Shown here: in pieces, positions 1 through 64,000 of the stretch | Layout: each line of letters begins with the position of its first letter | Position numbering within the stretch: position 1 is the first letter of the stretch | Origin: Lacrimispora indolis DSM 755 | GTDB taxonomy: Bacteria; Bacillota; Clostridia; Lachnospirales; Lachnospiraceae | Reading direction: 5' to 3' | NCBI RefSeq assembly: GCF_000526995.1 | Contig: NZ_AZUI01000001.1 | Span: 5,126,001-5,190,000, forward strand | Length of the DNA: 64,000 nt | Notes under the pieces: generated by a model | Told to the model about the DNA's origin: nothing | What the model saw: only the letters and a program-made list of their open reading frames with translations | Databases searched by the model: none | Translations under genes and position numbers: made by a program

Positions 1-20
1 ATCAAGTCTCAGTTCCTTCA

Positions 21-1385
21 TCACTGCCACCGCCATCCCGGATAGTATTTATTTTTCAGCACGGCCCCGCTTCCCTTGGCAAAGCCCAATGGAATACCTT
101 CCACGCAGACTAAACACCAGCCTTTTATCGGCCCCTCTTCTTCCTTTAAAAAGATGGTCTCCCCTTTTAAATAGCGGATCACTCTCTCATCCTGCTTTTT
201 CCAGGAAACGGTCTGTTTGAACTCTTCCGGTTTTAACGCCATGGCAAAGGCCTGCCCCGGTTCAAAACGGCCTTTCTTCATTTCTCCCAGCAAAAGTCCG
301 GTCCTGAGATAACGAAGGCCGTTAGCATTCTCCGGGAAGTATTCCGGAAGGTAGTAAACAACATCATTCTTTATCCGGATGCGGGAGCTCTCCAGAGGTT
401 TTGAAACCATGGAAAGGAAATCAGAAAGCTCCTGAGGAAGAGGAAGCTGTTTCATGGACTTATTTCCATGGACCTCATGTCCTGCCTGAGATCCTTTCTT
501 TTTCAGCAGTGCCATAAAATGGCCTTCTCCTCTGATCTTATGGGGAAAGAGGCGCAGACAGCTTAAAAGACCGATCCCTCCGCTTGCCCCTTCAAAAAGA
601 GGAAGCCGGATCAGCTCCATTTCCTCATGGCGTTCCAGGGTCCGGCTGATGATATCCTCATTTTCACAGACTGAAAACGTGCAGGTGGAATATAAAAGAA
701 GCCCGCCGGCCGCCAGCATGTCTACCGCCTGGTCCATGATCTCTTTTTGGATTTCTGCATAATACTCCGGCCCGCGTTCCTCATAGCTTTTCACCATATC
801 AGCATCCTTGCGGAACATGCCTTCTCCTGAGCAGGGAGCATCAACCAGTATTTTATCAAAAAATTCACCGAAGGCTTCCTTTAATTTCTTTGGTTCCTCG
901 CTGGTGACACAAATGTTCTCGATCCCCCATAATTCTAAGTTCTTAAGCAATGCCTTTGCCCTGGAATTGCTGATGTCATTGGACACTAAAAGTCCCTGAC
1001 CCTTCAGCTTTGCCCCCAACTCCGTGCTTTTCCCTCCGGGCGCTGCGCACAGATCAAGGACCTTGTCTCCCGGAACCACGTCCAGCAGACTTGCCGGCGT
1101 CATGGCGCTGGGTTCCTGGAGATAATAAAGCCCGGCGTAATAGTAAGGATCTTTGGCCGGACGTTCTTCTCCTTCATAGTAAAAACCGTTATGGATCCAG
1201 GGAACGGACTTAAGCTTAAGGGTTGTCATTTCTGCAAATTTGTCAGGGCTTATTTTAAGGGTATTGACCCGCAGCCCGTAAAGCCGTTCCTCTTCAAAGC
1301 TTTTTAAGTACGCCTCATACTCCTCTTCCCCTAATAAATCTTTCATCCTGTTTAAAAATTCTTCCGAAATCTTTCGTTCTTTCAC
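21..1385 (-). CDS. RsmF-like 16S rRNA m5C methyltransferase (NOL1/NOP2/Sun family)
   Basis: Predicted SAM-dependent enzyme that methylates cytosine C5 in 16S rRNA. The 454-residue protein shows the SAM-binding stretch VLDLCAAPGGKSTELGAKL, the first catalytic-loop motif DAPCSGEGMF and the second Cys in YSTCTFSVCENE, the two-cysteine signature of this family. A C-terminal PUA/RsmF-type RNA-binding region follows. I chose the GTG at 1385 because a GGGAG ribosome binding site sits 7 nt upstream; the frame is open to 1529, but that extension (starting MQISASY) lacks a good ribosome site and is not family-like. An ATG at 1346 is a second alternative. The family is clear; the exact target cytosine is not. 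Confidence 0.9.
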   Translation of the reverse strand: MKERKISEEFLNRMKDLLGEEEYEAYLKSFEEERLYGLRVNTLKISPDKFAEMTTLKLKSVPWIHNGFYYEGEERPAKDPYYYAGLYYLQEPSAMTPASLLDVVPGDKVLDLCAAPGGKSTELGAKLKGQGLLVSNDISNSRAKALLKNLELWGIENICVTSEEPKKLKEAFGEFFDKILVDAPCSGEGMFRKDADMVKSYEERGPEYYAEIQKEIMDQAVDMLAAGGLLLYSTCTFSVCENEDIISRTLERHEEMELIRLPLFEGASGGIGLLSCLRLFPHKIRGEGHFMALLKKKGSQAGHEVHGNKSMKQLPLPQELSDFLSMVSKPLESSRIRIKNDVVYYLPEYFPENANGLRYLRTGLLLGEMKKGRFEPGQAFAMALKPEEFKQTVSWKKQDERVIRYLKGETIFLKEEEGPIKGWCLVCVEGIPLGFAKGSGAVLKNKYYPGWRWQ

Positions 1386-1561
1386 GTTGTCGCTCCCATC
1401 TTGTTTCAAGGAAGTTCGATTCGCCTTTGGCTCCTCGGATGGCTTTTTTGCAAAATTCAGGGTGTGCCCCTGCCTTAAGTAAATCATGCCTATGGAAATA
1501 ATCTTAATATAGCTTGCGGAAATTTGCAAGGCAAGTCATCTTTTTGTTTTCATAAATATAG

Positions 1562-2380
1562 CTAATACGAATATTTCAGCCGGTATTTCTCCAGATATTT
1601 TAAGACCCAGTAGGGATTGACACTCATCTCATCATTATGGTCGGTCCGCAAATAAATTCCCACGTGCAAATGGACCGGGAAATTGCCTGTGGTCCCCTCC
1701 ACCTGACTGTAGCCGGTGTCCCCCATAAATCCCAAAAGCTCCCCTGCCTTTACTTCGTCCCCTTCCTTCCACTGTCTGCTGTAGCCGTAAAGATGGGCAT
1801 AGTACAGATACGCGCCTTTAGGAGCCCGTATCCCGATCCTCCAGCCGCCCTTTTCCAGCCACCCCACCTTTTCCACCACCCCGTCGCTCATACTGACCAC
1901 CGGATAATGTCCTCTGGGCTGGTCTGTTCCCATAATATCGCAGCCTTCATGTCCCCGTTCGCCTCCATAGGTCCTGGCTTCCATCCAGCCGTTTTGATAG
2001 CTTATATCCGGGGAACCGGAAAGAGTGGTCAATGGTATGGGGAAAAATTTCAAATCATTTAAAAGTATTTCATAGGCCTGGCGGAGCTTCCGGTACTCCG
2101 CTGGCTTTACCTTTAAAAGTCTGTCCGTATGGGTATCCTTGTCTGTGACCCCAGTTAAATCATACTGGTGCTCCACCATTAAGGATGTCAAAGTATCATA
2201 ATCAAGAGAATCCCATTCCGCCACCATTTTTCCAAGCTTTAAGCTCCTGAAATCATCACTTTCCCAGGTATAAGCATCCAGCTGGTAAAATGTAGGATTA
2301 TTGTACAGATAATCGATCATGGTCACCTGGAAAACGGAAAGGATCAGGATGAAAAGAAGAATCACCATCATATCAGTCAT
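1562..2380 (-). CDS. Membrane-anchored M23 (LytM-type) metallopeptidase
   Basis: Likely zinc endopeptidase or peptidoglycan-binding protein facing the outside of the membrane. Residues 5-20 form one hydrophobic anchor. A LytM/peptidase_M23 domain fills about residues 125-265 and keeps the full zinc and catalytic set: HEGCD (H144, D148), YAHL (H196) and HLH (H237, H239), so it should be active. It lies 42 bp from the divergent ylbJ start, leaving almost no room for two promoters. The start has a poor ribosome site; ATGs a few codons inside are alternatives. The closeness of ylbJ hints at a sporulation role, as for SpoIIQ-like M23 proteins, but this is inference. Confidence 0.8.
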   Translation of the reverse strand: MTDMMVILLFILILSVFQVTMIDYLYNNPTFYQLDAYTWESDDFRSLKLGKMVAEWDSLDYDTLTSLMVEHQYDLTGVTDKDTHTDRLLKVKPAEYRKLRQAYEILLNDLKFFPIPLTTLSGSPDISYQNGWMEARTYGGERGHEGCDIMGTDQPRGHYPVVSMSDGVVEKVGWLEKGGWRIGIRAPKGAYLYYAHLYGYSRQWKEGDEVKAGELLGFMGDTGYSQVEGTTGNFPVHLHVGIYLRTDHNDEMSVNPYWVLKYLEKYRLKYSY

Positions 2381-2422
2381 GCCATTTCATATAATTGTAT
2401 AAAACAATCTATTCAGGTGTAC

Positions 2423-3349
2423 ATGAAAAAATCCTTTTTCCGTCTGCTTTCCGTTGCCGCTTTAATCCTGCTGCTCCGTTTTCCGTCTACAGCCTTTGAA
2501 GGAGCGAGAAACGGACTGGTTTTATGGGGCTCTGTGGTGGTGCCCACCCTTCTGCCCTTTATGATCTGCTCCAATGTCATCGTGGCCTTAAATGCCATCC
2601 GCATCCTTATTTTCCCGGTAAGAAGGATCCTGCACCAGTTCTTTTGCCTCTCTGATGCGGGAAGCTATACCCTGATTTCCGGTCTTCTCTGCGGATATCC
2701 CATGGGAGCCAGGACCTGCAGCGATTTTATGGACAATAACCGTATTTCCGAAAAGGAAGGGAAATACCTTTTAGCCATCTGCAATCATCCCAGCCCCATG
2801 TTCCTGTTAGGTTATGCCGCCGGAGCTCTCCCGCCGTCACTGCCGGTCTGGCTCCTCCTTACCTGTGTGTACCTGCCCATATTCCCTCTTTCCATTGCAG
2901 CAAGGAGCTTTTATGGCATCAGCGGGCCGGCCGGATCTCTGCCTGTTACAAGAGAATCCTATAAATCCTTTGACGATAGCCTGATGGATTCCTGCGAGGT
3001 CATGGTAAAAATCGGAGGATATATTATGCTGTTTTCCATCCTGGCTCTTTACATAACAAAACTTCCTATAAATGTTCCTCAATATAAAGCCGTCATCCTG
3101 GGTTTTGTGGAGATCACCACCGGGATCAAGGCCGTTTCCCAGGCCTTTTCAGGAATATCAGGAGGCTTATGGATCGGGGTTGTGACCGCATTCGGAGGAT
3201 TGTCCGGTATCTTTCAGACAAAGAGTGTTATAAAAAATGCCGGATTATCCATCCGGCACTATGTAACCTGGAAAGTGCTTCACAGCCTCCTTACCATCAT
3301 ACTTTTTATTCTATTGGCCCGTTTTCCTCTGGTCCTGCCGCGGGCGTAA
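2423..3349 (+). CDS. ylbJ: YlbJ-like sporulation integral membrane protein
   Basis: Polytopic membrane protein of 308 residues with two nucleoside-recognition (Gate) type repeats, matching YlbJ, which in Bacillus is made in the mother cell and needed for spore cortex and heat resistance. Visible marks are the N-terminal hydrophobic segment, the conserved LISGLLCGYPMGART region near residues 90-105, and a second Gate-like region around residues 240-280. The ATG at 2423 is preferred (AGG 5 nt upstream); an in-frame GTG lies at 2417. The 3' end overlaps the convergent coiled-coil gene by 44 bp, so the two transcripts are complementary there. Confidence 0.85.
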   Translation: MKKSFFRLLSVAALILLLRFPSTAFEGARNGLVLWGSVVVPTLLPFMICSNVIVALNAIRILIFPVRRILHQFFCLSDAGSYTLISGLLCGYPMGARTCSDFMDNNRISEKEGKYLLAICNHPSPMFLLGYAAGALPPSLPVWLLLTCVYLPIFPLSIAARSFYGISGPAGSLPVTRESYKSFDDSLMDSCEVMVKIGGYIMLFSILALYITKLPINVPQYKAVILGFVEITTGIKAVSQAFSGISGGLWIGVVTAFGGLSGIFQTKSVIKNAGLSIRHYVTWKVLHSLLTIILFILLARFPLVLPRA

Positions 3350-3887
3350 CAGCTCCTGTCAGCTCCTGGCGGTTAGAAGAGACGATATCATAGCTTGACT
3401 GCATGGAAGTCATAAAAGCGTCAAAACGGCCCTGGGCGCCTTCCATGGAATGGCTGATAATGGTCTGAAGACTTTTTAACATGTCGTCCGTATACTGAAC
3501 AGAACTCTGCCTGATGCCATTGGCGTCGGCCACCGCCTGTTCCACGATCTGCTGGGCCTGTTGATTGGCCTGTTCAATGATATCATTGGCCTGGGCATAT
3601 GCTTTCTGCATGATTTCATGCTCATTGACCAGCTCATTTGTCTGAGCATTGGCCTGGGCCAGAATGGAATCCGCCTGCTGACGGGCTTCATTCATAATTG
3701 CGTCACGGTTGCTGATAATCTTCTGATACTGCTTGATTTCATCGGGAATGCGCAGACGAAGTTCCACCAGAAGCTCTTCCAGCTCATCCCGGTTAACCAC
3801 GATCTTGCTGTTGGAGAGAGGCTGGTACTTGCAGCTGTCAATATATTCTTCAATTTCACCGATTAACTGTTCAATTCTGCTCATCAT
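3306..3887 (-). CDS. Coiled-coil protein (annotated in relatives as ATPase; V-ATPase subunit H/DivIVA-like)
   Basis: A 193-residue soluble protein dominated by one long coiled coil (about residues 45-150) rich in Ala, Gln and Glu, with heptad-like runs such as QANDIIEQANQQAQQIVEQA. The N-terminus (SRIEQLIGEIEEYIDSCKY) is typical of a small conserved Clostridia family found next to coaD. There is no nucleotide-binding motif, so the ATPase label sometimes used is not supported. It is the last gene of rsmD-coaD-this gene, 20 bp after coaD. The C-terminal 15 codons overlap the convergent ylbJ gene. A role in cell division or envelope organisation is a guess. Confidence 0.75.
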   Translation of the reverse strand: MMSRIEQLIGEIEEYIDSCKYQPLSNSKIVVNRDELEELLVELRLRIPDEIKQYQKIISNRDAIMNEARQQADSILAQANAQTNELVNEHEIMQKAYAQANDIIEQANQQAQQIVEQAVADANGIRQSSVQYTDDMLKSLQTIISHSMEGAQGRFDAFMTSMQSSYDIVSSNRQELTGAVTPAAGPEENGPIE

Positions 3888-3907
3888 AATACGAACACTC
3901 CTTACTC

Positions 3908-4396
3908 TTATTTCATTCTATCTTCCATCTTCTTCATTACACGCTGCGCGACACATGCAGGCACAAACGTGTTTATCTCTCCGCCATAGGCGGCTATCTC
4001 CTTCACAATGCTGGAACTCAAGTAAGAATATTTTAAATTCGTCGTCAAAAACACAGTATCAATCTCCGGTGCCATAACCCGGTTTGTCTGTGCGATCTGC
4101 AATTCATATTCAAAATCCGTTACAGCCCGAAGCCCGCGAATGACCGCATCCGCCTGATTAGCTCGTACAAAATCAACCAAAAGCCCTCCAAACGACTTTA
4201 CCTCCACATTGGGAAGGTCTTTAGTAAGGCTCTTTAACATATTAACACGTTCTTCTACAGAAAACAACGGCGTTTTGGAATTATTATTTAAAACTCCTAT
4301 GATTAAATGATCTGACATCCTGGCAGAACGTTCTATAATATCCAGATGACCAAAAGTCACCGGATCAAAGCTTCCCGGATACACTGCTTTTCTCAT
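3908..4396 (-). CDS. coaD: Phosphopantetheine adenylyltransferase
   Basis: Cytosolic enzyme of coenzyme A synthesis that joins 4'-phosphopantetheine and ATP to give dephospho-CoA. The 162-residue length is standard. The nucleotidyltransferase motif [12 protein letters not shown] (residues 8-19, with the T/HxGH signature at 14-17), the [12 protein letters not shown] substrate loop and the C-terminal [13 protein letters not shown] element are intact. It lies between rsmD and a coiled-coil gene on the same strand; the rsmD-coaD order is common in Firmicutes. Confidence 0.97.
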
Positions 4397-4444
4397 GTGG
4401 TCTCTTCCTTTTCTTTATGATTGCCTGTATGGTTTGGGCATTTG

Positions 4445-5005
4445 TTATGATTTTTTCCTTGATGCAAAGACGTGCTTGTTTGTTTTATAATCCTTTTCTC
4501 TAATGATCTGGTATCCCATTTCATCCAGATATTCAAAGGGGGTGTTTAAGGAGGCTTCCGTGATGATGGTTGTGTCCTCATGAATCAGCGGGGAATCGGA
4601 CAGATACTGGAAAATCCGTTTTTCCCAGTCGTTATTATAGGGAGGGTCCATGAATATATAATCAAATACATGCCCCTTTCCTTCCAGCCTGCCTAGTCCT
4701 GTCATGACGTCACAGTTCATGACTATTGCGTCATCCTCCAGCTTTGTGGTCTTTAAATTTTCACGGATGCATTCCGCAGCTTTGGGATTTTGTTCTACCA
4801 TGACTGCCAGACCGGCTCCACGGCTAAGGGCTTCGATTCCGATGGCTCCGCTTCCGGAAAACAGATCCAGAAAACTGCGGCCAGGCATGTCCCCTTGAAT
4901 CATATTAAAAAGCGTCTCCTTTATTCTGTCTGTTGTGGGCCGGGTTTCCTGTCCCTCTATGGTTTTTAATATAAGCCTTCTGGCTTTTCCTGCGATTACT
5001 CTCAT
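4445..5005 (-). CDS. rsmD: 16S rRNA (guanine966-N2)-methyltransferase
   Basis: SAM-dependent methyltransferase of the 30S subunit. The 186-residue protein starts MRVIAGKARR, the usual family N-terminus, then shows the SAM site FLDLFSGSGAIGIEALSRGA and the catalytic motif DPPYNN. The ATG at 5005 is supported by GAGG 9 nt upstream; the longer open frame to 5083 reads through a strong hairpin (5061-5087) and is unlikely to be translated. First gene of the rsmD-coaD unit. Confidence 0.96.
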   Translation of the reverse strand: MRVIAGKARRLILKTIEGQETRPTTDRIKETLFNMIQGDMPGRSFLDLFSGSGAIGIEALSRGAGLAVMVEQNPKAAECIRENLKTTKLEDDAIVMNCDVMTGLGRLEGKGHVFDYIFMDPPYNNDWEKRIFQYLSDSPLIHEDTTIITEASLNTPFEYLDEMGYQIIREKDYKTNKHVFASRKKS

Positions 5006-5060
5006 GATAGAATTCCTCACTTTGTTTTTACCGGTTGCTATGGTATAAGTCCGCAGTGCA

Positions 5061-5087
5061 GCGGGTGAATCCGGGGGATTCACCCGC
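5061..5087. repeat. Perfect 12-bp inverted repeat with 3-nt loop
   Basis: The arm GCGGGTGAATCC (5061-5072) is followed by GGG and its exact complement (5076-5087). No U tract follows on either strand, so a simple terminator is unlikely. It lies directly upstream of rsmD and beside a second hairpin, GGGCG-TT-CGCCC, at 5092-5103. Confidence 0.85.
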
Positions 5088-5106
5088 TCACGGGCGTTCG
5101 CCCTAT

Positions 5107-5171
5107 GAAACAGGATGTTTAAAGAGATTCTTACGTGCAGGCACGACGAATCTCTTTAAACATCCTGTTTC
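5107..5171. repeat. Perfect 24-bp inverted repeat with nested stem
   Basis: Left arm 5107-5130 and right arm 5148-5171 are exact reverse complements over 24 bp. The 17-nt centre contains CGTGC-AG-GCACG, so the whole can fold into one nearly continuous 65-nt hairpin. It carries no U tract and no gene. It could be a palindromic mobile unit, an RNase III target or a recombination scar; its origin is unknown. Confidence 0.85.
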
Positions 5172-5286
5172 GCACTGCTCATTGCTTTCGTGGATATTAT
5201 AGTATGAATTTGTGAGATATACAACCAAAAGTTGCGTTTTTACCTGGTCAATGTCCTGTGGTTGACGTATCAGGGCAACGCATTTA

Positions 5287-5343
5287 TAAAAAAATGGAGC
5301 CGCAGCTCCCATAACTGATTGTCAGTTACGAATCTGCGGCTCC
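5287..5343 (-). terminator. Intrinsic terminator after the SASP gene
   Basis: Arms 5296-5305 and 5334-5343 (GGAGCCGCAG and its complement) enclose a second stem, TAACTGA/TCAGTTA. On the minus strand the hairpin is followed by a run of eight T, the classic intrinsic terminator form, ending the SASP transcript. Confidence 0.8.
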
Positions 5344-5419
5344 CGGTTTCCCTTCCGTTATCCGTGTTTACCGGACATGTTCTTTATTTCCGAAGGGTGT
5401 TTTTTTGTTTTTTACAGGT

Positions 5420-5623
5420 TTATTTGCCTGCCATCTGTCTTTCCTGGGCTTCGATCATCTTCTTGACCATATATCCGCCTACGGAACCATTCTGTGCAGA
5501 TGTTAAGTTACCGTTATAACCGTTGGTTAACGGAACACCGATTTCGTTGGCAACTTCCATTTTAAAACGATCCATTGCCTCTTTTGCCTCTGGTACATTT
5601 GTAGTATTAGATCTTCCTGACAT
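5420..5623 (-). CDS. Alpha/beta-type small acid-soluble spore protein
   Basis: Saturates and protects DNA in the dormant spore. The 67-residue protein has the family core: a GPR protease site region (DRFKMEVANEIGV, about residues 20-32), the NGYNGNLTSAQNGSVGGYMV block and the KKMIEAQ tail. The ATG at 5623 follows an excellent AAGGAGG site; the frame stays open to 5644 but that extension overlaps the ribosome site. Single gene with its own terminator. Expected control is by sigma-G in the forespore. Confidence 0.96.
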   Translation of the reverse strand: MSGRSNTTNVPEAKEAMDRFKMEVANEIGVPLTNGYNGNLTSAQNGSVGGYMVKKMIEAQERQMAGK

Positions 5624-5699
5624 AATGATATGCCTCCTTTTCATCTATTCACCATGTTTTTGTTTTATTTAATTCATGGTGTGTTTTGTGCTACACTCC

Positions 5700-5727
5700 T
5701 ATTATGGCAAGAATAGAATGAAATACA
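5700..5727 (-). promoter_or_regulatory. Possible sigma-G promoter of the SASP gene
   Basis: On the minus strand, CATAATA at 5700-5706 fits the sigma-G -10 consensus (CATnnTA), and TGTATT at 5722-5727 resembles its -35. The 15-bp spacer is shorter than the usual 17-18, so the -35 assignment is uncertain. Confidence 0.4.
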
Positions 5728-5803
5728 CTAGAAGGTTTTTCGTAAAATGTTATTTTCAGGAAAAAAATTGAGCCTTCATAAATATTCTCATGCAGAAGGT
5801 CCA

Positions 5804-6427
5804 TTACTCCTCATTTCCGGTCTCCAATATCTTTTCAATATTGGTTTTCACCAGCTGGAACGCAACCTCATTCATGCCGCTGTTTATGATCACATCCGCC
5901 AGAGGTTTTGTAGGCTCTACGTACAAATAGTGCATGGGTTTCACTGTAGTAAGATATTGCTCCACAACACCCTCAATATCCCGGCCTCTTTCTTTTACGT
6001 CGCGGATTACGCGGCGAAGGATACGCTCGTCGGCATCAGCCTCTACAAAAATTTTAATATCAAACATGCTCCTTAGGCGCTCATCTGCAAAAACCAGGAT
6101 TCCCTCGACCAAAATAACCTTCTTAGGCTCCACCTTCACCTGCTTCTGAGAACGGTTGTGCATGGAATAATCATAAACAGGGCAGTCAACCGCCTTTCCA
6201 TCCCGCAGCATCTGGAGCTGTTCCAGCAAAAGCTCTGTTTCAAAAGCTTCGGGATGGTCATAATTCATTTTCTTTCTCTCTTCAAAAGAAAGTTCATCCT
6301 GTTTTTTATAATAATTATCATGGTAAATCACCGCAATGTCATCGCCAAACGCAGCCTTCAGCCGGTTGGTAAAGGTAGACTTCCCCGAACCGGTCCCTCC
6401 GGCAATTCCAATTAACACACAATTCAT
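5804..6427 (-). CDS. udk: Uridine kinase
   Basis: Pyrimidine salvage enzyme that phosphorylates uridine and cytidine. The 207-residue protein begins MNCVLIGIAGGTGSGKST with the P-loop at about residues 7-18, and shows YDHPEAF, the RRVIRDVKERGR lid region and VEPTKPLADVI, as in Firmicute Udk. The ATG at 6427 follows GGAGGAG; the open frame to 6493 is a non-conserved extension. It stands alone between the SASP gene and a DUF975 gene. Confidence 0.96.
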   Translation of the reverse strand: MNCVLIGIAGGTGSGKSTFTNRLKAAFGDDIAVIYHDNYYKKQDELSFEERKKMNYDHPEAFETELLLEQLQMLRDGKAVDCPVYDYSMHNRSQKQVKVEPKKVILVEGILVFADERLRSMFDIKIFVEADADERILRRVIRDVKERGRDIEGVVEQYLTTVKPMHYLYVEPTKPLADVIINSGMNEVAFQLVKTNIEKILETGNEE

Positions 6428-6481
6428 CTTCCGTGCTCCTCCATTTATTTGCGGCATATGCTGTAAATCTTCATAAATAAT

Positions 6482-6520
6482 CCAAGGGTTCAATTTCTTA
6501 AAAAGAATTGAACCCTTTGG
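6482..6520 (-). terminator. Hairpin after the DUF975 gene
   Basis: CCAAGGGTTCAATT (6482-6495) pairs with 6506-6520 with one bulge. It begins 6 nt after the DUF975 stop. On the minus strand it is followed by an A/T-rich but not pure U tract, so termination is likely but not certain. Confidence 0.5.
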
Positions 6521-6525
6521 ACTGT

Positions 6526-7221
6526 TTACTCAAACATGTACGATTCCTCATATACAACCGTTTTTGGCTTTATTTCATTATAATAATTAGCTAAAGTAAC
6601 CTTTGTATAAGGATATACATAAATGAAAGCCAGACCGCATGTGACAAGGCCTAAAAGCTGCCATAAAATAAAGGACAGTTCCAGAACAAAAAATTCCCAT
6701 TTATGACCTGCCATCATTTCCTTGCTTTCCCGTATGCACTGCATCACGCCTTTATCCGGATCCTCAACCATAATAATAATGGCCTGTGAATAACGGTAGG
6801 CAGCAATAATTCCCGGAATGATGAGAAGCAGCGACCATAATATAGTAAGCAGAGACATCATCAAAACCAGCCCCATGGCTTTCAATAAATATCTTACGGA
6901 ACCAAACAGATCTCCATATGACATAGTTTGATCCCTGTTTGCAACCTTTAAACAGTAAGACTGATACCCAAACTGGATAATGGTGCTAACAATAAAATAA
7001 ACAATCATGAAAATAATGCTGCTTACCGCAAATGCTCCGCTCTGACCTATGTCCCCATAAGCGCCGGCATTTTCTATCATGCCTTCCCATATGTCCAGAA
7101 ATCCCTGTACGGCGGAGAATACGATCGTAATAACTCCTAAAATTATTGTTACCATATAAGGACTTACAAGCGCCTCTCTCATGGCAGCCTTTGCATCCAT
7201 TTTTAAAGCTTCTCTACTCAT
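6526..7221 (-). CDS. DUF975 family membrane protein
   Basis: A 231-residue polytopic membrane protein of unknown function. It starts with the family-typical cytosolic segment SREALKMDAKAAMREAL, followed by five or six hydrophobic helices, and includes LLIIPGIIAAYRYSQA and the loop EDPDKGVMQCIRESKEMMAGHK, both typical of DUF975. The ribosome site AGGAGG is well placed. It is probably a single-gene unit between udk and recG. Confidence 0.85.
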   Translation of the reverse strand: MSREALKMDAKAAMREALVSPYMVTIILGVITIVFSAVQGFLDIWEGMIENAGAYGDIGQSGAFAVSSIIFMIVYFIVSTIIQFGYQSYCLKVANRDQTMSYGDLFGSVRYLLKAMGLVLMMSLLTILWSLLLIIPGIIAAYRYSQAIIIMVEDPDKGVMQCIRESKEMMAGHKWEFFVLELSFILWQLLGLVTCGLAFIYVYPYTKVTLANYYNEIKPKTVVYEESYMFE

Positions 7222-7331
7222 ATAATTCCTCCTGTTTCCTTGCTGCGATTGGTTTTACGATGATAATTTTATCAGTTTTTGCCAATAATTGCAATTATTT
7301 ACTGCAAAATCATGAAATCGGAAAACTTTCG

Positions 7332-9383
7332 CTACAAATTAAGCTTATCATAGCTTTTTTCAAGATACTCTTTCAATTTTTCCTTGAGTTCCTGATGTTT
7401 CTCTTTTTCCAGCTCAGGATCCTCCTCAAAAAGTCGCTTCACTTCCTCTGATACAGTCTTTAACAGGTTTGCATCTGTAAAAATATCCCCCAGTTTAAAT
7501 TCCAAATCCCCGCTCTGCCTGATGCCGAAAATATCACCTGGTCCCCGAAGCTTTAAATCCTCTGAGGCGATAAAAAAACCATCGTTGGACTGGTTTAAAA
7601 TATCCAGGCGTTCTTTCGTCCCCTCCTGATCGGAGGTTCCTACCATAATGCAGTAAGACTGGTGTTTCCCCCGCCCCACCCGCCCCCTTAACTGGTGAAG
7701 CTGGGCCAGGCCGAAGCGTTCCGCATTTTCAATCATCATAACCGTTGCATTGGGAACATTCACCCCTACCTCGATAACAGTGGTGGAAACCAGGATCTTG
7801 ATATCCCCGCCGACAAACCTCTCCATGATCCCGTTTTTTTCCTTTGGTTTCATTTTCCCGTGAAGATACTCCACCGAAATTCCCGGAAGCGCCTCCCGCA
7901 GGGTTTTCGTATAATCCAGCACATTTTCCGCATCAATCATCTCACTGGCCTCTACCATGGGACAGATCACATAGGCCTGGCGCCCATCTGTCACCTCTTT
8001 CCTGATAAATTCATAGGCTTTTTTCCTGTATCCTGTATCCACAACACAGTTTTTAATGGGCAGACGGTTGGCAGGCAGCTCATCAATGACAGAAATGTCC
8101 AGATCCCCGTAAATGATGATGGCTAAAGTTCTGGGGATTGGCGTGGCGCTCATTACCAGCACATGAGGCTCTTCTCCCTTTTTTCCCAGCATTTCCCGCT
8201 GGCTGACTCCGAACCGGTGCTGTTCATCGGTAATTACCAGCGCCAGATTGTCGTATACCACCTTCTCCTGAATGAGGGCATGAGTGCCGATAATGATATC
8301 TGCTTCATGGAAAGCGATCTTTTCATAGGCAATCCTTTTTTCCTTTGCAGTCATGGAGCCTGTAACAAGTATGGGCTTTTTATCGATCTGATGGGCTGCA
8401 AACAGCTCTGTCATGGATTCAAGATGCTGCTTTGCCAGCACTTCCGTAGGAGCCATAAGCGCTCCCTGATATCCGTTATACGCTGCCTGTAAAAGGGAGA
8501 GGATGGCAATAATCGTCTTGCCGGAGCCTACATCTCCCTGGATTAAGCGGTTCATGACCCGCCCCCCAGATAAATCGCCGTATATCTCATTTAAAACCTT
8601 TTGCTGGGCACCGGTAAGGGAATAGGGAAGGCTTTTTCTTAAGGCCTCTACCTCCGGGGACAGACTCAGGACATATGCGCTTTTCTTATCCTCTCTTCGC
8701 TCCCTTAAACGCCGGACTGCCATGAGAAAAAGGAAAAACTCATCAAACACCAGTCTTTTTCTGGCAAATAACAGCTCGCTCCGGTCCGTCGGAAAATGAA
8801 TATGTTCAATAGCAAAATTATATTCCGCCAGTTCATGCTTTTTGCGCAAATCAGCAGGCATATAATCCCGTACCATGCTTCTTTGGCTTAAGGCCTGCTT
8901 CTGGGCCCTGACAATGGTTTTATTGCTCAGTCCCTTGGTCTGGCCGTAAACAGGCTGCATGGAATGGACCACCTGATCATAAGCCTCTGCCGTAAATACC
9001 TCAGGCTGCTCCATGGTTAAGCGGCCGTTTTTCTTCACCACACGGCCTCGGAAAACAGCCCGCATCCCTGCTTTTAAGGTGGAATGAAGATAAGGCATAT
9101 TGTACCAGGTAAGCAAAAGGGTACCTGTCATATCCTTTAAAGTCGTTGTGATGACCTGGATGTGGCTGTACCGTTTTACATCCGGAGTCTTATAAAGCAT
9201 TCCGGCCACAGTCATCACCTGATCCGGTTTCAGCTCCCCAATGGGAGAAGGCTCCTCATAGGTGTCATAAGCCCTCGGATAATACTCTAAAAGGTCCCCA
9301 ACAGTGATCACTCCCACCTTTTGAAACAATTTTCCTGTTTTTTCTCCGATTCCCTTTAAGGAATCAATTGACTCTCGGTTCAA
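7332..9383 (-). CDS. recG: ATP-dependent DNA helicase RecG
   Basis: Double-strand DNA translocase that remodels stalled replication forks and branched recombination intermediates. The 683-residue protein has the N-terminal wedge/OB region (about 1-240), Walker A GDVGSGKT, the DEQHRFG box (DExH), SATPIPRT, and the C-terminal QLRGRVGRG motif. I place the start at TTG 9383 because AAGGAGGGAG lies 7-8 nt upstream; the ATG-started extension to 9443 would place that ribosome site inside the gene. Third gene of yloU-yloV-recG, the order also seen in Bacillus (there with serine dehydratase genes between). Confidence 0.95.
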   Translation of the reverse strand: MNRESIDSLKGIGEKTGKLFQKVGVITVGDLLEYYPRAYDTYEEPSPIGELKPDQVMTVAGMLYKTPDVKRYSHIQVITTTLKDMTGTLLLTWYNMPYLHSTLKAGMRAVFRGRVVKKNGRLTMEQPEVFTAEAYDQVVHSMQPVYGQTKGLSNKTIVRAQKQALSQRSMVRDYMPADLRKKHELAEYNFAIEHIHFPTDRSELLFARKRLVFDEFFLFLMAVRRLRERREDKKSAYVLSLSPEVEALRKSLPYSLTGAQQKVLNEIYGDLSGGRVMNRLIQGDVGSGKTIIAILSLLQAAYNGYQGALMAPTEVLAKQHLESMTELFAAHQIDKKPILVTGSMTAKEKRIAYEKIAFHEADIIIGTHALIQEKVVYDNLALVITDEQHRFGVSQREMLGKKGEEPHVLVMSATPIPRTLAIIIYGDLDISVIDELPANRLPIKNCVVDTGYRKKAYEFIRKEVTDGRQAYVICPMVEASEMIDAENVLDYTKTLREALPGISVEYLHGKMKPKEKNGIMERFVGGDIKILVSTTVIEVGVNVPNATVMMIENAERFGLAQLHQLRGRVGRGKHQSYCIMVGTSDQEGTKERLDILNQSNDGFFIASEDLKLRGPGDIFGIRQSGDLEFKLGDIFTDANLLKTVSEEVKRLFEEDPELEKEKHQELKEKLKEYLEKSYDKLNL

Positions 9384-9475
9384 AGACAGGCTCCCTCCTT
9401 TCTTTGTTTCCTGCATAGCAAAACCGGGCAGACAGGACTCCATCTGCCCGGTATAAAAAATGCCGCTGGCCCTTT

Positions 9476-11149
9476 TTATTCTACGGATATGAGATAATAA
9501 TAAATCGGCTGGCCCCCTGCATGAAGCTCTACCTCGCAGTGGGAAAACAATTCTTCTGCTTTTTCCTTAAGCGTTTTTGCATCCTCTTCCTTGACATCCT
9601 TGCCGTAATAAACGGTCACCAATTCAGATTCCTCTTCCACCATGGCCTCTAAAGCTTCCAGAACCGTAGGCTCTATGTTCTTTCCAACCGCCAGGATTCC
9701 ATTGTCCCCCAGAGCCATGATGTCCCCTTCCTTGATCTCAATATCATCAATCATGGTATTGCGGACCGCATAGGTGACCTGTCCGGTTTTCACACGGCTC
9801 ATCTCCTCTGTCATGATCTTTTCATTGTCCTCTGGAGACAGATCCGGCGCAAAATTAATGATGGCGGTGATGCCCTGCGGTATGGTTTTGGAAGGGATCA
9901 CAATGACCTTCTTGTCCTCCACCAGGCTTTTCGCCTGTTCGGCAGCCAATATAATATTTTTATTGTTCGGCAGAATGTAAATGGTATCTGCATTCACCCG
10001 GTCGATAGCATTTAACATGTCCTCGGTACTGGGGTTCATGGTCTGGCCGCCCTGGATCAGATAATCGGCTCCGATCCCCCGGAATATTCCGTCAAGGCCT
10101 TCCCCGGCAGATACGGAAATAAAACCATAGGATTTTCTCTTCTCCGCCTTTTTTTCTTCCTCAGCTTTCTGCTGTGCCGCAAGCTTTTCCGATTCCTTGA
10201 TCAGCTTTTCCTGGTGCTCTTCCCTCATATTATCGATCTTCATACGGGATAAAGAGCCGTAAGTAAGTGCCTTCTGGATAGCAAGCCCAGGGTCATTGGT
10301 ATGGACGTGGACCTTCACCATGTCATCATCTGAAACAACCACAAGGGAATCACCTATGGATTCTAAATAAACCTTGAATTCATGCTCCGCTTTATCATCA
10401 TAATGTTTTTCCAGATTGATGATAAATTCCGTGCAATAACCGAATTTAATATCAATGTCATCAGTCTTTGCTCCATGGGCTCCTGCAATGATATCCGGCC
10501 GTTTTATTCCCTCTACGGATACATCCACTTCCTTGCCCATAAGGCAGTCAAGAGCTCCCTTCATGACCTGCATAAGCCCCTGTCCGCCGGAATCCACCAC
10601 TCCCGCCTGCTTTAATACGGGAAGCATTTCCGGAGTCTGACTCAATACGTAATCACCGTGATCGATCACCGTCTGGCAGAATTCAAGGATATCCTCTGTC
10701 TCTGTAACCAGTTCGGCAGCCTTTTCAGCCATGCCTCTGGCTACGGTAAGAATGGTTCCCTCTTTGGGCTTCATAACCGCTTTATATGCAGTTTCTGTTG
10801 CCCTTACAAAGGAATTTGCCAAAACAGTAGCTGTCACCTGTTCCACAGTGGCAATCTCTTTTGTGAATCCCCGGAACAACTGGGACAGGATTACGCCGGA
10901 GTTTCCTCTTGCTCCTCTTAAAGAACCGGAGGAAATCGCCTTAGCCAAGGCTTCCATGGTAGGATTCTCAATGGCAGCCACTTCCTTAGCCGCCGCCATG
11001 ATCGTCATGGTCATGTTGGTTCCGGTATCCCCATCCGGAACTGGAAACACGTTCAGTTCGTTAATCCACTCCTTCTTCGCTTCCAGTCCTTTTGCTCCTG
11101 CCAGAAATGCCTTCTGCAGCATTTTGGCGTCTATATACTTCATACCCAC
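9476..11149 (-). CDS. yloV: DAK2-domain fatty-acid kinase subunit A-like protein (YloV)
   Basis: Homologous to FakA, which phosphorylates acyl groups delivered by a DegV/FakB protein. The N-terminal DAK2 (DhaL-like) domain has the Mg-ATP motif NVFPVPDGDTGTNM and the SLRGARGNSGVILSQL glycine loop; the C-terminal half (about 310-557) is the DegV-like/FakA C domain. A GTG at 11149 with GGAGG 8 nt upstream is the likely start; an ATG two codons later is possible. It follows the Asp23-family gene by 14 bp. No fakB lies in the window. Confidence 0.92.
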   Translation of the reverse strand: MGMKYIDAKMLQKAFLAGAKGLEAKKEWINELNVFPVPDGDTGTNMTMTIMAAAKEVAAIENPTMEALAKAISSGSLRGARGNSGVILSQLFRGFTKEIATVEQVTATVLANSFVRATETAYKAVMKPKEGTILTVARGMAEKAAELVTETEDILEFCQTVIDHGDYVLSQTPEMLPVLKQAGVVDSGGQGLMQVMKGALDCLMGKEVDVSVEGIKRPDIIAGAHGAKTDDIDIKFGYCTEFIINLEKHYDDKAEHEFKVYLESIGDSLVVVSDDDMVKVHVHTNDPGLAIQKALTYGSLSRMKIDNMREEHQEKLIKESEKLAAQQKAEEEKKAEKRKSYGFISVSAGEGLDGIFRGIGADYLIQGGQTMNPSTEDMLNAIDRVNADTIYILPNNKNIILAAEQAKSLVEDKKVIVIPSKTIPQGITAIINFAPDLSPEDNEKIMTEEMSRVKTGQVTYAVRNTMIDDIEIKEGDIMALGDNGILAVGKNIEPTVLEALEAMVEEESELVTVYYGKDVKEEDAKTLKEKAEELFSHCEVELHAGGQPIYYYLISVE

Positions 11150-11163
11150 AGGTAGTTTCCTCC

Positions 11164-11520
11164 TTAATCAATCACTCTTACGCCTTCGACAAAGATGTTA
11201 ATCTTATCTACCGTCATACCGGTGAATTCTTCTACTTTGTATTTTACATTTTCAATCAAGTTATCTGCCACTGCAGAAATACTGACCCCATAAGCTACAA
11301 TAACATGGAAATCAATGGTAATATGGTTGTCCTGGATGTTCACATTGATTCCGTGAGTCAGGCCTTCTCTCTTTAAAAGCTTAACAAGACCGTCTTTCAT
11401 GCTGACAGCCGCCATACCGACAATACCGAAGCATTCTACTGCAGTCGTTCCGGCATACATAGCGATAACATCAGGGCTCACCTGGATCTCGCCCAGTTTA
11501 TTATTAATATAACCCTTCAT
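11164..11520 (-). CDS. yloU: Asp23/Gls24 family protein (YloU-like)
   Basis: A 118-residue alkaline-shock-protein-like protein, typically a small cytosolic or membrane-associated envelope-stress factor. The family core is visible as EIQVSPDVIAMYAGTTAVE near the N-terminus and VDFHVIVAYG-like strands in the middle (DFHVIVAYGVSISAVA). Strong ribosome site GGAGG. First gene of the yloU-yloV-recG operon and divergent from rpmB, as in Bacillus. Confidence 0.92.
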   Translation of the reverse strand: MKGYINNKLGEIQVSPDVIAMYAGTTAVECFGIVGMAAVSMKDGLVKLLKREGLTHGINVNIQDNHITIDFHVIVAYGVSISAVADNLIENVKYKVEEFTGMTVDKINIFVEGVRVID

Positions 11521-11552
11521 AGTCTCTACCTCCGTTCTTTCTGTCTTATTTG

Positions 11553-11558
11553 ATTATA
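11553..11558 (-). promoter_or_regulatory. -10 box of the yloU-yloV-recG operon
   Basis: A perfect TATAAT on the minus strand, 33 bp before the yloU start. The region 17 bp upstream is T-rich and has no clear TTGACA, so only the -10 is called. Confidence 0.55.
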
Positions 11559-11599
11559 CATGATTTTTCCAAAAAAAGAAACAAATTTTTATTTTTCAC

Positions 11600-11628
11600 T
11601 TGCAAATCCATGGTTTTTCTGTTATCAT
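11600..11628 (+). promoter_or_regulatory. Sigma-A type promoter of rpmB
   Basis: TTGCAA (11600-11605), a 17-bp spacer and TATCAT (11623-11628) give a good vegetative promoter about 60 bp upstream of rpmB, back to back with the yloU promoter. Confidence 0.7.
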
Positions 11629-11688
11629 ACATTTGTTGTGGATTTTTCAATCATAAAAAATCCAAGTTACTTTTAAGGAGGTGCAATC

Positions 11689-11874
11689 ATGGCTAAATGT
11701 GCAATTTGTGAAAAAGCTGCTCACTTTGGCAACGCAGTGAGCCATTCCCATAGAAGATCCAACAAGATGTGGAAAGCAAATGTGAAGTCCGTTAAAGTAA
11801 AAGTTAACGGCGGCGCTAAGAAGATGTACGTATGTACTTCCTGCTTAAGATCCGGATTAGTTGAAAGAGCTTAA
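11689..11874 (+). CDS. rpmB: 50S ribosomal protein L28 (zinc-binding form)
   Basis: Ribosomal large-subunit protein of 61 residues. It is the C+ form with two CxxC pairs, C4/C7 and C49/C52, that should bind zinc. It includes the typical SHSHRRSNKMWKANV stretch. AAGGAGG is well placed upstream. Single gene with its own promoter and terminator, divergent from yloU. Confidence 0.98.
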   Translation: MAKCAICEKAAHFGNAVSHSHRRSNKMWKANVKSVKVKVNGGAKKMYVCTSCLRSGLVERA

Positions 11875-11883
11875 TCGAAGGAA

Positions 11884-11917
11884 ACTCCTGGCTGATATCA
11901 GTCAGGAGTATTTTTTT
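11884..11917 (+). terminator. Intrinsic terminator of rpmB
   Basis: ACTCCTGGCTGA pairs with TCAGTCAGGAGT (one G-T pair) around a 2-nt loop, followed by seven T on the plus strand. Confidence 0.9.
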
Positions 11918-11926
11918 GTTCTTTTC

Positions 11927-11952
11927 ATGGGGCCTTCCTAAAAAGGCCCCAT
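11927..11952 (-). terminator. Second hairpin facing the minus-strand gene
   Basis: ATGGGGCCTT (11927-11936) and its exact complement (11943-11952) form a 10-bp stem with a 6-nt loop. It lies 22 bp after the stop of the 45-residue membrane protein and just past the rpmB terminator, so it probably ends minus-strand transcription. Only a short broken U tract (AAAAGAAC on plus) is present. Confidence 0.55.
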
Positions 11953-11974
11953 TTATTTTAACAGCATTGCTTGA

Positions 11975-12112
11975 TCAGCAGCAGAACAGGTTATATCCCA
12001 GTACCAGACATCCGATAATAAACAGGATCGTAACGATAGTCGCCGGGATAAAAAGCAGGATCGCCATACCCGCTCCGAAGCAGAACAGCATAAGTCCGCA
12101 TACTCTTCTCAT
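11975..12112 (-). CDS. Small 45-residue membrane protein
   Basis: Short gene that starts at ATG 12112 with GAGGG 6-7 nt upstream. The product begins MRRVCGLMLFCFGAGMAILL and ends CLVLGYNLFCC. It is almost wholly hydrophobic, with two short helices (about residues 5-20 and 23-42) separated by a Pro. Two Arg at the N-terminus suggest the N-terminus stays inside. I do not recognise a named family. It lies 54 bp after gerW on the same strand and may be cotranscribed. The good ribosome site and clean frame argue that it is real. Confidence 0.65.
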   Translation of the reverse strand: MRRVCGLMLFCFGAGMAILLFIPATIVTILFIIGCLVLGYNLFCC

Positions 12113-12166
12113 ATCATCCCTCAATCCATTCAGGCTATATGACATCCTATGCTGCTTATCCCCTTC

Positions 12167-12577
12167 TTATTCTTCCGCTTTTTTCTTCTCTTCTGCAGCG
12201 GCCATCTCCTCCGCCACTTTTAAGGCTTCCGGAGAAACCTCTTTGGAACCGCCGGCAAATTTATTGACAAAATCAGGAACCATGTCCAAAATTTTCGTCA
12301 CAGCATCCTGCTGTTTGATATTTACCAGCTTAGTCACTCCATTCTGAATGATCAGCACCGCACTGGGGCTCATCTTTGCATGCATGCCTCCGGCCCCGTT
12401 CTGTTTTGCATTTTCCGCAAAGGATCCGGCAGCCATGCCGCAGGTAACATCCACCAAAGGCAGGATGATGGTATCATCCACCTTTACTGCATCTCCTACC
12501 ACGGTTTTTGTCGCCACAAAAGAATCCATACCCTTAAACAGCGATTCTACCGTAGATGTAAAATAATTCTCTGCCAC
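12167..12577 (-). CDS. gerW: GerW family sporulation protein (YtfJ)
   Basis: Spore protein needed in Bacillus for L-alanine germination. The 136-residue protein shows the YtfJ core: KTVVGDAVKVDDTIILPLVDV, then a Gly-rich stretch (GAGGMHAKMSPSAVLII), then a Lys/Glu-rich tail. GTG 12577 is preferred since AAGGAGG lies 11 nt upstream; a TTG at 12586 would be only 2 nt from it. Its downstream neighbour in the same direction is the 45-residue membrane protein, and the DUF2953 gene lies upstream. Confidence 0.9.
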   Translation of the reverse strand: MAENYFTSTVESLFKGMDSFVATKTVVGDAVKVDDTIILPLVDVTCGMAAGSFAENAKQNGAGGMHAKMSPSAVLIIQNGVTKLVNIKQQDAVTKILDMVPDFVNKFAGGSKEVSPEALKVAEEMAAAEEKKKAEE

Positions 12578-12658
12578 GTTAAGCAATTCCTCCTTTATCG
12601 TTTCAAACCACGCAATAGCTTCAATCAGCGCAGCAAAATATCAGAGCTGCAGACACCT

Positions 12659-13600
12659 TTATCGAAGCCATTTCTTTAACAAACGCCTAAAATTCTTATC
12701 AAACAGCATCCTGGATCCAATAAAAAGAACCGTCCCCATTCGAATCCTGCCCTGAAACGTTCCTTCCGCTGTAAAAACCTCCCGGTCAAACACCGGATAC
12801 AGGTTCAAATGCTTATGGCACAGCGGATAAACAACGCTTGCATAGGTAAGCACCTGACCGGTTAAATATGGATCATCAAAGCCAAAGGTTATGTTTCCCT
12901 TTCCTTTACGGGGAAGGATATGGCGGAGCAGTTTTTTTCCCTGCCTAAAAAGCAGCTTTACTGTTCTCTGGTTATCCTTATCGGAAATCAAGGCATGAAT
13001 CTCATCCTTTTTATCTTTTACAGTTTTCAGTGTATCACAGATCCGCCGGAAAAAAAACTTAAGTTTTGCATACGCAACAAAAACCTTCTTTTTAAGCTTT
13101 TCCAATAACTTCGGCACCCAGAATCTCTTTTTCTCATCAGGCTTTTCCTCTGGCTTTTTCCTGGGCTTTTCTTTTGCTGCTGCCTTTGGTTCTGTCTTTG
13201 GAGGGGGAAGATTTTGGGATTCTTCTTTGACCTTGTCACGAATCTCATCTTTTACTTCCCGTACTTCTTTTACGGCTTCCGGTTCCACTACTTCCATGGC
13301 GTGAACCATGATCTCTTCCGCCTCCTTAAGCTCCGAGTCCAGCTTCTTTGGCTTTCCAATACGGAAGCCGAAAAAGCGGACCGTCGCCAGCACGTCTCCC
13401 TCGTATTGAACCCTTACGGAAAGGATATGTAGCAGCCAGGTGATTCTGGCCTTTCCCTTCACCTTCCCGTCATAGGATCCCTCTGCCTGATACCGGACAG
13501 GAACCAGGAAAATCAGCAGAACCACAGTAAGGATAAGCCCTAAAACAATGAGCACCAGCAGCCCTAAGATCTTAAGTATAAACAAAATTATATGAAGCAT
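12659..13600 (-). CDS. DUF2953 domain protein
   Basis: A 313-residue protein with one N-terminal hydrophobic helix (about 4-33), a very charged middle (about 105-165, Lys/Glu/Pro rich, with PKTEPKAAAKEKPRKKPEEK) and a C-terminal DUF2953 region (about 215-300, including GKGNITFGFDDPYLTGQ). In Clostridia and Bacillus, DUF2953 proteins (YtfI) sit next to ytfJ/gerW, as here, suggesting a shared sporulation role; the biochemical function is unknown. Start ATG 13600 with GAGG 5 nt upstream. It follows the 109-residue gene by 7 bp. Confidence 0.85.
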   Translation of the reverse strand: MLHIILFILKILGLLVLIVLGLILTVVLLIFLVPVRYQAEGSYDGKVKGKARITWLLHILSVRVQYEGDVLATVRFFGFRIGKPKKLDSELKEAEEIMVHAMEVVEPEAVKEVREVKDEIRDKVKEESQNLPPPKTEPKAAAKEKPRKKPEEKPDEKKRFWVPKLLEKLKKKVFVAYAKLKFFFRRICDTLKTVKDKKDEIHALISDKDNQRTVKLLFRQGKKLLRHILPRKGKGNITFGFDDPYLTGQVLTYASVVYPLCHKHLNLYPVFDREVFTAEGTFQGRIRMGTVLFIGSRMLFDKNFRRLLKKWLR

Positions 13601-13607
13601 GAACACC

Positions 13608-13937
13608 TCACACCTTACCGGCCTCGTTCCCTATAAATGCAGGCAGATCGAAGCCTCCTGTTTTCCGGTACATATCACTGACGATATTCCCGGCTACCTC
13701 TAACGCCTCCCAGTAACCGGACGCAATGCCCAGAATGAGAAACTCCTCTTCCCGGTAAAGAGGCCATAAAAGCGTCGTTGCCGGATAGATATCAAGTATA
13801 TTATTCCCATTTGCAGCAGGCGTAATCACATAAATCCCGGTGCCAGGCTTTGACTTACGGATCCCCTGAATGATCCGGTAACGTTTCTTCTTCGCTTTTT
13901 CTCCTGCGTACAAACGGTCATACCAGCTTATTTTCAT
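13608..13937 (-). CDS. Conserved hypothetical protein, 109 residues
   Basis: Small soluble protein beginning MKISWYDRLYAGEKAKKK. It has a basic N-terminus, then mixed strands, with no membrane segment and no motif I recognise. The start overlaps the end of the 440-residue gene by 20 bp, so translation is probably coupled. It sits in the same run as the DUF2953 and gerW genes. Function unknown. Confidence 0.7.
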   Translation of the reverse strand: MKISWYDRLYAGEKAKKKRYRIIQGIRKSKPGTGIYVITPAANGNNILDIYPATTLLWPLYREEEFLILGIASGYWEALEVAGNIVSDMYRKTGGFDLPAFIGNEAGKV

Positions 13938-15240
13938 AATCCATCAGCTCTTCCAATAATTCCTTGCAAGTTTCCTTTTCTGCTTCGTCCAGGCAGCTTT
14001 TAAGACTGCCTTCAATATATGTCTGTATATCATCAATAGAATTGAAGTAGACAGGAAGGTCTGATAAGACCTTGGCCATTATGGCCCGGGCCACAGGCCT
14101 GGGAACATAGGAGAATACCTCTTCCAGTTCCCTAAAATACTCCCCTGCCGTTTCTTCCAGACAAGAACGGTCAACAACAGCCGATCCATCCTTTTGGCCT
14201 GTTTTCTTTAATTCCACGAAACTGCTTCCTGATAAAAGCCTGTCCACATTGACTGCCTTTACATAATCAGGATCAATATTCCATTCGTCGCTCTCTTCCG
14301 GCAGTTCTGCCCTTAAATAGCGTTCATAATAAGCTTCCTGTCTTCCCTCCAGCTGGGTGAGCCTGTCAAAAAAACCGTCTTTTACGGGGGAATAATCCTC
14401 TTTGCTGAATTTTTCCAGAATCTCCCCTGCCATGGAGGCATAAAGCTCCTCCTCCTTCACATCAATGACCGCTTCCGACCTGGCAAAAACCAGAACACAA
14501 AAATCATTGATAATGTCCTGAAGCATGATATAAAGCCCGGATTCATCCATAAGCCCTTCACATGCAAGAGCAAGCTTTGCAGCGGCTTCTTCATATCCTT
14601 CAGCAGTCATTGCCTTATAATCAGTATGGCGGAATTGTTCCAAAAGCTCAAAAAGGTCCTTATGCCCTTCTTCCATTCCAAAAGGAAGCTTTGTCATGGA
14701 TTCCGTGCGAAGGGTATACATCATATCCTGAAGATTTTCCCTGGGAGAACCGATGTAAACAGATAGTCCTTCCATAACAAGACTGAAAAACTTCTGTTTG
14801 GTCAGACGGACCGGAAGCTGTCCGATGATCTGTTTGATCCTTCCGTTCATAACGGCAGTTTCCTTAGTATCCGTCACAAATCCTGTAAGACGTTTTGCAA
14901 AGCTTTCATCATCAAGCCCTGTTTCCGGCAGTAACCGAAACTTTCGTTCCATGCGGTTTAGAACATATTCATAAATCTGAAAGCAGTCCGTATAGGAAGT
15001 CAGTACTTCCACTTCATGAGTAATGTTCTCCCGGAGCTTAAGAAGCTCTTCCTCTGTATCCTTCCCGGAAAAATGCTCCTTAAGCAGCCCGCTTAGCTGC
15101 AGGCAATAGGAAATGATCTGTTGGGAAATCACCGGCTCGTCTCCTATGGTTTCAAATAAAGTATAATAATTCAGCACCAGCCTTACATAGGAGTACTGGT
15201 ACGCTGCAGTCATCTGTTTTTTGAGCAAACGGGTATCCAT
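13918..15240 (-). CDS. Conserved hypothetical protein, 440 residues
   Basis: Acidic, largely helical cytosolic protein starting MDTRLLKKQMTAAYQYSYVR. It has no signal peptide, membrane helix or known catalytic motif. The frame is clean and in step with its neighbours, with AGGAG-like bases upstream. It lies 25 bp after cinA and runs into the 109-residue gene. I do not recognise the family and offer no function. Confidence 0.7.
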   Translation of the reverse strand: MDTRLLKKQMTAAYQYSYVRLVLNYYTLFETIGDEPVISQQIISYCLQLSGLLKEHFSGKDTEEELLKLRENITHEVEVLTSYTDCFQIYEYVLNRMERKFRLLPETGLDDESFAKRLTGFVTDTKETAVMNGRIKQIIGQLPVRLTKQKFFSLVMEGLSVYIGSPRENLQDMMYTLRTESMTKLPFGMEEGHKDLFELLEQFRHTDYKAMTAEGYEEAAAKLALACEGLMDESGLYIMLQDIINDFCVLVFARSEAVIDVKEEELYASMAGEILEKFSKEDYSPVKDGFFDRLTQLEGRQEAYYERYLRAELPEESDEWNIDPDYVKAVNVDRLLSGSSFVELKKTGQKDGSAVVDRSCLEETAGEYFRELEEVFSYVPRPVARAIMAKVLSDLPVYFNSIDDIQTYIEGSLKSCLDEAEKETCKELLEELMDYENKLV

Positions 15241-15265
15241 ATTTCTCTCCTCCCGGAAGGTTTTA

Positions 15266-16510
15266 TCAATGATAATTCTTGAGAATGGAACGGCGCAGTA
15301 AATCCAGAGCCTTTACCACGGACTGTTCCCTGATCTTTTCCCGGTTCCCCTTAAAGTGATATTCTTCCACTGAAACCTTATCTTTCATATAACAGGCCAT
15401 ATAAACAAGGCCTACCGGCTTTTCCCCTTCCGAATCCGGTCCTGCGATTCCTGTCACCGCAATACAGACATCAGCATCGGCAGCAAAAACACCTCCGATA
15501 GCCATTTCCTTTGCAGTCTGTTCGCTGACCGCACCGTGTTTTTTCAAAGTACTTTTGCTCACATCAAGAAGCTTTCTCTTTGACTTGTTGGAATAAGTGA
15601 TAAAGCCTTCCCGAAACACCTGGGAAGCTCCCGGTACGTTTACCAGACGCCCTGCAATCAGGCCCCCTGTGCAGGATTCCGCTGTGGTCACCGTCAGTTC
15701 ATATTTTTTAAGGAGACGGACAACCGCCATCTCAATGGTCTCTTCCTCTTTTGTGGTATATACATCATCCCCAAAACGGTTTTTGATCTCCTTTACCACC
15801 GGCTTTAAAAGACCTTTTGCCTCCTCTTCATCTGACGCCTTTGCTGTGACCCTTAAGTGCACTTCAGCTGTCTTTGCATAGGTGGCAATGGTTGGATTGG
15901 ACTGACCGTCAATGAGATCGAGAATCTTATCCTCTACCTGGCTCTCGCCATGGCCGCAGATTTTGATCATCTGAGAGCGGATCACTTCTGGCTGACGTTT
16001 CTGCAGATAGGGAAATACCTGGTCCTGGAACAGAGGCTTTAATTCATTAGGAGGTCCCGGCAGTAAAATTGCGGCTTTTCCATCTTTTTCCAAAATAAGT
16101 CCGGGAGCCGTACCATTATCATTATCAAGCACAACCGCTCCCTGGGGAACAAGAGCCTGTTTCCAGTTATTGCCCGGAATCTCTTTATAAATGCTGTTTT
16201 TAAAATATGCCTTGATTCTGTCCCTTGTATGGGCATCCTCCACCAAAGAAAAGCCCATGACTTCTGCACAGACCTCTTTTGTCAAATCATCCTCCGTAGG
16301 CCCCAGGCCGCCGGTCAAAATGACAACATCAGAACGCTTTAAGGCAGTCTCCAGGCTTTCCGAAAGCCTTTCTCTGTTATCACCAACTGTAACCTGATGA
16401 TACATGGAAAGTCCCAAAAGAGCACATTTTTCCGCCAGGTACTGAGTGTTGGTATTTACAATATTTCCAAGAAGAAGCTCCGTTCCAACCGAAATCAGTT
16501 CTACAACCAT
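15266..16510 (-). CDS. cinA: CinA family nicotinamide-nucleotide amidase
   Basis: The 414-residue protein has two domains. The N-terminal MoaB/MogA-like domain (about 1-170, starting MVVELISVGTELLLGNIVNT, with TGGLGPTEDDLTKE) is linked in other species to ADP-ribose pyrophosphatase activity. The C-terminal CinA domain (about 255-410, with TTAESCTGGLIAGRL) is the PncC-type NMN deamidase. ATG 16510 directly follows the pgsA stop; GGGAG lies 9 nt upstream. The pgsA-cinA order is common in Firmicutes, often before recA, which is not here. Confidence 0.95.
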   Translation of the reverse strand: MVVELISVGTELLLGNIVNTNTQYLAEKCALLGLSMYHQVTVGDNRERLSESLETALKRSDVVILTGGLGPTEDDLTKEVCAEVMGFSLVEDAHTRDRIKAYFKNSIYKEIPGNNWKQALVPQGAVVLDNDNGTAPGLILEKDGKAAILLPGPPNELKPLFQDQVFPYLQKRQPEVIRSQMIKICGHGESQVEDKILDLIDGQSNPTIATYAKTAEVHLRVTAKASDEEEAKGLLKPVVKEIKNRFGDDVYTTKEEETIEMAVVRLLKKYELTVTTAESCTGGLIAGRLVNVPGASQVFREGFITYSNKSKRKLLDVSKSTLKKHGAVSEQTAKEMAIGGVFAADADVCIAVTGIAGPDSEGEKPVGLVYMACYMKDKVSVEEYHFKGNREKIREQSVVKALDLLRRSILKNYH

Positions 16511-16512
16511 GA

Positions 16513-17055
16513 TCACATACTCCCTTCCATAAGAACACGATAATTTTTTGCTATATAATCAACCAGTGATACCACTGTAAGGATGGCGGCGATCCAGATA
16601 AACACAATTGTAACAAAGGACAATGCCGGAATGTTCAGGATAAGAAGAACCGACATGATCATCTGGGAAACCGTCTTAAACTTTCCCCAGTAGCTTGCCG
16701 CAATCACCACACCATTATCCGAGGCAACCAGACGGAAACCGCTGATAATAAATTCGCGGCTTATGATCACGATAACGATCCAGGCAGAAAGCTGGCCAAG
16801 AGCCGTAAAACAGATCAGTCCTGCACAGACCAGCAGTTTATCCGCCAGAGGATCCATAAACTTGCCGAAATTCGTCACCAGGCCATACGTTCTGGCGATC
16901 TTCCCATCCAGAAAGTCCGTAAAGCTGGCCGCAATGAATATAACGGCTGCAATGTAACGGTATGTGGCATTGACACCTCCGTCAAGCAGCAGAAACAGAA
17001 CAAAAAACGGAATCATAATAACCCTTAAAATCGTAAGCTTATTCGGTAAATTCAT
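16513..17055 (-). CDS. pgsA: CDP-diacylglycerol--glycerol-3-phosphate 3-phosphatidyltransferase
   Basis: Membrane enzyme that makes phosphatidylglycerol phosphate. The 180-residue protein has the complete CDP-alcohol phosphotransferase motif (DG..AR....G....D...D) in DFLDGKIARTYG followed by GKFMDPLADK, plus about five hydrophobic helices. The start overlaps the rimO end by 17 bp. Confidence 0.96.
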   Translation of the reverse strand: MNLPNKLTILRVIMIPFFVLFLLLDGGVNATYRYIAAVIFIAASFTDFLDGKIARTYGLVTNFGKFMDPLADKLLVCAGLICFTALGQLSAWIVIVIISREFIISGFRLVASDNGVVIAASYWGKFKTVSQMIMSVLLILNIPALSFVTIVFIWIAAILTVVSLVDYIAKNYRVLMEGSM

Positions 17056-18379
17056 CCTCCAACTCTCCTATCAAATCATATTCCATGGCCCCTGTGACAC
17101 GGACACTGGCAAAATCACCTGACATCAGTTCTTCCCCTGTCTGAACAAAAATCATTCCATCCACACCGGGCCCGTCCATATAGGTACGGCCTACATAAGC
17201 GTTTTCATCCGCTACCTTGCCTTCAATCATGACCTCCAGGGTTTTTCCGATCATGGACTTGGAAAAATCAAAAGAGATTTCCTGCTGAAGCTCCATAATG
17301 GCATCCCGGCGTTCTTCCTTTACCTGCTGTTCAACCTGATCCGGAAACTCAGCAGCAGGAGTATCTTCTTCTGCGGAATATACAAACACGCCTAAACGCT
17401 GGAATTCCATCTCATCTACGAATTCCATCAGTTCTTCATGATCTTCCTGTGTTTCTCCCGGAAATCCTGAGATCAACGTGGTTCTCAGCGCCATATCCGG
17501 GATTTCTTTCCTGAGCTTTTCCACGATTTCCTGAAGCTGGGCCTTAGAAGTTCTCCGTCCCATGCGTTTTAAAATCCGGTCGCTGGCATGCTGGATAGGC
17601 AGATCAAGGTAATTGCATATCTTCTCTTCTTCCTTTATGGTCTGAATCAGCTCATCCGTAATCTCTTCCGGATAACAGTACTGAATCCTGATCCACTGGA
17701 TCCCGGATATGCGGCATAGGCTTTTAAGAAGCTTTGGAAGTGATTTTTCTCCATATAGGTCTACGCCGTAAAGAGTCGTCTCCTGAGCTACTAAAATAAG
17801 CTCTTTTACCCCCTTCTCAGCCAGACGTTCCCCTTCCTTTATCAGCCGTTCCATGGGTACGCTGCGGTAATTCCCCCGCAGGGAAGGAATGATGCAGTAG
17901 GTGCAATGCTTATCGCACCCTTCCGCAATCTTTAAAAATGCATAATGGCCTCCTGTTGTAAGGATCCGTTCCGTTTCCACCTCAGGAAGCTCGTCCAGCT
18001 CATGAAAGCGCTGAACATGCTGGTTTCCGCCAAGGGCTTCCGCCAGGACGTTAGATATCTCATCATAGGTAGAGGTTCCCAGAATTCCATCCACTTCAGG
18101 AATCTCGTCTATGATCTCCTGTTTATACCGCTGAGCCAGACAGCCGGTGACGATCAGCGCCTTGCATTTGCCGTCAATTTTTCTCTGGGCCAAATCCAGT
18201 ATGGTGTTTACGCTTTCTTCTTTTGCATCACCGATAAAGCAGCAGGTGTTGATCACAATCACATCCGCCTCATATTCATCATCTGTAAACGTATATCCGT
18301 CCTTATTCAGAAGGCCCAGCATCATCTCCGTATCCACGAGATTTTTGTCGCAGCCTAGTGAAACACATAATAACTTCAT
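17039..18379 (-). CDS. rimO: Ribosomal protein S12 methylthiotransferase
   Basis: Radical SAM enzyme that methylthiolates an Asp of ribosomal protein S12. The 446-residue protein has the N-terminal UPF0004 domain with cluster-binding C10, C46 and C80, the radical SAM triad C155/C159/C162 in CDKHCTYC, and a C-terminal TRAM domain (about 375-440). The N-terminus KLLCVSLGCDKNLVDTE marks RimO rather than MiaB. Member of the yicC-gmk-rpoZ-rimO-pgsA-cinA run. Confidence 0.96.
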   Translation of the reverse strand: MKLLCVSLGCDKNLVDTEMMLGLLNKDGYTFTDDEYEADVIVINTCCFIGDAKEESVNTILDLAQRKIDGKCKALIVTGCLAQRYKQEIIDEIPEVDGILGTSTYDEISNVLAEALGGNQHVQRFHELDELPEVETERILTTGGHYAFLKIAEGCDKHCTYCIIPSLRGNYRSVPMERLIKEGERLAEKGVKELILVAQETTLYGVDLYGEKSLPKLLKSLCRISGIQWIRIQYCYPEEITDELIQTIKEEEKICNYLDLPIQHASDRILKRMGRRTSKAQLQEIVEKLRKEIPDMALRTTLISGFPGETQEDHEELMEFVDEMEFQRLGVFVYSAEEDTPAAEFPDQVEQQVKEERRDAIMELQQEISFDFSKSMIGKTLEVMIEGKVADENAYVGRTYMDGPGVDGMIFVQTGEELMSGDFASVRVTGAMEYDLIGELEDEFTE

Positions 18380-18470
18380 ATTTAAACTCCTGTCTTTCTT
18401 TATAAAAGGAAATGGCTAATCAACAAAACTTAAGCCCCAAAGCCTTTGTTAAGCAGATTATTCCATGGGA

Positions 18471-18502
18471 AAGGCCATCTCATCCAAAAGTGAGACGGCC
18501 TT
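18471..18502 (-). terminator. Hairpin between rpoZ and rimO
   Basis: AAGGCCATCTCA (18471-18482) pairs with 18491-18502 with one mismatch and an 8-nt loop, 4 nt after the rpoZ stop. The minus-strand sequence after it is not U-rich, so it is more likely a partial terminator or 3'-end stabiliser than a full stop. Confidence 0.45.
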
Positions 18503-18506
18503 CTTC

Positions 18507-18764
18507 CTATTTATCGTCTTCTTCTGTTGCATCCGCTTCGCTTAAAATCTTCACTTTGCCCTCATACAGTTCCTCTACGGCAACAGAAAGCGGTTTCTTA
18601 CCGGCTCCCAAAATCTCCGGCTCCGAGCCGCCGATGATCTGCCTTGCTCTCTTAGCTGCGGCAATTACAATGGAATAACGGCTCTGTACAACAGGAGCCT
18701 CTCCTGGCTCTACCTCGCTGTTTACTACATTAATCAAATCTGAATAAGATGGATGTAACATCAT
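18507..18764 (-). CDS. rpoZ: RNA polymerase omega subunit
   Basis: Small RNA polymerase assembly subunit of 85 residues. It shows the omega core SRYSIVIAAAKRARQI. Encoded right after gmk, the standard Firmicute order. The start may be either of two adjacent ATGs; GGGGAA is upstream. Confidence 0.95.
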   Translation of the reverse strand: MMLHPSYSDLINVVNSEVEPGEAPVVQSRYSIVIAAAKRARQIIGGSEPEILGAGKKPLSVAVEELYEGKVKILSEADATEEDDK

Positions 18765-18787
18765 TTATTCCCCTTTCTCAATCGGCT

Positions 18788-19408
18788 CTATATATTTTTT
18801 AATTCTTCCCTGATATGGGCTAAAAATGCCATATTATTGGAAGCCCGGTTATGCTGGACCTGGATCATGCGGTGCATCTCTTCCACACAAGTGTCTATTT
18901 TATCATTAATAAGGATATAATCATAGGCCTCCATGCCTTCTGCTTCCTCAGCCGCCCGGCGGAGCCTGGCATTAATCACATCCATGTTTTCCGTACCCCT
19001 GCCGATGAGACGGCGCTTTAATTCCTCTGCATTGGGAGGCATGACGAAAATCAAAATCGCAGCAGGGAAATGTTGCTTTACCTTAAGTGCTCCCTGAATC
19101 TCAATTTCCAGGATTACATCCTTCCCCATTTTCATCTGGTTCAAAACATATTCCTTGGGAGTGCCATAGTAATGGTTGACGTACTGGGCATATTCGATCA
19201 ATTCTTCCTTTACCATCATATCCTTAAAACGTTCTTCTGTCACAAAGAAATATTCCCTGCCGTGTTCCTCTCCCTCTCTGGGATTTCTGGTGGTGGCGGA
19301 AATGGACAGTGCGTAATTATCATACCGTTTCAGAAGCTCCTTCATCAAGGTTCCCTTGCCGGCCCCTGAAAATCCGGATACGACTGCCAATATGCCATGT
19401 TCATTCAT
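18788..19408 (-). CDS. gmk: Guanylate kinase
   Basis: Converts GMP to GDP. The 206-residue protein has the P-loop GFSGAGKGT at residues 12-20, SISATTRNPREGE, and the lid with RRLIGRGTE. ATG 19408 is chosen; an upstream in-frame TTG (19432) lies inside the end of yicC. Cotranscribed with yicC (upstream) and rpoZ (downstream). Confidence 0.96.
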   Translation of the reverse strand: MNEHGILAVVSGFSGAGKGTLMKELLKRYDNYALSISATTRNPREGEEHGREYFFVTEERFKDMMVKEELIEYAQYVNHYYGTPKEYVLNQMKMGKDVILEIEIQGALKVKQHFPAAILIFVMPPNAEELKRRLIGRGTENMDVINARLRRAAEEAEGMEAYDYILINDKIDTCVEEMHRMIQVQHNRASNNMAFLAHIREELKNI

Positions 19409-19424
19409 GTTCTTCGTTTCTCTC

Positions 19425-20303
19425 CTACTCAATATTCTGGATTTGTTCCCTTACTTTTTCAATCTCGGTCTTCAGTGCGATGGCCTTATCGGAAATCTCC
19501 AGGTCATTGGCTTTGGAAAGAATGGTATTTGCCTCCCGGTTCATCTCCTGAGCGATGAAATCCAGCTTTCTTCCCACGCTTCCGCCTGCGTTAAGCTCTG
19601 CACAGGTATTTTCAATGTGGTTTCTGAGCCGCACGGTCTCTTCATCCACACAGATTTTATCAGCAAAAATCGTAACCTCCGTGGCAATCCTTCCTTCGTC
19701 AACGGAAGCGCTTGCCAGCAGTTCCTTTACCTTGTCCTCCAGCTTTGTCCTGTATTCTAAAAGGATCCTGGGGGAACGTTCTTCAATAAATTCCACAAGC
19801 TCAGTCATAAATTTAAGCTTTCCAAGAAGATCGTTCTTTAAGTTTTCTCCTTCAGTCATTCTGGTTTCCACAAAACGTTTTGCAGCTTCCTCAATGGTTT
19901 CCGAAAGAAGCTTCCACATTTGTTCCTCATCCTCCGGCACCTCTTCCATGGTAAGGACCTCCGGGCATCTGGACAGGGCCGATACCTTGATGTCGTTCTG
20001 AATCCCGAACTGTGCCTCCATCTTTGCGAAATAATCCATATATTCGGCAGCCAGCGCGCTGTTATACTTTAAACACAGCTTATTCTCTGTGTAATCCTCA
20101 TAGCTGATAAATACATCAACCTTTCCACGCTGGATATAATTCTTTAACAGATTCCTGATCCCTGCTTCAAAGAAATTAAACTTTTTCGGCATCTTTATGC
20201 TTAAATCCAAATATCTGTGATTTACAGCCTTCATCTCTACGGAAATCTTATATTCATCCGTGACGGTTTCGCATCTGCCGAAACCTGTCATGCTCTTGAT
20301 CAT
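19425..20303 (-). CDS. yicC: YicC family endoribonuclease-like protein
   Basis: A 292-residue protein starting MIKSMTGFGRCE, the diagnostic YicC N-terminus, and ending with the conserved DUF1732 block (LDFIAQEMNREANTILSK). E. coli YicC has RNase activity linked to small RNA decay. ATG 20303 has GAGAGG 8 nt upstream; the frame open to 20339 lies downstream of the promoter but is not family-like. First gene of the gmk-rpoZ-rimO-pgsA-cinA run. Confidence 0.93.
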   Translation of the reverse strand: MIKSMTGFGRCETVTDEYKISVEMKAVNHRYLDLSIKMPKKFNFFEAGIRNLLKNYIQRGKVDVFISYEDYTENKLCLKYNSALAAEYMDYFAKMEAQFGIQNDIKVSALSRCPEVLTMEEVPEDEEQMWKLLSETIEEAAKRFVETRMTEGENLKNDLLGKLKFMTELVEFIEERSPRILLEYRTKLEDKVKELLASASVDEGRIATEVTIFADKICVDEETVRLRNHIENTCAELNAGGSVGRKLDFIAQEMNREANTILSKANDLEISDKAIALKTEIEKVREQIQNIE

Positions 20304-20337
20304 TCCATATGCCTCTCTTTCGCCATAGATATCATCC

Positions 20338-20366
20338 ATTATAAGTCATAATAAAAAACAAGTCAA
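20338..20366 (-). promoter_or_regulatory. Sigma-A promoter of the yicC operon
   Basis: On the minus strand TTGACT (20361-20366), a 17-bp spacer and TATAAT (20338-20343) give a near-consensus promoter about 35 bp before the yicC start. It is divergent from the rqcH promoter, the two -35 boxes being 12 bp apart. Confidence 0.85.
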
Positions 20367-20378
20367 TTGCTTTTGAAT

Positions 20379-20407
20379 TTTACAGAAACATGATTCTGTG
20401 CTATACT
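20379..20407 (+). promoter_or_regulatory. Sigma-A promoter of rqcH
   Basis: TTTACA (20379-20384), a 17-bp spacer and TATACT (20402-20407). The spacer holds ACAGAA/TTCTGT, a 6-bp inverted repeat that could be an operator. The predicted transcript starts near 20414, so the two 51-bp repeats downstream are in the leader RNA. Confidence 0.7.
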
Positions 20408-20434
20408 ATCCCTATTGTAAAGACCATTTACCGA

Positions 20435-20536
20435 AGGAAACCCTTTCCAGGGATACCATTATGCCCAGATAGCGTGGCAGGAAAGAGGAAAACCCTTCCA
20501 GGGAACCATTATGCCCAAATGGCGTGGGCAGGAAAG
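20435..20536 (+). repeat. Two tandem 51-bp repeats in the rqcH leader
   Basis: Units 20435-20485 and 20486-20536 share most positions. Each contains a CCCTT..AGGG stem, the stretch ATTATGCCC and a GTGG(G)CAGGAAAG end that can pair with ATGCCC. The same 51-bp unit occurs twice, in the opposite orientation, at 46136-46231. The second unit ends 13 bp before the rqcH start and supplies its ribosome binding site. Confidence 0.75.
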
Positions 20537-20548
20537 AGGAAACAGAAA

Positions 20549-22291
20549 ATGGCATTAGACGGAATTGTTATGGCAAATCTCGCAGCAGAGATGAAAGACC
20601 GGCTGGAAGGCGGAAAAATCGCAAAAATTGCCCAGCCGGAAAAAGATGAACTGCTGTTTACAGTTAAAAACCAGAAAAATACATGGAGACTCTTAATCTC
20701 GGCCAGCGCCAGTCTCCCACTCATCTATTTTACAGAAGCAAACAAGCAGAGTCCCATGACCGCCCCAAATTTTTGTATGCTTTTGAGAAAACATATTGGA
20801 AACGGGCGCATTATCCGGGTGAGCCAGCCGGGGCTGGAGCGGATTTTGTGCATGGAAGTGGAGCATTTCGATGAACTAGGTGACAAGAGGATTAAAAAAC
20901 TGATCATTGAAATCATGGGAAAGCACAGTAACATCATTTTTTGCAATGAAGAGGACTTAATTTTAGACAGCATCAAGCATATTTCAGCCCAGGTCAGCTC
21001 TGTGCGGGAAGTTTTGCCGGGAAGAACCTATTTCATCCCTCAGACAATGGAGAAAAAAGACCCTTTGACCGTGACTCAGGAAGAATTCATTGATGTGATC
21101 GGGCATACGGCCGCCCCCATACAAAAGGCGCTGTATATGAGACTGACCGGTATAAGCCCCATCATGGGCCATGAGCTCTGCTTCCTGGCTTCCATTGACG
21201 GAGACCGGTCTGCAAACGGATTGTCTGAGTTGGAACTGATTCATTTATATCACATGTTTTCCTTTATAATAGAAGATGTAAGACAAAGGCACTTTACTCC
21301 CAATATCATATATAAAAAAGAGGAACCTGTGGAATTCTCCGCTCTCCCCTTAACCTGTTACCAGGGGGAAGGTTATGTTTCCCAGTGCTTTGATTCCATC
21401 AGCGCACTATTGGAAACCTATTATGCTTCAAAAAACACCATCACCAGAATCCGGCAAAAATCCGTGGATTTACGGAAAATCGTACAGACCGCTTTGGAGC
21501 GGAATTATAAAAAATTCGACTTACAGGCCAAACAGCTGAAGGATACGGACAAACGGGACAAGTATAAGGTTTACGGCGAGCTTATCAATACCTATGGATA
21601 TGAATTGACCGGAGAGGAAAAGCAGCTTGTCTGCCTTAATTATTACACCAATGAGGATATTTCAATTCCTTTGGATGACCAGCTGTCTGCAAAGGAAAAT
21701 GCACAGAAATATTTTGATAAATACAACAAGCTAAAGCGCACCTTTGAGGCCGTAACGGAACAAATCGCTGAAACAAAACAGGAAATCGATCATCTGGAAT
21801 CCGTAAGTGCTGCTTTGGATATCGCCTTAATGGAAGAGGATCTTGTACAGATCAAGGAAGAACTGATGGAATACGGTTATATTAAGCATCGCCGGTCCGG
21901 CGACAAGAAGCCAAAGATCACAAGCAAGCCCTTCCACTATCTATCTTCCGACGGATTTCATATTTATGTAGGGAAAAATAATTACCAGAATGAAGAACTG
22001 ACTTTTAAGGTGGCTGGCAACAGCGACTGGTGGTTCCATGCCAAAGGAATCCCTGGATCCCATGTGATCGTAAAATCGGAAGGGAGGGAACTTCCTGACA
22101 AGACTTTTGAAGAAGCCGCTGCCTTAGCCGCCTACTATTCCAAAGGCCGTGAAAATGATAAGGTGGAAGTGGATTATGTTCAGAAAAAGCAGATTAAGAA
22201 GGTGGCCGGAGCTGCGCCTGGCTTTGTTATCTATCACACCAATTATTCCATGGTTGCTGAGCCGAAGATGCTTTTGGAAGAATGTAAGTAA
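20549..22291 (+). CDS. rqcH: Rqc2 homolog RqcH (NFACT family)
   Basis: Ribosome quality-control factor that binds stalled 50S subunits and adds alanine tails; also called fibronectin-binding protein. The 580-residue protein has NFACT-N (about 1-190, starting MALDGIVMANLAAEMK), a coiled-coil middle (about 260-440) and NFACT-R at the C-terminus with NSDWWFHAKGIPGSHVIVK (about 490-508), the DUF814 core. ATG 20549 follows GAGGAAACAGAAA. The frame stays open upstream to 20390, but that part is translated repeat sequence and should be non-coding. Confidence 0.94.
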   Translation: MALDGIVMANLAAEMKDRLEGGKIAKIAQPEKDELLFTVKNQKNTWRLLISASASLPLIYFTEANKQSPMTAPNFCMLLRKHIGNGRIIRVSQPGLERILCMEVEHFDELGDKRIKKLIIEIMGKHSNIIFCNEEDLILDSIKHISAQVSSVREVLPGRTYFIPQTMEKKDPLTVTQEEFIDVIGHTAAPIQKALYMRLTGISPIMGHELCFLASIDGDRSANGLSELELIHLYHMFSFIIEDVRQRHFTPNIIYKKEEPVEFSALPLTCYQGEGYVSQCFDSISALLETYYASKNTITRIRQKSVDLRKIVQTALERNYKKFDLQAKQLKDTDKRDKYKVYGELINTYGYELTGEEKQLVCLNYYTNEDISIPLDDQLSAKENAQKYFDKYNKLKRTFEAVTEQIAETKQEIDHLESVSAALDIALMEEDLVQIKEELMEYGYIKHRRSGDKKPKITSKPFHYLSSDGFHIYVGKNNYQNEELTFKVAGNSDWWFHAKGIPGSHVIVKSEGRELPDKTFEEAAALAAYYSKGRENDKVEVDYVQKKQIKKVAGAAPGFVIYHTNYSMVAEPKMLLEECK

Positions 22292-22308
22292 ATTTTAAGA
22301 TATGATTA

Positions 22309-22586
22309 ATCGAGCAGGAGGCGGTGACTAACCGCCGTCCTCTCACAGCACCGTGCGTACCATTCGGTACACGGTGCTTTCAATAGTTGATGTGCGCAGA
22401 CTGATAAGCTGTGGCTAAGTCATAAAAGCCACTGATTATCAGTCTTTCTTTTGTTAGTGCTCTGTTGACAGCACCCATTCCCGATACATACCAGTGTTTT
22501 CTTCGACTATTAGCCGCTTGGTGTGCAAAATATTCGGGTATGCCAAGTTTCATCTGATTCCTCTTCTTGGTTTTTGGCTTCTTTCA
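22309..22586 (-). mobile_element. 3' remnant of a group II intron
   Basis: Read on the minus strand, this ends in a domain V hairpin (22347-22378) starting with the AGC triad (AGCACCGUG...CACGGUGCU), then GUGAGAGG, a domain VI stem (GGCGGU/ACCGCC) and the 3' end CUCGAU at 22309. Before it lies the last 67 codons of a group II reverse transcriptase/maturase. Everything 5' of about 22586 is gone, so the element is dead. It lies 17 bp after rqcH and marks the border of the AT-rich island. Confidence 0.85.
22380..22583 (-). pseudogene. C-terminal fragment of group II intron reverse transcriptase/maturase (LtrA-like)
   Basis: In-frame codons from 22583 to the stop at 22380-22382 read KKPKTKKRNQMKLGIPEYFA and then NSRRKHWYVSGMGAVNRAL, ending AYQSAHINY. 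This matches the last part of LtrA-type proteins (a basic segment, then LGI, then the W-containing LTN-like end). A stop codon and unrelated sequence lie directly upstream, where a Trp codon would be expected. All catalytic reverse transcriptase motifs are missing. Confidence 0.8.
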
Positions 22587-22876
22587 TTGAATGTATAATT
22601 TGTTTATTTATATGTTTGTTGTGTTCTTTTTACACAATTTCCTTTATTTTCCATTTAAATTAATGTAAAATATATAGATTCTTGTCGAATACTATTATTA
22701 TAATTTTATTTAAAAGGACATACTTCACTTGCTCAGGAGTTTGATTTAACTGAAAAAATATTGAGCACTAAAATGACGGTTAAAAGAAATGCTAAACGGA
22801 TAATCGTGGAAGAACCCACCCCATAAGTATATTCATCTTTTCAGACTTTGTTGAAAAGGCAACTATTGGAAAGGAC
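22587..22876. other. Gene-poor AT-rich stretch before the sensor paralog
   Basis: About 290 bp between the intron scrap and the minus-strand sensor gene. It holds the solo agrC-type promoter element (22632-22676) and no convincing gene. Confidence 0.6.
22632..22676 (+). promoter_or_regulatory. Solo copy of the agrC upstream element
   Basis: These 45 bp match the agrC upstream region 25801-25845 at 38 of 45 positions, in the same orientation, ending in GTAAAATATATA. No agrC follows here; downstream is only a 17-codon ATG frame (22774-22827) without a good ribosome site. It may be a leftover of an ancestral locus duplication or a second regulator-binding promoter. Confidence 0.55.
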
Positions 22877-23515
22877 CTATTTTGCGCTTAAGATTTTATA
22901 GATTGAATGCAAACGAAACACTGTGATAACAAATAGCACTAAGAAAATAATTCCATTTAATGCAATGACGTCATGAGTATAGCCAAGGCGTTCTCCATAT
23001 GAAAAGTTAAATATATAAAAAAGCATTAATAAAAGAAGATAAACAAAAATAGCTTTTAGTAAAGTGTGATTTGTTAAATACTTAGCAATATTTAGCTTTT
23101 CATGAATGTAATAACCAATTAATTTAGTAGTGATTCCGCAAAACATACAATAAATACAAGAAAAAATTATAGGAGACAAATTACGTGCAATTAGTGTCTT
23201 CATATCTATTTTAAAGATGAAATAAACCAACAATAAAAACAGATAGTTGAATGTAATTCCATAAAGATAGCCAAATAAATAACAGGATAGACTTAAGTAA
23301 CGATTATGTGTAAAAAAATATAACAAAAGCATGGTTCCCCCAAAGGAGATAAACGTACTGGTCTGTCCATAGCTTCGAGTAAAAAGAAAAAGTGTACTAA
23401 AAGTATATAAAAATATAACAAGTCGTTTCATAATTGTCAAGTTATCCGGAAGTAAATATGTACAAAAAAAGTAATGGCATAAGGTTCCCGAAAAAATATA
23501 AAAAAAATAATTCAT
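22877..23515 (-). CDS. Stand-alone AgrC-type membrane sensor domain (kinase-less paralog)
   Basis: A 212-residue polytopic membrane protein that is clearly a paralog of the first ~215 residues of agrC (25874-27184): shared stretches include NYLF-type helices, SYLFGYLY-like LSLSCYLFGYLY, YIFNFSYGERLGY and VIALNGIIFL. It stops at ILSAK just where AgrC continues into its His-kinase part, so it has sensor helices but no kinase. The leader matches agrC too (AAGGAG, then TACATCATGA). The frame is intact, which argues for a kept function such as signal decoy, peptide transport or a partner subunit. It may also be a young remnant. Confidence 0.75.
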   Translation of the reverse strand: MNYFFYIFSGTLCHYFFCTYLLPDNLTIMKRLVIFLYTFSTLFLFTRSYGQTSTFISFGGTMLLLYFFTHNRYLSLSCYLFGYLYGITFNYLFLLLVYFIFKIDMKTLIARNLSPIIFSCIYCMFCGITTKLIGYYIHEKLNIAKYLTNHTLLKAIFVYLLLLMLFYIFNFSYGERLGYTHDVIALNGIIFLVLFVITVFRLHSIYKILSAK

Positions 23516-23789
23516 GATGTAACTCCTTACTGGTAGATATATGTATATTTATCTGACATATTATAACAATTCAATAAAGAATGGACTTTTAAAAAATTAG
23601 GCATTTCTCATAATCTAAGGAAGCAGAAAGATTTACTCTTATCTCACTACTTAGAGCCCTATAGAAATAAAAACCCCCACACTGAGTAATTCTACCCTAC
23701 TTACATCAGTTTGAAGGTGTTCACAATCTTTGAGACATTTCCTATTCGATACTTGTCTATATTAACATTATATCAGCTGCTTTCTCTAG
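23516..23789. other. Leader of the sensor paralog and spacer
   Basis: 274 bp with no gene seen. On the minus strand the part next to 23515 resembles the agrC leader, and a TATAAT-like -10 occurs about 50 bp before the sensor start. The rest is AT-rich with no recognised element. Confidence 0.5.
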
Positions 23790-23969
23790 TTAAATATCAC
23801 TACTCTCCACCACGGCTTTTCTTTCCGGTATGGTTGTTATCACATCAATAAAGTATTCGTCTGGGATGATTTTTCTACTTCTGTACTTAGACATAATGCT
23901 CTTTCGTAGATAAGCATCTGCTATATTCTTTTCCAATCTAAGAATTTTTTGAAATAAATTTATTTTCAT
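23790..23969 (-). CDS. Small 59-residue peptide, copy 1
   Basis: Begins MKINLFQKILRLEKNIADAY and carries the core RKIIPDEYFIDVITTIPERK, ending VVESSDI. It is a close paralog of the 59-residue peptide at 24356-24535 (same length, central 20-residue block nearly identical), which is good evidence that the frame is real. The N-terminal part is basic and amphipathic; there is no Cys, no signal peptide and no clear membrane helix. AGGAG lies 9 nt upstream. Its ATG overlaps the stop of a 51-codon frame (ATGA). Family unknown; it lies downstream of agrBD on the same strand, so it could be an agr-controlled peptide. Confidence 0.65.
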   Translation of the reverse strand: MKINLFQKILRLEKNIADAYLRKSIMSKYRSRKIIPDEYFIDVITTIPERKAVVESSDI

Positions 23970-24121
23970 GCGTATTCACTCCTACACTTTTCCGTAAAAG
24001 CTTGAAAAACCAGTTCAGATACTAGTCCCATTTTAATGAAGCTGAAATATTTCCAGAAATTTTCCGTGTAACCACTGGCCGTCTTTGAAATACTGGCATC
24101 GATTATCTTACTTATAAACAT
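23966..24121 (-). CDS. Possible 51-residue ORF coupled to peptide copy 1
   Basis: Open frame starting MFISKIIDASISKTASGYTE and ending AFTEKCRSEYA; its TGA overlaps the ATG of the next gene (ATGA), the usual form of translational coupling. The ribosome site is weak (AGG 5 nt upstream), and peptide copy 2 has no equivalent frame upstream. Predicted mostly helical with one Cys. No family recognised. It may be a real small gene or chance. Confidence 0.4.
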   Translation of the reverse strand: MFISKIIDASISKTASGYTENFWKYFSFIKMGLVSELVFQAFTEKCRSEYA

Positions 24122-24177
24122 AGCTGCCTATCGGAAGTGATTCGAAAGCCAGTAATTACTATTTTTATCTGGTTTCA

Positions 24178-24329
24178 ACTGAGTAACTATAAAACCTTTG
24201 AATGAAAACAAATTCCAATTACCGAATTTAAAAACCTTACAATAAATTTATATTTGTGTTTTTGGCATAGTGGTACTTTTCCTTTCCATAATAATTGCAT
24301 TATAGGAGCCATACAGAACTGCTTTTACC
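24178..24329 (-). repeat. Diverged duplication, copy A
   Basis: Shares two blocks with 24693-24942: ACTGAGTA..ATAAAAC..TGAATGA.AACAAATTCCA type sequence, and a block centred on CTTTC.ATAAT..ATTATAG. Copy B has about 100 extra bases in the middle. Read on minus, both encode a similar relic (SYNAIIMERKSTTMP here, FYNDNVVIIERKSAFMP in B) without a start. With the adjacent 59-residue gene, each forms a duplicated unit of about 0.57 kb. Confidence 0.65.
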
Positions 24330-24355
24330 AATATTCCGTTAACTACCTATCCTGG

Positions 24356-24535
24356 TTAAAAATCAATATTCACCATCACAGCATTTCTTTCTGGTATAGT
24401 AGTTATCACATCAATAAAATATTCATCCGGAATGATCTTTCTCTTTCTGTGTTTTGACATGGCACTCTTTTGCATAGGATCAGTCGATAAATTCTTTTTC
24501 AGTCTTAAAAATTTTCGAAATGTATTATTTTTCAT
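24356..24535 (-). CDS. Small 59-residue peptide, copy 2
   Basis: Begins MKNNTFRKFLRLKKNLSTDP, then SAMSKHRKRKIIPDEYF and IDVITTIPERNAVMVNIDF. It has the same length as copy 1, with RKIIPDEYFIDVITTIPER unchanged while the N-terminal half has diverged, a pattern expected from selection on the C-terminal half. AGGAG is about 8 nt upstream of ATG 24535. It lies between the agrBD terminator and copy 1. Function unknown: possible secreted peptide, regulator or toxin/antitoxin part. Confidence 0.65.
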   Translation of the reverse strand: MKNNTFRKFLRLKKNLSTDPMQKSAMSKHRKRKIIPDEYFIDVITTIPERNAVMVNIDF

Positions 24536-24643
24536 CTGCCTTATCTCCTATTTTGTCATCCCCTTGTATAGAAAGATGCACGCTGACACTATACATATAG
24601 AACAGTCTAAAAAGTATCCAGCCAGTTCCATTCAATTAACTAA

Positions 24644-24671
24644 CTGCCCTTTGAATTAATTCAAAGGGCAG
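24644..24671 (-). terminator. Perfect 28-bp palindrome after agrBD
   Basis: CTGCCCTTTGAATT and its exact complement with no loop base between. Placed about 310 bp after agrD and 110 bp before peptide copy 2. Both sides are AT-rich, so it may end transcripts in both directions; it could also be an operator. Confidence 0.55.
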
Positions 24672-24692
24672 AAATTATTTTAACCTTATTTT

Positions 24693-24942
24693 ACTGAGTA
24701 TCCATAAAACTTCTGAATGAGAACAAATTCCATATATTCATTTAACTTTTTATAGGAATCATAATTAATCCAGGCAAAAGTTTCCCCCTTGTTACTACAG
24801 TAATCATATTATACACACTCCAACTAGTTGGAATTGAAAATCCCATAAAATTTATATACATTATTTTCATGGGCATAAAGGCGCTTTTTCTTTCTATAAT
24901 TACCACATTGTCATTATAGAACTCATACCGGACTGTTTGAAC
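24693..24942 (-). repeat. Diverged duplication, copy B
   Basis: Counterpart of 24178-24329 with an added stretch of about 100 bp. On the minus strand the frame after the relic block stays open (MPMKIMYINFMGFSIPTSW, then about 25 more codons) but has no ribosome site, so I do not call a gene. Confidence 0.6.
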
Positions 24943-24980
24943 TTAAATTAAAAGCCAAAATTCTTTCCCTCACTAATTTC

Positions 24981-25127
24981 TTACTTTGTATTCTCATTAC
25001 GCATCTTTAACACTGCTTCCGGAATTTTTCTTTCATAAATTAAAGCCGGAATGCTTCTCCCTACTGAATTTAGGGACACTTTTACTAATGCTTTTTGTAA
25101 TTCTTCTGCAGCCATTTTTTTCATCAT
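24981..25127 (-). CDS. agrD: AgrD-like autoinducing peptide precursor (Ser in place of Cys)
   Basis: A 48-residue precursor in the position of agrD: its ATG overlaps the agrB stop (TGATG) and AAGGAGA lies just upstream. It starts MMKKMAAEELQKALVKVSLN (amphipathic leader). It then has the putative signal SIPALI, and then YERKIPEAVLK, which aligns with the YEPKSP / DEVEVPKEL recognition part after the signal in Listeria and Staphylococcus AgrD. The ring-forming Cys is replaced by Ser25, so the product would be a lactone, perhaps with a six-residue ring Ser25-Ile30. The family call rests on context and this motif; the ring size is inference. Confidence 0.75.
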   Translation of the reverse strand: MMKKMAAEELQKALVKVSLNSVGRSIPALIYERKIPEAVLKMRNENTK

Positions 25128-25693
25128 CAATTCTCTCCTTTTACATTTACTTTACTTTTAGGAAGCAGAGTTAATACTTCCAAAATAACAGGATAAATAA
25201 TCAGCCCTCTTAAAAATGGACTTAAAAATGCAATTGTCATCATTAATGTTAAAACAACAATTGAATATAACTTCTTTCTTAATTTGTCTTGTACACTAAA
25301 GTACTTAATATTTATAGTTCTAGGAACACAGCAAATAACAACAAGAACAGAAACTATATAGATACAAGGCAAAAATGACGTTTTTATATCAAAATATGTA
25401 TCACCTAAAATAGATATTGCCCAAACTAACAACACACTAAATCCACAGCCCAAACCTGTTTTAGCGTGAATACCACCAGCCTGTAATCTCAAGGCACAAA
25501 ATGCAGATAACACCACAACGGTCTCAAACCCTTTTCCCAGGACAATTCCAATAAGCACGATAACAATAAGCTTAATAATATTGTCCAACAACAATTCCAC
25601 CCCATATTGAATTACCTTATTTTCTTCTGGACTTCTAGGACTTATTGTATTCAACCAATCGCAAAAACCGACAGCAACTTTGGAAATACTCAT
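25127..25693 (-). CDS. agrB: AgrB-type peptide-processing membrane protease
   Basis: Cuts the C-terminal tail of AgrD and closes the ring. The 188-residue membrane protein keeps the catalytic pair H76 and C83 in RLQAGGIHAKTGLGCGF, and has about five or six helices, as in the family. Encoded just before agrD with overlapping codons and divergent from agrC. Upstream on the minus strand TTGTTG-N17-TATATG may be its promoter; the ribosome site is GGTGGTG. Confidence 0.93.
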   Translation of the reverse strand: MSISKVAVGFCDWLNTISPRSPEENKVIQYGVELLLDNIIKLIVIVLIGIVLGKGFETVVVLSAFCALRLQAGGIHAKTGLGCGFSVLLVWAISILGDTYFDIKTSFLPCIYIVSVLVVICCVPRTINIKYFSVQDKLRKKLYSIVVLTLMMTIAFLSPFLRGLIIYPVILEVLTLLPKSKVNVKGEN

Positions 25694-25800
25694 TTTATCA
25701 CCACCATTTGACCATATACTAGCATATATTTATGCCAACAAAATATTTTTGTAGTTTCCGTAGTATATTTCTTCCTAAGCGTAAAATGCATCTACTTTTC

Positions 25801-25845
25801 ATACAATTTTCTTTACTTTCCATTTATAACAAGGTAAAATATATA
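25801..25845 (+). promoter_or_regulatory. agrC upstream element
   Basis: A 45-bp element before agrC that is 38/45 identical to 22632-22676. It holds CTTTACTTTCCATTTA and ends GGTAAAATATATA, which can serve as a -10 region. A LytTR-type regulator site (AgrA) is expected in this intergenic region. Confidence 0.5.
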
Positions 25846-25873
25846 CATACATCTACTGGCAAGGAGATACATC

Positions 25874-27184
25874 ATGACTTATTTTATTTATACATTTACA
25901 GGGGCCTTATGTGTTTACTTTTTTTGTGTGCACTTACTCCCTAATAAGTTGACAATTCTTAGGCGGTTTATTTTATTTTTATATACTTTTGGCACCGCTT
26001 TTCTTTTTAACCGAATTTTCGGACAAGCCAGCACATTCATTACCTTTTCAGGGCTCACACTTATAATTTATCTTTTTACTAGTAATCACTATTTGAGCCT
26101 ATCCTGTTATTTATTTGGCTATCTTTATACAATTACATTTAACTATTTGTTTATGTGGGGAGCCGGTTTCATATTTAAAATGGATATGGAGGCTTTAATA
26201 ACTCACCATTTTTTGCTTATCATTTTTTCTTGCATTTATTGTTTATTCTGTGGAACTACAACAAAACTAATTGGTCATTATATTCATAAAAAATTAAATA
26301 TAACAAAATATTTAACCAACCACCATATGCTAAAAGCTATTTTTATTAATCTTTTTCTCTTGGTGCTCTTTTACATTTTCAACTTTTCTTATGGAGAGCG
26401 CCTTGGATATAATTACGGTGTTATTGCATTAAATGGAATCATTTTTTTATTATTGTTTACAGTCACAGTCTTTCTCATGTATTCTGTTTATAAAGTCACA
26501 ATGGGCGAACAAGCTTACAAACATCGTATGGCACAATTTGAAAACCTTCGCACCTACACGGAACGTTTGGAAAATTCCTACGGAATTATGCGTAAATTCA
26601 AGCATGACTATATGAATATACTTATTACAATGTCTGGATTTATGAAAGAAAATGATATGGATGGCCTAAAGGAATATTACAGTGATAGAATCCTCCCCAT
26701 CAGCCGTGCATTTACAGAATCAGACACCAAGCTGGGAATTCTCTCCAATATTAAAAACACCGCCTTAAAAAGCCTGCTCTCCTCTAAATTCGTCTATATG
26801 ATGGAGGTAGGTATCAAAATAGAAATAGAATTGACTGAGTCAATCGACGAACTTACCATAGATTGCCTGGATCTATCCAGGATCATCGGCATATTTTTAG
26901 ACAATGCCATGGAAGCTGCTATGGAGACAGAAGAAAAGAAAGTGCATTTTTGCATGTTTTATAAGGAGATGGATCTCTATCTCATTATTCAAAACACGGC
27001 CCTTCCTCCAGATTATGCCATATCAGAACTTCGAAACCATAACGTTTCAACAAAAGGAGAAAATAGAGGAATCGGCCTTTTTAACGTGGATATGATTCTA
27101 AAAGGCTATAAAAATGTTGTTTGGAATACTACATATGAAGAACCTTATTTCACACAAGAACTAATCCTAATGCATAACGAATAA
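25874..27184 (+). CDS. agrC: AgrC-type sensor histidine kinase
   Basis: Membrane receptor for the cyclic peptide. Of 436 residues, about 1-215 form six or seven helices (sensor part). After this come the dimerisation/phosphoacceptor helix with H244 in FKHDYMN, the N box IFLDNAMEAAME and the G box GENRGIGLFNV. The lack of a classic HisKA motif and the short ATPase part fit the HPK10/AgrC class. AAGGAG precedes ATG 25874. Followed 14 bp later by agrA. The sensor half has a paralog at 22877-23515. Confidence 0.92.
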   Translation: MTYFIYTFTGALCVYFFCVHLLPNKLTILRRFILFLYTFGTAFLFNRIFGQASTFITFSGLTLIIYLFTSNHYLSLSCYLFGYLYTITFNYLFMWGAGFIFKMDMEALITHHFLLIIFSCIYCLFCGTTTKLIGHYIHKKLNITKYLTNHHMLKAIFINLFLLVLFYIFNFSYGERLGYNYGVIALNGIIFLLLFTVTVFLMYSVYKVTMGEQAYKHRMAQFENLRTYTERLENSYGIMRKFKHDYMNILITMSGFMKENDMDGLKEYYSDRILPISRAFTESDTKLGILSNIKNTALKSLLSSKFVYMMEVGIKIEIELTESIDELTIDCLDLSRIIGIFLDNAMEAAMETEEKKVHFCMFYKEMDLYLIIQNTALPPDYAISELRNHNVSTKGENRGIGLFNVDMILKGYKNVVWNTTYEEPYFTQELILMHNE

Positions 27185-27198
27185 TAAGGAGTACAAAA

Positions 27199-27957
27199 AT
27201 GATCCACATATATCTTTGTGAAGATGATAAAAGACAATTAAATCGCTGGGTAGACATTATAGAAAAATATTTATTGATGAACCCAACGGAAGCCAAGCTT
27301 TACTGTTCCGCCTCAAAACCGGAAGAGTTGCTTTCCATGCGGAGAAGATCAAGCACTACCGGACTTTATTTTTTGGACATTGATTTGCAGTCAAATAAAA
27401 ATGGAATTGAACTGGCCCAGGAGATACGAAAATATGACCCTCGCGGTTATATCGTTTTCGTAACTACTCACAGTGAAATGGCTGTTCTTACCTTTCGCTA
27501 CAAAGTTGAAGCAATGGATTTTATTATTAAAGATGAATCGGATACCTTACCCCAGCAAATATGTTCTTGTATTCAGAACGTTGAAAGAAATTATAAGGCG
27601 CAGCTGGATTCCTCCAACCGCCTCTTATCCATAAAGGTTGATAAAGATTCCTTAATTCTGGATCAAAATGATATTGTCGCCATTACAACCGGCGACGATC
27701 CCCATAAGCTTATAGTACATACTAAAACCGGAGTCCGGCAGATTTCAGGCTCGTTAAAAGAATTCCATGTGACCTTAAATTCTGGTTTCTGCCAATGCAA
27801 CCGTTCTACCATCGTAAATCTAAAGCATGTATTAAAATATTCCAGAGATAACGCTTTGCTTCTCATGGATAACAAAGAAACTTATTCCGTATCCATACGT
27901 ATGCTTGGTAAAGTTCAGAAAGCTTTAAACAGTTTTCATCCATCTATAGCGAAATAG
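27199..27957 (+). CDS. agrA: AgrA-type LytTR response regulator
   Basis: Response regulator of 252 residues: receiver domain (about 1-125, acidic pocket E8/D9/D10, phosphoacceptor D60 in FLDIDL, Lys near 113) and a LytTR DNA-binding domain (about 145-245, with CQCNRSTIVNLKHV). Partner of agrC; by homology it should activate the agrBD promoter in the 25694-25873 gap. TAAGGAG ribosome site. Confidence 0.93.
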   Translation: MIHIYLCEDDKRQLNRWVDIIEKYLLMNPTEAKLYCSASKPEELLSMRRRSSTTGLYFLDIDLQSNKNGIELAQEIRKYDPRGYIVFVTTHSEMAVLTFRYKVEAMDFIIKDESDTLPQQICSCIQNVERNYKAQLDSSNRLLSIKVDKDSLILDQNDIVAITTGDDPHKLIVHTKTGVRQISGSLKEFHVTLNSGFCQCNRSTIVNLKHVLKYSRDNALLLMDNKETYSVSIRMLGKVQKALNSFHPSIAK

Positions 27958-27991
27958 GAGGCGGCCGAGATGCTCGGCTACCTCCTATTTC
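27951..27991. terminator. Bidirectional terminator between agrA and the sulfatase gene
   Basis: GAAATAGGAGG (27951-27961) pairs with CCTCCTATTTC (27981-27991), with an inner GCCGA/TCGGC stem. It includes the agrA stop codon and lies 10 bp from the convergent sulfatase stop. Confidence 0.75.
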
Positions 27992-28000
27992 ATTAATCTT

Positions 28001-29389
28001 CTATCGTTCCCACAAAAACGGATCGTCCGTCAGACTCAGATAGTTTTTCAGCTTTTCCCGGTACACCAAAATATCCGCTCTTTGGCACTCCGGCTCCAAT
28101 ACTTGTGGATTAATCTGATAAGGATCCTCCAGATTATCATAAAGATATTCCTTTTGCTCCTCTCCCGGAGCATAGCCGTTGGAAATGACATAGGTATAGC
28201 GTTTGTCTTTAATACCCCTCCATCCGTAAGCCTTATGGCTGAGACCTTTATCAGAAAAAGCCTTTACCATCTCCGCACCTCCCGGATAAGAACAGATCAG
28301 CATATCCTGAGGCTCATTCTCATCCTTTCCGAACATGCCTTTGACATGGCTATATCCCTCACATGTCTTTGGTACGGGAATTTCCAGAAGCTCCAGAATA
28401 GTTGGCATGTGATCAGGACTGGCAAATATCCCGTCATTGTCCACAGCCTCGATTCTCCCCTTCTGGCGAATCATGAGCGGGATATGGAGGGATTCCTCAT
28501 ACCAGATGTTTTTACTCATCAATCCATGAGAGCCAAGCATTTCCCCGTGGTCTGCAGACAAGATGACAATGGTATTCTCCTCCATATTATGATCCTTTAA
28601 ATATTGAAGGATTCTTCCAAACTGCTCATCAATTCCATAAATCGCAGCATAATACTGTTTTGTCTGGGTTTCCAGAAGTCCTCCCTTTTCCCTCATCTCT
28701 TCAGGAACGTTTTCACGATAGCAGACCTCCAGACCCTGAAACTTCTCATAATACCGGTCCGGCACCAGTTCATAGGGAAGGTGGGGCGGATTGTAGGATA
28801 GAAACAGTGCAAACGGCTGTTCATCCTCTTTCCTTGCTTCCATGTATTCAATGGCCTTGTCTGTTTCAAATTCTGCTGACCATTTTCCCGGCTTTATCTG
28901 TTTTTCATCATCCTGCCAATAATGGGGATCCAGGTGATCATCCCAGGCTCCGTAAGACAGCCAGTAATCAAATCCATGCCTTCTTTCCCCTGGAGGCGTA
29001 TAAGCATCCCAGTCCCGCGCGCCTGATTTTGGATTGGAAGTAAAATTAAGCTCTGAAGCATCCAGATGCCATTTGCCAATGTAGCCCGTCCGGTATCTCT
29101 CATCCTTCAGCACATCTCCGATGCAGATCTCCTGGGGCCTCAGCATGACCTTTTCTTCCAGTCCAATCTTGCAATTAGTCCACATTCCTGCGCGGAAGGG
29201 ATATTTCCCTGTCATCAGAGACGCTCTGTGGGGAGAGCATAATGGGTACGTGCTGTAAGCATTGGTAAACCTCATGCTCTCCCGGGCAAAAGAGTCAATG
29301 TTTGGAGTCACCACCTGGTCCATGTTCATGAATCCCATGGCGTGTGCCCGCCACTGGTCGGCAAATACATACAGCAGATTTGTTTTCAT
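28001..29389 (-). CDS. Cys-type sulfatase (S1 family)
   Basis: Hydrolyses sulfate esters, probably on a sulfated sugar. The 462-residue protein has the formylglycine site C51 in PLCSPHRASLMTG (CxPxR), the metal ligands D11/Q12 (FADQWR) and the ILSADHGEMLGSHG block. The Cys must be oxidised to formylglycine; the matching radical SAM maturase lies at 37548-38660. There is no signal peptide, so it acts in the cytosol on imported sugar. Last gene of the transporter-GH88-sulfatase operon. Confidence 0.95.
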   Translation of the reverse strand: MKTNLLYVFADQWRAHAMGFMNMDQVVTPNIDSFARESMRFTNAYSTYPLCSPHRASLMTGKYPFRAGMWTNCKIGLEEKVMLRPQEICIGDVLKDERYRTGYIGKWHLDASELNFTSNPKSGARDWDAYTPPGERRHGFDYWLSYGAWDDHLDPHYWQDDEKQIKPGKWSAEFETDKAIEYMEARKEDEQPFALFLSYNPPHLPYELVPDRYYEKFQGLEVCYRENVPEEMREKGGLLETQTKQYYAAIYGIDEQFGRILQYLKDHNMEENTIVILSADHGEMLGSHGLMSKNIWYEESLHIPLMIRQKGRIEAVDNDGIFASPDHMPTILELLEIPVPKTCEGYSHVKGMFGKDENEPQDMLICSYPGGAEMVKAFSDKGLSHKAYGWRGIKDKRYTYVISNGYAPGEEQKEYLYDNLEDPYQINPQVLEPECQRADILVYREKLKNYLSLTDDPFLWER

Positions 29390-29419
29390 TCTTTTTTCTC
29401 CTTATTCTTCCACCAGCAC

Positions 29420-30598
29420 TTACCAGTACAGCTCCCAGTCCTTGGAAAGCCTGGTAAGAGCCTCCATGTAAAAATAGTCACCCCATGTATTGCACTCATC
29501 TACACCACGGTTGGTACAGGTATTCTCTTTGGAATCCCTTGCATAGGTGCCGTGAAGCAGCAATCCATTGGATTTTTTGAAATCCCTGTTGGCACAAAGA
29601 TCTGTCAGCGCCTTAAGCATCCGGTCAGCCGCAGCCAAATATACCTGTGCCTTCTCTTTTTCCAGATATTTCGCCATTTCCAGGATTCCGCAGATGGCAA
29701 TGGCAGATGCGGAGGAATCTCTCGGCTCCGTGCTTCCTGTGTCAAAGTCAAAATCCCAGTAAGGAACCAGATCTTCCGGCAGATGCTCAATAAAATAATC
29801 AGTCACACTACAGAATAAGTCCGTGTACTCCGGATTTTTCAAATACCGGTAGCTTAAGGCGATTCCATAAATCCCCCAGGCCTGACCTCTTGCCCATGCA
29901 GAACCGTTGCGGTTCCCCTGGTGGGTTACTCCATAGGTGGGTTCCCCTGTTTCCACATCAAAGAAATGGGTATGGTAGGTAGAATGATCCGGGCGCAAAA
30001 TGCATTTCATGGCAGTTTTTATATGGTTCTCCGCCTTTTCTTCATACGATGGATCTCCTGTCACTTCCGTTGCCCAGTAAAGTAAGGGAAGATTTAACAG
30101 GCAGTCAATGATCAGCCGGTATTCCTTAGGTTCCCCCGGATTTCCCCAGGCCTGAAGGAACTTGCCTCTCTCCCTGTAGCGTTCTGCCAAATGATCAGCC
30201 GCCAATAAAGCCGCCTTTTTTGCATGTTCATTGCCGGTCAGCTTATAAGCTGCCACACAGGATAAGCTGTATAAAAATCCCATATCATGATGGTTTACGT
30301 CAATTTTATTTTCAATTCTGTTCAGGAAGCTTTCTACCTGTACTTCAGCGGCTTTCCGGAATGCTTCATCACCGGTGTGCTCGTAAGCCAGCCAGATCAC
30401 TCCTGTCCAGAATCCTGTTGTCCATTCCACATTTTCTGTTGCCTCATAAAATCCGTCAAAGCTGTTGGAAGACTGGAATTTATCCGTAAATTCCGAAAGG
30501 TTCTCCTTAACGAGCTTCACCGCATCGTCAAGAGCTTTTTGAACCATACCCTCTTCCATTCCAGGATAGGTTTTTATTTGTTCCAATGTCTGTGCCAT
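29420..30598 (-). CDS. GH88 unsaturated glucuronyl hydrolase
   Basis: Cytosolic glycosidase that removes the 4,5-unsaturated uronic acid from disaccharides left by polysaccharide lyases acting on glycosaminoglycans or similar. The 392-residue protein shows the GH88 pair of Asp: D105 in NHHDMGFLYSL and D165 in IIDCLLNLPLLYWA, plus NRNGSAWARGQAWGIYG. ATG 30598 follows GGAGAGG; the frame open to 30724 overlaps the permease gene and is not GH88-like. Lies between a permease and the sulfatase gene. Confidence 0.94.
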   Translation of the reverse strand: MAQTLEQIKTYPGMEEGMVQKALDDAVKLVKENLSEFTDKFQSSNSFDGFYEATENVEWTTGFWTGVIWLAYEHTGDEAFRKAAEVQVESFLNRIENKIDVNHHDMGFLYSLSCVAAYKLTGNEHAKKAALLAADHLAERYRERGKFLQAWGNPGEPKEYRLIIDCLLNLPLLYWATEVTGDPSYEEKAENHIKTAMKCILRPDHSTYHTHFFDVETGEPTYGVTHQGNRNGSAWARGQAWGIYGIALSYRYLKNPEYTDLFCSVTDYFIEHLPEDLVPYWDFDFDTGSTEPRDSSASAIAICGILEMAKYLEKEKAQVYLAAADRMLKALTDLCANRDFKKSNGLLLHGTYARDSKENTCTNRGVDECNTWGDYFYMEALTRLSKDWELYW

Positions 30599-30615
30599 AT
30601 GCCTCTCCTTTCCTG

Positions 30616-31443
30616 TTATCCTTTGATTCCGCTGGCTGCAACGCCCTCTACAAAGAACTTCTGACAGCTTAAAAATACGATGATAACCGGGACCAATGAG
30701 CATACGGAGGCCGCCATGATCCATGCATAGTCAGCTCCGAACTGGGATATGAACATCCGGATACCCAGCTGGATGGTTTTTAATTCTTTTGTCTTTAAAT
30801 AGATGAGCGGTCCCATGAAATCATTCCATACATTGGTGAATGTAAAGATGGTCAAGGTCGCCATTGCCGGCTTTCCAAGAGGGAACACGATCTTTCCGAA
30901 TATGCCGTATTCGTTTAACCCGTCGATCCTGGCTGCTTCGCATAATTCATCCGGAATGCTGATATAAAACTGACGGATCAAAAATACGCCGAAGGCGGAG
31001 AAGGCCTGCATCAGGATCAATCCTAAATGAGTGTCGTTAAGGCCCAGCTTGGAAACCAGAATAAACTGGGGAACCATGTAGACCTGCCATGGAACAGCTA
31101 TTGTAGTAACATACATAAGGAAAATCAAGTCCCTGCCTTTAAAACGCGTCTTTGTAAAACCGTAAGCAGCAAAGCAGCTGGTGCACAGCTGGATGATGGT
31201 CGTAATGACCGTAAGCTTGGCGGTATTGAAAAAGAAGGTCACAAGGGGCAGCTTCTTCCAGATGATTTTGTAGTTCTCCCAATGCAACGTATCGGGCCAC
31301 CATTTCATTGGTATGGAAAATACATCTTTATTAAGCTTTAAAGAAGAAATTACCATCCAGTAAAAGGGCACCAGCATAAAAAGGGATAAAGCAATCAATC
31401 CCAGATACAGAAGTATCCTTAAATCCTTTGTTTTTGTTTTCAT
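30616..31443 (-). CDS. Sugar ABC transporter permease, MalG type
   Basis: Inner-membrane half of a CUT1 sugar importer. 275 residues, six helices, and the EAA loop DELCEAARIDGLNEYGIFGKIV that contacts the ATPase. No ATPase gene is present in the operon, so it likely uses a shared MsmK-type ATPase encoded elsewhere. Confidence 0.95.
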   Translation of the reverse strand: MKTKTKDLRILLYLGLIALSLFMLVPFYWMVISSLKLNKDVFSIPMKWWPDTLHWENYKIIWKKLPLVTFFFNTAKLTVITTIIQLCTSCFAAYGFTKTRFKGRDLIFLMYVTTIAVPWQVYMVPQFILVSKLGLNDTHLGLILMQAFSAFGVFLIRQFYISIPDELCEAARIDGLNEYGIFGKIVFPLGKPAMATLTIFTFTNVWNDFMGPLIYLKTKELKTIQLGIRMFISQFGADYAWIMAASVCSLVPVIIVFLSCQKFFVEGVAASGIKG

Positions 31444-31455
31444 CGCTTTCCCTCC

Positions 31456-32373
31456 TTACATCAAATCCTTAGACCACTTCTTTTCACCCGCAAACTGAAT
31501 CAGGGTGATCACAAGCACTACTGCAAACAGAACAATGGCTCCCGCACTTGCCGGTCCGAACTGCCATGAGGTAAATGCCTTTTCATAAATGTAATTGACC
31601 AGGGTCTTGGTGGCGTTGCCGGGACCTCCGCCTGTCATTACATATACAAGGTCAAACACCTTAAAGCACTGGATCGTAAGCATGATCAGCACAAAGAATG
31701 TGGTCGGTGTCAGCATGGGAATGGTAATATACCGAAGCTTCTGAAAGCCATTGGCCCCATCTATACCGGCCGCTTCATAAAGAGAACCTGAGATTCCCTG
31801 AAGGGCCGCCAGATACACGATCATATAGTATCCCATGTATTTCCATACACTTACCACGGAAATGGCCACCATAGCCCATTTCACATCAACAACCCATCTG
31901 GGAGGCTTGGAAATGCCGATGAATTTCAAAAATTCATTGATCGGTCCAAAATCCGGCTGAAACAGCATGTTCCATACCGCACCTACTGCCACGATGGAAG
32001 CAATATAAGGGAAATACAGCGCGGTACGGAATATCGCGATCCCCTTTAATTTATGATTCAACAGAACTGCCAGTAAAAGCGCCAGCACTAAGGTTGGGAA
32101 TACCGTAAGCAATGCATATTGAATGGTGTGAATAAAGGATTGAACAAATATCCTGTCACCGAAAATCTGAGCAAAATTTTTTAATCCTACGAACTCCATG
32201 GGAGCCTGGGAACCATCCCATTTCATAACACTTAAAATAAAGGAAAAGATGACGGGAATGAATACGAAAATAGCATACCCGATTAAATTAGGCAGAATAA
32301 ATGAATAACCGATCAGGTTACTTCGGATTGCCTTCTTTTGATGCGACGTCAATGTCGTTTTTACTTCCTTCAT
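31456..32373 (-). CDS. Sugar ABC transporter permease, MalF type
   Basis: Partner permease of 305 residues with six helices and the EAA loop LYEAAGIDGANGFQKLRYI. Twelve bp before the MalG-type gene. The N-terminal start is ATG 32373 with GGAGG upstream. Confidence 0.95.
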   Translation of the reverse strand: MKEVKTTLTSHQKKAIRSNLIGYSFILPNLIGYAIFVFIPVIFSFILSVMKWDGSQAPMEFVGLKNFAQIFGDRIFVQSFIHTIQYALLTVFPTLVLALLLAVLLNHKLKGIAIFRTALYFPYIASIVAVGAVWNMLFQPDFGPINEFLKFIGISKPPRWVVDVKWAMVAISVVSVWKYMGYYMIVYLAALQGISGSLYEAAGIDGANGFQKLRYITIPMLTPTTFFVLIMLTIQCFKVFDLVYVMTGGGPGNATKTLVNYIYEKAFTSWQFGPASAGAIVLFAVVLVITLIQFAGEKKWSKDLM

Positions 32374-32414
32374 ACAGGGTTAACCTCCTTTTCACCTGCT
32401 TTTTGCCACAAAAA

Positions 32415-32447
32415 GAGCGCCTTGCTGTTGTTTTAGAAAAGGCGCTC
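32415..32447 (-). terminator. Intercistronic terminator after the binding-protein gene
   Basis: Minus-strand hairpin with 9-bp arms (GAGCGCCTT / AAGGCGCTC) followed by TTTTT. It lies between the solute-binding protein and the permeases and would give more of the former, as is common in sugar ABC operons. Confidence 0.7.
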
Positions 32448-32467
32448 TCCGGGCAATCAATTATATT

Positions 32468-33817
32468 TTACCAGCCTTTGATTTCTGCAACACGTTTGTT
32501 CAGCTCTTCGATTCCCTGATCAACCGTGTACTGCTTGATCATGATCATTTCATGAACTTCATCGAGCACCTTACGGATTTCTTCGATCTGTGGATCTAAA
32601 GGACGGTCAAATGTGTAGTGAGTATAAGACAGTGCTTCAATATTTGACTCTCCCTCTGGGAAGAACTCTGCAGAAGCGATGGTCTTTAAAGATTCCTCTG
32701 TCTGGATACCGGTAAATACGCCCTGTTCAGCCAGAATATTTGCTGCTTCTTTGCTGGTTGCAAACTTCACAAAATCCCAGGATAAGTCAGGCTCGTCGGT
32801 ATAAGCGCTGATTCCGAGAGGAGTAAGAGCACCTACCGTATAACCGGCTTCTGTGTCAGCAGGATGAGGAATTCTTGCAATGCCCCAGTTAAAGGAAGTC
32901 TCATCTGCTGCGCGGGACTGGATCATGGTTGCAATAAACCAGGTACCCATCGGCATCATAGCACACTGCTGATTCTTAAATACAGAAGAGTAATGGATGT
33001 TTGCTGTCTTTAAAGTAGAGTAATCCTGGATATATCCATTATCCTGTAAGGCAACAGCTGATTCATACCATGGCTTTAAGAAGGAATAATCCTTTTCAAC
33101 AACTGTGTGCTTGCCATCCTGAACGGCCCAGTTTGTTACAAGAGCCTGCCAGGTATGGTTATGTCCGCCATATACCTTTGAGCTGCCTTCGCCGGAAGTC
33201 ATCTTTGCAGCCAGTGCATCATACTCTTCCCATGTCATATCATTGGAAGGATATTCAACGCCTGCTGCGTCAAAAAGATCCTTATTGTAATATAATACAT
33301 ACCAGTCGGAACGGTACGGAAGTCCGTAGGTCACTCCGTTGTACTGAAGCTGCTCTGCCGCACCATTGTAAACGGATGTATCAAAGTTATCTTTTTTCAT
33401 GAAATCATCAAGAGGAAGAAGCTGCTTTTTATCAGCCATCTGAAGCATGGAGCCCATATCCTTTACCCAAATGATATCCGGATCCGGCTGAGCCGCGGAC
33501 AAGCTGATTCCTAAGGAATTGTTGTATTCGTCAGCTGATGTGTCAATTACCTTGATCTCCACATTTGGATTTTCTTTCATATAGGCATCAACGACTGCCT
33601 GGAACTGTGGTGATGAATCATAATCCCATGTTGTAACGGAAAGAACCTTCTTCTCGCCTGAATCCTGTGCTTTTTCGTCTGCTTTCGTTGATTCTGCAGC
33701 AGATGTTCCAGCTGTATCTGCAGCACTGCTTTCAGTTGCCTTGCTGCCACATGCAGTCAATGATGTGCATACCATTCCGGCTGCTAACACCATAGATAAA
33801 ACTCTTTTTAATCTCAT
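32468..33817 (-). CDS. Sugar-binding lipoprotein of the ABC importer
   Basis: Family 1 extracellular solute-binding protein, 449 residues. Signal peptide with lipobox LTAC (Cys at about residue 23), a Ser/Ala/Glu-rich linker, then the SBP fold with DIIWVKDMGSMLQMADKKQL and WEEYDALAAKM. It should capture an oligosaccharide outside the cell and hand it to the two permeases. First gene of the operon; the ribosome site is GGGAGG. Confidence 0.94.
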   Translation of the reverse strand: MRLKRVLSMVLAAGMVCTSLTACGSKATESSAADTAGTSAAESTKADEKAQDSGEKKVLSVTTWDYDSSPQFQAVVDAYMKENPNVEIKVIDTSADEYNNSLGISLSAAQPDPDIIWVKDMGSMLQMADKKQLLPLDDFMKKDNFDTSVYNGAAEQLQYNGVTYGLPYRSDWYVLYYNKDLFDAAGVEYPSNDMTWEEYDALAAKMTSGEGSSKVYGGHNHTWQALVTNWAVQDGKHTVVEKDYSFLKPWYESAVALQDNGYIQDYSTLKTANIHYSSVFKNQQCAMMPMGTWFIATMIQSRAADETSFNWGIARIPHPADTEAGYTVGALTPLGISAYTDEPDLSWDFVKFATSKEAANILAEQGVFTGIQTEESLKTIASAEFFPEGESNIEALSYTHYTFDRPLDPQIEEIRKVLDEVHEMIMIKQYTVDQGIEELNKRVAEIKGW

Positions 33818-34129
33818 CGGTTTGAAACCTCCCTTTTTTTAGAACTACGCGCGTGTTCTTTATGATATAAAGATACCAGATTTGAGGTTATAGCGGAATA
33901 AACGATTTGCATAATTCTATTATTTTTTTTACGCTTCCCATGTTTTCACGCTTCCAAACATATATTTTATTCAGATTTTTATACTTTTTTAAGATTAATT
34001 TCTATTTCATTGAATTTCTATGGAATAAAGGATATGATATTACTGAATTTATTCTCGTGAAGGCAATGAGCCAAAGTTAAGCTTACCTGGCTTTTGCGAC
34101 TGCTCACGGGGTTCAGAAAGGATCATGCC
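33818..34129. other. Divergent regulatory region of the sulfated-sugar locus
   Basis: 312 bp without a gene between the importer operon (minus) and the kinase-regulator-maturase operon (plus). It holds the plus-strand promoter at 34010-34038 and, in the leader near 34071-34092, an imperfect palindrome centred on TAAGCTTA. No clear minus-strand -35 is visible, fitting an activator-dependent promoter. Confidence 0.6.
34010..34038 (+). promoter_or_regulatory. Promoter of the kinase-regulator-maturase operon
   Basis: TTGAAT (34010-34015), 17-bp spacer and TATGAT (34033-34038), about 90 bp upstream of the kinase start. Confidence 0.65.
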
Positions 34130-35890
34130 ATGCCCCGCACATTCCAGTATAAATTTCTTTTGTATAATCTTCTGGTGGTTATAAGCATTGCCTGTGCTGT
34201 TAGTTTTTATAACTATCACTCTTATTATAAGGATGCTGTTGAAAATGAAACGGAAAATACCGTCAACCGGATTCAGATTCTCTCAGATCGTATGGAAGTA
34301 GCCTATGAAGAAATGGTCAACATTGTTGTGACCTGTTCCGAACGAAAATCTTTATTTTCTTCTGCCTCTTTAAGACTGTCAGACTACGGTGAATCTACCT
34401 ATATTAAGCTGTATGCCTCCAATGTGCTGAGAGATTTCTGCGCCATATCAGGCTACAGCAAATATATTTATAAAATCACACTTTATAATAATGGGGAAGT
34501 TTTACAGGCCGGTAATGCTTACGGGTCCACCCGGGATGCCGGTGACATTCAAAATGCCCCCTGGTTTCATGATTTGCTTTCCAGAGAAAATACCCAGTAC
34601 CTTCTTTCTCTGGAGGACAACCCTTTTTCTCCTACGAATTATACTCCAAAGCTTCTTCCTCTTTTAAGACCATTAAAATATGCTTCCAGCGGCCAGCCGG
34701 AAGATGCCTGGATCTTTCTGGCTATTTCTCCCCGCCTGTTTTCCGACACACTGAAAAGCATGGGGGATGGTCAGATTCTTTACGCGGCCACTTCGGATGG
34801 AAGTATTATTTCCTCTGTGAATGGGGATTCTTTTGACGTTGACCTTTTGCTGGCCACTTTAAAAGACTTTAAAGACCCCCAGGGCAATTTCCGCACCTGG
34901 CTGGATGGAAAGGAATGCATCATTGCCTATGAAAGACAAGCAGTCAGCGGGCTGATTTTCTTTCAGGTCCTTCCGATTTCAGACTTAAACCTGGATCACG
35001 GAGTGATCGGAGGCACCATTGGACTCATATTCTTTTTCTGCTTTGCCATTGGCCTGACTTTGTCCTGGTTCATATCCCGCCAGTTAAGCGCTCCCATCAG
35101 CCGCTTGAAAAAACGTCTGGAGTTCATTTCCAGGGGAAACTTCGACCCGGACCGTTCCATTGAAACAGACGACGAGATCGGAAGCATAGGAAAACAGATC
35201 AACCAGATGTCCAACCGGATCTCCAACCTTATGGAAACAAGGGTTCAAAGCGAAAAAGAAAAAAAGGATCTGGAAATCAAAATGCTACAGGCCCAGATCA
35301 ATCCTCATTTTCTTTATAACACCTTAGATTCCATCAAATGGATTGCAACCATGCAGAAAAACAGCGGGATCGTCCAGGTGGTCACCGCCTTGTCCTCCCT
35401 GCTGAAAAATATGGCAAAAGGCTTCAACGAAAAAGTAACTCTCCGTCAGGAATTGGATTTTCTGCAGAATTATGTTATTATAGAGAAAATCCGATATATT
35501 GAACTCTTTGATGTAACAACCCAGGTTGACCAGGAGGTTTTATACGATGCCAAAATCGTGAAGCTGACGCTTCAGCCCATTGTAGAAAACGCCATCTTTA
35601 ACGGGATCGAGCCAAGCGGAAGAAACGGGCTCATACAGATACACGTTTTTGCCGAAAACGGCGTCCTTTATATTACAGTAAAGGACAATGGCATCGGCAT
35701 TTCTCCGGAAAACATGGAAAGGCTCCTGACGGATACCTCCCGCATCACCAGAAGCAACATGAGCGGAATCGGGCTTCCAAACGTGGACAGGAGATTAAAA
35801 CTGGTTTATGGAGAAGAATACGGATTAAAGCTGGAAAGCGAATTAGATCAATATACATTGATTACCATTGCCCTTCCTCTGGAATTTTAG
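34130..35890 (+). CDS. YesM-type sensor histidine kinase
   Basis: 586 residues: a helix at about 10-30, an extracellular sensor region (about 31-285, Cache-like), a second helix (about 290-312), HAMP, the His_kinase domain with H393 in INPHFLYNTLDSIKW, and an ATPase domain with DNGIGISPENM. It likely senses the sugar or the loaded binding protein and signals to the AraC-type regulator that follows 30 bp later. ATG 34130 with AAAGG upstream; the open frame to 34094 is leader. Confidence 0.93.
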   Translation: MPRTFQYKFLLYNLLVVISIACAVSFYNYHSYYKDAVENETENTVNRIQILSDRMEVAYEEMVNIVVTCSERKSLFSSASLRLSDYGESTYIKLYASNVLRDFCAISGYSKYIYKITLYNNGEVLQAGNAYGSTRDAGDIQNAPWFHDLLSRENTQYLLSLEDNPFSPTNYTPKLLPLLRPLKYASSGQPEDAWIFLAISPRLFSDTLKSMGDGQILYAATSDGSIISSVNGDSFDVDLLLATLKDFKDPQGNFRTWLDGKECIIAYERQAVSGLIFFQVLPISDLNLDHGVIGGTIGLIFFFCFAIGLTLSWFISRQLSAPISRLKKRLEFISRGNFDPDRSIETDDEIGSIGKQINQMSNRISNLMETRVQSEKEKKDLEIKMLQAQINPHFLYNTLDSIKWIATMQKNSGIVQVVTALSSLLKNMAKGFNEKVTLRQELDFLQNYVIIEKIRYIELFDVTTQVDQEVLYDAKIVKLTLQPIVENAIFNGIEPSGRNGLIQIHVFAENGVLYITVKDNGIGISPENMERLLTDTSRITRSNMSGIGLPNVDRRLKLVYGEEYGLKLESELDQYTLITIALPLEF

Positions 35891-35920
35891 AAAGGGCTGA
35901 CAAAGGGGTATTAAAACAGT

Positions 35921-37543
35921 ATGTATCGAATTATTATTATAGACGATGAGCCGCTCATCCTGGCCGGCATCGCTTCCCTGATCATATGGGAAAATTATGA
36001 ATGCACCATTATCGGAAAGGCAACCAACGGCCCTTCAGCCTATGACATGATCATGGAGCTTCATCCGGATATTGTTATAACGGATATCCGGATGCCCGTA
36101 TTAAACGGGCTGGATCTGGTGGAAAAATGCAAGGAAAACGGCTGCACTTTTGCTTTTATCGTATTGACAAACTTAGAGGAATTCCATCTGGTGAAAAAAG
36201 CTCTATCACTGGGTGCCTCTGACTATCTGGTAAAAATCGATTTAAACGAAGAGGCCTTAATAACCGCTTTAGAGCGGGCCAAGGAAGCCTGTGACCTGCT
36301 TATCAATAAGCAGCACCAGATGGCGGGCGGTCAGCTTAAAAACAACCAGGAGGACTTGGCAAAGACGACGTTTCGCCGCCTTTTCCTTTCTCAGGAAGAG
36401 CTTGCTGATATTCCGGAGGAGCTTGAAGTGCAATATCCGGCTCCTTTTATCATCCTGTTTTCCTTAAATCCTATTAATATAGACTTTGAAGCTGGAGGAG
36501 GAAGCTATGACCTGCATTCCGTCAGCAGGCAGCTGATCGATATCCTGGGCGGGATCGCAGCAAGATTTTTCTTTCATTATACGATCCTTGAATACCGGCA
36601 GGATACCTTTCTCATTACTGCTTCCTTAAAAGAGGAAGCATTTTCTCAAAGCTCTGTCAGGGAGTTTTGCCAGAAGTTCAGCGTTGCTTTAAAAACTTAT
36701 TTTGAGCTTTCCGCCGTTTATGGGGTCAGCAGGCCGAAGGAAAAGATTTCAGAGCTTTTGGAGGCGTTTTCCGAAGCCTTAACAGCACTGGAATATTACT
36801 ACTTTGACTCTTCCTCCCAGGTGGTATTTTACCAGGGGCAGGCCTCCCATTTCAGCCAGGCAAAGAAATTTAACATTAATGTATTTAAAAAGGATCTGGC
36901 AGCTTATATCAGTCAGAACGACAGTGAAAAGCTGGCCTCCATTTTTGAAGACATCATCACCCTGTTCTGGGAAAACAAGCCCCGCAAGGAACAGGCTACC
37001 AGCGCCTGCATCAACATTTACACCTATCTCTATTCATTTTTTGAAACAGGGGATGACAGCTACCAGGACATTTTCCCTTACACCATCAACATTGCCGAGC
37101 AGCTGAATCATTTTAACAGCTTAGAGGACATCCTGGAATGGCTGAGAAGCTTCTGCCAGAAGCTTTGCCGGCTTTTGGACGACAGGAAATCCACCCGTTC
37201 CGACAAACTGGTGGACTTAGCCAGAAGCTATATCAAAGAGCACTATATGGAAAAGCTGACCCTGGCCGATGTTGCGGAAGCCTTAAACATAAGCTCTGGC
37301 CATTTAAGCAATACCTTTAAAAAGCTGACAGGGACCACCCTGTCTGATTATATTGCACAGGTGAAGATACAGCACGCCATGGAGCTTATTGATACCCACC
37401 AGTACCTGATGTATGAAATTTCTGATAAGCTGGGCTTTGATAACCCCTATTATTTCAGCAAGGTATTTAAAAAGGTTACAGGCATATCACCCAGGGAACA
37501 TGAAAACCGGATCATTTATCCGTACACAGATGAAGGGAGTTAA
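35921..37543 (+). CDS. YesN-type AraC response regulator
   Basis: 540 residues: receiver domain (D55 in VVITDIRMPV-like VITDIRMPV, acidic pair D8/D9), a long middle region (about 130-420) and a C-terminal AraC double HTH (about 430-530, with LADVAEALNISSGHLSNTFKK and GFDNPYYFSKVFKKVTG). Probable activator of the divergent importer operon. Stop TAA 37541-37543, 4 bp before the maturase start. Confidence 0.93.
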   Translation: MYRIIIIDDEPLILAGIASLIIWENYECTIIGKATNGPSAYDMIMELHPDIVITDIRMPVLNGLDLVEKCKENGCTFAFIVLTNLEEFHLVKKALSLGASDYLVKIDLNEEALITALERAKEACDLLINKQHQMAGGQLKNNQEDLAKTTFRRLFLSQEELADIPEELEVQYPAPFIILFSLNPINIDFEAGGGSYDLHSVSRQLIDILGGIAARFFFHYTILEYRQDTFLITASLKEEAFSQSSVREFCQKFSVALKTYFELSAVYGVSRPKEKISELLEAFSEALTALEYYYFDSSSQVVFYQGQASHFSQAKKFNINVFKKDLAAYISQNDSEKLASIFEDIITLFWENKPRKEQATSACINIYTYLYSFFETGDDSYQDIFPYTINIAEQLNHFNSLEDILEWLRSFCQKLCRLLDDRKSTRSDKLVDLARSYIKEHYMEKLTLADVAEALNISSGHLSNTFKKLTGTTLSDYIAQVKIQHAMELIDTHQYLMYEISDKLGFDNPYYFSKVFKKVTGISPREHENRIIYPYTDEGS

Positions 37544-37547
37544 ATCC

Positions 37548-38660
37548 ATGCCTCCAGTTAATCTTTTGATCAAACCGGCCTCCGGCATGTGCAACATGAG
37601 ATGCCATTATTGCTTTTACCATGATATTACGGAAAAAAGAACACAAAGCTCTTATGGTCTCATGTCCGTGGAAACTTTAAGAAATGTCATAAAAAAGGCC
37701 CTGGATTACGCAGATACTGCCTGTACTATCGCCTTTCAGGGAGGGGAACCCACTCTGGCCGGACTCCCCTTTTTTGAACAGGCTGTAAGGCTTTCAAAGG
37801 AATATAATAAAAAAAATCTGGAATTACATTTCGCCCTTCAGACCAACGGCTATAATTTAGGCCCGGAATGGGCGGAATTTTTCGCCAGAGAACATTTTCT
37901 GATAGGAATCTCCATCGACGGGACCATACATACCCATGATGCTTACCGGAAAGGCGGTGACGGCAGCGATACGTTTTTAAATATCATGAAGACTGTGGAC
38001 AGCTTCAATGAGCATGGAGTGGAATACAACATTCTCACCGTAGTAAACAGGAGAACCGCTTCCTCCATCGGCAAGATATACCGGTATTATAAGAAGATGG
38101 GCTTTCGTTATCTGCAGTTCATCCCCTGTCTGGATCCTTTGGAGGCTCCCGCAGGCGCCATGGAATATTCCCTGACGTCGGAATTATACGGACAGTTCCT
38201 GTGTGACCTCTTTGATTTGTGGTATGAGGATATAATTGCCGGAAACGAAATCTACATCCGGCAGTTTTATAATTACCTCTCCATTATATTGACCGGAAGT
38301 GCGGAATCCTGTGACATGAACGGGTTATGCAGCATTCAAAACATCATCGAAGCTGACGGCGAGGTATATCCCTGTGACTTCTTTGTTCTGGACGAATATA
38401 AGCTGGGCAATTTAAACAATACGGGTTTTGATGAAATACACAAAAAGAGGTTGGAAACAGGCTTTCTTGCTTCCAAAAAAGCGCCTGACAGCCAGTGCCA
38501 GGCCTGTTCCTATTTTCCACTGTGCAGAGGAGGCTGCTACCGCCACCGCATCATGTCCCCGGAAGAATCCGGCCGCAATTACTTCTGCCGATCCTATCAG
38601 ATTTTTTTTGACCATTGTCTTCCAAGGCTTATGGAGATTGTCCGAAAAATCAATCGTTAA
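37548..38660 (+). CDS. Anaerobic sulfatase-maturating enzyme (radical SAM, SPASM)
   Basis: Converts the active-site Cys of the sulfatase to formylglycine without oxygen. 370 residues, the usual length. Radical SAM triad C15/C19/C22 in GMCNMRCHYC, GGEPTLAG, and the C-terminal SPASM cysteines (SCDMNGLC, YPCDF, CQACSYFPLCRGGC) that bind two auxiliary clusters. ATG 37548 follows AGGGAG. Its target is most likely the C51 sulfatase at 28001-29389. Confidence 0.95.
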   Translation: MPPVNLLIKPASGMCNMRCHYCFYHDITEKRTQSSYGLMSVETLRNVIKKALDYADTACTIAFQGGEPTLAGLPFFEQAVRLSKEYNKKNLELHFALQTNGYNLGPEWAEFFAREHFLIGISIDGTIHTHDAYRKGGDGSDTFLNIMKTVDSFNEHGVEYNILTVVNRRTASSIGKIYRYYKKMGFRYLQFIPCLDPLEAPAGAMEYSLTSELYGQFLCDLFDLWYEDIIAGNEIYIRQFYNYLSIILTGSAESCDMNGLCSIQNIIEADGEVYPCDFFVLDEYKLGNLNNTGFDEIHKKRLETGFLASKKAPDSQCQACSYFPLCRGGCYRHRIMSPEESGRNYFCRSYQIFFDHCLPRLMEIVRKINR

Positions 38661-38758
38661 TGATAGCAGGAAAATATTATAATTTCTTTGGTTCCTTAAG
38701 TGAAAATTTGTTACAATGGATTCCTGTCTGCTTAGATCAGGATTTAGGAGGAATTTAT

Positions 38759-39256
38759 ATGATAAGAAATGCGAAAATACAGGATTTGCCGGCAATCTTG
38801 AAAGTATATGAGATTGCAAGGAAGTTTATGGTTGATAACGGAAACGCCTCGCAATGGGGAAATACCTTCCCTCCTGCAGAATTGCTTGAAGAGGATATTA
38901 AAAATAACCAGCTATATGTTTATATCAATGAGGAACAGATACATGGTGTATTTGCTTTTATCCTGGGAGATGATCCTACTTACAGCCATATTGAAAACGG
39001 CTCCTGGATATCTGACACAGGTTACGGTGCCATTCACCGGGTCGCCAGTGACGGAGCAATAAAAGGCATACTTTCAAAATGCCTGGACTATTGTAAAAGA
39101 CAAAGCTCTCATCTCAGAATAGATACCCATGAAAATAATGAGATTATGAAGTATCTGATTCAAAAGAATGGGTTTGTAAAATGCGGGACCATATATGCGG
39201 AAAACGGCAGTCCAAGAATTGCATTTGAATATCTGGAATCAGGCAACATCTCATAA
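38759..39256 (+). CDS. GNAT family N-acetyltransferase
   Basis: 165-residue acetyltransferase starting MIRNAKIQDLPAILKVYEIA, with the acetyl-CoA region HRVASDGAIKGILSKCLDYC and the ...HENNEIMKYLIQKNGF end typical of GNAT. Substrate unknown. AGGAGG 7 nt before ATG 38759; the longer open frame overlaps the maturase gene. Probably a separate unit with its own terminator. Confidence 0.9.
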   Translation: MIRNAKIQDLPAILKVYEIARKFMVDNGNASQWGNTFPPAELLEEDIKNNQLYVYINEEQIHGVFAFILGDDPTYSHIENGSWISDTGYGAIHRVASDGAIKGILSKCLDYCKRQSSHLRIDTHENNEIMKYLIQKNGFVKCGTIYAENGSPRIAFEYLESGNIS

Positions 39257-39262
39257 ATAGAT

Positions 39263-39289
39263 AAAAGCACGGTAAAATCCCGTGCTTTT
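39263..39289. terminator. Terminator after the GNAT gene
   Basis: AAAAGCACGG pairs with CCGTGCTTTT (10 bp, 7-nt loop). The arms supply A and T runs on both sides, so it could also end the convergent ilvA transcript. Confidence 0.75.
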
Positions 39290-39358
39290 ACTTTGTATAT
39301 GGATTCCCATCTTCTATAACGGCTGATGAGAAAAACTGCCTTTCAACAGTCCGGATTT

Positions 39359-40582
39359 TTAATCCGCATAAGTTCCTTTTGACTTCACCAGCTTTGGCCT
39401 GTAACCCTGAGCTGTGAGCGCAGCCATAATGGCATTCTTATGATCGGTTCCAAAGGCTTCCAGAGTGATGCGAAGCTCCACCGCCGCATTCCGGTTGATG
39501 CTGATAAACTGATTGTGCTCCAGGCGGATGACATTACCCTGTTCTTTTGCAAGGAGAGCGGATACCTTTGCAAGCTCTCCTGGTTTATCCGGCAGAAGAA
39601 TGGATACGGTAAAGATACGGTCTCTCTGGATCAGTCCGTGCTGAACGATGGAGGCCATGGTGATCACATCCATATTTCCTCCGCTTAATATGGAAACCAT
39701 CTTTTTATTCTCCACATTCATGTGTTTTAAAGCCGCAACTGTCAAAAGCCCGGAATTTTCCACGATCATCTTATGGTTTTCTACCATATCCAGAAATGCT
39801 ACGATCAGCTCAGAGTCCTCAATGGTAATGATTTCATCTACATTTTCCTGAATATAGGGAAAAAGTTTGTCTCCCGGACATTTGACTGCTGTTCCGTCGG
39901 CAATGGTATTGACACTGGGCAGTTCCACCACCTTTCCCTGGCGCAGAGATTCCTGCATGCAGTTGGCGCCTGCAGGCTCCACGCCGATGACCTTGATCTT
40001 GGGATTGAGCATTTTGGCTAAAACGGAAACTCCGGTGCACAAACCGCCGCCGCCGATTGGAACCAGAATGTAATCAACCGTAGGGAGCTCCTTCACGATC
40101 TCCATGGCAATGGTTCCCTGTCCGGCCGCAATGTCCAGATCATTGAAGGGATGAACAAAGGTCAGTCCCTTTTCCTCGGAAAGCTTGTTGGCGTAATCAC
40201 ATGCCTCATCAAATACATCTCCCTCCAGTATCACCTCCGCGCCATAGCTTTTGGTTCGGTTGACCTTCATAAGGGGCGTTGTGGTAGGCATGACGATTGT
40301 GGCCGGAATTCCCGCCAGCTTTGCCGCATAGGCAACACCCTGGGCATGATTTCCTGCGGAGGCGGTAATAAGGCCCTTTGCCTTCTCCTCCTGGGAAAGG
40401 GTGCTGATTTTATAATAAGCTCCCCTCACCTTGTAGGCGCCGGTATACTGCATATTCTCCGGCTTGAAATATACCTTATTGCCGGTCTGGTTGGAATAAT
40501 ACTCACTGTATATCAGCTTTGTTTCCAGGATAACCTTGCTAACGACTTCCGTTGCTTCTTCAAACTTTTCCAGTGTCATCAT
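39359..40582 (-). CDS. ilvA: Threonine ammonia-lyase (threonine deaminase)
   Basis: PLP enzyme that turns threonine into 2-oxobutanoate. 407 residues; PLP lysine K51 in TGAYKVRGAYYK, SAGNHAQGVAYAAKL, the glycine loop PIGGGGLCTG, and a C-terminal ACT-like domain (about 330-400, LPDKPGELAKVSALL). This is the shorter single-ACT form (TdcB/IlvA2-like), so it may be catabolic or biosynthetic. The start lies 2 bp after the ftsY stop, an unusual neighbour. Confidence 0.94.
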   Translation of the reverse strand: MMTLEKFEEATEVVSKVILETKLIYSEYYSNQTGNKVYFKPENMQYTGAYKVRGAYYKISTLSQEEKAKGLITASAGNHAQGVAYAAKLAGIPATIVMPTTTPLMKVNRTKSYGAEVILEGDVFDEACDYANKLSEEKGLTFVHPFNDLDIAAGQGTIAMEIVKELPTVDYILVPIGGGGLCTGVSVLAKMLNPKIKVIGVEPAGANCMQESLRQGKVVELPSVNTIADGTAVKCPGDKLFPYIQENVDEIITIEDSELIVAFLDMVENHKMIVENSGLLTVAALKHMNVENKKMVSILSGGNMDVITMASIVQHGLIQRDRIFTVSILLPDKPGELAKVSALLAKEQGNVIRLEHNQFISINRNAAVELRITLEAFGTDHKNAIMAALTAQGYRPKLVKSKGTYAD

Positions 40583-40584
40583 AT

Positions 40585-41526
40585 TTACGCCTCTTCTTTC
40601 TCTTCTACGTGAAACAATGCGCTTACAAATTCTTTTGCATTGAATTTCTGCAGGTCATCAATTTTCTCTCCTACCCCAATGTATTTGACCGGAATTCCCA
40701 GCTCTGACTGGATCGCCACCGCAATTCCCCCTTTTGCGGTTCCGTCAAGCTTTGTGAGAATGATGCCGGTAATATCAGCAACCTCCATAAACTGCTTTGC
40801 CTGTACAAGAGCGTTCTGTCCTGTTGTGCCGTCCAACACTACCAGAGTCTCCCGGTAAGCTTCCGGATATTCCTTGTCAATGATCCGGTTGATTTTCTTA
40901 AGCTCTTCCATTAAGTTTTTCTTGTTATGAAGGCGGCCTGCGGTATCGCAGATCAAAATATCCGCATGTCTTGATTTTGCCGCGGCAACTGCATCATAAA
41001 CAACTGCCGCAGGGTCAGAGCCTTCCTGCTGGGCGATAATATCCACTCCTGCCCTTTTTGCCCACTCACTCAGCTGTTCAATGGCTGCAGCACGAAAGGT
41101 ATCCGCTGCAGCTACAATGACCTTTTTTCCATCATCCTTCATCTGACCGGCCAGCTTACCCACTGAAGTGGTCTTTCCCACTCCATTGACGCCAATAATC
41201 AAAAGAACAGACCGCTGTGTTTCAAATTCATAGGCATTTTCCCCTAAGTCCATCTGTTCCATGATGCTGTCCATGAGGAGCTGTTTGCATTCTAACGGAT
41301 CCTTGATGTTTTGTTCCTTTACCTTCTTTCTCAAATCCTCCATGATGGACATGGTGGTCTGGATACCTAAGTCCCCCATGATCAGGATCTCTTCAATCTC
41401 TTCATAAAACTCATCATCAATGGCTGAAAACCCGCTGAAAATGGAATCCACGCCTGCAATAATATTATCCCTTGTCTTCTGCAGTCCAGCAACCAGCTTC
41501 CCAAAGAATCCCTTTTTCTCACCCAT
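40585..41526 (-). CDS. ftsY: Signal recognition particle receptor FtsY
   Basis: SRP receptor GTPase that docks ribosomes at the membrane. 313 residues with a very short N-terminal A domain. N domain about 20-100, P-loop GVNGVGKTT at 112-120, then [20 protein letters not shown] and [10 protein letters not shown]. Follows smc by 11 bp; the rnc-smc-ftsY order is the standard Firmicute one. Confidence 0.97.
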
Positions 41527-41537
41527 AGTCGGTCTCC

Positions 41538-44500
41538 TTAACTTTCTAAATTTTCTTCAATCAGATTTACAGATACAAGGGTTGAAACGCCCTTCTCCTG
41601 CATGGTAATACCATACAAACGGTCTGCAGAAATCATTGTACCACGCCTGTGTGTGATGACAATGAACTGAGTAGATTTTGTCAGTTTATGCAAATATTTT
41701 GCAAAACGGTCCACATTGGAATCGTCCAGGGCTGCCTCAATCTCATCGAGAAGACAAAATGGAGAGGGCTTTAAGTTCTGAATGGCAAACAGCAATGCAA
41801 TGGCTGTTAATGCCTTTTCCCCGCCGGAAAGCTGCATCATATTCTGAAGCTTTTTGCCTGGGGGCTGAGATATGATCTGGATTCCCGCCTCCAGAATATC
41901 CTCATCCTCCACTAATTCCAAAGTTCCCCGTCCTCCTCCGAAAAGCTCCTTAAATACCTTGTCAAACTCCATACGTATTTCACGGAACTTTTCTTCGAAC
42001 TGTTTTCTCATTCCCGTATCCAGTTCATCAATGATCTTTAGCAGAGTGGCTTCGGCTGCCACAAGGTCATCGTGCTGGGTCTTCATGAAGGTGTAGCGCT
42101 CTGATACCTCTTTATAATCTTCGATGGCATTGACATTGACGTTGCCAAGCTTGCGGATGTCCTCTTTTAAAGACTGGATCATGCGTTTGATCTCCGGCAG
42201 TGACGTCCACTCTTCATTTCTTAAGTCGTTTGCAGTGGAATAGGTCAGTTCGTATTCATTCCACATATAATTGACATGACTCTCCATCCACTCATCCAGC
42301 TTTTCCTTCTGGCTTTGTAAGCGGAACAATTCTTTATCCAAAAGGCTGATTCTTCCGGTAAGCTCTTCCCTCTTTCGGAATAATTCCTTCTGCTCCCTGG
42401 AACTGGCCTCTTTTTGTGCGGACTTTTCGTTAATGACCCCTTCCAGTTCTTCTGAGCGTACCAGTTCTTCCTGAATCCGGCCCTTTAAGCTTTCAATTTC
42501 TTTCTGTTTCTCTTCAATGATGGAGTTGGAACCGTCGGTACCGTTTGAAAGCCCGCCAAGCTCCTCTTCCAAACGGTGAATTTCTTCTTTTACACGCCGG
42601 ATATTTTCCTGTTCAAAATCATCCTTTTGCTTTAGAACTGAGGCTTTTAACTGGACAGATGACAAATCTTTGGAATACTGCTCCCTGTCTGACCTGGCTT
42701 TTTCCAGACGTCCGTTTAAACGCTCCAGTTCTTCTACCGTATCCTGATTCTGATTTTCCAGCTTATCAACCGCAGAAAGAAGCTCCTGCTGGCTGGCGCC
42801 GATCTCCCGGATCTGCACTTCCAGCTGACCGTTTTCCCGCTCCAGATCTCCGTAGGATTCCTTGATTTCCTCTTTTTTATCCTCAATACGGCGTATATTT
42901 ATTTTAACCGTATTTTGCTTTAAATAAAGCTGCTGTTTTTCTGAACGGATCTTTTCCAGTTCCTCCCTGCATTCTGCAAGGAGTCCCTCGTTCATTACCA
43001 GCTCTGTTTCCAGGCGTTCCACATCAGAAAGAGCTTTGGTGCAGATCCCTTCCAGTTCCTCCATCTCCCGTTTCCGTCCCAGTAAATTGCTTGTATTCTT
43101 AAATGCGCCTCCTGTCATGGAACCGCCTACGCTTAAAAGCTCTCCTTCCAGGGTTACGATCCTGAAAGAATACTGGAACTTCTTTGCAAGGGCGATGGCA
43201 TGGTCAATGGTATCCACTACAACCACACGGCCCAGCAGATAGTTTAAAAGGCCTTCATACCGGCCGTCAGCTTCCACAAGGGTATTGGCAAGCCCTAAGA
43301 CTCCCGGCTCCGTCAGCGCCCGGTCCTGGCGGAAGGAATCCCTGCCTGCAATGCTGGTCAATGGAAGGAAGGTGGCCCTTCCATATCGGTTTTTCTTTAA
43401 ATATTCAATCAGATGTTTTGCAGTGGCCTCAGAATCAGTAACGATATTCTGAATGCTGCCTCCAAGAGCGGTCTCAATGGCGATCTCATATTTTTTCGGC
43501 ACTGTGAATAAATCCGCCACAACTCCATGGATGCCGTGGACCCGGTCTCTTACCTCCATAATCCGGCGGATGCTGCCGCCATAGCCTTCGTACCGTTCGG
43601 CAATGTTTCTTAAGGACTCCAGCTTTGTATAACTGGTATGGTATTCCTGCTGCTTATCATTTAAATTCTTATTAAGCCTTTTGACCTCGCCTTCCAGCTC
43701 TTCTGCCTTTCCTTCACTAAGGGACTGGGCCTTCTGGCCCTCGGCAATTCCGGCCTCGATCTCATCTGCTTCTTTTTGAAGAGCCGTCAGCTGTTCATCC
43801 TGCTCCGACTCATCACTTTTGAATTTTAAAAGCTTTTGGCAGACCTCGGAACGGCGCATATTCACCTGTTCCAGCATGGTTTCATACCGCTGCTGTTTTG
43901 CAGTCAGAGAAGCTTTTTCATTGAGGATGTCAATAATGCCTCCCTTGCCCTCTTCAATCTGCTGTTCCAAAAGGCGGATTTTCTCGTCCTCTGAACTTAA
44001 GGTCTCTTCCGCATCTCTAAGCTCTGTTACTGCGGTTTTTACCTGGCCGGCAATCAGGGACCGTTCTTCCTCATAGGAGGCCGCCTGAGCCATTTTCATC
44101 TGGATCTCCCCATGGATGGCCCTCACCCGTCCGGCAATGTGTTCGGCGTTCATCTGCTCTGTATTAATCTGTTCCTTTAATACATTGATCCGGCCTTCCA
44201 GGCTTCCCATCTCCACGTTGGATTTATTCTTCTCATTTCTGGCCGCGCCGGCTGACCTCTCCAGCTCCGCCAGATATGTATCCAGAATGTCATATTCTTC
44301 CCGGATCCCTTCTGATGCCTGTTTTGCATCTTCCAGATCAAGGGATACGATATTTTCCTTTTCCCGGTTTTCCTTCATCTGAACCTGAATCCCTTCTGTT
44401 TCCATCAGGAACTGGTTCACGTCGTATTTCTTTAAATCTTCCTTCAGTCGGAGATACTCCTTTGCCGCCTCGGACTGCCTTGCAAGGGGCCCTACCTGCT

Positions 44501-45098
44501 TTTCAAGCTCAGTGAGGATGTCACTCACACGGATGAGATTCTGTTTTTCATCTTCCAGCTTTTTCTGGGCAATGAGCTTGCGCCGTTTAAATTTAACAAT
44601 ACCGGCAGCCTCGTCAAATAATTCCCTTCGCTCTTCCGGCTTTCCGCTTAAAATCTTATCAATCTGTCCCTGTCCGATAATGGAATAACCTTCTTTTCCG
44701 ATTCCCGTATCATAGAACAATTCATAAATATCCTTTAAACGGCAGGCACTGCCATTGATCATGTACTCGCTTTCGCCGGAACGGTAAACTCTTCGGGAAA
44801 CCGTTACCTGGTCGTAATCAATGGTCAGGTGATGGTCAGAATTATCAAGGGTAATTGCAACGTAGGCAAAGCCCTGAGGTTTTCTCAGTTCTGTTCCCGA
44901 AAAAATCACATCCTGCATGTTGGAGCTTCGGAGCTGCTTTACTTTCTGCTCACCAAGGACCCAGCGCACGGCATCGGCAACATTGCTCTTGCCGCTGCCG
45001 TTAGGACCCACGATACCGGTAATTCCGTTATGAAATTCAAAGACGATCTTATTGGCAAAAGATTTAAAACCCTGGATTTCAATACTTTTTAAATACAT
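41538..45098 (-). CDS. smc: Chromosome segregation protein SMC
   Basis: Condensin ATPase of 1186 residues. Walker [10 protein letters not shown] at 31-39; two long coiled coils around a hinge at about 510-660 ([14 protein letters not shown]... GSMTGGAF); C-terminal ABC signature [16 protein letters not shown] and Walker [18 protein letters not shown] 45098 follows GGAGAAGGGT; its start overlaps the rnc end by 20 bp. ScpA/ScpB are not in the window. Confidence 0.98.
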
Positions 45099-45789
45099 AC
45101 CCTTCTCCATTCTTAAGGCTTAAGATCCCATGATAAGCAGCCACCTGCTCCGCAGCCTTTTTAGTCCGTCCGGTTCCCTGTCCGATTATCTCCTGGCCTA
45201 TGAGGACCTGGGCTTCAAATACCTTGTTGTGATCCGGCCCTTCTTCCCGCAAAAGCTCATAGCTTAAAGGTTCGTCCGTTTTACTCTGTACGATCTCCTG
45301 CAAGATAGTCTTGCTATCATAAAAGAGCTGCTTATGTTCCAGATCATTCATAATGAAACGAAGGATAAACTCTTTTGCATTAGCAAAACCACCGTCCAGA
45401 TAAATGGCCCCTATCAGCGCTTCCATAGCATCAGACACGATCGACGCACGCCCCCTGCCTCCTGTGGCCTCTTCTCCCTTGCCCAAAAGTAAGTATTCCC
45501 CAAGCTTTATGCACTCCGCGCAATAGGCAAGAGTCGGCTCGCATACAATACTGGCGCGTATCTTAGTCAAATCCCCCTCCGGTCTCTCCGGATATTTGTG
45601 ATACAGGCAGTCACTGGAAACCACCTCCAGCACGGAGTCCCCCAAAAATTCCAGGCGCTCGTTGCATTCCAGCTTATTTAACCGGTGCTCATTGGCATAG
45701 GAGCTGTGAGTCATGGCCTGTGTCATGAGATGCCTGTCCGAAAAACGGTAGCCGATCCGTTCCTCCAGTTCTTTTAAATTCCTGCTCAT
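45079..45789 (-). CDS. rnc: Ribonuclease III
   Basis: Double-strand RNA endonuclease, 236 residues. Signature NERLEFLGDSVLE (about 43-55), catalytic Asp/Glu in DAMEALIGAIYLDGG, and a C-terminal dsRNA-binding domain ending AEQVAAYHGILSL. ATG 45789 after AGAGG. A hairpin (45819-45854) in its leader could be a self-cleavage site, as in E. coli rnc. Confidence 0.97.
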   Translation of the reverse strand: MSRNLKELEERIGYRFSDRHLMTQAMTHSSYANEHRLNKLECNERLEFLGDSVLEVVSSDCLYHKYPERPEGDLTKIRASIVCEPTLAYCAECIKLGEYLLLGKGEEATGGRGRASIVSDAMEALIGAIYLDGGFANAKEFILRFIMNDLEHKQLFYDSKTILQEIVQSKTDEPLSYELLREEGPDHNKVFEAQVLIGQEIIGQGTGRTKKAAEQVAAYHGILSLKNGEGYVFKKY

Positions 45790-45818
45790 TATACACCTCT
45801 CTCTCATTATGAAAGAAG

Positions 45819-45854
45819 GTGCTGCGGACAGACTTAAAAGTCCCCGGCAGCACC
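45819..45854 (-). terminator. Hairpin between acpP and rnc
   Basis: Imperfect stem GGTGCTGC / GCAGCACC extended by further pairs, followed on the minus strand by TTCTTTC. It may terminate acpP mRNA in part, or act in the rnc leader as an RNase III site. Confidence 0.45.
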
Positions 45855-45862
45855 CACATCTA

Positions 45863-46093
45863 TTAATTTAAAGCATTCTTGATCTGTTCTACTGCGTCGC
45901 TGACACTTACGATGTTTTCTGCCACTTCTGTCGGAATTTCAATATCAAATTCCTCCTCAATGCCCATGATAATCTGGAACACATCAAGGGAGTCAGCGCC
46001 AAGGTCATCCACAAATGTGGAGTTCATGGTCACCTCATCCGGCTCAATATTTAATACCTCTGCAATTATGTTCTGTAGCTTTTCAAATTCCAT
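45863..46093 (-). CDS. acpP: Acyl carrier protein
   Basis: 76-residue carrier of fatty-acid intermediates. The phosphopantetheine site is S35 in DDLGADSLD. The GGAAG-type ribosome site precedes ATG 46093. The open frame upstream to 46192 is repeat sequence. Next to plsX, as is common, though fabD/fabG/fabF are absent here. Confidence 0.97.
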
Positions 46094-46135
46094 TTCTTTT
46101 CCTTCCTCTCTCCTATTCTTGATTTCCTTATTTCC

Positions 46136-46231
46136 GCCCATGCTTTTTGGGCATAAAGGTATGCCCGAAGGGCGTTCCTTAGTCCTGCCCATGCTTTTGG
46201 GGCATAAAGGTATACCCTAAGGGCGTTTCTT
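46136..46231 (-). repeat. Two tandem 51-bp repeats across the plsX stop codon
   Basis: Read on minus, units near 46187-46231 and 46136-46180 share ACGCCCTT..GG.ATACCTTTATGCCC.AAA.GCATGGGC, a 51-bp period. They are the same family as 20435-20536. The first unit codes for the last 17 residues of PlsX and supplies its stop; the second lies between plsX and acpP. Confidence 0.75.
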
Positions 46232-47228
46232 CACTTTTTCTAAGACTTTCTCTTATCTTATCATTAATTCCCTGTTCTTTGAAGGTTACGCATTGAAGTA
46301 TGGAGTTCTTCACTTCTGTCGCCTTTGAATTACCATGTGTCTTTACTACCAGGCCATTAAGTCCCAGAAGCGGCGCTCCCCCGTGCTGAGATGCGTCAAA
46401 CGACTTTAGGCTTTCCTTCAAAGCTGGCTTTACAAGCAGAGCTCCGATTTTGCTCCTTAAACTTCCCATCATACCGCTTTTCACCTTGTTTATTAAGGTT
46501 GCGCCTACTCCTTCGTAAAGCTTCAGGATTACATTGCCTACAAATGCCTCACAAACAATGACATCTGCGCCGCCGCGTGGAATCTCTCTGGCTTCAATGC
46601 TTCCGGTAAAATGGATATCCTTGCACTCCTTTAACAGCGGAAAGGTCTCCTTTACAAGCGCATTTCCCTTTTCTTCTTCTGCGCCGATATTGACGATAGC
46701 CACTCTTGGATTCTTCACCCCCACTACATGTTCCATGTAAAGGGACCCCATTCTGGCAAACTGTACCAGATGGGACGGTCTTGCATCCACATTGGCTCCG
46801 CAGTCAATCAGCAGGGAAACACCTTTATCCGTAGGAATAAGCGGAGCCAGCGGTGGTCGTTCCACCCCTTTTATCCGTCCGACAATCACCTGTCCGCCAA
46901 CCAGTATGGCACCAGAGCTGCCGGCCGATACAAACGCATCCGCCTCCTTTTGTTTTACCAGATTCATTCCCACTACGACGGAAGAATCTTTCTTCTTTCG
47001 TATGGCGTTCACCGGAGGTTCTTCCGTCTCGATTACCTCTGACGCATTCACAACCTGTATCTGTTCTTTTGGATACGTATGCTTTTTCAGCTCTTCCGAT
47101 ACAATATGCTCCTGCCCTACTAAGAGAACCTGGATTTCTTTATTCGCATTTACAGCCTCTACGGCTCCGGCAACCATTTCTATCGGTGCATAGTCACCGC
47201 CCATAGCGTCTACAGCTACTTTTATCAT
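46179..47228 (-). CDS. plsX: Phosphate acyltransferase PlsX
   Basis: Makes acyl-phosphate from acyl-ACP for phospholipid synthesis. 349 residues starting [15 protein letters not shown], with [23 protein letters not shown] and the C-terminal [14 protein letters not shown] block. The last ~17 residues (from EETPLGY to the stop) lie within a 51-bp repeat unit, so the native C-terminus has been replaced or extended. AAGGAG ribosome site. Confidence 0.96.
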
Positions 47229-47271
47229 CGTGATTCTCCTTTCGTATACCGCCTAAGATAATCTATTACAT

Positions 47272-47300
47272 AATATACTAAATATTATTATATAAATCAA
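47272..47300 (-). promoter_or_regulatory. Promoter of plsX-acpP
   Basis: On minus, TTGATT (47295-47300), a 17-bp spacer and TATATT (47272-47277). About 45 bp before the plsX start, in a very AT-rich gap; no FapR-like operator was recognised. Confidence 0.65.
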
Positions 47301-47324
47301 CAATAAATTAAGAAATTTAAAAGA

Positions 47325-48683
47325 TCATACAGAACCGCTGTTTTCCCTGTTTTTCTCAACCTTTTTCATGATGTAGACATATGAGATTGCCGTAAACAGT
47401 CCGGCGCTGGCCCAGGCTGCCGGATCACAGGCGCTTGCCAATGGATAACTTAAAAACCGGATAGCCAATGCCGCAGTTATCAATCTTGCCGCAAGCTCCA
47501 CAACGCCTCCCAGCATGGGAAGAAAACCATAGCCGCATCCCTGCATGGTATTTCTGAATATAAAGATCATTCCCAAGGGAATATAAAAAATGGCACACAG
47601 GTAAATATAGGTTTTGGCCCATGGGAGCATCTCCGTTATATCCACATCTCCCGAGAAAAACAGCTTTAATGCATAGGGTAGGATCAGGCAGACGATGACA
47701 GAAGAAAGAGCCGAATAGACGATCTCTGTCCCCAGCACAAGCTTAACGCCGCGGCGGATCCTTTTTATATCTCCCTTTCCGTAATTTTGGCCGGAATACG
47801 TGGCCATTGTCTGACCCATGGCAACCATTCCCTGAAGGACCATGCCCTGAAACTTATTGGCGGCCGTATAGGCAGCTACTGCGGTTGAACCGAACAGATT
47901 GACTGCTGACTGCATGATAATGGTTCCTGAGGCCGTGATCCCAAACTGAAGAGCCATAGGGATCCCCACAGAAAGCTGGCGCCTTGTATCTGCCTCGTTC
48001 AGCTTCCAGTGCTGGCTCTTTGGAGTTAAGACCGGCACCTTTTTATAAATATAGGAAATACAGAGAACCGCTGATATCCCCTGTGAAAGGTTCGTGGCCC
48101 ATGCTGCTCCTGCCACTCCCATTTTAAAGTTAATGATAAAAACAAGATCCAGAACTACATTCAAACAGGCAGAAAACATCAGGAACACAAGGGGAATCCG
48201 GCTGTTTCCAACAGAACGGAGATAGGATGAAAACAGATTGTAAAATACATTCGTAACAATTCCCATGCAGATGATGGAGATATAGGTGTATGCATCCTCA
48301 AAAATATTCTCAGGCGTATTCATGACCCGTAAAAGTGTTTTCATGAATGCAAGGCTTAAAACCGTCATTACTGCAATAACAAACGATGACAGGATGATCC
48401 CGTTAGCTACGGAACGCTTTGCCCCGTTTTCATCCCCTGCTCCGAACCTCTGGCTGGTAAGAACCGTAAATCCGGTGCTCATCCCCTGGGAAAATCCAAT
48501 GACCAGAAACATAATGGTGCCTGTGGAGCCAACGGCTGCCAGGGCATCCGGCCCTACAAAACGGCCTACAATAATGGTATCTGCCATGTTATAAAGCTGC
48601 TGAAAGATATTTCCCATCAGAAGCGGAAGCGTGAATTTTAAAATGATCGGAAGCGGATTGCCTCTTGTCATATCAGTTTCCAT
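47325..48683 (-). CDS. MATE family efflux transporter
   Basis: Multidrug/cation antiporter, 452 residues with about 12 helices. Typical openings TRGNPLPIILKFTLPLLMGN and NMADTIIVGRFVG, plus the second-half repeat GMVLQGMVAMGQTMATYSGQN. ATG 48683 after GGGGATGG; the 28-codon extension to 48767 is not family-like. Substrate unknown. Confidence 0.93.
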   Translation of the reverse strand: METDMTRGNPLPIILKFTLPLLMGNIFQQLYNMADTIIVGRFVGPDALAAVGSTGTIMFLVIGFSQGMSTGFTVLTSQRFGAGDENGAKRSVANGIILSSFVIAVMTVLSLAFMKTLLRVMNTPENIFEDAYTYISIICMGIVTNVFYNLFSSYLRSVGNSRIPLVFLMFSACLNVVLDLVFIINFKMGVAGAAWATNLSQGISAVLCISYIYKKVPVLTPKSQHWKLNEADTRRQLSVGIPMALQFGITASGTIIMQSAVNLFGSTAVAAYTAANKFQGMVLQGMVAMGQTMATYSGQNYGKGDIKRIRRGVKLVLGTEIVYSALSSVIVCLILPYALKLFFSGDVDITEMLPWAKTYIYLCAIFYIPLGMIFIFRNTMQGCGYGFLPMLGGVVELAARLITAALAIRFLSYPLASACDPAAWASAGLFTAISYVYIMKKVEKNRENSGSV

Positions 48684-48798
48684 TTTTTTCCATCCCCTGC
48701 CAAAAAATTTTGTCGCCTTTTTAAGAAGCGCAAGGGCTATTTTACCACGTTCCGTCTCTATTGTCACCGTTCTTTTTCAAAAAAATCCCATATCTCCA

Positions 48799-49752
48799 TT
48801 ATTCATAAACCGCAGCCATAACGGCCCCATAATCTCCTATCTTTTCCCCCAGCTGAGCAGGCACGATCCTGCAGGCTGCAGCCGAAGGGGCAAGAGCCTC
48901 CTTATGGATCTCCTCCCACATGGCTGTTTCCAGAAACTCATGACTCCTGGCATATATGCTTCCTGCCACAATCACTTCCGGATTCAGGATATCGATAAGT
49001 ATGGACAGCCCCTTTCCAAAATATGTTCCGGACTCTCTTAATAATTCTGCAGCGTCCTCATGGCCTGCTCTGGCTGCCTCTGCCACATCCTTGGCTTTAA
49101 CCGATCCTTTTTCTCCCGTCTGGAATGAGGCTCTTTTTCCCTCCTTTTCCATCTGCTCCGCCTTTTTTACTGCCATCTGACGGATCCCGCCGCCGCTGCA
49201 AAAGCCTTCCAGGCTTCCCGCTTTTCCGTATCCCACCGGCCCTTCCTCCTTTAGGCGGACGTGGCCAACTTCTCCTGCCATGCCGCAGGCTCCCGTATAT
49301 AGACGCCCGTTTAAAATAAGTCCTGCGCCAAGACCGGTGCCAAAGGTAAGAAATATCATATGAAGAGATCCCTTTCCTGCCCCATACTTCCATTCGGCAA
49401 GGGCGCAGGCATCGGCGTCATTTAACATCCTGGCAGTCATTTGAAGCTTTTCCGACAAATAGGCCACAACAGGGACCGAAACCCACCCGGGAAGGTTGGG
49501 CGGGGAACATATGACCATACGGTCAGGACTTAAGGGGCCTCCGCAGGAGATTCCGATCCGGCAGTCCGCCCGGTTAATCCCATGGGTCTCAAGCATCCGC
49601 TCTGCGTGACGGCATAAGTCATCTAAAACTCCTTTCCAGTCAGGCGTTGTCTGTATTTCCACCCGGTCATTCCACACAACAGTTTCTCCCTCCAAGCGGC
49701 AAAGCAGCACTGCACACTTTGTTCCTCCAATATCAAACCCTACTACATGCAT
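48799..49752 (-). CDS. ROK family sugar kinase
   Basis: 317 residues. ATP site VVGFDIGGTKCAV at the N-terminus and the catalytic region LNDADACALAEWKYG and TFGTGLGAGLILNGR. The usual zinc motif CxCGxxGC is replaced by GPVGYGKAGSLEGFCSG, so zinc binding is probably lost, as in some allose/allulose-type ROK kinases. It follows the sugar importer operon and should phosphorylate the imported sugar. Confidence 0.88.
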   Translation of the reverse strand: MHVVGFDIGGTKCAVLLCRLEGETVVWNDRVEIQTTPDWKGVLDDLCRHAERMLETHGINRADCRIGISCGGPLSPDRMVICSPPNLPGWVSVPVVAYLSEKLQMTARMLNDADACALAEWKYGAGKGSLHMIFLTFGTGLGAGLILNGRLYTGACGMAGEVGHVRLKEEGPVGYGKAGSLEGFCSGGGIRQMAVKKAEQMEKEGKRASFQTGEKGSVKAKDVAEAARAGHEDAAELLRESGTYFGKGLSILIDILNPEVIVAGSIYARSHEFLETAMWEEIHKEALAPSAAACRIVPAQLGEKIGDYGAVMAAVYE

Positions 49753-49793
49753 CGTAATACCTCAGTCCTTTTTTTATCATGAAATACCACAAC

Positions 49794-49824
49794 AGAGCAG
49801 GAACCGGCATGCCGGCCCTGCTCT
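49794..49824 (-). terminator. Hairpin after the sugar-binding protein gene
   Basis: AGAGCAGG/CCTGCTCT with an inner CCGGCATGCCGG stem, between the binding-protein gene and the ROK kinase gene. No strong U tract, so read-through into the kinase gene is possible. Confidence 0.55.
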
Positions 49825-49863
49825 ATTCCTGTTATGAAATCGTTCTTTGCGTTTAACTCCAGG

Positions 49864-50877
49864 TTATTTTATGGTGTCTTTTGTAAGAACGGAAACTCCT
49901 GTGTCCACGTTCTTGTCGCCGGTATCCTTGCTCTCCAGAGCATTAACCGCCGTCTTCACTCCCTCATATCCCATAACGTCAGGGTTCTGAGCCATGGTTG
50001 CCAGAAGATAGCCATCCTTGATCAGCTGAAGGATCATGTCGGATTTGTCAAAGCCCACGCCGATGACGGTCTCGCCCGCCTCCTGAATGGCATTGCCGGC
50101 TCCAACAGTAGAGCCTTCATTGGCTCCGAAGATGCCTACACAGCCCTGAGTGATATAGTTTGCCGCAATATCCTTGGATTTTGCCGCATCGCCTTCACCG
50201 TACTGGGTTTCCAGAATCTCAAACTTGGTTCCCTCAAATGCAGAGCGGAAGCCTTCTTCCCTGGCTACTGTGGATGCAGTTGCCGCATTGACATTGACGA
50301 TACCGATCTTACCGGATTCAATTCCTTTGTCTTTTAAGGCTTTGATCATTTCTTCTCCTGCAGTTTTTCCTGCAGCCTTATTATCCGTTGCAAGGGTCTG
50401 GATCGCCGGCAGGGATGCTGCGGAGTCTACGTATACTACCTTTACACCTGCGTCAATGGCTTCCTGTAGAGATGCAGTAACTGCATCAGGGCCATTAGCC
50501 GCCAGCAATATGGCCTGAGCGCCGCCTGCGACGGCATTGTTAATGCATTCGATCTGCTTTGCATCATCCTTCACATCAGGAGCCAGCCATTTATAATCTA
50601 CATTCCCAAGCTCCTTTACCGCTTTCTGGGCACCTGCATCTACGTTTACCCAGTGCTGGTCCATCTGGTCCATGGTAATTAAGTAAACCTTGTACGAGCC
50701 GCCCCCTGAAGCTGCCTCTTTCGCTGTTTCTCCTGCTGCAGCCGTTGCTGCTTCAGTCGCTGCTGCAGTTGTTGCACCAGTTGTAGCTGCGGCCTCCTTC
50801 TGCCCGCTGCTGCAGCCTGCGCACATGGACGCAATCATTCCAATAGAAAGAACAGCCGCCAATACCTTCCGTTTCAT
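49864..50877 (-). CDS. Ribose/galactose-type sugar-binding lipoprotein
   Basis: Periplasmic-binding-protein family 4 (RbsB-like), 337 residues. Signal peptide with lipobox MCAGC (Cys about residue 22), an Ala/Thr-rich linker, then YLITMDQMDQHW, AILLAANGPDAV and GANEGSTVGAGNAI. Last gene of the ATPase-permease-binding protein operon. The sugar is not known. Confidence 0.93.
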   Translation of the reverse strand: MKRKVLAAVLSIGMIASMCAGCSSGQKEAAATTGATTAAATEAATAAAGETAKEAASGGGSYKVYLITMDQMDQHWVNVDAGAQKAVKELGNVDYKWLAPDVKDDAKQIECINNAVAGGAQAILLAANGPDAVTASLQEAIDAGVKVVYVDSAASLPAIQTLATDNKAAGKTAGEEMIKALKDKGIESGKIGIVNVNAATASTVAREEGFRSAFEGTKFEILETQYGEGDAAKSKDIAANYITQGCVGIFGANEGSTVGAGNAIQEAGETVIGVGFDKSDMILQLIKDGYLLATMAQNPDVMGYEGVKTAVNALESKDTGDKNVDTGVSVLTKDTIK

Positions 50878-50949
50878 AAACCTTTTCCTCCTTAAATTTG
50901 GATATTTTAAAATTTACCTATATTAAAGCCTCAGGCTCCAATACCTTGT

Positions 50950-51957
50950 TTACGTTTCTTGCTTACTTTTCTTTCCAAGCTTTCCGCTTCTTACGATCAC
51001 ATCGATCAATACGGAGATCACCACAATGGCGCCGATGACAATATTCCGGATAGCAACCGGTGCTCCTGCAAACTGAAGTCCGTTCTGAAGCACTCCCCAG
51101 ATGGAAGCGCCGATCACCGTGCCAATGAGGATTCCCTGGCCTCCCAGAGTTGAGACTCCTCCGATTACGGAAGCAGCTACAGCATACATTTCATAGGCAT
51201 TGCCCGCATCCATGGTGCCCATGCCGCTGGTTGCACAGATCACCAGTCCTACGATGCAGGAACAAAAGGAGCTGACCAGATAAGCCTTTGTGGTGGTTGA
51301 TACGATATTTACTCCGGATAGCTTGGAGGCCTCTATGTTGCTGCCGATTGCATAAATGTGCCGCCCTGTCCTGGTTTTACTCAATAAGAAATTAAATATC
51401 AGCCATAAAACAATGGATATGATCACCGTATTATATACTCCGGCAACCTTTCCGTAATAAAAGAAATCCCGAAAACCCTTTGCCCCGTCTCCGATGGCGT
51501 CTGTATTATAGTTGTTATTGACGATTTGGGCAATACCTCTTGCGATTGTCATGGTGCCCAAGGTTGCGATAAAGGGCGGAAGCTTGCATTTCGCTACCAG
51601 AAGGCCGTTGACAACTCCTACGATCAGACAGCACATGAGGGTGAGGATTACCGCTGCCCATGGATTCATTCCTTTTGTCATCATGGTGGCGGATATCATA
51701 CAGCTCATGCCAACCACAGAACCAATGGATAAGTCAATGTTTCCGGTGATCAACACATAGGACTGGCCGATGCCGATTAACAGAATCGGTGCAATCTGGC
51801 GTAAAAGGTTTGCAACATTTTTCCCGGAAAAAAATGTAGGGTTTATGATGCCAAAAACAATGCACATGACGATGAGTCCAATGCCAACGGTGACTACCTG
51901 TCCCATCCCGCGAACGGCGAACAGCCTTTTATACCAACTCTGTCTTTTACTATTCAT
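50950..51957 (-). CDS. Ribose-type ABC transporter permease
   Basis: RbsC-like permease, 335 residues, about 8-10 helices, with LITGNIDLSIGSVVG and GRHIYAIGSNIEASKLSGVN typical of CUT2 permeases. ATG 51957 after AAGGAGAGG. Works with the ATPase upstream and the binding protein downstream. Confidence 0.95.
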   Translation of the reverse strand: MNSKRQSWYKRLFAVRGMGQVVTVGIGLIVMCIVFGIINPTFFSGKNVANLLRQIAPILLIGIGQSYVLITGNIDLSIGSVVGMSCMISATMMTKGMNPWAAVILTLMCCLIVGVVNGLLVAKCKLPPFIATLGTMTIARGIAQIVNNNYNTDAIGDGAKGFRDFFYYGKVAGVYNTVIISIVLWLIFNFLLSKTRTGRHIYAIGSNIEASKLSGVNIVSTTTKAYLVSSFCSCIVGLVICATSGMGTMDAGNAYEMYAVAASVIGGVSTLGGQGILIGTVIGASIWGVLQNGLQFAGAPVAIRNIVIGAIVVISVLIDVIVRSGKLGKKSKQET

Positions 51958-51979
51958 GTTACCTCTCCTTGCCCTTCTC

Positions 51980-53482
51980 TTAGCTGATCTTACTTTCAAA
52001 CTGAGTCGCATATTTAAGGATCAGATCCTGTGTTGCCTCAGCTGTTTTCATTTGCCCTGTAATCTTCCCGTCGCACATGACAATGATCCGGTCGCTGATG
52101 CCCAGTACTTCCGGCATTTCCGATGAAACGAACAAAACGCCGATCCCCTTTTGCTTTAATTCATTCATCAGGTTATAGATCTCTACCTTTGCCGCCACGT
52201 CAATGCCTCTGGTTGGTTCATCGAAAATCACCACCCGTGAGTTCCTTGCCAGCCATTTACCTACCACCACCTTTTGCTGGTTTCCGCCTGATAAGCTTCC
52301 GGCATCCACCTCTGTGTTAGGCAGCTTGATTTTTAAGGAAACCACTGTTTTATCCGTCATTTCCCTTTCTTTTTTCCTGTTTACGATCCCCAGCTTTCCG
52401 CATAGAATATCCAGGTTGGGAAGAGCAATGTTATCCCGTATGCTGAGCTTTGTGCAGAGGCCATCCTTTTTTCTGTCCTCAGGAGCCAGCACGATGCCAG
52501 CTTTTATGGAATCCTCCACCTTATGAATGACAACTTCTTCTCCATCCAGAAAGATCTGTCCTGATTCCTTTGGATCCGCTCCGAATATGGCTCTGGTGGT
52601 CTCTGTTCTTCCTGCTCCCATTAATCCGGCAATACCTACGATCTCGCCTTCGTGAAGCTCCAGACTGATGTCCCGCACCAGATGCCCTGCATTTAGATGA
52701 CGCACCTCCAGGATCTTCTTCCCTTTTTGGCAGGTCACCCGGGGGAATTTCTGTTTTATTTCACGTCCTACCATATGGGAGATGATCTCTTCCATCCGAT
52801 TCTGGTCAAAATCCATTGATGTGATAAATTTACCGTCTCTCATGACGGTGACCCGGTCCACAATATGCTTCAGCTCTTCCAGGCGGTGAGATATGTATAC
52901 GATTCCGCAGCCTTCCTTTTTAAGCTTTCTGATGATGGTGAACAGATCATTGATCTCCTTTGATGTCAGGGCTGATGTGGGTTCATCCATGATCAGGATC
53001 CTGGCATTCATGGAAAGGGCCTTGGCGATCTCCACCATTTGCTGCTTGGACACTGCTAAGTTTCCTACCAGCTCCTCAGGGTCTAATTCAATATTCATAC
53101 GGCTGAGAATTTCAGCCGCCGCCTTGTTCATCTCTTTTTCAGAAAGAACCATCCCCTTCGTCCGCTCCCGCCCCAGGAAAATATTTTCTGCTACGGTCAG
53201 ATGCTGGCACATGTTCAGTTCCTGATGGATGATCGCGATTCCCAGTTCCTTTGCTCTCTGCGTGGTCATTTCCCGGATATGGCTGCCGAACACCTCTATG
53301 GTCCCCCCATCCCTTGGGTAGACGCCGCTTAATATTTTCACAAGCGTTGATTTTCCCGCGCCGTTTTCACCTAACAATGCCATAACTTCTCCTGATTTTA
53401 AGTAAAAAGAAACATCGTCAAGCGCTTTTACACCAGGGAATGTTTTTGTAATATTCTGCATCCGCACAATATCTTCCTGCAT
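51980..53482 (-). CDS. Ribose/galactose-type ABC transporter ATPase
   Basis: Double-domain CUT2 ATPase (RbsA/MglA), 500 residues. First domain Walker A GENGAGKST, signature region LAVSKQQMVEIAKAL and Walker B ILIMDEPTSAL; second domain GLMGAGRTETTR, LSGGNQQKVVVGKWL and VIFDEPTRGID. As usual the second Walker A is altered. ATG 53482 after GAGGG. Confidence 0.95.
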   Translation of the reverse strand: MQEDIVRMQNITKTFPGVKALDDVSFYLKSGEVMALLGENGAGKSTLVKILSGVYPRDGGTIEVFGSHIREMTTQRAKELGIAIIHQELNMCQHLTVAENIFLGRERTKGMVLSEKEMNKAAAEILSRMNIELDPEELVGNLAVSKQQMVEIAKALSMNARILIMDEPTSALTSKEINDLFTIIRKLKKEGCGIVYISHRLEELKHIVDRVTVMRDGKFITSMDFDQNRMEEIISHMVGREIKQKFPRVTCQKGKKILEVRHLNAGHLVRDISLELHEGEIVGIAGLMGAGRTETTRAIFGADPKESGQIFLDGEEVVIHKVEDSIKAGIVLAPEDRKKDGLCTKLSIRDNIALPNLDILCGKLGIVNRKKEREMTDKTVVSLKIKLPNTEVDAGSLSGGNQQKVVVGKWLARNSRVVIFDEPTRGIDVAAKVEIYNLMNELKQKGIGVLFVSSEMPEVLGISDRIIVMCDGKITGQMKTAEATQDLILKYATQFESKIS

Positions 53483-53545
53483 AACTCTCACCCTCATACT
53501 TCTCTCAAATTCGTCACAATTCAGCTGCTGTAAGCTTCTGTAACC

Positions 53546-53551
53546 AGTATA
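53546..53551 (-). promoter_or_regulatory. -10 box of the sugar importer operon
   Basis: TATACT on minus, about 65 bp before the ATPase start. No good -35 is present 17 bp upstream, consistent with activation by the AraC-type response regulator encoded upstream. Confidence 0.4.
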
Positions 53552-53631
53552 GCATTGGAAGCGGCGGGATAGTAGGGGAGATTCTTTCGTTTAAGGGGGG
53601 CAATCTTTGGCAATCAAATTTTGCAGAAACG

Positions 53632-53660
53632 AAAAACAGGCAGACAAGCTGCCTGTTTTT
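53632..53660 (-). terminator. Intrinsic terminator after the pseudo-ABC gene
   Basis: AAAAACAGGCAG (53632-53643) and its complement (53649-53660) around a 5-nt loop, followed by T-rich sequence on minus; 9 nt after the stop. Confidence 0.85.
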
Positions 53661-53668
53661 TCCTTCCG

Positions 53669-55114
53669 TCACCAGCCCACTTTATAAAATTCCTCTTTTG
53701 GGTACTCTGCCGCAGCCTTTCCATCCTGGAGAATTATCATCCGATCCGATACATCCATGTTGTCAGCAAGGTTGCTGGTCAGAATGAGCACCGATATCCC
53801 GCTGTTTTTCAGCTCCTGGATCAGATCAAGCACATACCGCCTTAAGTACATATCTCCCTTAGCCAAAGGCTGGACGCACACAACGACCTTAGGATGAAGC
53901 AGATGGATCCGGTAATAAGCCAGCCCGTATTTTTCCCGAAGGCTTAAATGATCAATCTTCACCGCGTCAATGCAAGGACCAACCTTTTTCATATACTCTT
54001 TCCGTACGCTGCGAAGATGGCCCCGTCTTAAATTCCCGAACCTGACTTTTCTGTCTAAAAGAAAAGTCAGGTTTTCCATGTAGCTCATATCCCGAAACAG
54101 GAAGGTTTCTGCCGGATCATCGGGAATAACAGCCACCCCTTCCTTAAAAAAGTCCACAGGCTCCTCTCCTGCAAACAACCTTTCTCCCAGACAGATCCTG
54201 CCTCCGCTGATCCCCCTGCTGCCGGAAAGAACCTCCACCAAAGGCTCCCAGGTCTGATTATCCGTGTCCAGTATCATCAGACATTCCCCTTTTCTAAGAG
54301 AAAAACCAACCAGCTCTTTCCCGTTTAAATGAACCCCTTCCAGTTTAAGAGCAGCTTCCTCCTTTGGCTCCCTGATCTGACTGCCGGATAAATCAAAGGA
54401 TATGGTATAGGGCTGAAGAGCCGTTTCCACCATTTCTTCCTTCTCGAAAACCTTCCAAATGGACCCCTGATGAAAAAGGGCTGCCCTGTCTGCGATCTGG
54501 AACACCTCCTGATGATGGTTTCCCATATAAAGGAATGCGATCCCCCGCTTTGCCTGCTCCCGGATAATGTCCTGAAACTGCTTTAGTTCCATCTGGCTTA
54601 AGAAATTGCTGATCCGGTCCAGGATGATGAACTGGCACCCTGCCAGAATGGCTTTTAAAAGCTCCGTCACACACCGTTCAAAAGCGCTTAAGGTGGAGAC
54701 CCGGCGCTTAGGGTCAATGGTCAGCCCCAGGGATCCCATCAAAAGCTCCACCTGATGATCCAGCACTTTGCTGTTGATGATATACTTTTTAAATCCCTTT
54801 CGCATAACAAATAAGTTATCGGATATGGTCAGGCTGTCAATGAGCCTTCCCCTCTCCTCAATCACATAGACCCGGTTGTCCGTGAAGTCCGAATGGGAAT
54901 AATGGTTCACACGGTTTCCTTCATAATAGACTCCGCCAAAGTTAATGGGAATGTTATGGCAGATGAGACGAATCAGCTGGGTACAGCCTTTTGCATCAGA
55001 AATGATGAACCCCATAATTTCTCCCTGGAGAATATAAAAATCCAGATTATCCAGATAACGCTCCCCGTTTTCTTCCAGGGTAACATGATTCAGCCGGAGA
55101 ACTTCCTTTCTCAT
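53669..55114 (-). CDS. Degenerate RbsA-like ABC protein of a two-component system
   Basis: 481 residues with the two-domain layout of a CUT2 sugar ATPase, but both nucleotide sites are damaged. The first Walker A is GFIISDAKGCTQL (lacks GxxGxGKS/T), its signature is LSAFERC and its Walker B FIILDR lacks the catalytic Glu. The second Walker A position reads MILDTDNQTWEPL and its Walker B VVVCVQPLA. The frame is intact, so it is probably a non-hydrolysing adaptor rather than a pseudogene. It is the third gene of regulator-kinase-this gene, 18 bp after a kinase with no sensor domain. It may link transporter state or nucleotide to the kinase (inference). Confidence 0.8.
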   Translation of the reverse strand: MRKEVLRLNHVTLEENGERYLDNLDFYILQGEIMGFIISDAKGCTQLIRLICHNIPINFGGVYYEGNRVNHYSHSDFTDNRVYVIEERGRLIDSLTISDNLFVMRKGFKKYIINSKVLDHQVELLMGSLGLTIDPKRRVSTLSAFERCVTELLKAILAGCQFIILDRISNFLSQMELKQFQDIIREQAKRGIAFLYMGNHHQEVFQIADRAALFHQGSIWKVFEKEEMVETALQPYTISFDLSGSQIREPKEEAALKLEGVHLNGKELVGFSLRKGECLMILDTDNQTWEPLVEVLSGSRGISGGRICLGERLFAGEEPVDFFKEGVAVIPDDPAETFLFRDMSYMENLTFLLDRKVRFGNLRRGHLRSVRKEYMKKVGPCIDAVKIDHLSLREKYGLAYYRIHLLHPKVVVCVQPLAKGDMYLRRYVLDLIQELKNSGISVLILTSNLADNMDVSDRMIILQDGKAAAEYPKEEFYKVGW

Positions 55115-55132
55115 TTCATCACCTCTCTGTCA

Positions 55133-56152
55133 TCAATCCTTTACAATGGGAAGGGATATCTCCACATCTGTCCCCGCTTCCACCTGGCTGTAGACGTGGA
55201 TGCCATATTCTTCTCCAAAAAGCAGCTTGATTCTGTTGTTCACATTCTGAATTGCAATGCCGCCTCTCCGGTCCGTATCAGGATTTACGTCATCTAAGGA
55301 TAGGCTTTTAAGCTTTTCGTTCAGCATTTTCACCCGGTCTGCCTCCATACCAAGCCCGTCATCAGAAACCTTGATGATCAACCGGGAATCCGTCACCGAA
55401 ATTTTAATGATCAGGTGGCCCTCTCCTATTTTCCGTTCGATCCCATGGAAAATAGAGTTTTCAACCACAGGCTGAAGGGTCAGCTTTGGCAGGCGGTACT
55501 GCAGGATTTCCATTTCATCCAGCTCCTCTGAAAAGGCATACTGAATGCTTAACTGCAATTTTTTTCCGAAACGGAACTGCTGGATATAATAATAGTTTTC
55601 AATATTTGCAAGTTCATCTTCCAAGTTCACCAGATGGTCCACATTGGAAATGGTATAGCGGAAAAAGGTGGCAAGGGCCTCCGTCATTTCTGCGATGCTG
55701 TCAACTCCCAGGGTCAAGGCCTCACTTCGTATTCCTTCCAGGGTATTGTACAAAAAATGGGGATTGATCTGGTTTTGCAGGGCCAGATATTCCGCCTGCT
55801 TTTTTGATACATTGATCAGTTCTCTGGTTCCAAGCATTTCTAAGAATCTTTGGTTAACCTGCTCGGATTCCAAGTCGTAAGGATATCGGATTTTAAATAA
55901 ATCATTTAAAACACTGCCTGAGGCAAACTGCCGCTCTACCCGTTTGGTTTCCTCCAAAGGTTTATAGATCCCATAATATCCTCCGTAAAAAAACAGGGCG
56001 ATCAAAAGGGCTGCTGCCATGAAAAGCCACATTTGTGCCGGCGTACCCATGGTTAAATACAGGGCATATCCAAGTAAAAGCAAGAATCCCACAAAAAGGC
56101 CTGACAAGAGAAGAATCACTCTGACGGACAGAAACCGAAACTTTTCCTTCAT
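55133..56152 (-). CDS. Short YesM-type histidine kinase without sensor domain
   Basis: 339 residues: two helices (about 10-34 and 41-59) with almost no external loop, no HAMP motif, then His_kinase with H132 in INPHFLYNTLEG and an ATPase domain (SDDGLGMEADRV, GGIAIQNVNNR). With no extracellular sensor, input must come from the membrane part or from a partner such as the adjacent degenerate ABC protein. 17 bp after the regulator gene. Confidence 0.92.
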   Translation of the reverse strand: MKEKFRFLSVRVILLLSGLFVGFLLLLGYALYLTMGTPAQMWLFMAAALLIALFFYGGYYGIYKPLEETKRVERQFASGSVLNDLFKIRYPYDLESEQVNQRFLEMLGTRELINVSKKQAEYLALQNQINPHFLYNTLEGIRSEALTLGVDSIAEMTEALATFFRYTISNVDHLVNLEDELANIENYYYIQQFRFGKKLQLSIQYAFSEELDEMEILQYRLPKLTLQPVVENSIFHGIERKIGEGHLIIKISVTDSRLIIKVSDDGLGMEADRVKMLNEKLKSLSLDDVNPDTDRRGGIAIQNVNNRIKLLFGEEYGIHVYSQVEAGTDVEISLPIVKD

Positions 56153-56169
56153 GATATGCCTCCTCCCTG

Positions 56170-57777
56170 TCAGGAATAAAGCTTCCGGTATTCATTTGGT
56201 TTTAATCCGGAAAACTTTGTGAAATTTTTAGTAAAGTACTTTACATCGCTGTAGCCCACTTCCCCGCATATGGCCGCCACACTTAAATTGGTTTCCTTTA
56301 ACAGGCTTTTTGCCTGTTCCATGCGCACCTCAGATAAAAATTCCAGAAAGTTCTTTCCTGTCTCTTTTTTAAACAGAGAACTGAAATAGGTAGGATTGAA
56401 TCCTGCGATTTCACTGACGGTTTCCAGAGTAATGGCCTCCTTATAATGATCCCTGATATATTTTTTGGCTATGCGGATGGGGCGGTTATTTTCCTGCATC
56501 TTTCCTGCTACGGCTTTGTCATAGGAAGAAGAGATTTCCTTTATCAGAAAGCGCAGGACCTCTCTTGCAGAGGAACAAAATTCCACTCCCTGATTAAACC
56601 GTTCCATGAAATTCTGCTCAATGGGAATCTTATGGTTTTTCATGAAAAACAAGTAAAGATTGCACACTTCCCGGCACATCTGCAAAATCTCATGTCCGGT
56701 CATATCCGGCTGTTCCAAAAGCCCTTCCTTCAGCTTCATCAGACAGTCTCCTACCTGCTGCCGGTCCAGGCTTTCCAGTGCCGTATTCATGCTCTGGTTA
56801 AACTGGGTGAACCACTGGCTTGATGCCAGATGAAAGGAGCTGCGCAGCTCGCCTTCCAAAAGCTTGCCGTTTCCGGCCACCAGCCGCTGTTCCACCAGAT
56901 GCCTGGCAGATTTAAGGGAATTTCTTAGCTGGGCGGCATCCCGTACGGTTGTTCCAAATCCAATGGTCACCCGGAGCCCCTCCAGAATGGATTCCAGAAC
57001 AGCAAGTTCATTTAATATATTTTTACACTGCCTGCGGATGAGCTTCCTGCTCTCCTCCCCATAATTGAGGAATATGTAAATATGGCTGTTTTCCACATAC
57101 AATTCCCAGTCAAATACATGGCCTTTCAGCATCTGTTCAGCAATCTGAGTTGTCTTTTCTGTCAGAAATTCCAGGTTTTTCTCATCTGGCATGGAAATTC
57201 CGTCAAATTTAACACAGACGATTTGAAAGCAGCCCGGCTTTAACTGATAATAATACTGCTTATTGATTTCTTCCAATCCGGTACAATCCTGTTCGCTCCT
57301 GTCCCTGTACAGAACACTGGAAAACCAGGTGGTCCGCAGCCTCTCCGCATCACTTTTTCTTGCAAGCCTGACCCGTTCTTCGTAGGTCAGCTGTTCGTTT
57401 TTTTCATTGTACCTCTCCCTGATCTTTTCCAGAGTTTCCGTCAGTTCCTGTTTTTTTATGGGCTTCAGCAAATAATCGCTGACCCCATATTTGATCGCCG
57501 TCTGGGCATACTCAAAATGGCGGTATCCGCTGATAATGACGAATTCCACTCCCACATTCAGTTCCCTGGTCTTTTTCACCAGGTCCAGGCCGTCATATCC
57601 TGGCATCCGGATATCTGTGATCACCACATCAGGAGAAAGGGCTTCTATCTTTTCAAGCGCCTCGATCCCGTTATTCGCCACACCGCTGAGCTTCATATCC
57701 AGTGCCTGCCAGTCGATCAGCTTTTCAATCAACTGGCAGATCTTTTCTTCATCATCTGCTATCAATACTTTTAACAT
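56170..57777 (-). CDS. YesN-type AraC response regulator
   Basis: 535 residues: receiver (D8/D9, D55 in VITDIRMPG), middle region (about 130-425) and C-terminal AraC double HTH (about 430-530; LETVSEIAGFNPTYFSSLFKK and GEVGYSDVKYFTKNFTKFSG). First gene of the regulator-kinase-pseudo-ABC operon; likely activates the importer operon downstream. Confidence 0.93.
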   Translation of the reverse strand: MLKVLIADDEEKICQLIEKLIDWQALDMKLSGVANNGIEALEKIEALSPDVVITDIRMPGYDGLDLVKKTRELNVGVEFVIISGYRHFEYAQTAIKYGVSDYLLKPIKKQELTETLEKIRERYNEKNEQLTYEERVRLARKSDAERLRTTWFSSVLYRDRSEQDCTGLEEINKQYYYQLKPGCFQIVCVKFDGISMPDEKNLEFLTEKTTQIAEQMLKGHVFDWELYVENSHIYIFLNYGEESRKLIRRQCKNILNELAVLESILEGLRVTIGFGTTVRDAAQLRNSLKSARHLVEQRLVAGNGKLLEGELRSSFHLASSQWFTQFNQSMNTALESLDRQQVGDCLMKLKEGLLEQPDMTGHEILQMCREVCNLYLFFMKNHKIPIEQNFMERFNQGVEFCSSAREVLRFLIKEISSSYDKAVAGKMQENNRPIRIAKKYIRDHYKEAITLETVSEIAGFNPTYFSSLFKKETGKNFLEFLSEVRMEQAKSLLKETNLSVAAICGEVGYSDVKYFTKNFTKFSGLKPNEYRKLYS

Positions 57778-57812
57778 GATTATCCCCCTGCTATGCCCCG
57801 TTTCTTATGACA

Positions 57813-57818
57813 TTATAG
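57813..57818 (-). promoter_or_regulatory. -10 box of the regulator-kinase operon
   Basis: TATAAT on minus, about 35 bp before the regulator start; the -35 region (TTCCTT) is weak. Confidence 0.5.
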
Positions 57819-57912
57819 CATGTTCGTCCATGTGAAGGAAGTAGTGTAAAAAAGAAAAGCAGACATAATCCATGGATATGGTTAATTCCGTCAAACCGGC
57901 CAATACAATCTG

Positions 57913-58656
57913 TCATTCCCACTTGAAAAAGCGGAGTGAAATGCTGATGCATATCACTGCAATCCCAATCATCACCATAACCGGAATGAAAACGTTGTCC
58001 ATTGGCTGACCCAGTGAGGCGGCCTTAAGAAGTTTTATTCCCTGTGTCAATGGCAGGAGATCCGCTGCTTTTTGGAACACAGCCGGCATCACCTCGTAAG
58101 GCAGAGTTGCACCCGAAAAAATCAGCATTGGAAAATACAGCAGGCTGGCTGCAGCACCGGCTATTTTCGTGTCAGGCGAAATTCCTCCCACCAACAGGCC
58201 AATGCTGAACATGGACAGCATAACCAGTAAGTATGCCCCCAAAAAAAGAAGCCATGAGCCCTTTAATTCATATCCGAAAAATACCGCTCCTGTTGCGTAA
58301 ACAAGGATAAGGGATGCAATGGAATAAAGGGCGTAAATGAAAGCCTGCACTGCCAGGATAAGGGCGGGGTCAATGGGTGTAACCTTAAACCGTTTTAAAA
58401 TCTTTCTGCTCCGGTAATCAGACACAACCAGGGGAAGCCCCATCACGCCTCCGGCACAAATGGCAATAGAAGATACCGCACCAAAGGACTGTTCCAGGAA
58501 CGTATATTCTGCGCTGTCAAAAGCGGGCTTGTTTCCAAATACTGCTCCTAAAATTACAACCGCCGCAACCGGCATGCAGATAGCAAAAATAAACATATCC
58601 AATCCGCGAAGAGACAATTTCCCTTCTGTTTTAAGCAAAGTTCTAAATGCTTTCAT
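57913..58656 (-). CDS. ABC-2 type efflux permease
   Basis: 247 residues, six helices, with the ABC-2 membrane pattern (FAICMPVAAVVILGAVFGN, LSMFSIGLLVGGISPDTKIAGA, MLIFSGATLPYEVMP). ATG 58656 after GGGGAGGG; overlaps the ATPase gene by 14 bp. Exports an unknown compound. Confidence 0.92.
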   Translation of the reverse strand: MKAFRTLLKTEGKLSLRGLDMFIFAICMPVAAVVILGAVFGNKPAFDSAEYTFLEQSFGAVSSIAICAGGVMGLPLVVSDYRSRKILKRFKVTPIDPALILAVQAFIYALYSIASLILVYATGAVFFGYELKGSWLLFLGAYLLVMLSMFSIGLLVGGISPDTKIAGAAASLLYFPMLIFSGATLPYEVMPAVFQKAADLLPLTQGIKLLKAASLGQPMDNVFIPVMVMIGIAVICISISLRFFKWE

Positions 58657-59374
58657 ATTCACCCTCCCCGTCGGTATACCAAAGATATGCATCCTCAAGC
58701 TTTTCATATGGACAGGCAGCAACCGCTTCCTGTACGGTACCGCAAAAAATGCTTTCCCCGCTTTTCAAAATCATAATCTTATCACAAAGGGCCTCCACCT
58801 CATCCATAAAATGAGAGGTAAGTAAAATGGTGATCCCTTTTTCTTTTAACTGTAAAAGACTCTTCCACACTTCCCGCCGTGCCCTGGCATCCAATCCAGT
58901 TGTCAGCTCGTCTAAAAACACAACATCCGGATCCGGGATCAGCGCAAGCACAATAAAAAGCCGCTGCTTCTGACCGCCTGAAAGTTCACTGACCATGCTT
59001 TTTAACTTTTCCGAAAGTCCGAACTGTTCCAGAAGAATCCCATAATCCAGAGTGTTTTTGTAAAGCGAAGCAGTAACTTCACAAAGCTCATATACCTTGA
59101 TTTTATCCTGATAATTGGCCTCCTGAAATTGAACGCCAACCTTCTGAAAAAGCCTTTTCCGGTCTTTTTGCGGATCCATTCCTAAAATAGATATTGTTCC
59201 GCTATCCTGCTTTTTCGTTCCCAGGATACATTCGATTGCAGTACTTTTACCCGCTCCGTTTGCTCCCAGTAAGCCAAACACCTCCCCGCTGCAAATCGAG
59301 ATATTAATATGCTCTATGGCTTTCACCTGGGAGTAGGACTTACACAGCCCTTTCACTTCAATAGTTGTTTCCAT
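58643..59374 (-). CDS. ABC efflux ATPase
   Basis: 243 residues: Walker A GANGAGKST, Q loop GVQFQEANYQ, signature LSGGQKQRLF, Walker B DVVFLDELTTGLD (DE pair present). Typical drug or peptide efflux ATPase of the CcmA/YadG type. First gene of the efflux pair; preceded by a MerR-type operator at 59429-59451. Confidence 0.95.
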   Translation of the reverse strand: METTIEVKGLCKSYSQVKAIEHINISICSGEVFGLLGANGAGKSTAIECILGTKKQDSGTISILGMDPQKDRKRLFQKVGVQFQEANYQDKIKVYELCEVTASLYKNTLDYGILLEQFGLSEKLKSMVSELSGGQKQRLFIVLALIPDPDVVFLDELTTGLDARARREVWKSLLQLKEKGITILLTSHFMDEVEALCDKIMILKSGESIFCGTVQEAVAACPYEKLEDAYLWYTDGEGEYESI

Positions 59375-59428
59375 GTAATAAAATCCCTCCTGTTTTTTCT
59401 ATTCACAAAAAGAATAACACCAGAGTAA

Positions 59429-59451
59429 AGTCTGGTGTTAAAGTGTAGGGT
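59429..59451 (-). promoter_or_regulatory. MerR-type operator/promoter of the efflux operon
   Basis: On minus ACCCTACACTTTAACACCAGACT; matches 60254-60276 at 21 of 23 positions. It overlaps the last codons of the MerR gene and lies about 55 bp before the ATPase start. Adjacent bases also form AACACCAGA / TCTGGTGTT (59415-59438), an inverted repeat with a small loop. Confidence 0.7.
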
Positions 59452-60205
59452 CTGTTTCAAATTGTATTTTCATTTTCTTAAGGTGGGCCAGCATAACTTC
59501 CGCATGTTCCTCGGCGTAATGCAAGGAGGTGAGAAGCTTATCACATACGGAAATAATATCATCATCTTTGTCCGGTGTATCAATTACCTGCCTGATATCT
59601 GCTTCTGGGTTTTGGGATAAGGCATTCAGCATCCGCAAGATTGCTGAAAGGGAGTAATTCCCGCAGCGCAGGGAACGTATGATTTTAAGCCGATGCATAT
59701 CTTCCTCCGTATAAATCCGGTAACCGTTTTGTTTCCGTTTTACAGTGAGCAGGCCGTTCATTTCCCAATTTCTTAAAGCATCCATTGAGATTTGTAAATA
59801 ATCAGCCGCTTCTTTTCTGGTTAAAACCATGGTTCCGGTCTTTTGTCCCTGGCTGCCGCCTGATAACAGCCTTTGGGTAATCTCAATGGCTTCTTCCGCA
59901 TTTTTCTGCTCATTTTTTATCTGCTGCAAATAATGTTCCGTCAAACCAACCGCCTTGTTAAAATTTCCGGCAGCCGAGGTCCTAATAATAGCAATTGCCT
60001 GTTTTCTCAACCCATTTTGCAAAACCTCAACCTTTAGTGCGATTCTTGCGAACTTCATCTGTTCCATATGAAGATCTGTAAAAATACGATAACCGTTTGC
60101 CCTCCGCTCTGGCTTTGGAATGAGCCCGAGCTCTTCATAAAGACGTACCGTATTGGGATGGATTCCTATGCTGTGAGCAATTTCCGATGTATTGTAAGTA
60201 TTCAT
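59438..60205 (-). CDS. MerR family regulator with two HTH domains
   Basis: 255 residues with two complete MerR winged helices: residues about 4-70 (YNTSEIAHSIGIHPNTVRLY, RANGYRIFTD) and about 128-200 (LTRKEAADYLQISMDALRNW, KQNGYRIYTEED), then a C-terminal helix that could dimerise. No Cys-rich metal site, so the inducer is probably an organic compound. Two near-identical operators, before itself and before the efflux operon, suggest self-control and activation of the exporter. Confidence 0.9.
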   Translation of the reverse strand: MNTYNTSEIAHSIGIHPNTVRLYEELGLIPKPERRANGYRIFTDLHMEQMKFARIALKVEVLQNGLRKQAIAIIRTSAAGNFNKAVGLTEHYLQQIKNEQKNAEEAIEITQRLLSGGSQGQKTGTMVLTRKEAADYLQISMDALRNWEMNGLLTVKRKQNGYRIYTEEDMHRLKIIRSLRCGNYSLSAILRMLNALSQNPEADIRQVIDTPDKDDDIISVCDKLLTSLHYAEEHAEVMLAHLKKMKIQFETDPTL

Positions 60206-60253
60206 TTTATTCTGTCACCGCCATTCTTTTCCGCAATAATAACATCGTATAAG

Positions 60254-60276
60254 AGTCTGGTGTTATAGTGGAGGGT
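60254..60276 (-). promoter_or_regulatory. MerR-type operator/promoter of the regulator gene
   Basis: On minus ACCCTCCACTATAACACCAGACT, followed by CTTATACGATG, which can act as the -10. About 50 bp before the regulator start. Same element as 59429-59451. Confidence 0.7.
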
Positions 60277-60336
60277 TTAATTGTATCTTATGAGAATAAA
60301 AAGTGCAAGAGTGCGGAAGCTGCCGTCCTGCAAAGG

Positions 60337-60377
60337 AAAACAAGCGCATCGTTCACAACGAATAACACGCTTGTTTT
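60337..60377 (-). terminator. Terminator after the anti-sigma gene
   Basis: AAAACAAGCG / CGCTTGTTTT with an inner TCGTT/AACGA stem, 9 nt after the stop; T-rich on both sides. Confidence 0.65.
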
Positions 60378-60386
60378 CCAGTCTTC

Positions 60387-61274
60387 CTATCTTTTCACTT
60401 CAAATTCAACCGCCCCGGCCGCTCCAGGTGCTATTTCATATTTGTCAAAAACAATGACCGGATTTCCATTATCCTTTATATAAAATTTTGTCTCATGGGA
60501 AATGGTCTTAAAGCCGCCCTCCTCAGGAGTCCAGAATAAGATCCCAAGCTGGCGGGATTTTTCCTCCATCTGGCTTTTAATGCTTTCGTTGGCCTTATTG
60601 ATATAATCCTCTCCCAGGACATCCTCCAGGGTCAGGAGCTTTTCTGATTTTAAATCGATGTTATAATACTTTTCCTGGCTGTAAGCAGAGGTCCAGCTCT
60701 CTGTTCCCTTTACTGCGAAGGAAAGATAAGCATCGCTTTGGGCCTTGATCTCATACCATACTTTGATCTCGATCTTATGCTCCGCCCATTCTGCCTCTGT
60801 TCCTCCTGTATCCAGAAATGCCTTTTTGTATTCCTCCGCCCGCTCCAACGATTCATCCGCATATTGGCTGCATATCTCACGGATTTCTTCATTTATCTGC
60901 TTGGAAAGTCCGTGGGTATCGTTTTGGATAAATTCCAGCCCCGGCACTTCTACCGAGATCTTTTCATCCCCAACCGTCTTCTTGTAGGAGCTAACGGTCA
61001 GGATTCGGGCGATAGCGCCTACGACAGGAAGGCGGTGCACTTCCCTGGCAAAGGCTGTGTTTGTATTCAGCGCCGCGGTAAATGTAATAAGGAAAGCGGC
61101 TGCTGTTCCCAGTCCCCATTTATAGAATTGTTTTCTCCCGCCTCGAAATCCATTCCGGCTGCCTGCCGCCTTTCTTCCTTCAAACTGCTCTATGGCTCCC
61201 TGTATGCGTATGCTTAATTCTTCCGGAATGGGAGTCTCATGGTATCTTCTTTTTGCATCATCCAACTGGTTCAT
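60387..61274 (-). CDS. rsiV: RsiV-like anti-sigma factor (DUF3298/DUF4163)
   Basis: 295 residues: a cytosolic N-terminus (about 1-50) to bind the sigma factor, one membrane helix (about 53-70), a likely signal-peptidase site TAFA/RE at 74-78, then an external DUF4163-DUF3298 domain (about 90-295). In Bacillus RsiV this domain binds lysozyme, which triggers cleavage and SigV release; the kept cleavage site fits that. Overlaps the sigma gene by 4 bp (ATGA). Confidence 0.88.
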   Translation of the reverse strand: MNQLDDAKRRYHETPIPEELSIRIQGAIEQFEGRKAAGSRNGFRGGRKQFYKWGLGTAAAFLITFTAALNTNTAFAREVHRLPVVGAIARILTVSSYKKTVGDEKISVEVPGLEFIQNDTHGLSKQINEEIREICSQYADESLERAEEYKKAFLDTGGTEAEWAEHKIEIKVWYEIKAQSDAYLSFAVKGTESWTSAYSQEKYYNIDLKSEKLLTLEDVLGEDYINKANESIKSQMEEKSRQLGILFWTPEEGGFKTISHETKFYIKDNGNPVIVFDKYEIAPGAAGAVEFEVKR

Positions 61275-61762
61275 AAATTTACCTCCTGAATATTCTGCTT
61301 TAACAATTTTAGCCCCCGGTACAGTCTTGCCTTCACTGTATTTAAATTGGCACCGGTGATCTCTGCAATTTCTTTCAGCGACATTTCTTCAAAAAAGCGA
61401 AGCTTAATGATGTTTTGTGTTTCCGTATCCAGCTGATTGATCTCATCATAAAGATCCTCCGATGGTTCATAGCCCTGCTCATAATAGGGGATCTCCAGAC
61501 CCAGTTCTTCTCCCGATGCGATCTCCTTTTTATCCTTCTTTAGGAAATAAATGCTTTCGTTCACAAGAATTCTGTAAAACCACGTCTTGATTGCGTCGGG
61601 ATTTTTTAAGGATTCATAATGATCCAGGGCTTTTAATACAGCATTCTGAACAATATCCAGGGCATCCTCCTGGTTTTGGGCGTAGCTGAAGGCCAGCCGA
61701 TAAAATTTTTTCTGATTTTCAATAATATAGCCTGTCATTTTATCATAGATCTCTTGTCTCAT
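61271..61762 (-). CDS. sigV: ECF sigma factor, SigV-like
   Basis: 163 residues: region 2 (FYRLAFSYAQNQEDALDIVQ, then AVLKALDHYESLKNPDAIKT, WFYRILVNESI) and region 4 (LRFFEEMSLKEIAEITGANL, NTVKARLYRG). Paired with the RsiV-like gene, so the likely regulon is envelope defence such as lysozyme resistance. No oatA/dltA gene lies nearby. Confidence 0.92.
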   Translation of the reverse strand: MRQEIYDKMTGYIIENQKKFYRLAFSYAQNQEDALDIVQNAVLKALDHYESLKNPDAIKTWFYRILVNESIYFLKKDKKEIASGEELGLEIPYYEQGYEPSEDLYDEINQLDTETQNIIKLRFFEEMSLKEIAEITGANLNTVKARLYRGLKLLKQNIQEVNL

Positions 61763-62171
61763 TTGTTACCCTTTCTGTCCTTTCACAGACATTTTTGCCG
61801 TTCTGTTATATAGATGATTTCTTATGTAAAAAAGTTGCAGAAAATGAAAAACAAGGCTCTGAAAGTTCAGAAGCCCTGTTTTGATTTCGCCTTTATTATA
61901 AATCTCTTCTTATTATTTCATTTATTGGTTCAAATTTATTCTATTTACCCTATTATCATAAAACTGCAGGGGTACATGATCCTGCAAAAAATGTTTTTCC
62001 ATATCTCTATCATTACATAAGTAATTCAAAATTTCAAGCAGGCGTTTTCCGCGCCAGCAAATCACCTATCCCAAAGCAAAGCGGCGGCTTTGAATCTTTC
62101 CGATTGCAAAACCGCCCCATGACTATCCATATCTTATTGTACACAACATATTGCCTGCCGGAAGACGGCTT
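61763..62171. other. Spacer between the sigma gene and the AraC-GyrI-like gene
   Basis: 409 bp without a gene. It contains a hairpin at 61848-61882; the rest is AT-rich. A plus-strand 68-codon frame (61814-62020) has no ribosome site. No clear ECF-type promoter was found before the sigma gene. Confidence 0.6.
61848..61882. terminator. Terminator-like hairpin
   Basis: AAAACAAGGCTCTGAA pairs with TTCAGAAGCCCTGTTTT with one bulge. A and T runs in the arms make it usable in both directions; it could end the minus-strand AraC transcript. Confidence 0.5.
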
Positions 62172-63050
62172 TTATTTACCGTCAATTTTGCGGACAGGGA
62201 TCCATATCTCACTTTTATAATCCGGCTTACTGGTATCAGGGGTTTCATTCCACAATAGCTCTGGCCCACCGGTCAATTCATATCCTGATGCAGGGAACCA
62301 TTCCGAATATATTTTAGCCCATGTATCCTGAATCGCATCCGGAAAAGTACCTGCCGCTTTAAATACCGCCCAATTTGAGGCTGGAACATCCAGGATGTCA
62401 TAGCCGTTTGAAACCGCCTTTGAAGTGGCAACACCGATATATTGGTCAAGCTGGGAGCCTTCTGTGGTACGCTCATTAAAATCAGCAGAAACACTGAGAA
62501 TTCCTTTAGGCTCCACATCGCATAAACCTTTTAACTCCTCAATAACTTGAGGCGTTAGTTTTTGTACCAATGAGTCCATCTGCGGATTGATCCCTTTAAA
62601 CTGCATTGTAATCCTCTTTTTAAATCCAACAATATGAAATTCCTCTTTTTCTATAACACGATAATTCATTTCCATTCCTCCTGTGATTGTTAATTGAAAG
62701 GTCATTGGGGGCAGGACTTTAAGTTCAGTATTCTCTTTTTTAGCCTGGGATGGGGGCACTCCATGCATCACCTGAAACGCCTTGCTAAAAGCTTCCGGTG
62801 ATTCATAGCCAAGCTGTAACGCCAAATCAATGACTTTTACTGATTCCGTCTGCAGCATCAGCCCAGCTACCGACAGCCGCCTGCGGCGAATATATTCACC
62901 TAATGGCATTCCCGCAAGAAAAGAAAACATTCTGCGGAAATGGTATTCCGAGCAGCCGGATATACGTGAAATCTGACCCGGTTCCATATCATGCATCAAG
63001 TTTCTTTCTATATAAGCCATAACATCATTAAATTGAGCCAGCGTATTCAT
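62172..63050 (-). CDS. AraC regulator with GyrI-like effector domain
   Basis: 292 residues: N-terminal AraC double HTH (about 5-105; HFRRMFSFLAGMPLGEYI, LGYESPEAFSKAFQVMHGV) and a C-terminal GyrI-like/AraC_E_bind domain (about 125-290) that binds small molecules, as in Rob and YdeE-type proteins. Single gene; target unknown. Confidence 0.9.
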   Translation of the reverse strand: MNTLAQFNDVMAYIERNLMHDMEPGQISRISGCSEYHFRRMFSFLAGMPLGEYIRRRRLSVAGLMLQTESVKVIDLALQLGYESPEAFSKAFQVMHGVPPSQAKKENTELKVLPPMTFQLTITGGMEMNYRVIEKEEFHIVGFKKRITMQFKGINPQMDSLVQKLTPQVIEELKGLCDVEPKGILSVSADFNERTTEGSQLDQYIGVATSKAVSNGYDILDVPASNWAVFKAAGTFPDAIQDTWAKIYSEWFPASGYELTGGPELLWNETPDTSKPDYKSEIWIPVRKIDGK

Positions 63051-63325
63051 TGCCTATTCCTCCTTTCAAAACAATCATACATGAGTTTTTGATTAAATTC
63101 CTGATATTTTTGCTGCGGATAATCACAGATTTTATGTTCAGCAAATGTTCCGTTTTACCAACATCCTTTGACAGAACTCTGCCTGATTTTATGTGCGGTT
63201 AATATCAGAAATCATAGAATTTTACATGCTCTTACCAGAATCTTCTCCTGTTTTAGTTTCATCATACCACAAAGAGGCTCAGAATAAAAAACAATCCTTT
63301 GCAGGGAAATATATTATTACCGGCA

Positions 63326-64000
63326 TCACTCATTGCTCTGTAACCGGTCAACCACCACCGCAATGAGAATAATGACGCCCATGGCAATGGTCTGCCAATA
63401 TGAGGATATGCCCAGCAAGCTCAGCGCATTATTAATGATCCCTATAACAAAGAGGCCAAAGATCGTCTGCACCATGCCGCCCCGTCCTCCGGACATGCTG
63501 GTGCCTCCCATTGCCACAGCGGCAATCGCATTCAACTCATACCCGGCTGCCGCAGTCGCCTGCCCGTTTTGCAGCTTGGAGGCCAGTACAGCGCCTGCCA
63601 GAGCTGCCAGGATTCCGCAGATAATATAAACGGACATTTTGACCTTCCTGACCTGTATGCCGCTGAGCTTTGCAACCTCAGTGTTGCTTCCTACTGCATA
63701 AATGTATCTGCCGTAACACGTTCTGGCAAGTATAAAAATGGCAGTGCCTATTATTAAAAACATAAGTATAACAGACACCGGTACCGGACCAACGGAGCGC
63801 AGCCCCACCCAGCCAAAGGAAGCCGGAAGTCCGAAAATTGGCTTTGCATCTGTAAAAACATATCCAAGCCCCCTTGCGGCATTCATCATCGCCAGGGTGG
63901 CGATAAAAGGCGGAACATTTAAAACGGATACAAATAATCCGTTGATGCTTCCGCAAATTCCTCCTACCGCAACAGACGATGCCACAATCACACACAAGCT
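63326..64000 (-). CDS. Ribose-type ABC permease (5' part beyond the window)
   Basis: C-terminal 224 residues of a CUT2 permease: NVPPFIATLAMMNAARGLGY, GRYIYAVGSNTEVAKLSGI and GGTSMSGGRGGMVQTIFG. The start lies past 64000, so the gene is cut. It is a paralog of the permease at 50950-51957. No terminator was seen after its stop. Confidence 0.93.
   Translation of the reverse strand, partial: SLCVIVASSVAVGGICGSINGLFVSVLNVPPFIATLAMMNAARGLGYVFTDAKPIFGLPASFGWVGLRSVGPVPVSVILMFLIIGTAIFILARTCYGRYIYAVGSNTEVAKLSGIQVRKVKMSVYIICGILAALAGAVLASKLQNGQATAAAGYELNAIAAVAMGGTSMSGGRGGMVQTIFGLFVIGIINNALSLLGISSYWQTIAMGVIILIAVVVDRLQSNE

What the first reader, a model, noticed from the sequence alone, without database searches (positions are those of the whole stretch)
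22632..27957. Expanded agr quorum-sensing island with extra small genes and a kinase-less sensor
Seen: agrB-agrD (minus) and agrC-agrA (plus) form a full divergent agr locus. Downstream of agrBD on the same strand are two paralogous 59-residue genes, a coupled 51-residue ORF and an intact copy of only the AgrC membrane part. A second copy of the agrC upstream element lies at the far end. Established: agr loci usually hold four genes. Inference: the extra genes are effectors, immunity or tuning parts of the agr circuit, and the island arose by local duplication next to a dead group II intron.
Basis: partly seen in the sequence, partly recalled or inferred. Interest (0 to 1): 0.8.

Follow-up and report, generated by a model that had tools for sequence, protein, structure and literature searches.

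The report
Enlarged agr quorum-sensing locus in Lacrimispora
This bacterium's peptide quorum-sensing locus carries, besides the usual four genes, a small protein gene found at the same place in every genome of its genus that was examined, a conserved and probably structured RNA stretch in front of it, and a shortened copy of the signal receptor without its kinase part, all of unknown effect on signalling.

Summary
The window has a divergent agr locus (agrB-agrD minus, agrC-agrA plus), two paralogous 59-aa genes (p59), a kinase-less AgrC (agrCN, 212 aa, 68% identical to the AgrC membrane part) and a second agrC promoter copy. New here: (1) p59 is no local oddity: it is the next gene after agrD in 25 of 25 genus genomes (Lacrimispora, by named matches), and of 395 other family genomes only 1 has even a weak match. 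What duplicated in the window is this stretch plus p59; the second stretch has decayed. (3) agrCN belongs to one clade of nine 212-aa proteins but is seen in only 2 of 25 species genomes, and is closer between those two species than the rest of agr, which suggests exchange between lineages. (4) I found no support for the coupled 51-aa ORF. Best reading: an agr-linked output/feedback module (RNA leader plus small protein), with the kinase-less receptor acting as a decoy that damps the circuit. Anatomy and conservation are shown; regulation and function are inferred. A new variant of the known agr system.

The parts
25127..25693 (-). agrB, peptide-processing membrane protein, 188 aa
   Evidence: Pfam AgrB E 4e-26; agrB seen in all 24 fetched genus loci (cut by a contig end in L047)
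24981..25127 (-). agrD, pro-peptide, 48 aa, start overlaps the agrB stop; Ser-(Ile/Phe)-Pro in place of the usual Cys
   Evidence: no Pfam AgrD match and no NCBIfam match
24536..24980 (-). agrD-p59a intergenic stretch with conserved RNA-like element: TCCGGTATGAGT near 24923-24934, hairpin, GAAAAAGC, AAGGGGG in an internal loop between two helices (24690-24808), strong hairpin 24644-24671
   Evidence: 5' core in 18 of 25 genomes, AGGGG run in 24 of 25; frames not kept; fold z -2.72 here
24356..24535 (-). p59a, 59-aa small protein
   Evidence: family found at this place in 25 of 25 genus genomes
23970..24355 (-). decayed second copy of the RNA-like stretch (no 5' core, no AGGGG run); the 51-aa ORF 23966-24121 lies in it
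   Evidence: D3 and D4
23790..23969 (-). p59b, second p59 paralogue
   Evidence: 64% to p59a; clade 100/97 with six other proteins, on a tree with few columns
22877..23515 (-). agrCN, kinase-less AgrC: membrane sensor part only, 212 aa, six hydrophobic segments
   Evidence: 68% to AgrC; nine-member clade 100/100; hydropathy
22823..22848 (-). likely remnant of the lost kinase region downstream of agrCN (matches agrC 26600-26625, 81% over 26 nt)
   Evidence: I5; the flank is shared with L040
22626..22679 (+). left-over copy of the agrC promoter element, pointing away from agrCN
   Evidence: D2, 83% to 25795-25848; aligned with agrC promoters
25694..25873 (.). divergent agrB/agrC control region; agrC core promoter 25812-25840 and a candidate AgrA double site near 25750-25785
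   Evidence: alignment of 19 agrB-agrC regions plus the two extra copies; promoter scan, whose total (29) is no more than chance (27.3); the AgrA site is my reading
25874..27184 (+). agrC, sensor histidine kinase, 436 aa
27199..27957 (+). agrA, LytTR response regulator, 252 aa

Best explanation
This is the standing agr locus of the genus with a genus-specific output/feedback module, plus a later decoy receptor in one lineage. SHOWN: agrBD and agrCA are divergent; a conserved RNA-like stretch and the small protein gene p59 follow agrD on the same strand; in the window stretch-plus-p59 is duplicated in tandem; a copy of the agrC 5' half lies downstream, without its kinase half and inverted relative to a promoter copy; the kinase-less protein exists as nine intact 212-aa sequences. 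INFERRED: AgrA, activated by the peptide through AgrC, drives agrB-agrD and reads through into the RNA stretch and p59; the stretch works in cis as a leader/attenuator that sets how much p59 is made at high cell density; p59, a small protein with a predicted N-terminal helix and a conserved IPxxY...P tail, acts inside the cell on a component of the circuit or on targets. AgrCN keeps the six-segment sensor part but cannot phosphorylate AgrA, so it most likely takes up peptide, or pairs with AgrC, and raises the threshold (decoy receptor).
For: p59 is the next gene after agrD in 25 of 25 genus genomes; pairwise dN is below dS in 36 of 36 pairs of nine p59 sequences. The agrD-p59 stretch keeps blocks but not frames; the 5' core pattern occurs once per genome in 17 of 25, each time at agr, reversed-pattern control 0 of 25. 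Fold z -6.55, -5.07 and -2.72 in the three loci folded. Class B: 88.2% of cells paired, four pairs changed on both sides (8/500 shuffles reach this), covariation score 0.218 against 0.153 (0/500). agrCN: nine 212-aa proteins in one clade, 100/100. By hand from the branch lengths, about 200 amino-acid changes lie inside that clade; with nonsense/missense 0.064 drift would give about 13 stop codons; the nine have none. In L040 agrCN still has the agrC core promoter.
Against: No expression data: co-transcription, AgrA control and RNA function are untested. The window-L040 agrCN pair shows only weak selection (dN/dS 0.47; about 0.7 by hand if transitions weigh double). No second AgrC-N copy in 23 of 25 species genomes (in fragmented G015 not even agrC). 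A protein database favours intact genes, and a tenth protein, P0085 (224 aa), has a shifted N-terminus: a broken copy or a sequencing error. Class A, the window's class: one pair changed on both sides, score reached by 59/500 shuffles. In class B the number of further pair types is no better than shuffles (391/500). Six class D genomes and L042 lack the 5' core, and class C pairs the G-run. Structure prediction for p59 is poor (pLDDT 59). A promoter-like match (10 of 12) lies inside the window's stretch at 24941-24913 minus, so p59 may not depend on the agrB promoter.
Confidence: 0.45

Rival explanations
1. agrCN is a dying leftover of an agrC duplication with no function; it looks intact because it is young and moves between lineages.
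For: dN/dS 0.47 at dS only 0.25 between window and L040, while agrC-N, agrB and agrA of the same pair have dS 0.76, 0.75 and 1.09; seen in 2 of 25 species genomes; in the window cut off from its promoter by an inversion; P0085 has a shifted N-terminus.
Against: Nine distinct proteins of identical length in one clade without stop codons, against about 13 expected under drift; only 9.8% of simulated neutral lineages with half the window-L040 differences stayed intact.
Confidence: 0.3
2. p59 is a second AgrB client: an AgrD-like precursor with an N-terminal helix, a variable middle and a conserved tail, giving a second peptide.
For: Position after agrD, similar size, variable middle between more conserved ends.
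Against: Profile comparison with AgrD finds no relation (probability 0.6%); no invariant Cys or Ser in the middle.
Confidence: 0.08
3. The RNA-like stretch is a trans-acting agr effector, in the role of staphylococcal RNAIII, and p59 is a small protein it carries or neighbours.
For: Non-coding, conserved and in classes B and C strongly folded; the G-rich run is left unpaired in an internal loop in 11 of 24 predicted folds, as a pairing site would be.
Against: RNAIII not among the Rfam matches at any threshold tried; same strand as agrBD, not a divergent transcript; sequence differs much between classes; the G-run is paired in 7 of 24 folds.
Confidence: 0.15
4. The stretch is plain untranslated sequence, conserved only because the species are related; p59 is an unrelated gene that happens to sit there.
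For: Class A species are close and covariation there is weak.
Against: A 12-mer with 11 of 12 positions unchanged in 13 rows from three classes and L050, while the neighbouring columns differ; strong fold z in classes B and C; p59 beside agrD in 25 of 25.
Confidence: 0.1

Closest known systems
agr quorum sensing, agrBDCA of Staphylococcus, Listeria and Clostridia
   Same: AgrB and AgrA domains, GHKL kinase AgrC, small AgrD after agrB
   Different: agrBD and agrCA are divergent rather than one operon; AgrD has Ser in place of the usual Cys (that Cys is usual is recalled); a fifth gene p59 and an RNA-like stretch follow agrD; a kinase-less AgrC copy in one lineage
RNAIII of Staphylococcus (agr effector RNA)
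   Same: conserved, apparently structured, non-coding stretch inside an agr locus
   Different: not found by Rfam; lies downstream of agrD on the same strand, not a divergent transcript; function untested. For C. [quoted passage not shown]
Truncated AgrC of S. aureus (PMC3841183, search listing and start of abstract only)
   Same: a part of AgrC studied alone
   Different: an engineered protein; its name (TM5-6 plus C) implies that it keeps the kinase and drops most of the membrane part, the reverse of agrCN
Divergent agr loci of two other genera of the family (L154, L155)
   Same: agrB and a small agrD-like ORF minus, agrC-agrA plus
   Different: no p59 match and no second AgrC membrane part in the stretches held (L154 is cut by a contig end beyond agrA)

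Membership tests
agr quorum-sensing system | AgrB family protease | tested here: met
   Pfam AgrB 92 bits, cut-off 23
agr quorum-sensing system | AgrD pro-peptide after agrB | tested here: inconclusive
   48-aa ORF overlapping agrB, related ORF in 24 of 24 fetched loci, but no AgrD model match in Pfam or NCBIfam
agr quorum-sensing system | AgrC: multi-pass membrane sensor with GHKL kinase | tested here: met
   GHKL 51.4 bits, cut-off 22; six hydrophobic segments; NCBIfam staphylococcal AgrC 203.7 bits, below its cut-off 500
agr quorum-sensing system | AgrA: receiver plus LytTR | tested here: met
   both Pfam domains above cut-off; NCBIfam AgrA 160.8 bits, below its cut-off 400
agr quorum-sensing system | peptide-dependent activation | not testable with these tools
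   needs synthetic peptide and a reporter
sensor histidine kinase (agrCN) | dimerisation/phospho-acceptor and ATPase domains | tested here: not met
   no Pfam domain at E up to 1 in the window protein, P0077 and P0082
decoy receptor (agrCN works like one) | binds the peptide and lowers signalling | not testable with these tools
   sensor part kept at 68% identity; binding not testable
RNAIII (Rfam) | match to the Rfam model | tested here: not met
   no window match at gathering; RNAIII not among the four matches at E up to 5
group II intron remnant beside the locus | domain V at or above Rfam's cut-off | tested here: inconclusive
   34.8 bits, cut-off 40, E 2.4e-4 at 22309-22379(-); the 57-aa ORF 22380-22553(-) has no Pfam match
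AgrD-like precursor (p59) | profile similarity to AgrD | tested here: not met
   hhalign probability 0.6%

The most novel reading that the evidence does not exclude
The agr locus of Lacrimispora encodes its own RNA effector, an independently evolved counterpart of RNAIII placed behind agrD, together with a dedicated small protein partner p59; and one lineage has evolved, and passes between species, a kinase-less receptor that acts as a natural decoy, so that cells can ignore or absorb a neighbour's peptide.
Probability: 0.12. Interest if true: 0.8.

Novelty: new variant of a known kind. Interest (0 to 1): 0.55.

Why it matters
agr loci are usually described as four genes, and outside staphylococci it is mostly unknown how they act on the cell (recalled). 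A small protein fixed beside agrD in every genus genome examined, behind a conserved RNA-like stretch, is a direct candidate for the missing output in a cultivable clostridial genus. A natural kinase-less AgrC that persists and seems to move between lineages would be a testable case of receptor decoys in bacterial peptide signalling.

Tried and rejected
Coding reading of the agrD-p59 stretch (54-aa ORF 24742-24906): rejected, since the frame is not kept in relatives although the DNA is conserved. AgrD origin of p59: rejected. Known family or solved structure for p59: none in Pfam or NCBIfam at E up to 1 except one Pfam match at E 0.15 for p59b, none in PHROGs (p59a only), two PDB rows with E 0.45 and 0.8 taken as chance. 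Known RNA family: none at its cut-off; weaker matches were PyrG leader (30.1 bits, cut-off 65) and a microRNA model at the strong hairpin, and three in relatives, best 31.4 bits with cut-off 40; taken as chance. RNA core outside the genus: a looser pattern matched 17 of 395 non-genus genomes against 7 of 397 for the reversed control, so more than the control; but none of the 18 loci held (of 19 matches) has an agrB, agrD, agrC, agrA or p59 match within about 1.5 kb, while both genus loci do. p59 outside the genus: one weak match (G300, E 8e-4, inside a 182-aa frame) not counted as a relative and not examined. Structure models: p59 pLDDT 59, agrCN pLDDT 53; too poor for fold searches, none run. 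Literature: 0 papers hold 'Lacrimispora', 'agr' and 'quorum sensing'; 1 unrelated paper holds 'agr locus' and 'Clostridium saccharolyticum'; no listing on a natural kinase-less AgrC (listings only); general agr searches. They cover open-licence PMC papers only.
Full report
What is there. The window lies at 5126001-5190000 of a 6.38-Mb single-contig genome. The locus has agrB-agrD on the minus strand and agrC-agrA on the plus strand. The genome has three more distant agrB relatives elsewhere.

p59 belongs to the locus throughout the genus. A profile of p59 finds it in 25 of 25 genus genomes, once in each but twice in the window's. In the 24 fetched neighbourhoods plus the window, agrD and agrB lie beside p59 in 25 of 25, agrC and agrA in 24 of 25 (L047 is cut by a contig end), and rqc2 is seen in 24 of 25 (not in the part held of L040). 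Of 397 family genomes drawn evenly, 3 matched: two of the genus and one weak match. Outside the genus the closest AgrC is 35% identical. Twelve such loci were fetched; tblastn finds agrB in seven and p59 in none of the twelve, and two of them (L154, L155) show the same divergent agrBD/agrCA layout. p59 is 50 to 64 aa in the 24 loci (start codons were chosen by a ribosome-binding-like site, so that site is no independent evidence). Net charge runs from -1 to +8. The two window copies have no hydrophobic segment. dN is below dS in 36 of 36 pairs of nine sequences. Invariant in 28 aligned sequences are I35, P36, Y39 and P48.

A conserved RNA-like stretch precedes p59. Between agrD and p59 (43 to 467 nt) the DNA is conserved but no reading frame is kept. 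The blocks are TCCGGTATGAGT, a hairpin of changing sequence, GAAAAAGC, then a run AGGGG. The first two blocks occur in 18 of 25 genomes (17 by exact pattern, plus L043 with CAAAAAGC); six class D genomes and L042 lack them. In 13 aligned rows 11 of the 12 positions of the first block do not vary. The AGGGG run is in 24 of 25. Three loci were folded against shuffles: z -2.72 (window), -6.55 (L033), -5.07 (L035). In unconstrained folds of 24 loci the G-run lies unpaired in an internal loop between two helices in 11 (window, L038, L049, L052; all six of class B; L050), unpaired in another setting in the six of class D, and paired in 7 (L037, L040, L051 and the four of class C). Pair counts: class B (six rows, five distinct) 88.2% of cells paired, four pairs changed on both sides, covariation score above all 500 shuffles, but further pair types no better than shuffles (391/500) and the inner helix only 80% paired; class A (seven rows) 97.8% paired with little variation and no significant covariation (127/500 and 59/500). 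Structure is thus well supported in class B, supported by folding energy in one locus of class C, and only suggestive in the window's class. No Rfam family reaches its cut-off. A strong hairpin at 24644-24671 precedes p59a; the terminator scan reports it on the opposite strand only.

Duplication in the window. p59b and a decayed copy of the stretch repeat the unit (the copy has neither the core nor the AGGGG run). p59b is an old paralogue: it forms a clade (100/97) with six proteins from other sequences, on a tree flagged for few columns, and three further pairs of p59 proteins, one of this clade and one not, share a longest-contig length (726955, 6936, 153426). That each pair lies on one contig is inference.

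The kinase-less receptor. agrCN aligns with AgrC residues 1-208, ends at residue 212 and is followed by a likely remnant of the kinase region. The protein search lists 15 proteins, of which ten are 74% or more identical to it, the window's own included; nine of the ten are exactly 212 aa. The tenth, P0085 (224 aa), has a shifted N-terminus and was left out of the tree; the other five are longer AgrC-like proteins. The nine form one clade, 100/100. In genomes it is seen in G000 and G008 only, 2 of 25. In G008 it still has the agrC core promoter and a stub resembling the agrB start; the second half of the candidate AgrA site is changed there (the half-site reading is mine, after the two direct repeats described in PMC4227749, passages only). 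In the window the promoter copy points away from agrCN, so an inversion is the simplest account. Window and G008 agrCN differ by dS 0.25 and dN 0.12, while agrC-N, agrB and agrA of the same pair differ by dS 0.76, 0.75 and 1.09. The two receptor genes thus parted later than the rest of the locus, which suggests exchange or conversion. Selection on that pair is weak. The absence of stop codons in nine proteins against about 13 expected (hand calculation) is the stronger sign of use, with the caveat that protein databases favour intact genes.

Mechanism. The proposed working is given in the best explanation: agr-driven output/feedback through RNA leader and p59, decoy receptor in one lineage. 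Every functional step is inference from position and conservation. The kinase-less receptor could also be a relic (0.3).

Literature. [quoted passage not shown] difficile; passages of PMC12405376 were also seen. Searches found no paper on agr in this genus or on a natural kinase-less AgrC (listings only); this covers only the open-licence library.

Noticed in passing
window 24981-25127 and 24 genus relatives: AgrD has Ser-(Ile/Phe)-Pro where a Cys is usual: 24 of 24 fetched loci and the window; only L051 has a Cys, in its tail. By analogy with clostridial AgrD (recalled) the peptide would be a Ser lactone with a six-residue ring, or linear.
   Followed up: partly
L057, L058, L059 (genome positions near 2669578, 3433569 and 66268): Three further agrB relatives in the same genome, 23-31% identical; L057 has a small Cys-containing AgrD-like ORF at 5943-6095(-).
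   Followed up: partly
window 22309-22379 (-): Match to group II intron domain V, 34.8 bits, below Rfam's cut-off of 40; likely a remnant beside rqc2.
   Followed up: partly
window 24913-24941 (-): Promoter-like match (10 of 12) inside the conserved stretch; its TATAAT is shared by the class A relatives but not by classes B and C.
   Followed up: no
window 23516-23789 (-): About 270 nt between p59b and agrCN of unknown origin, with a TATAAT before agrCN; what expresses agrCN after the inversion is unclear.
   Followed up: no
L038 6685-6735; L056 7060-7615: agrC in G006 and agrB in G024 align in two pieces in different frames: frameshifts or sequencing errors.
   Followed up: no
non-genus loci L106-L123: The looser RNA-core pattern matches 17 of 395 non-genus genomes, more than the reversed control (7 of 397), without agr genes near the 18 loci held; unexplained excess, perhaps coding-sequence bias.
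   Followed up: partly
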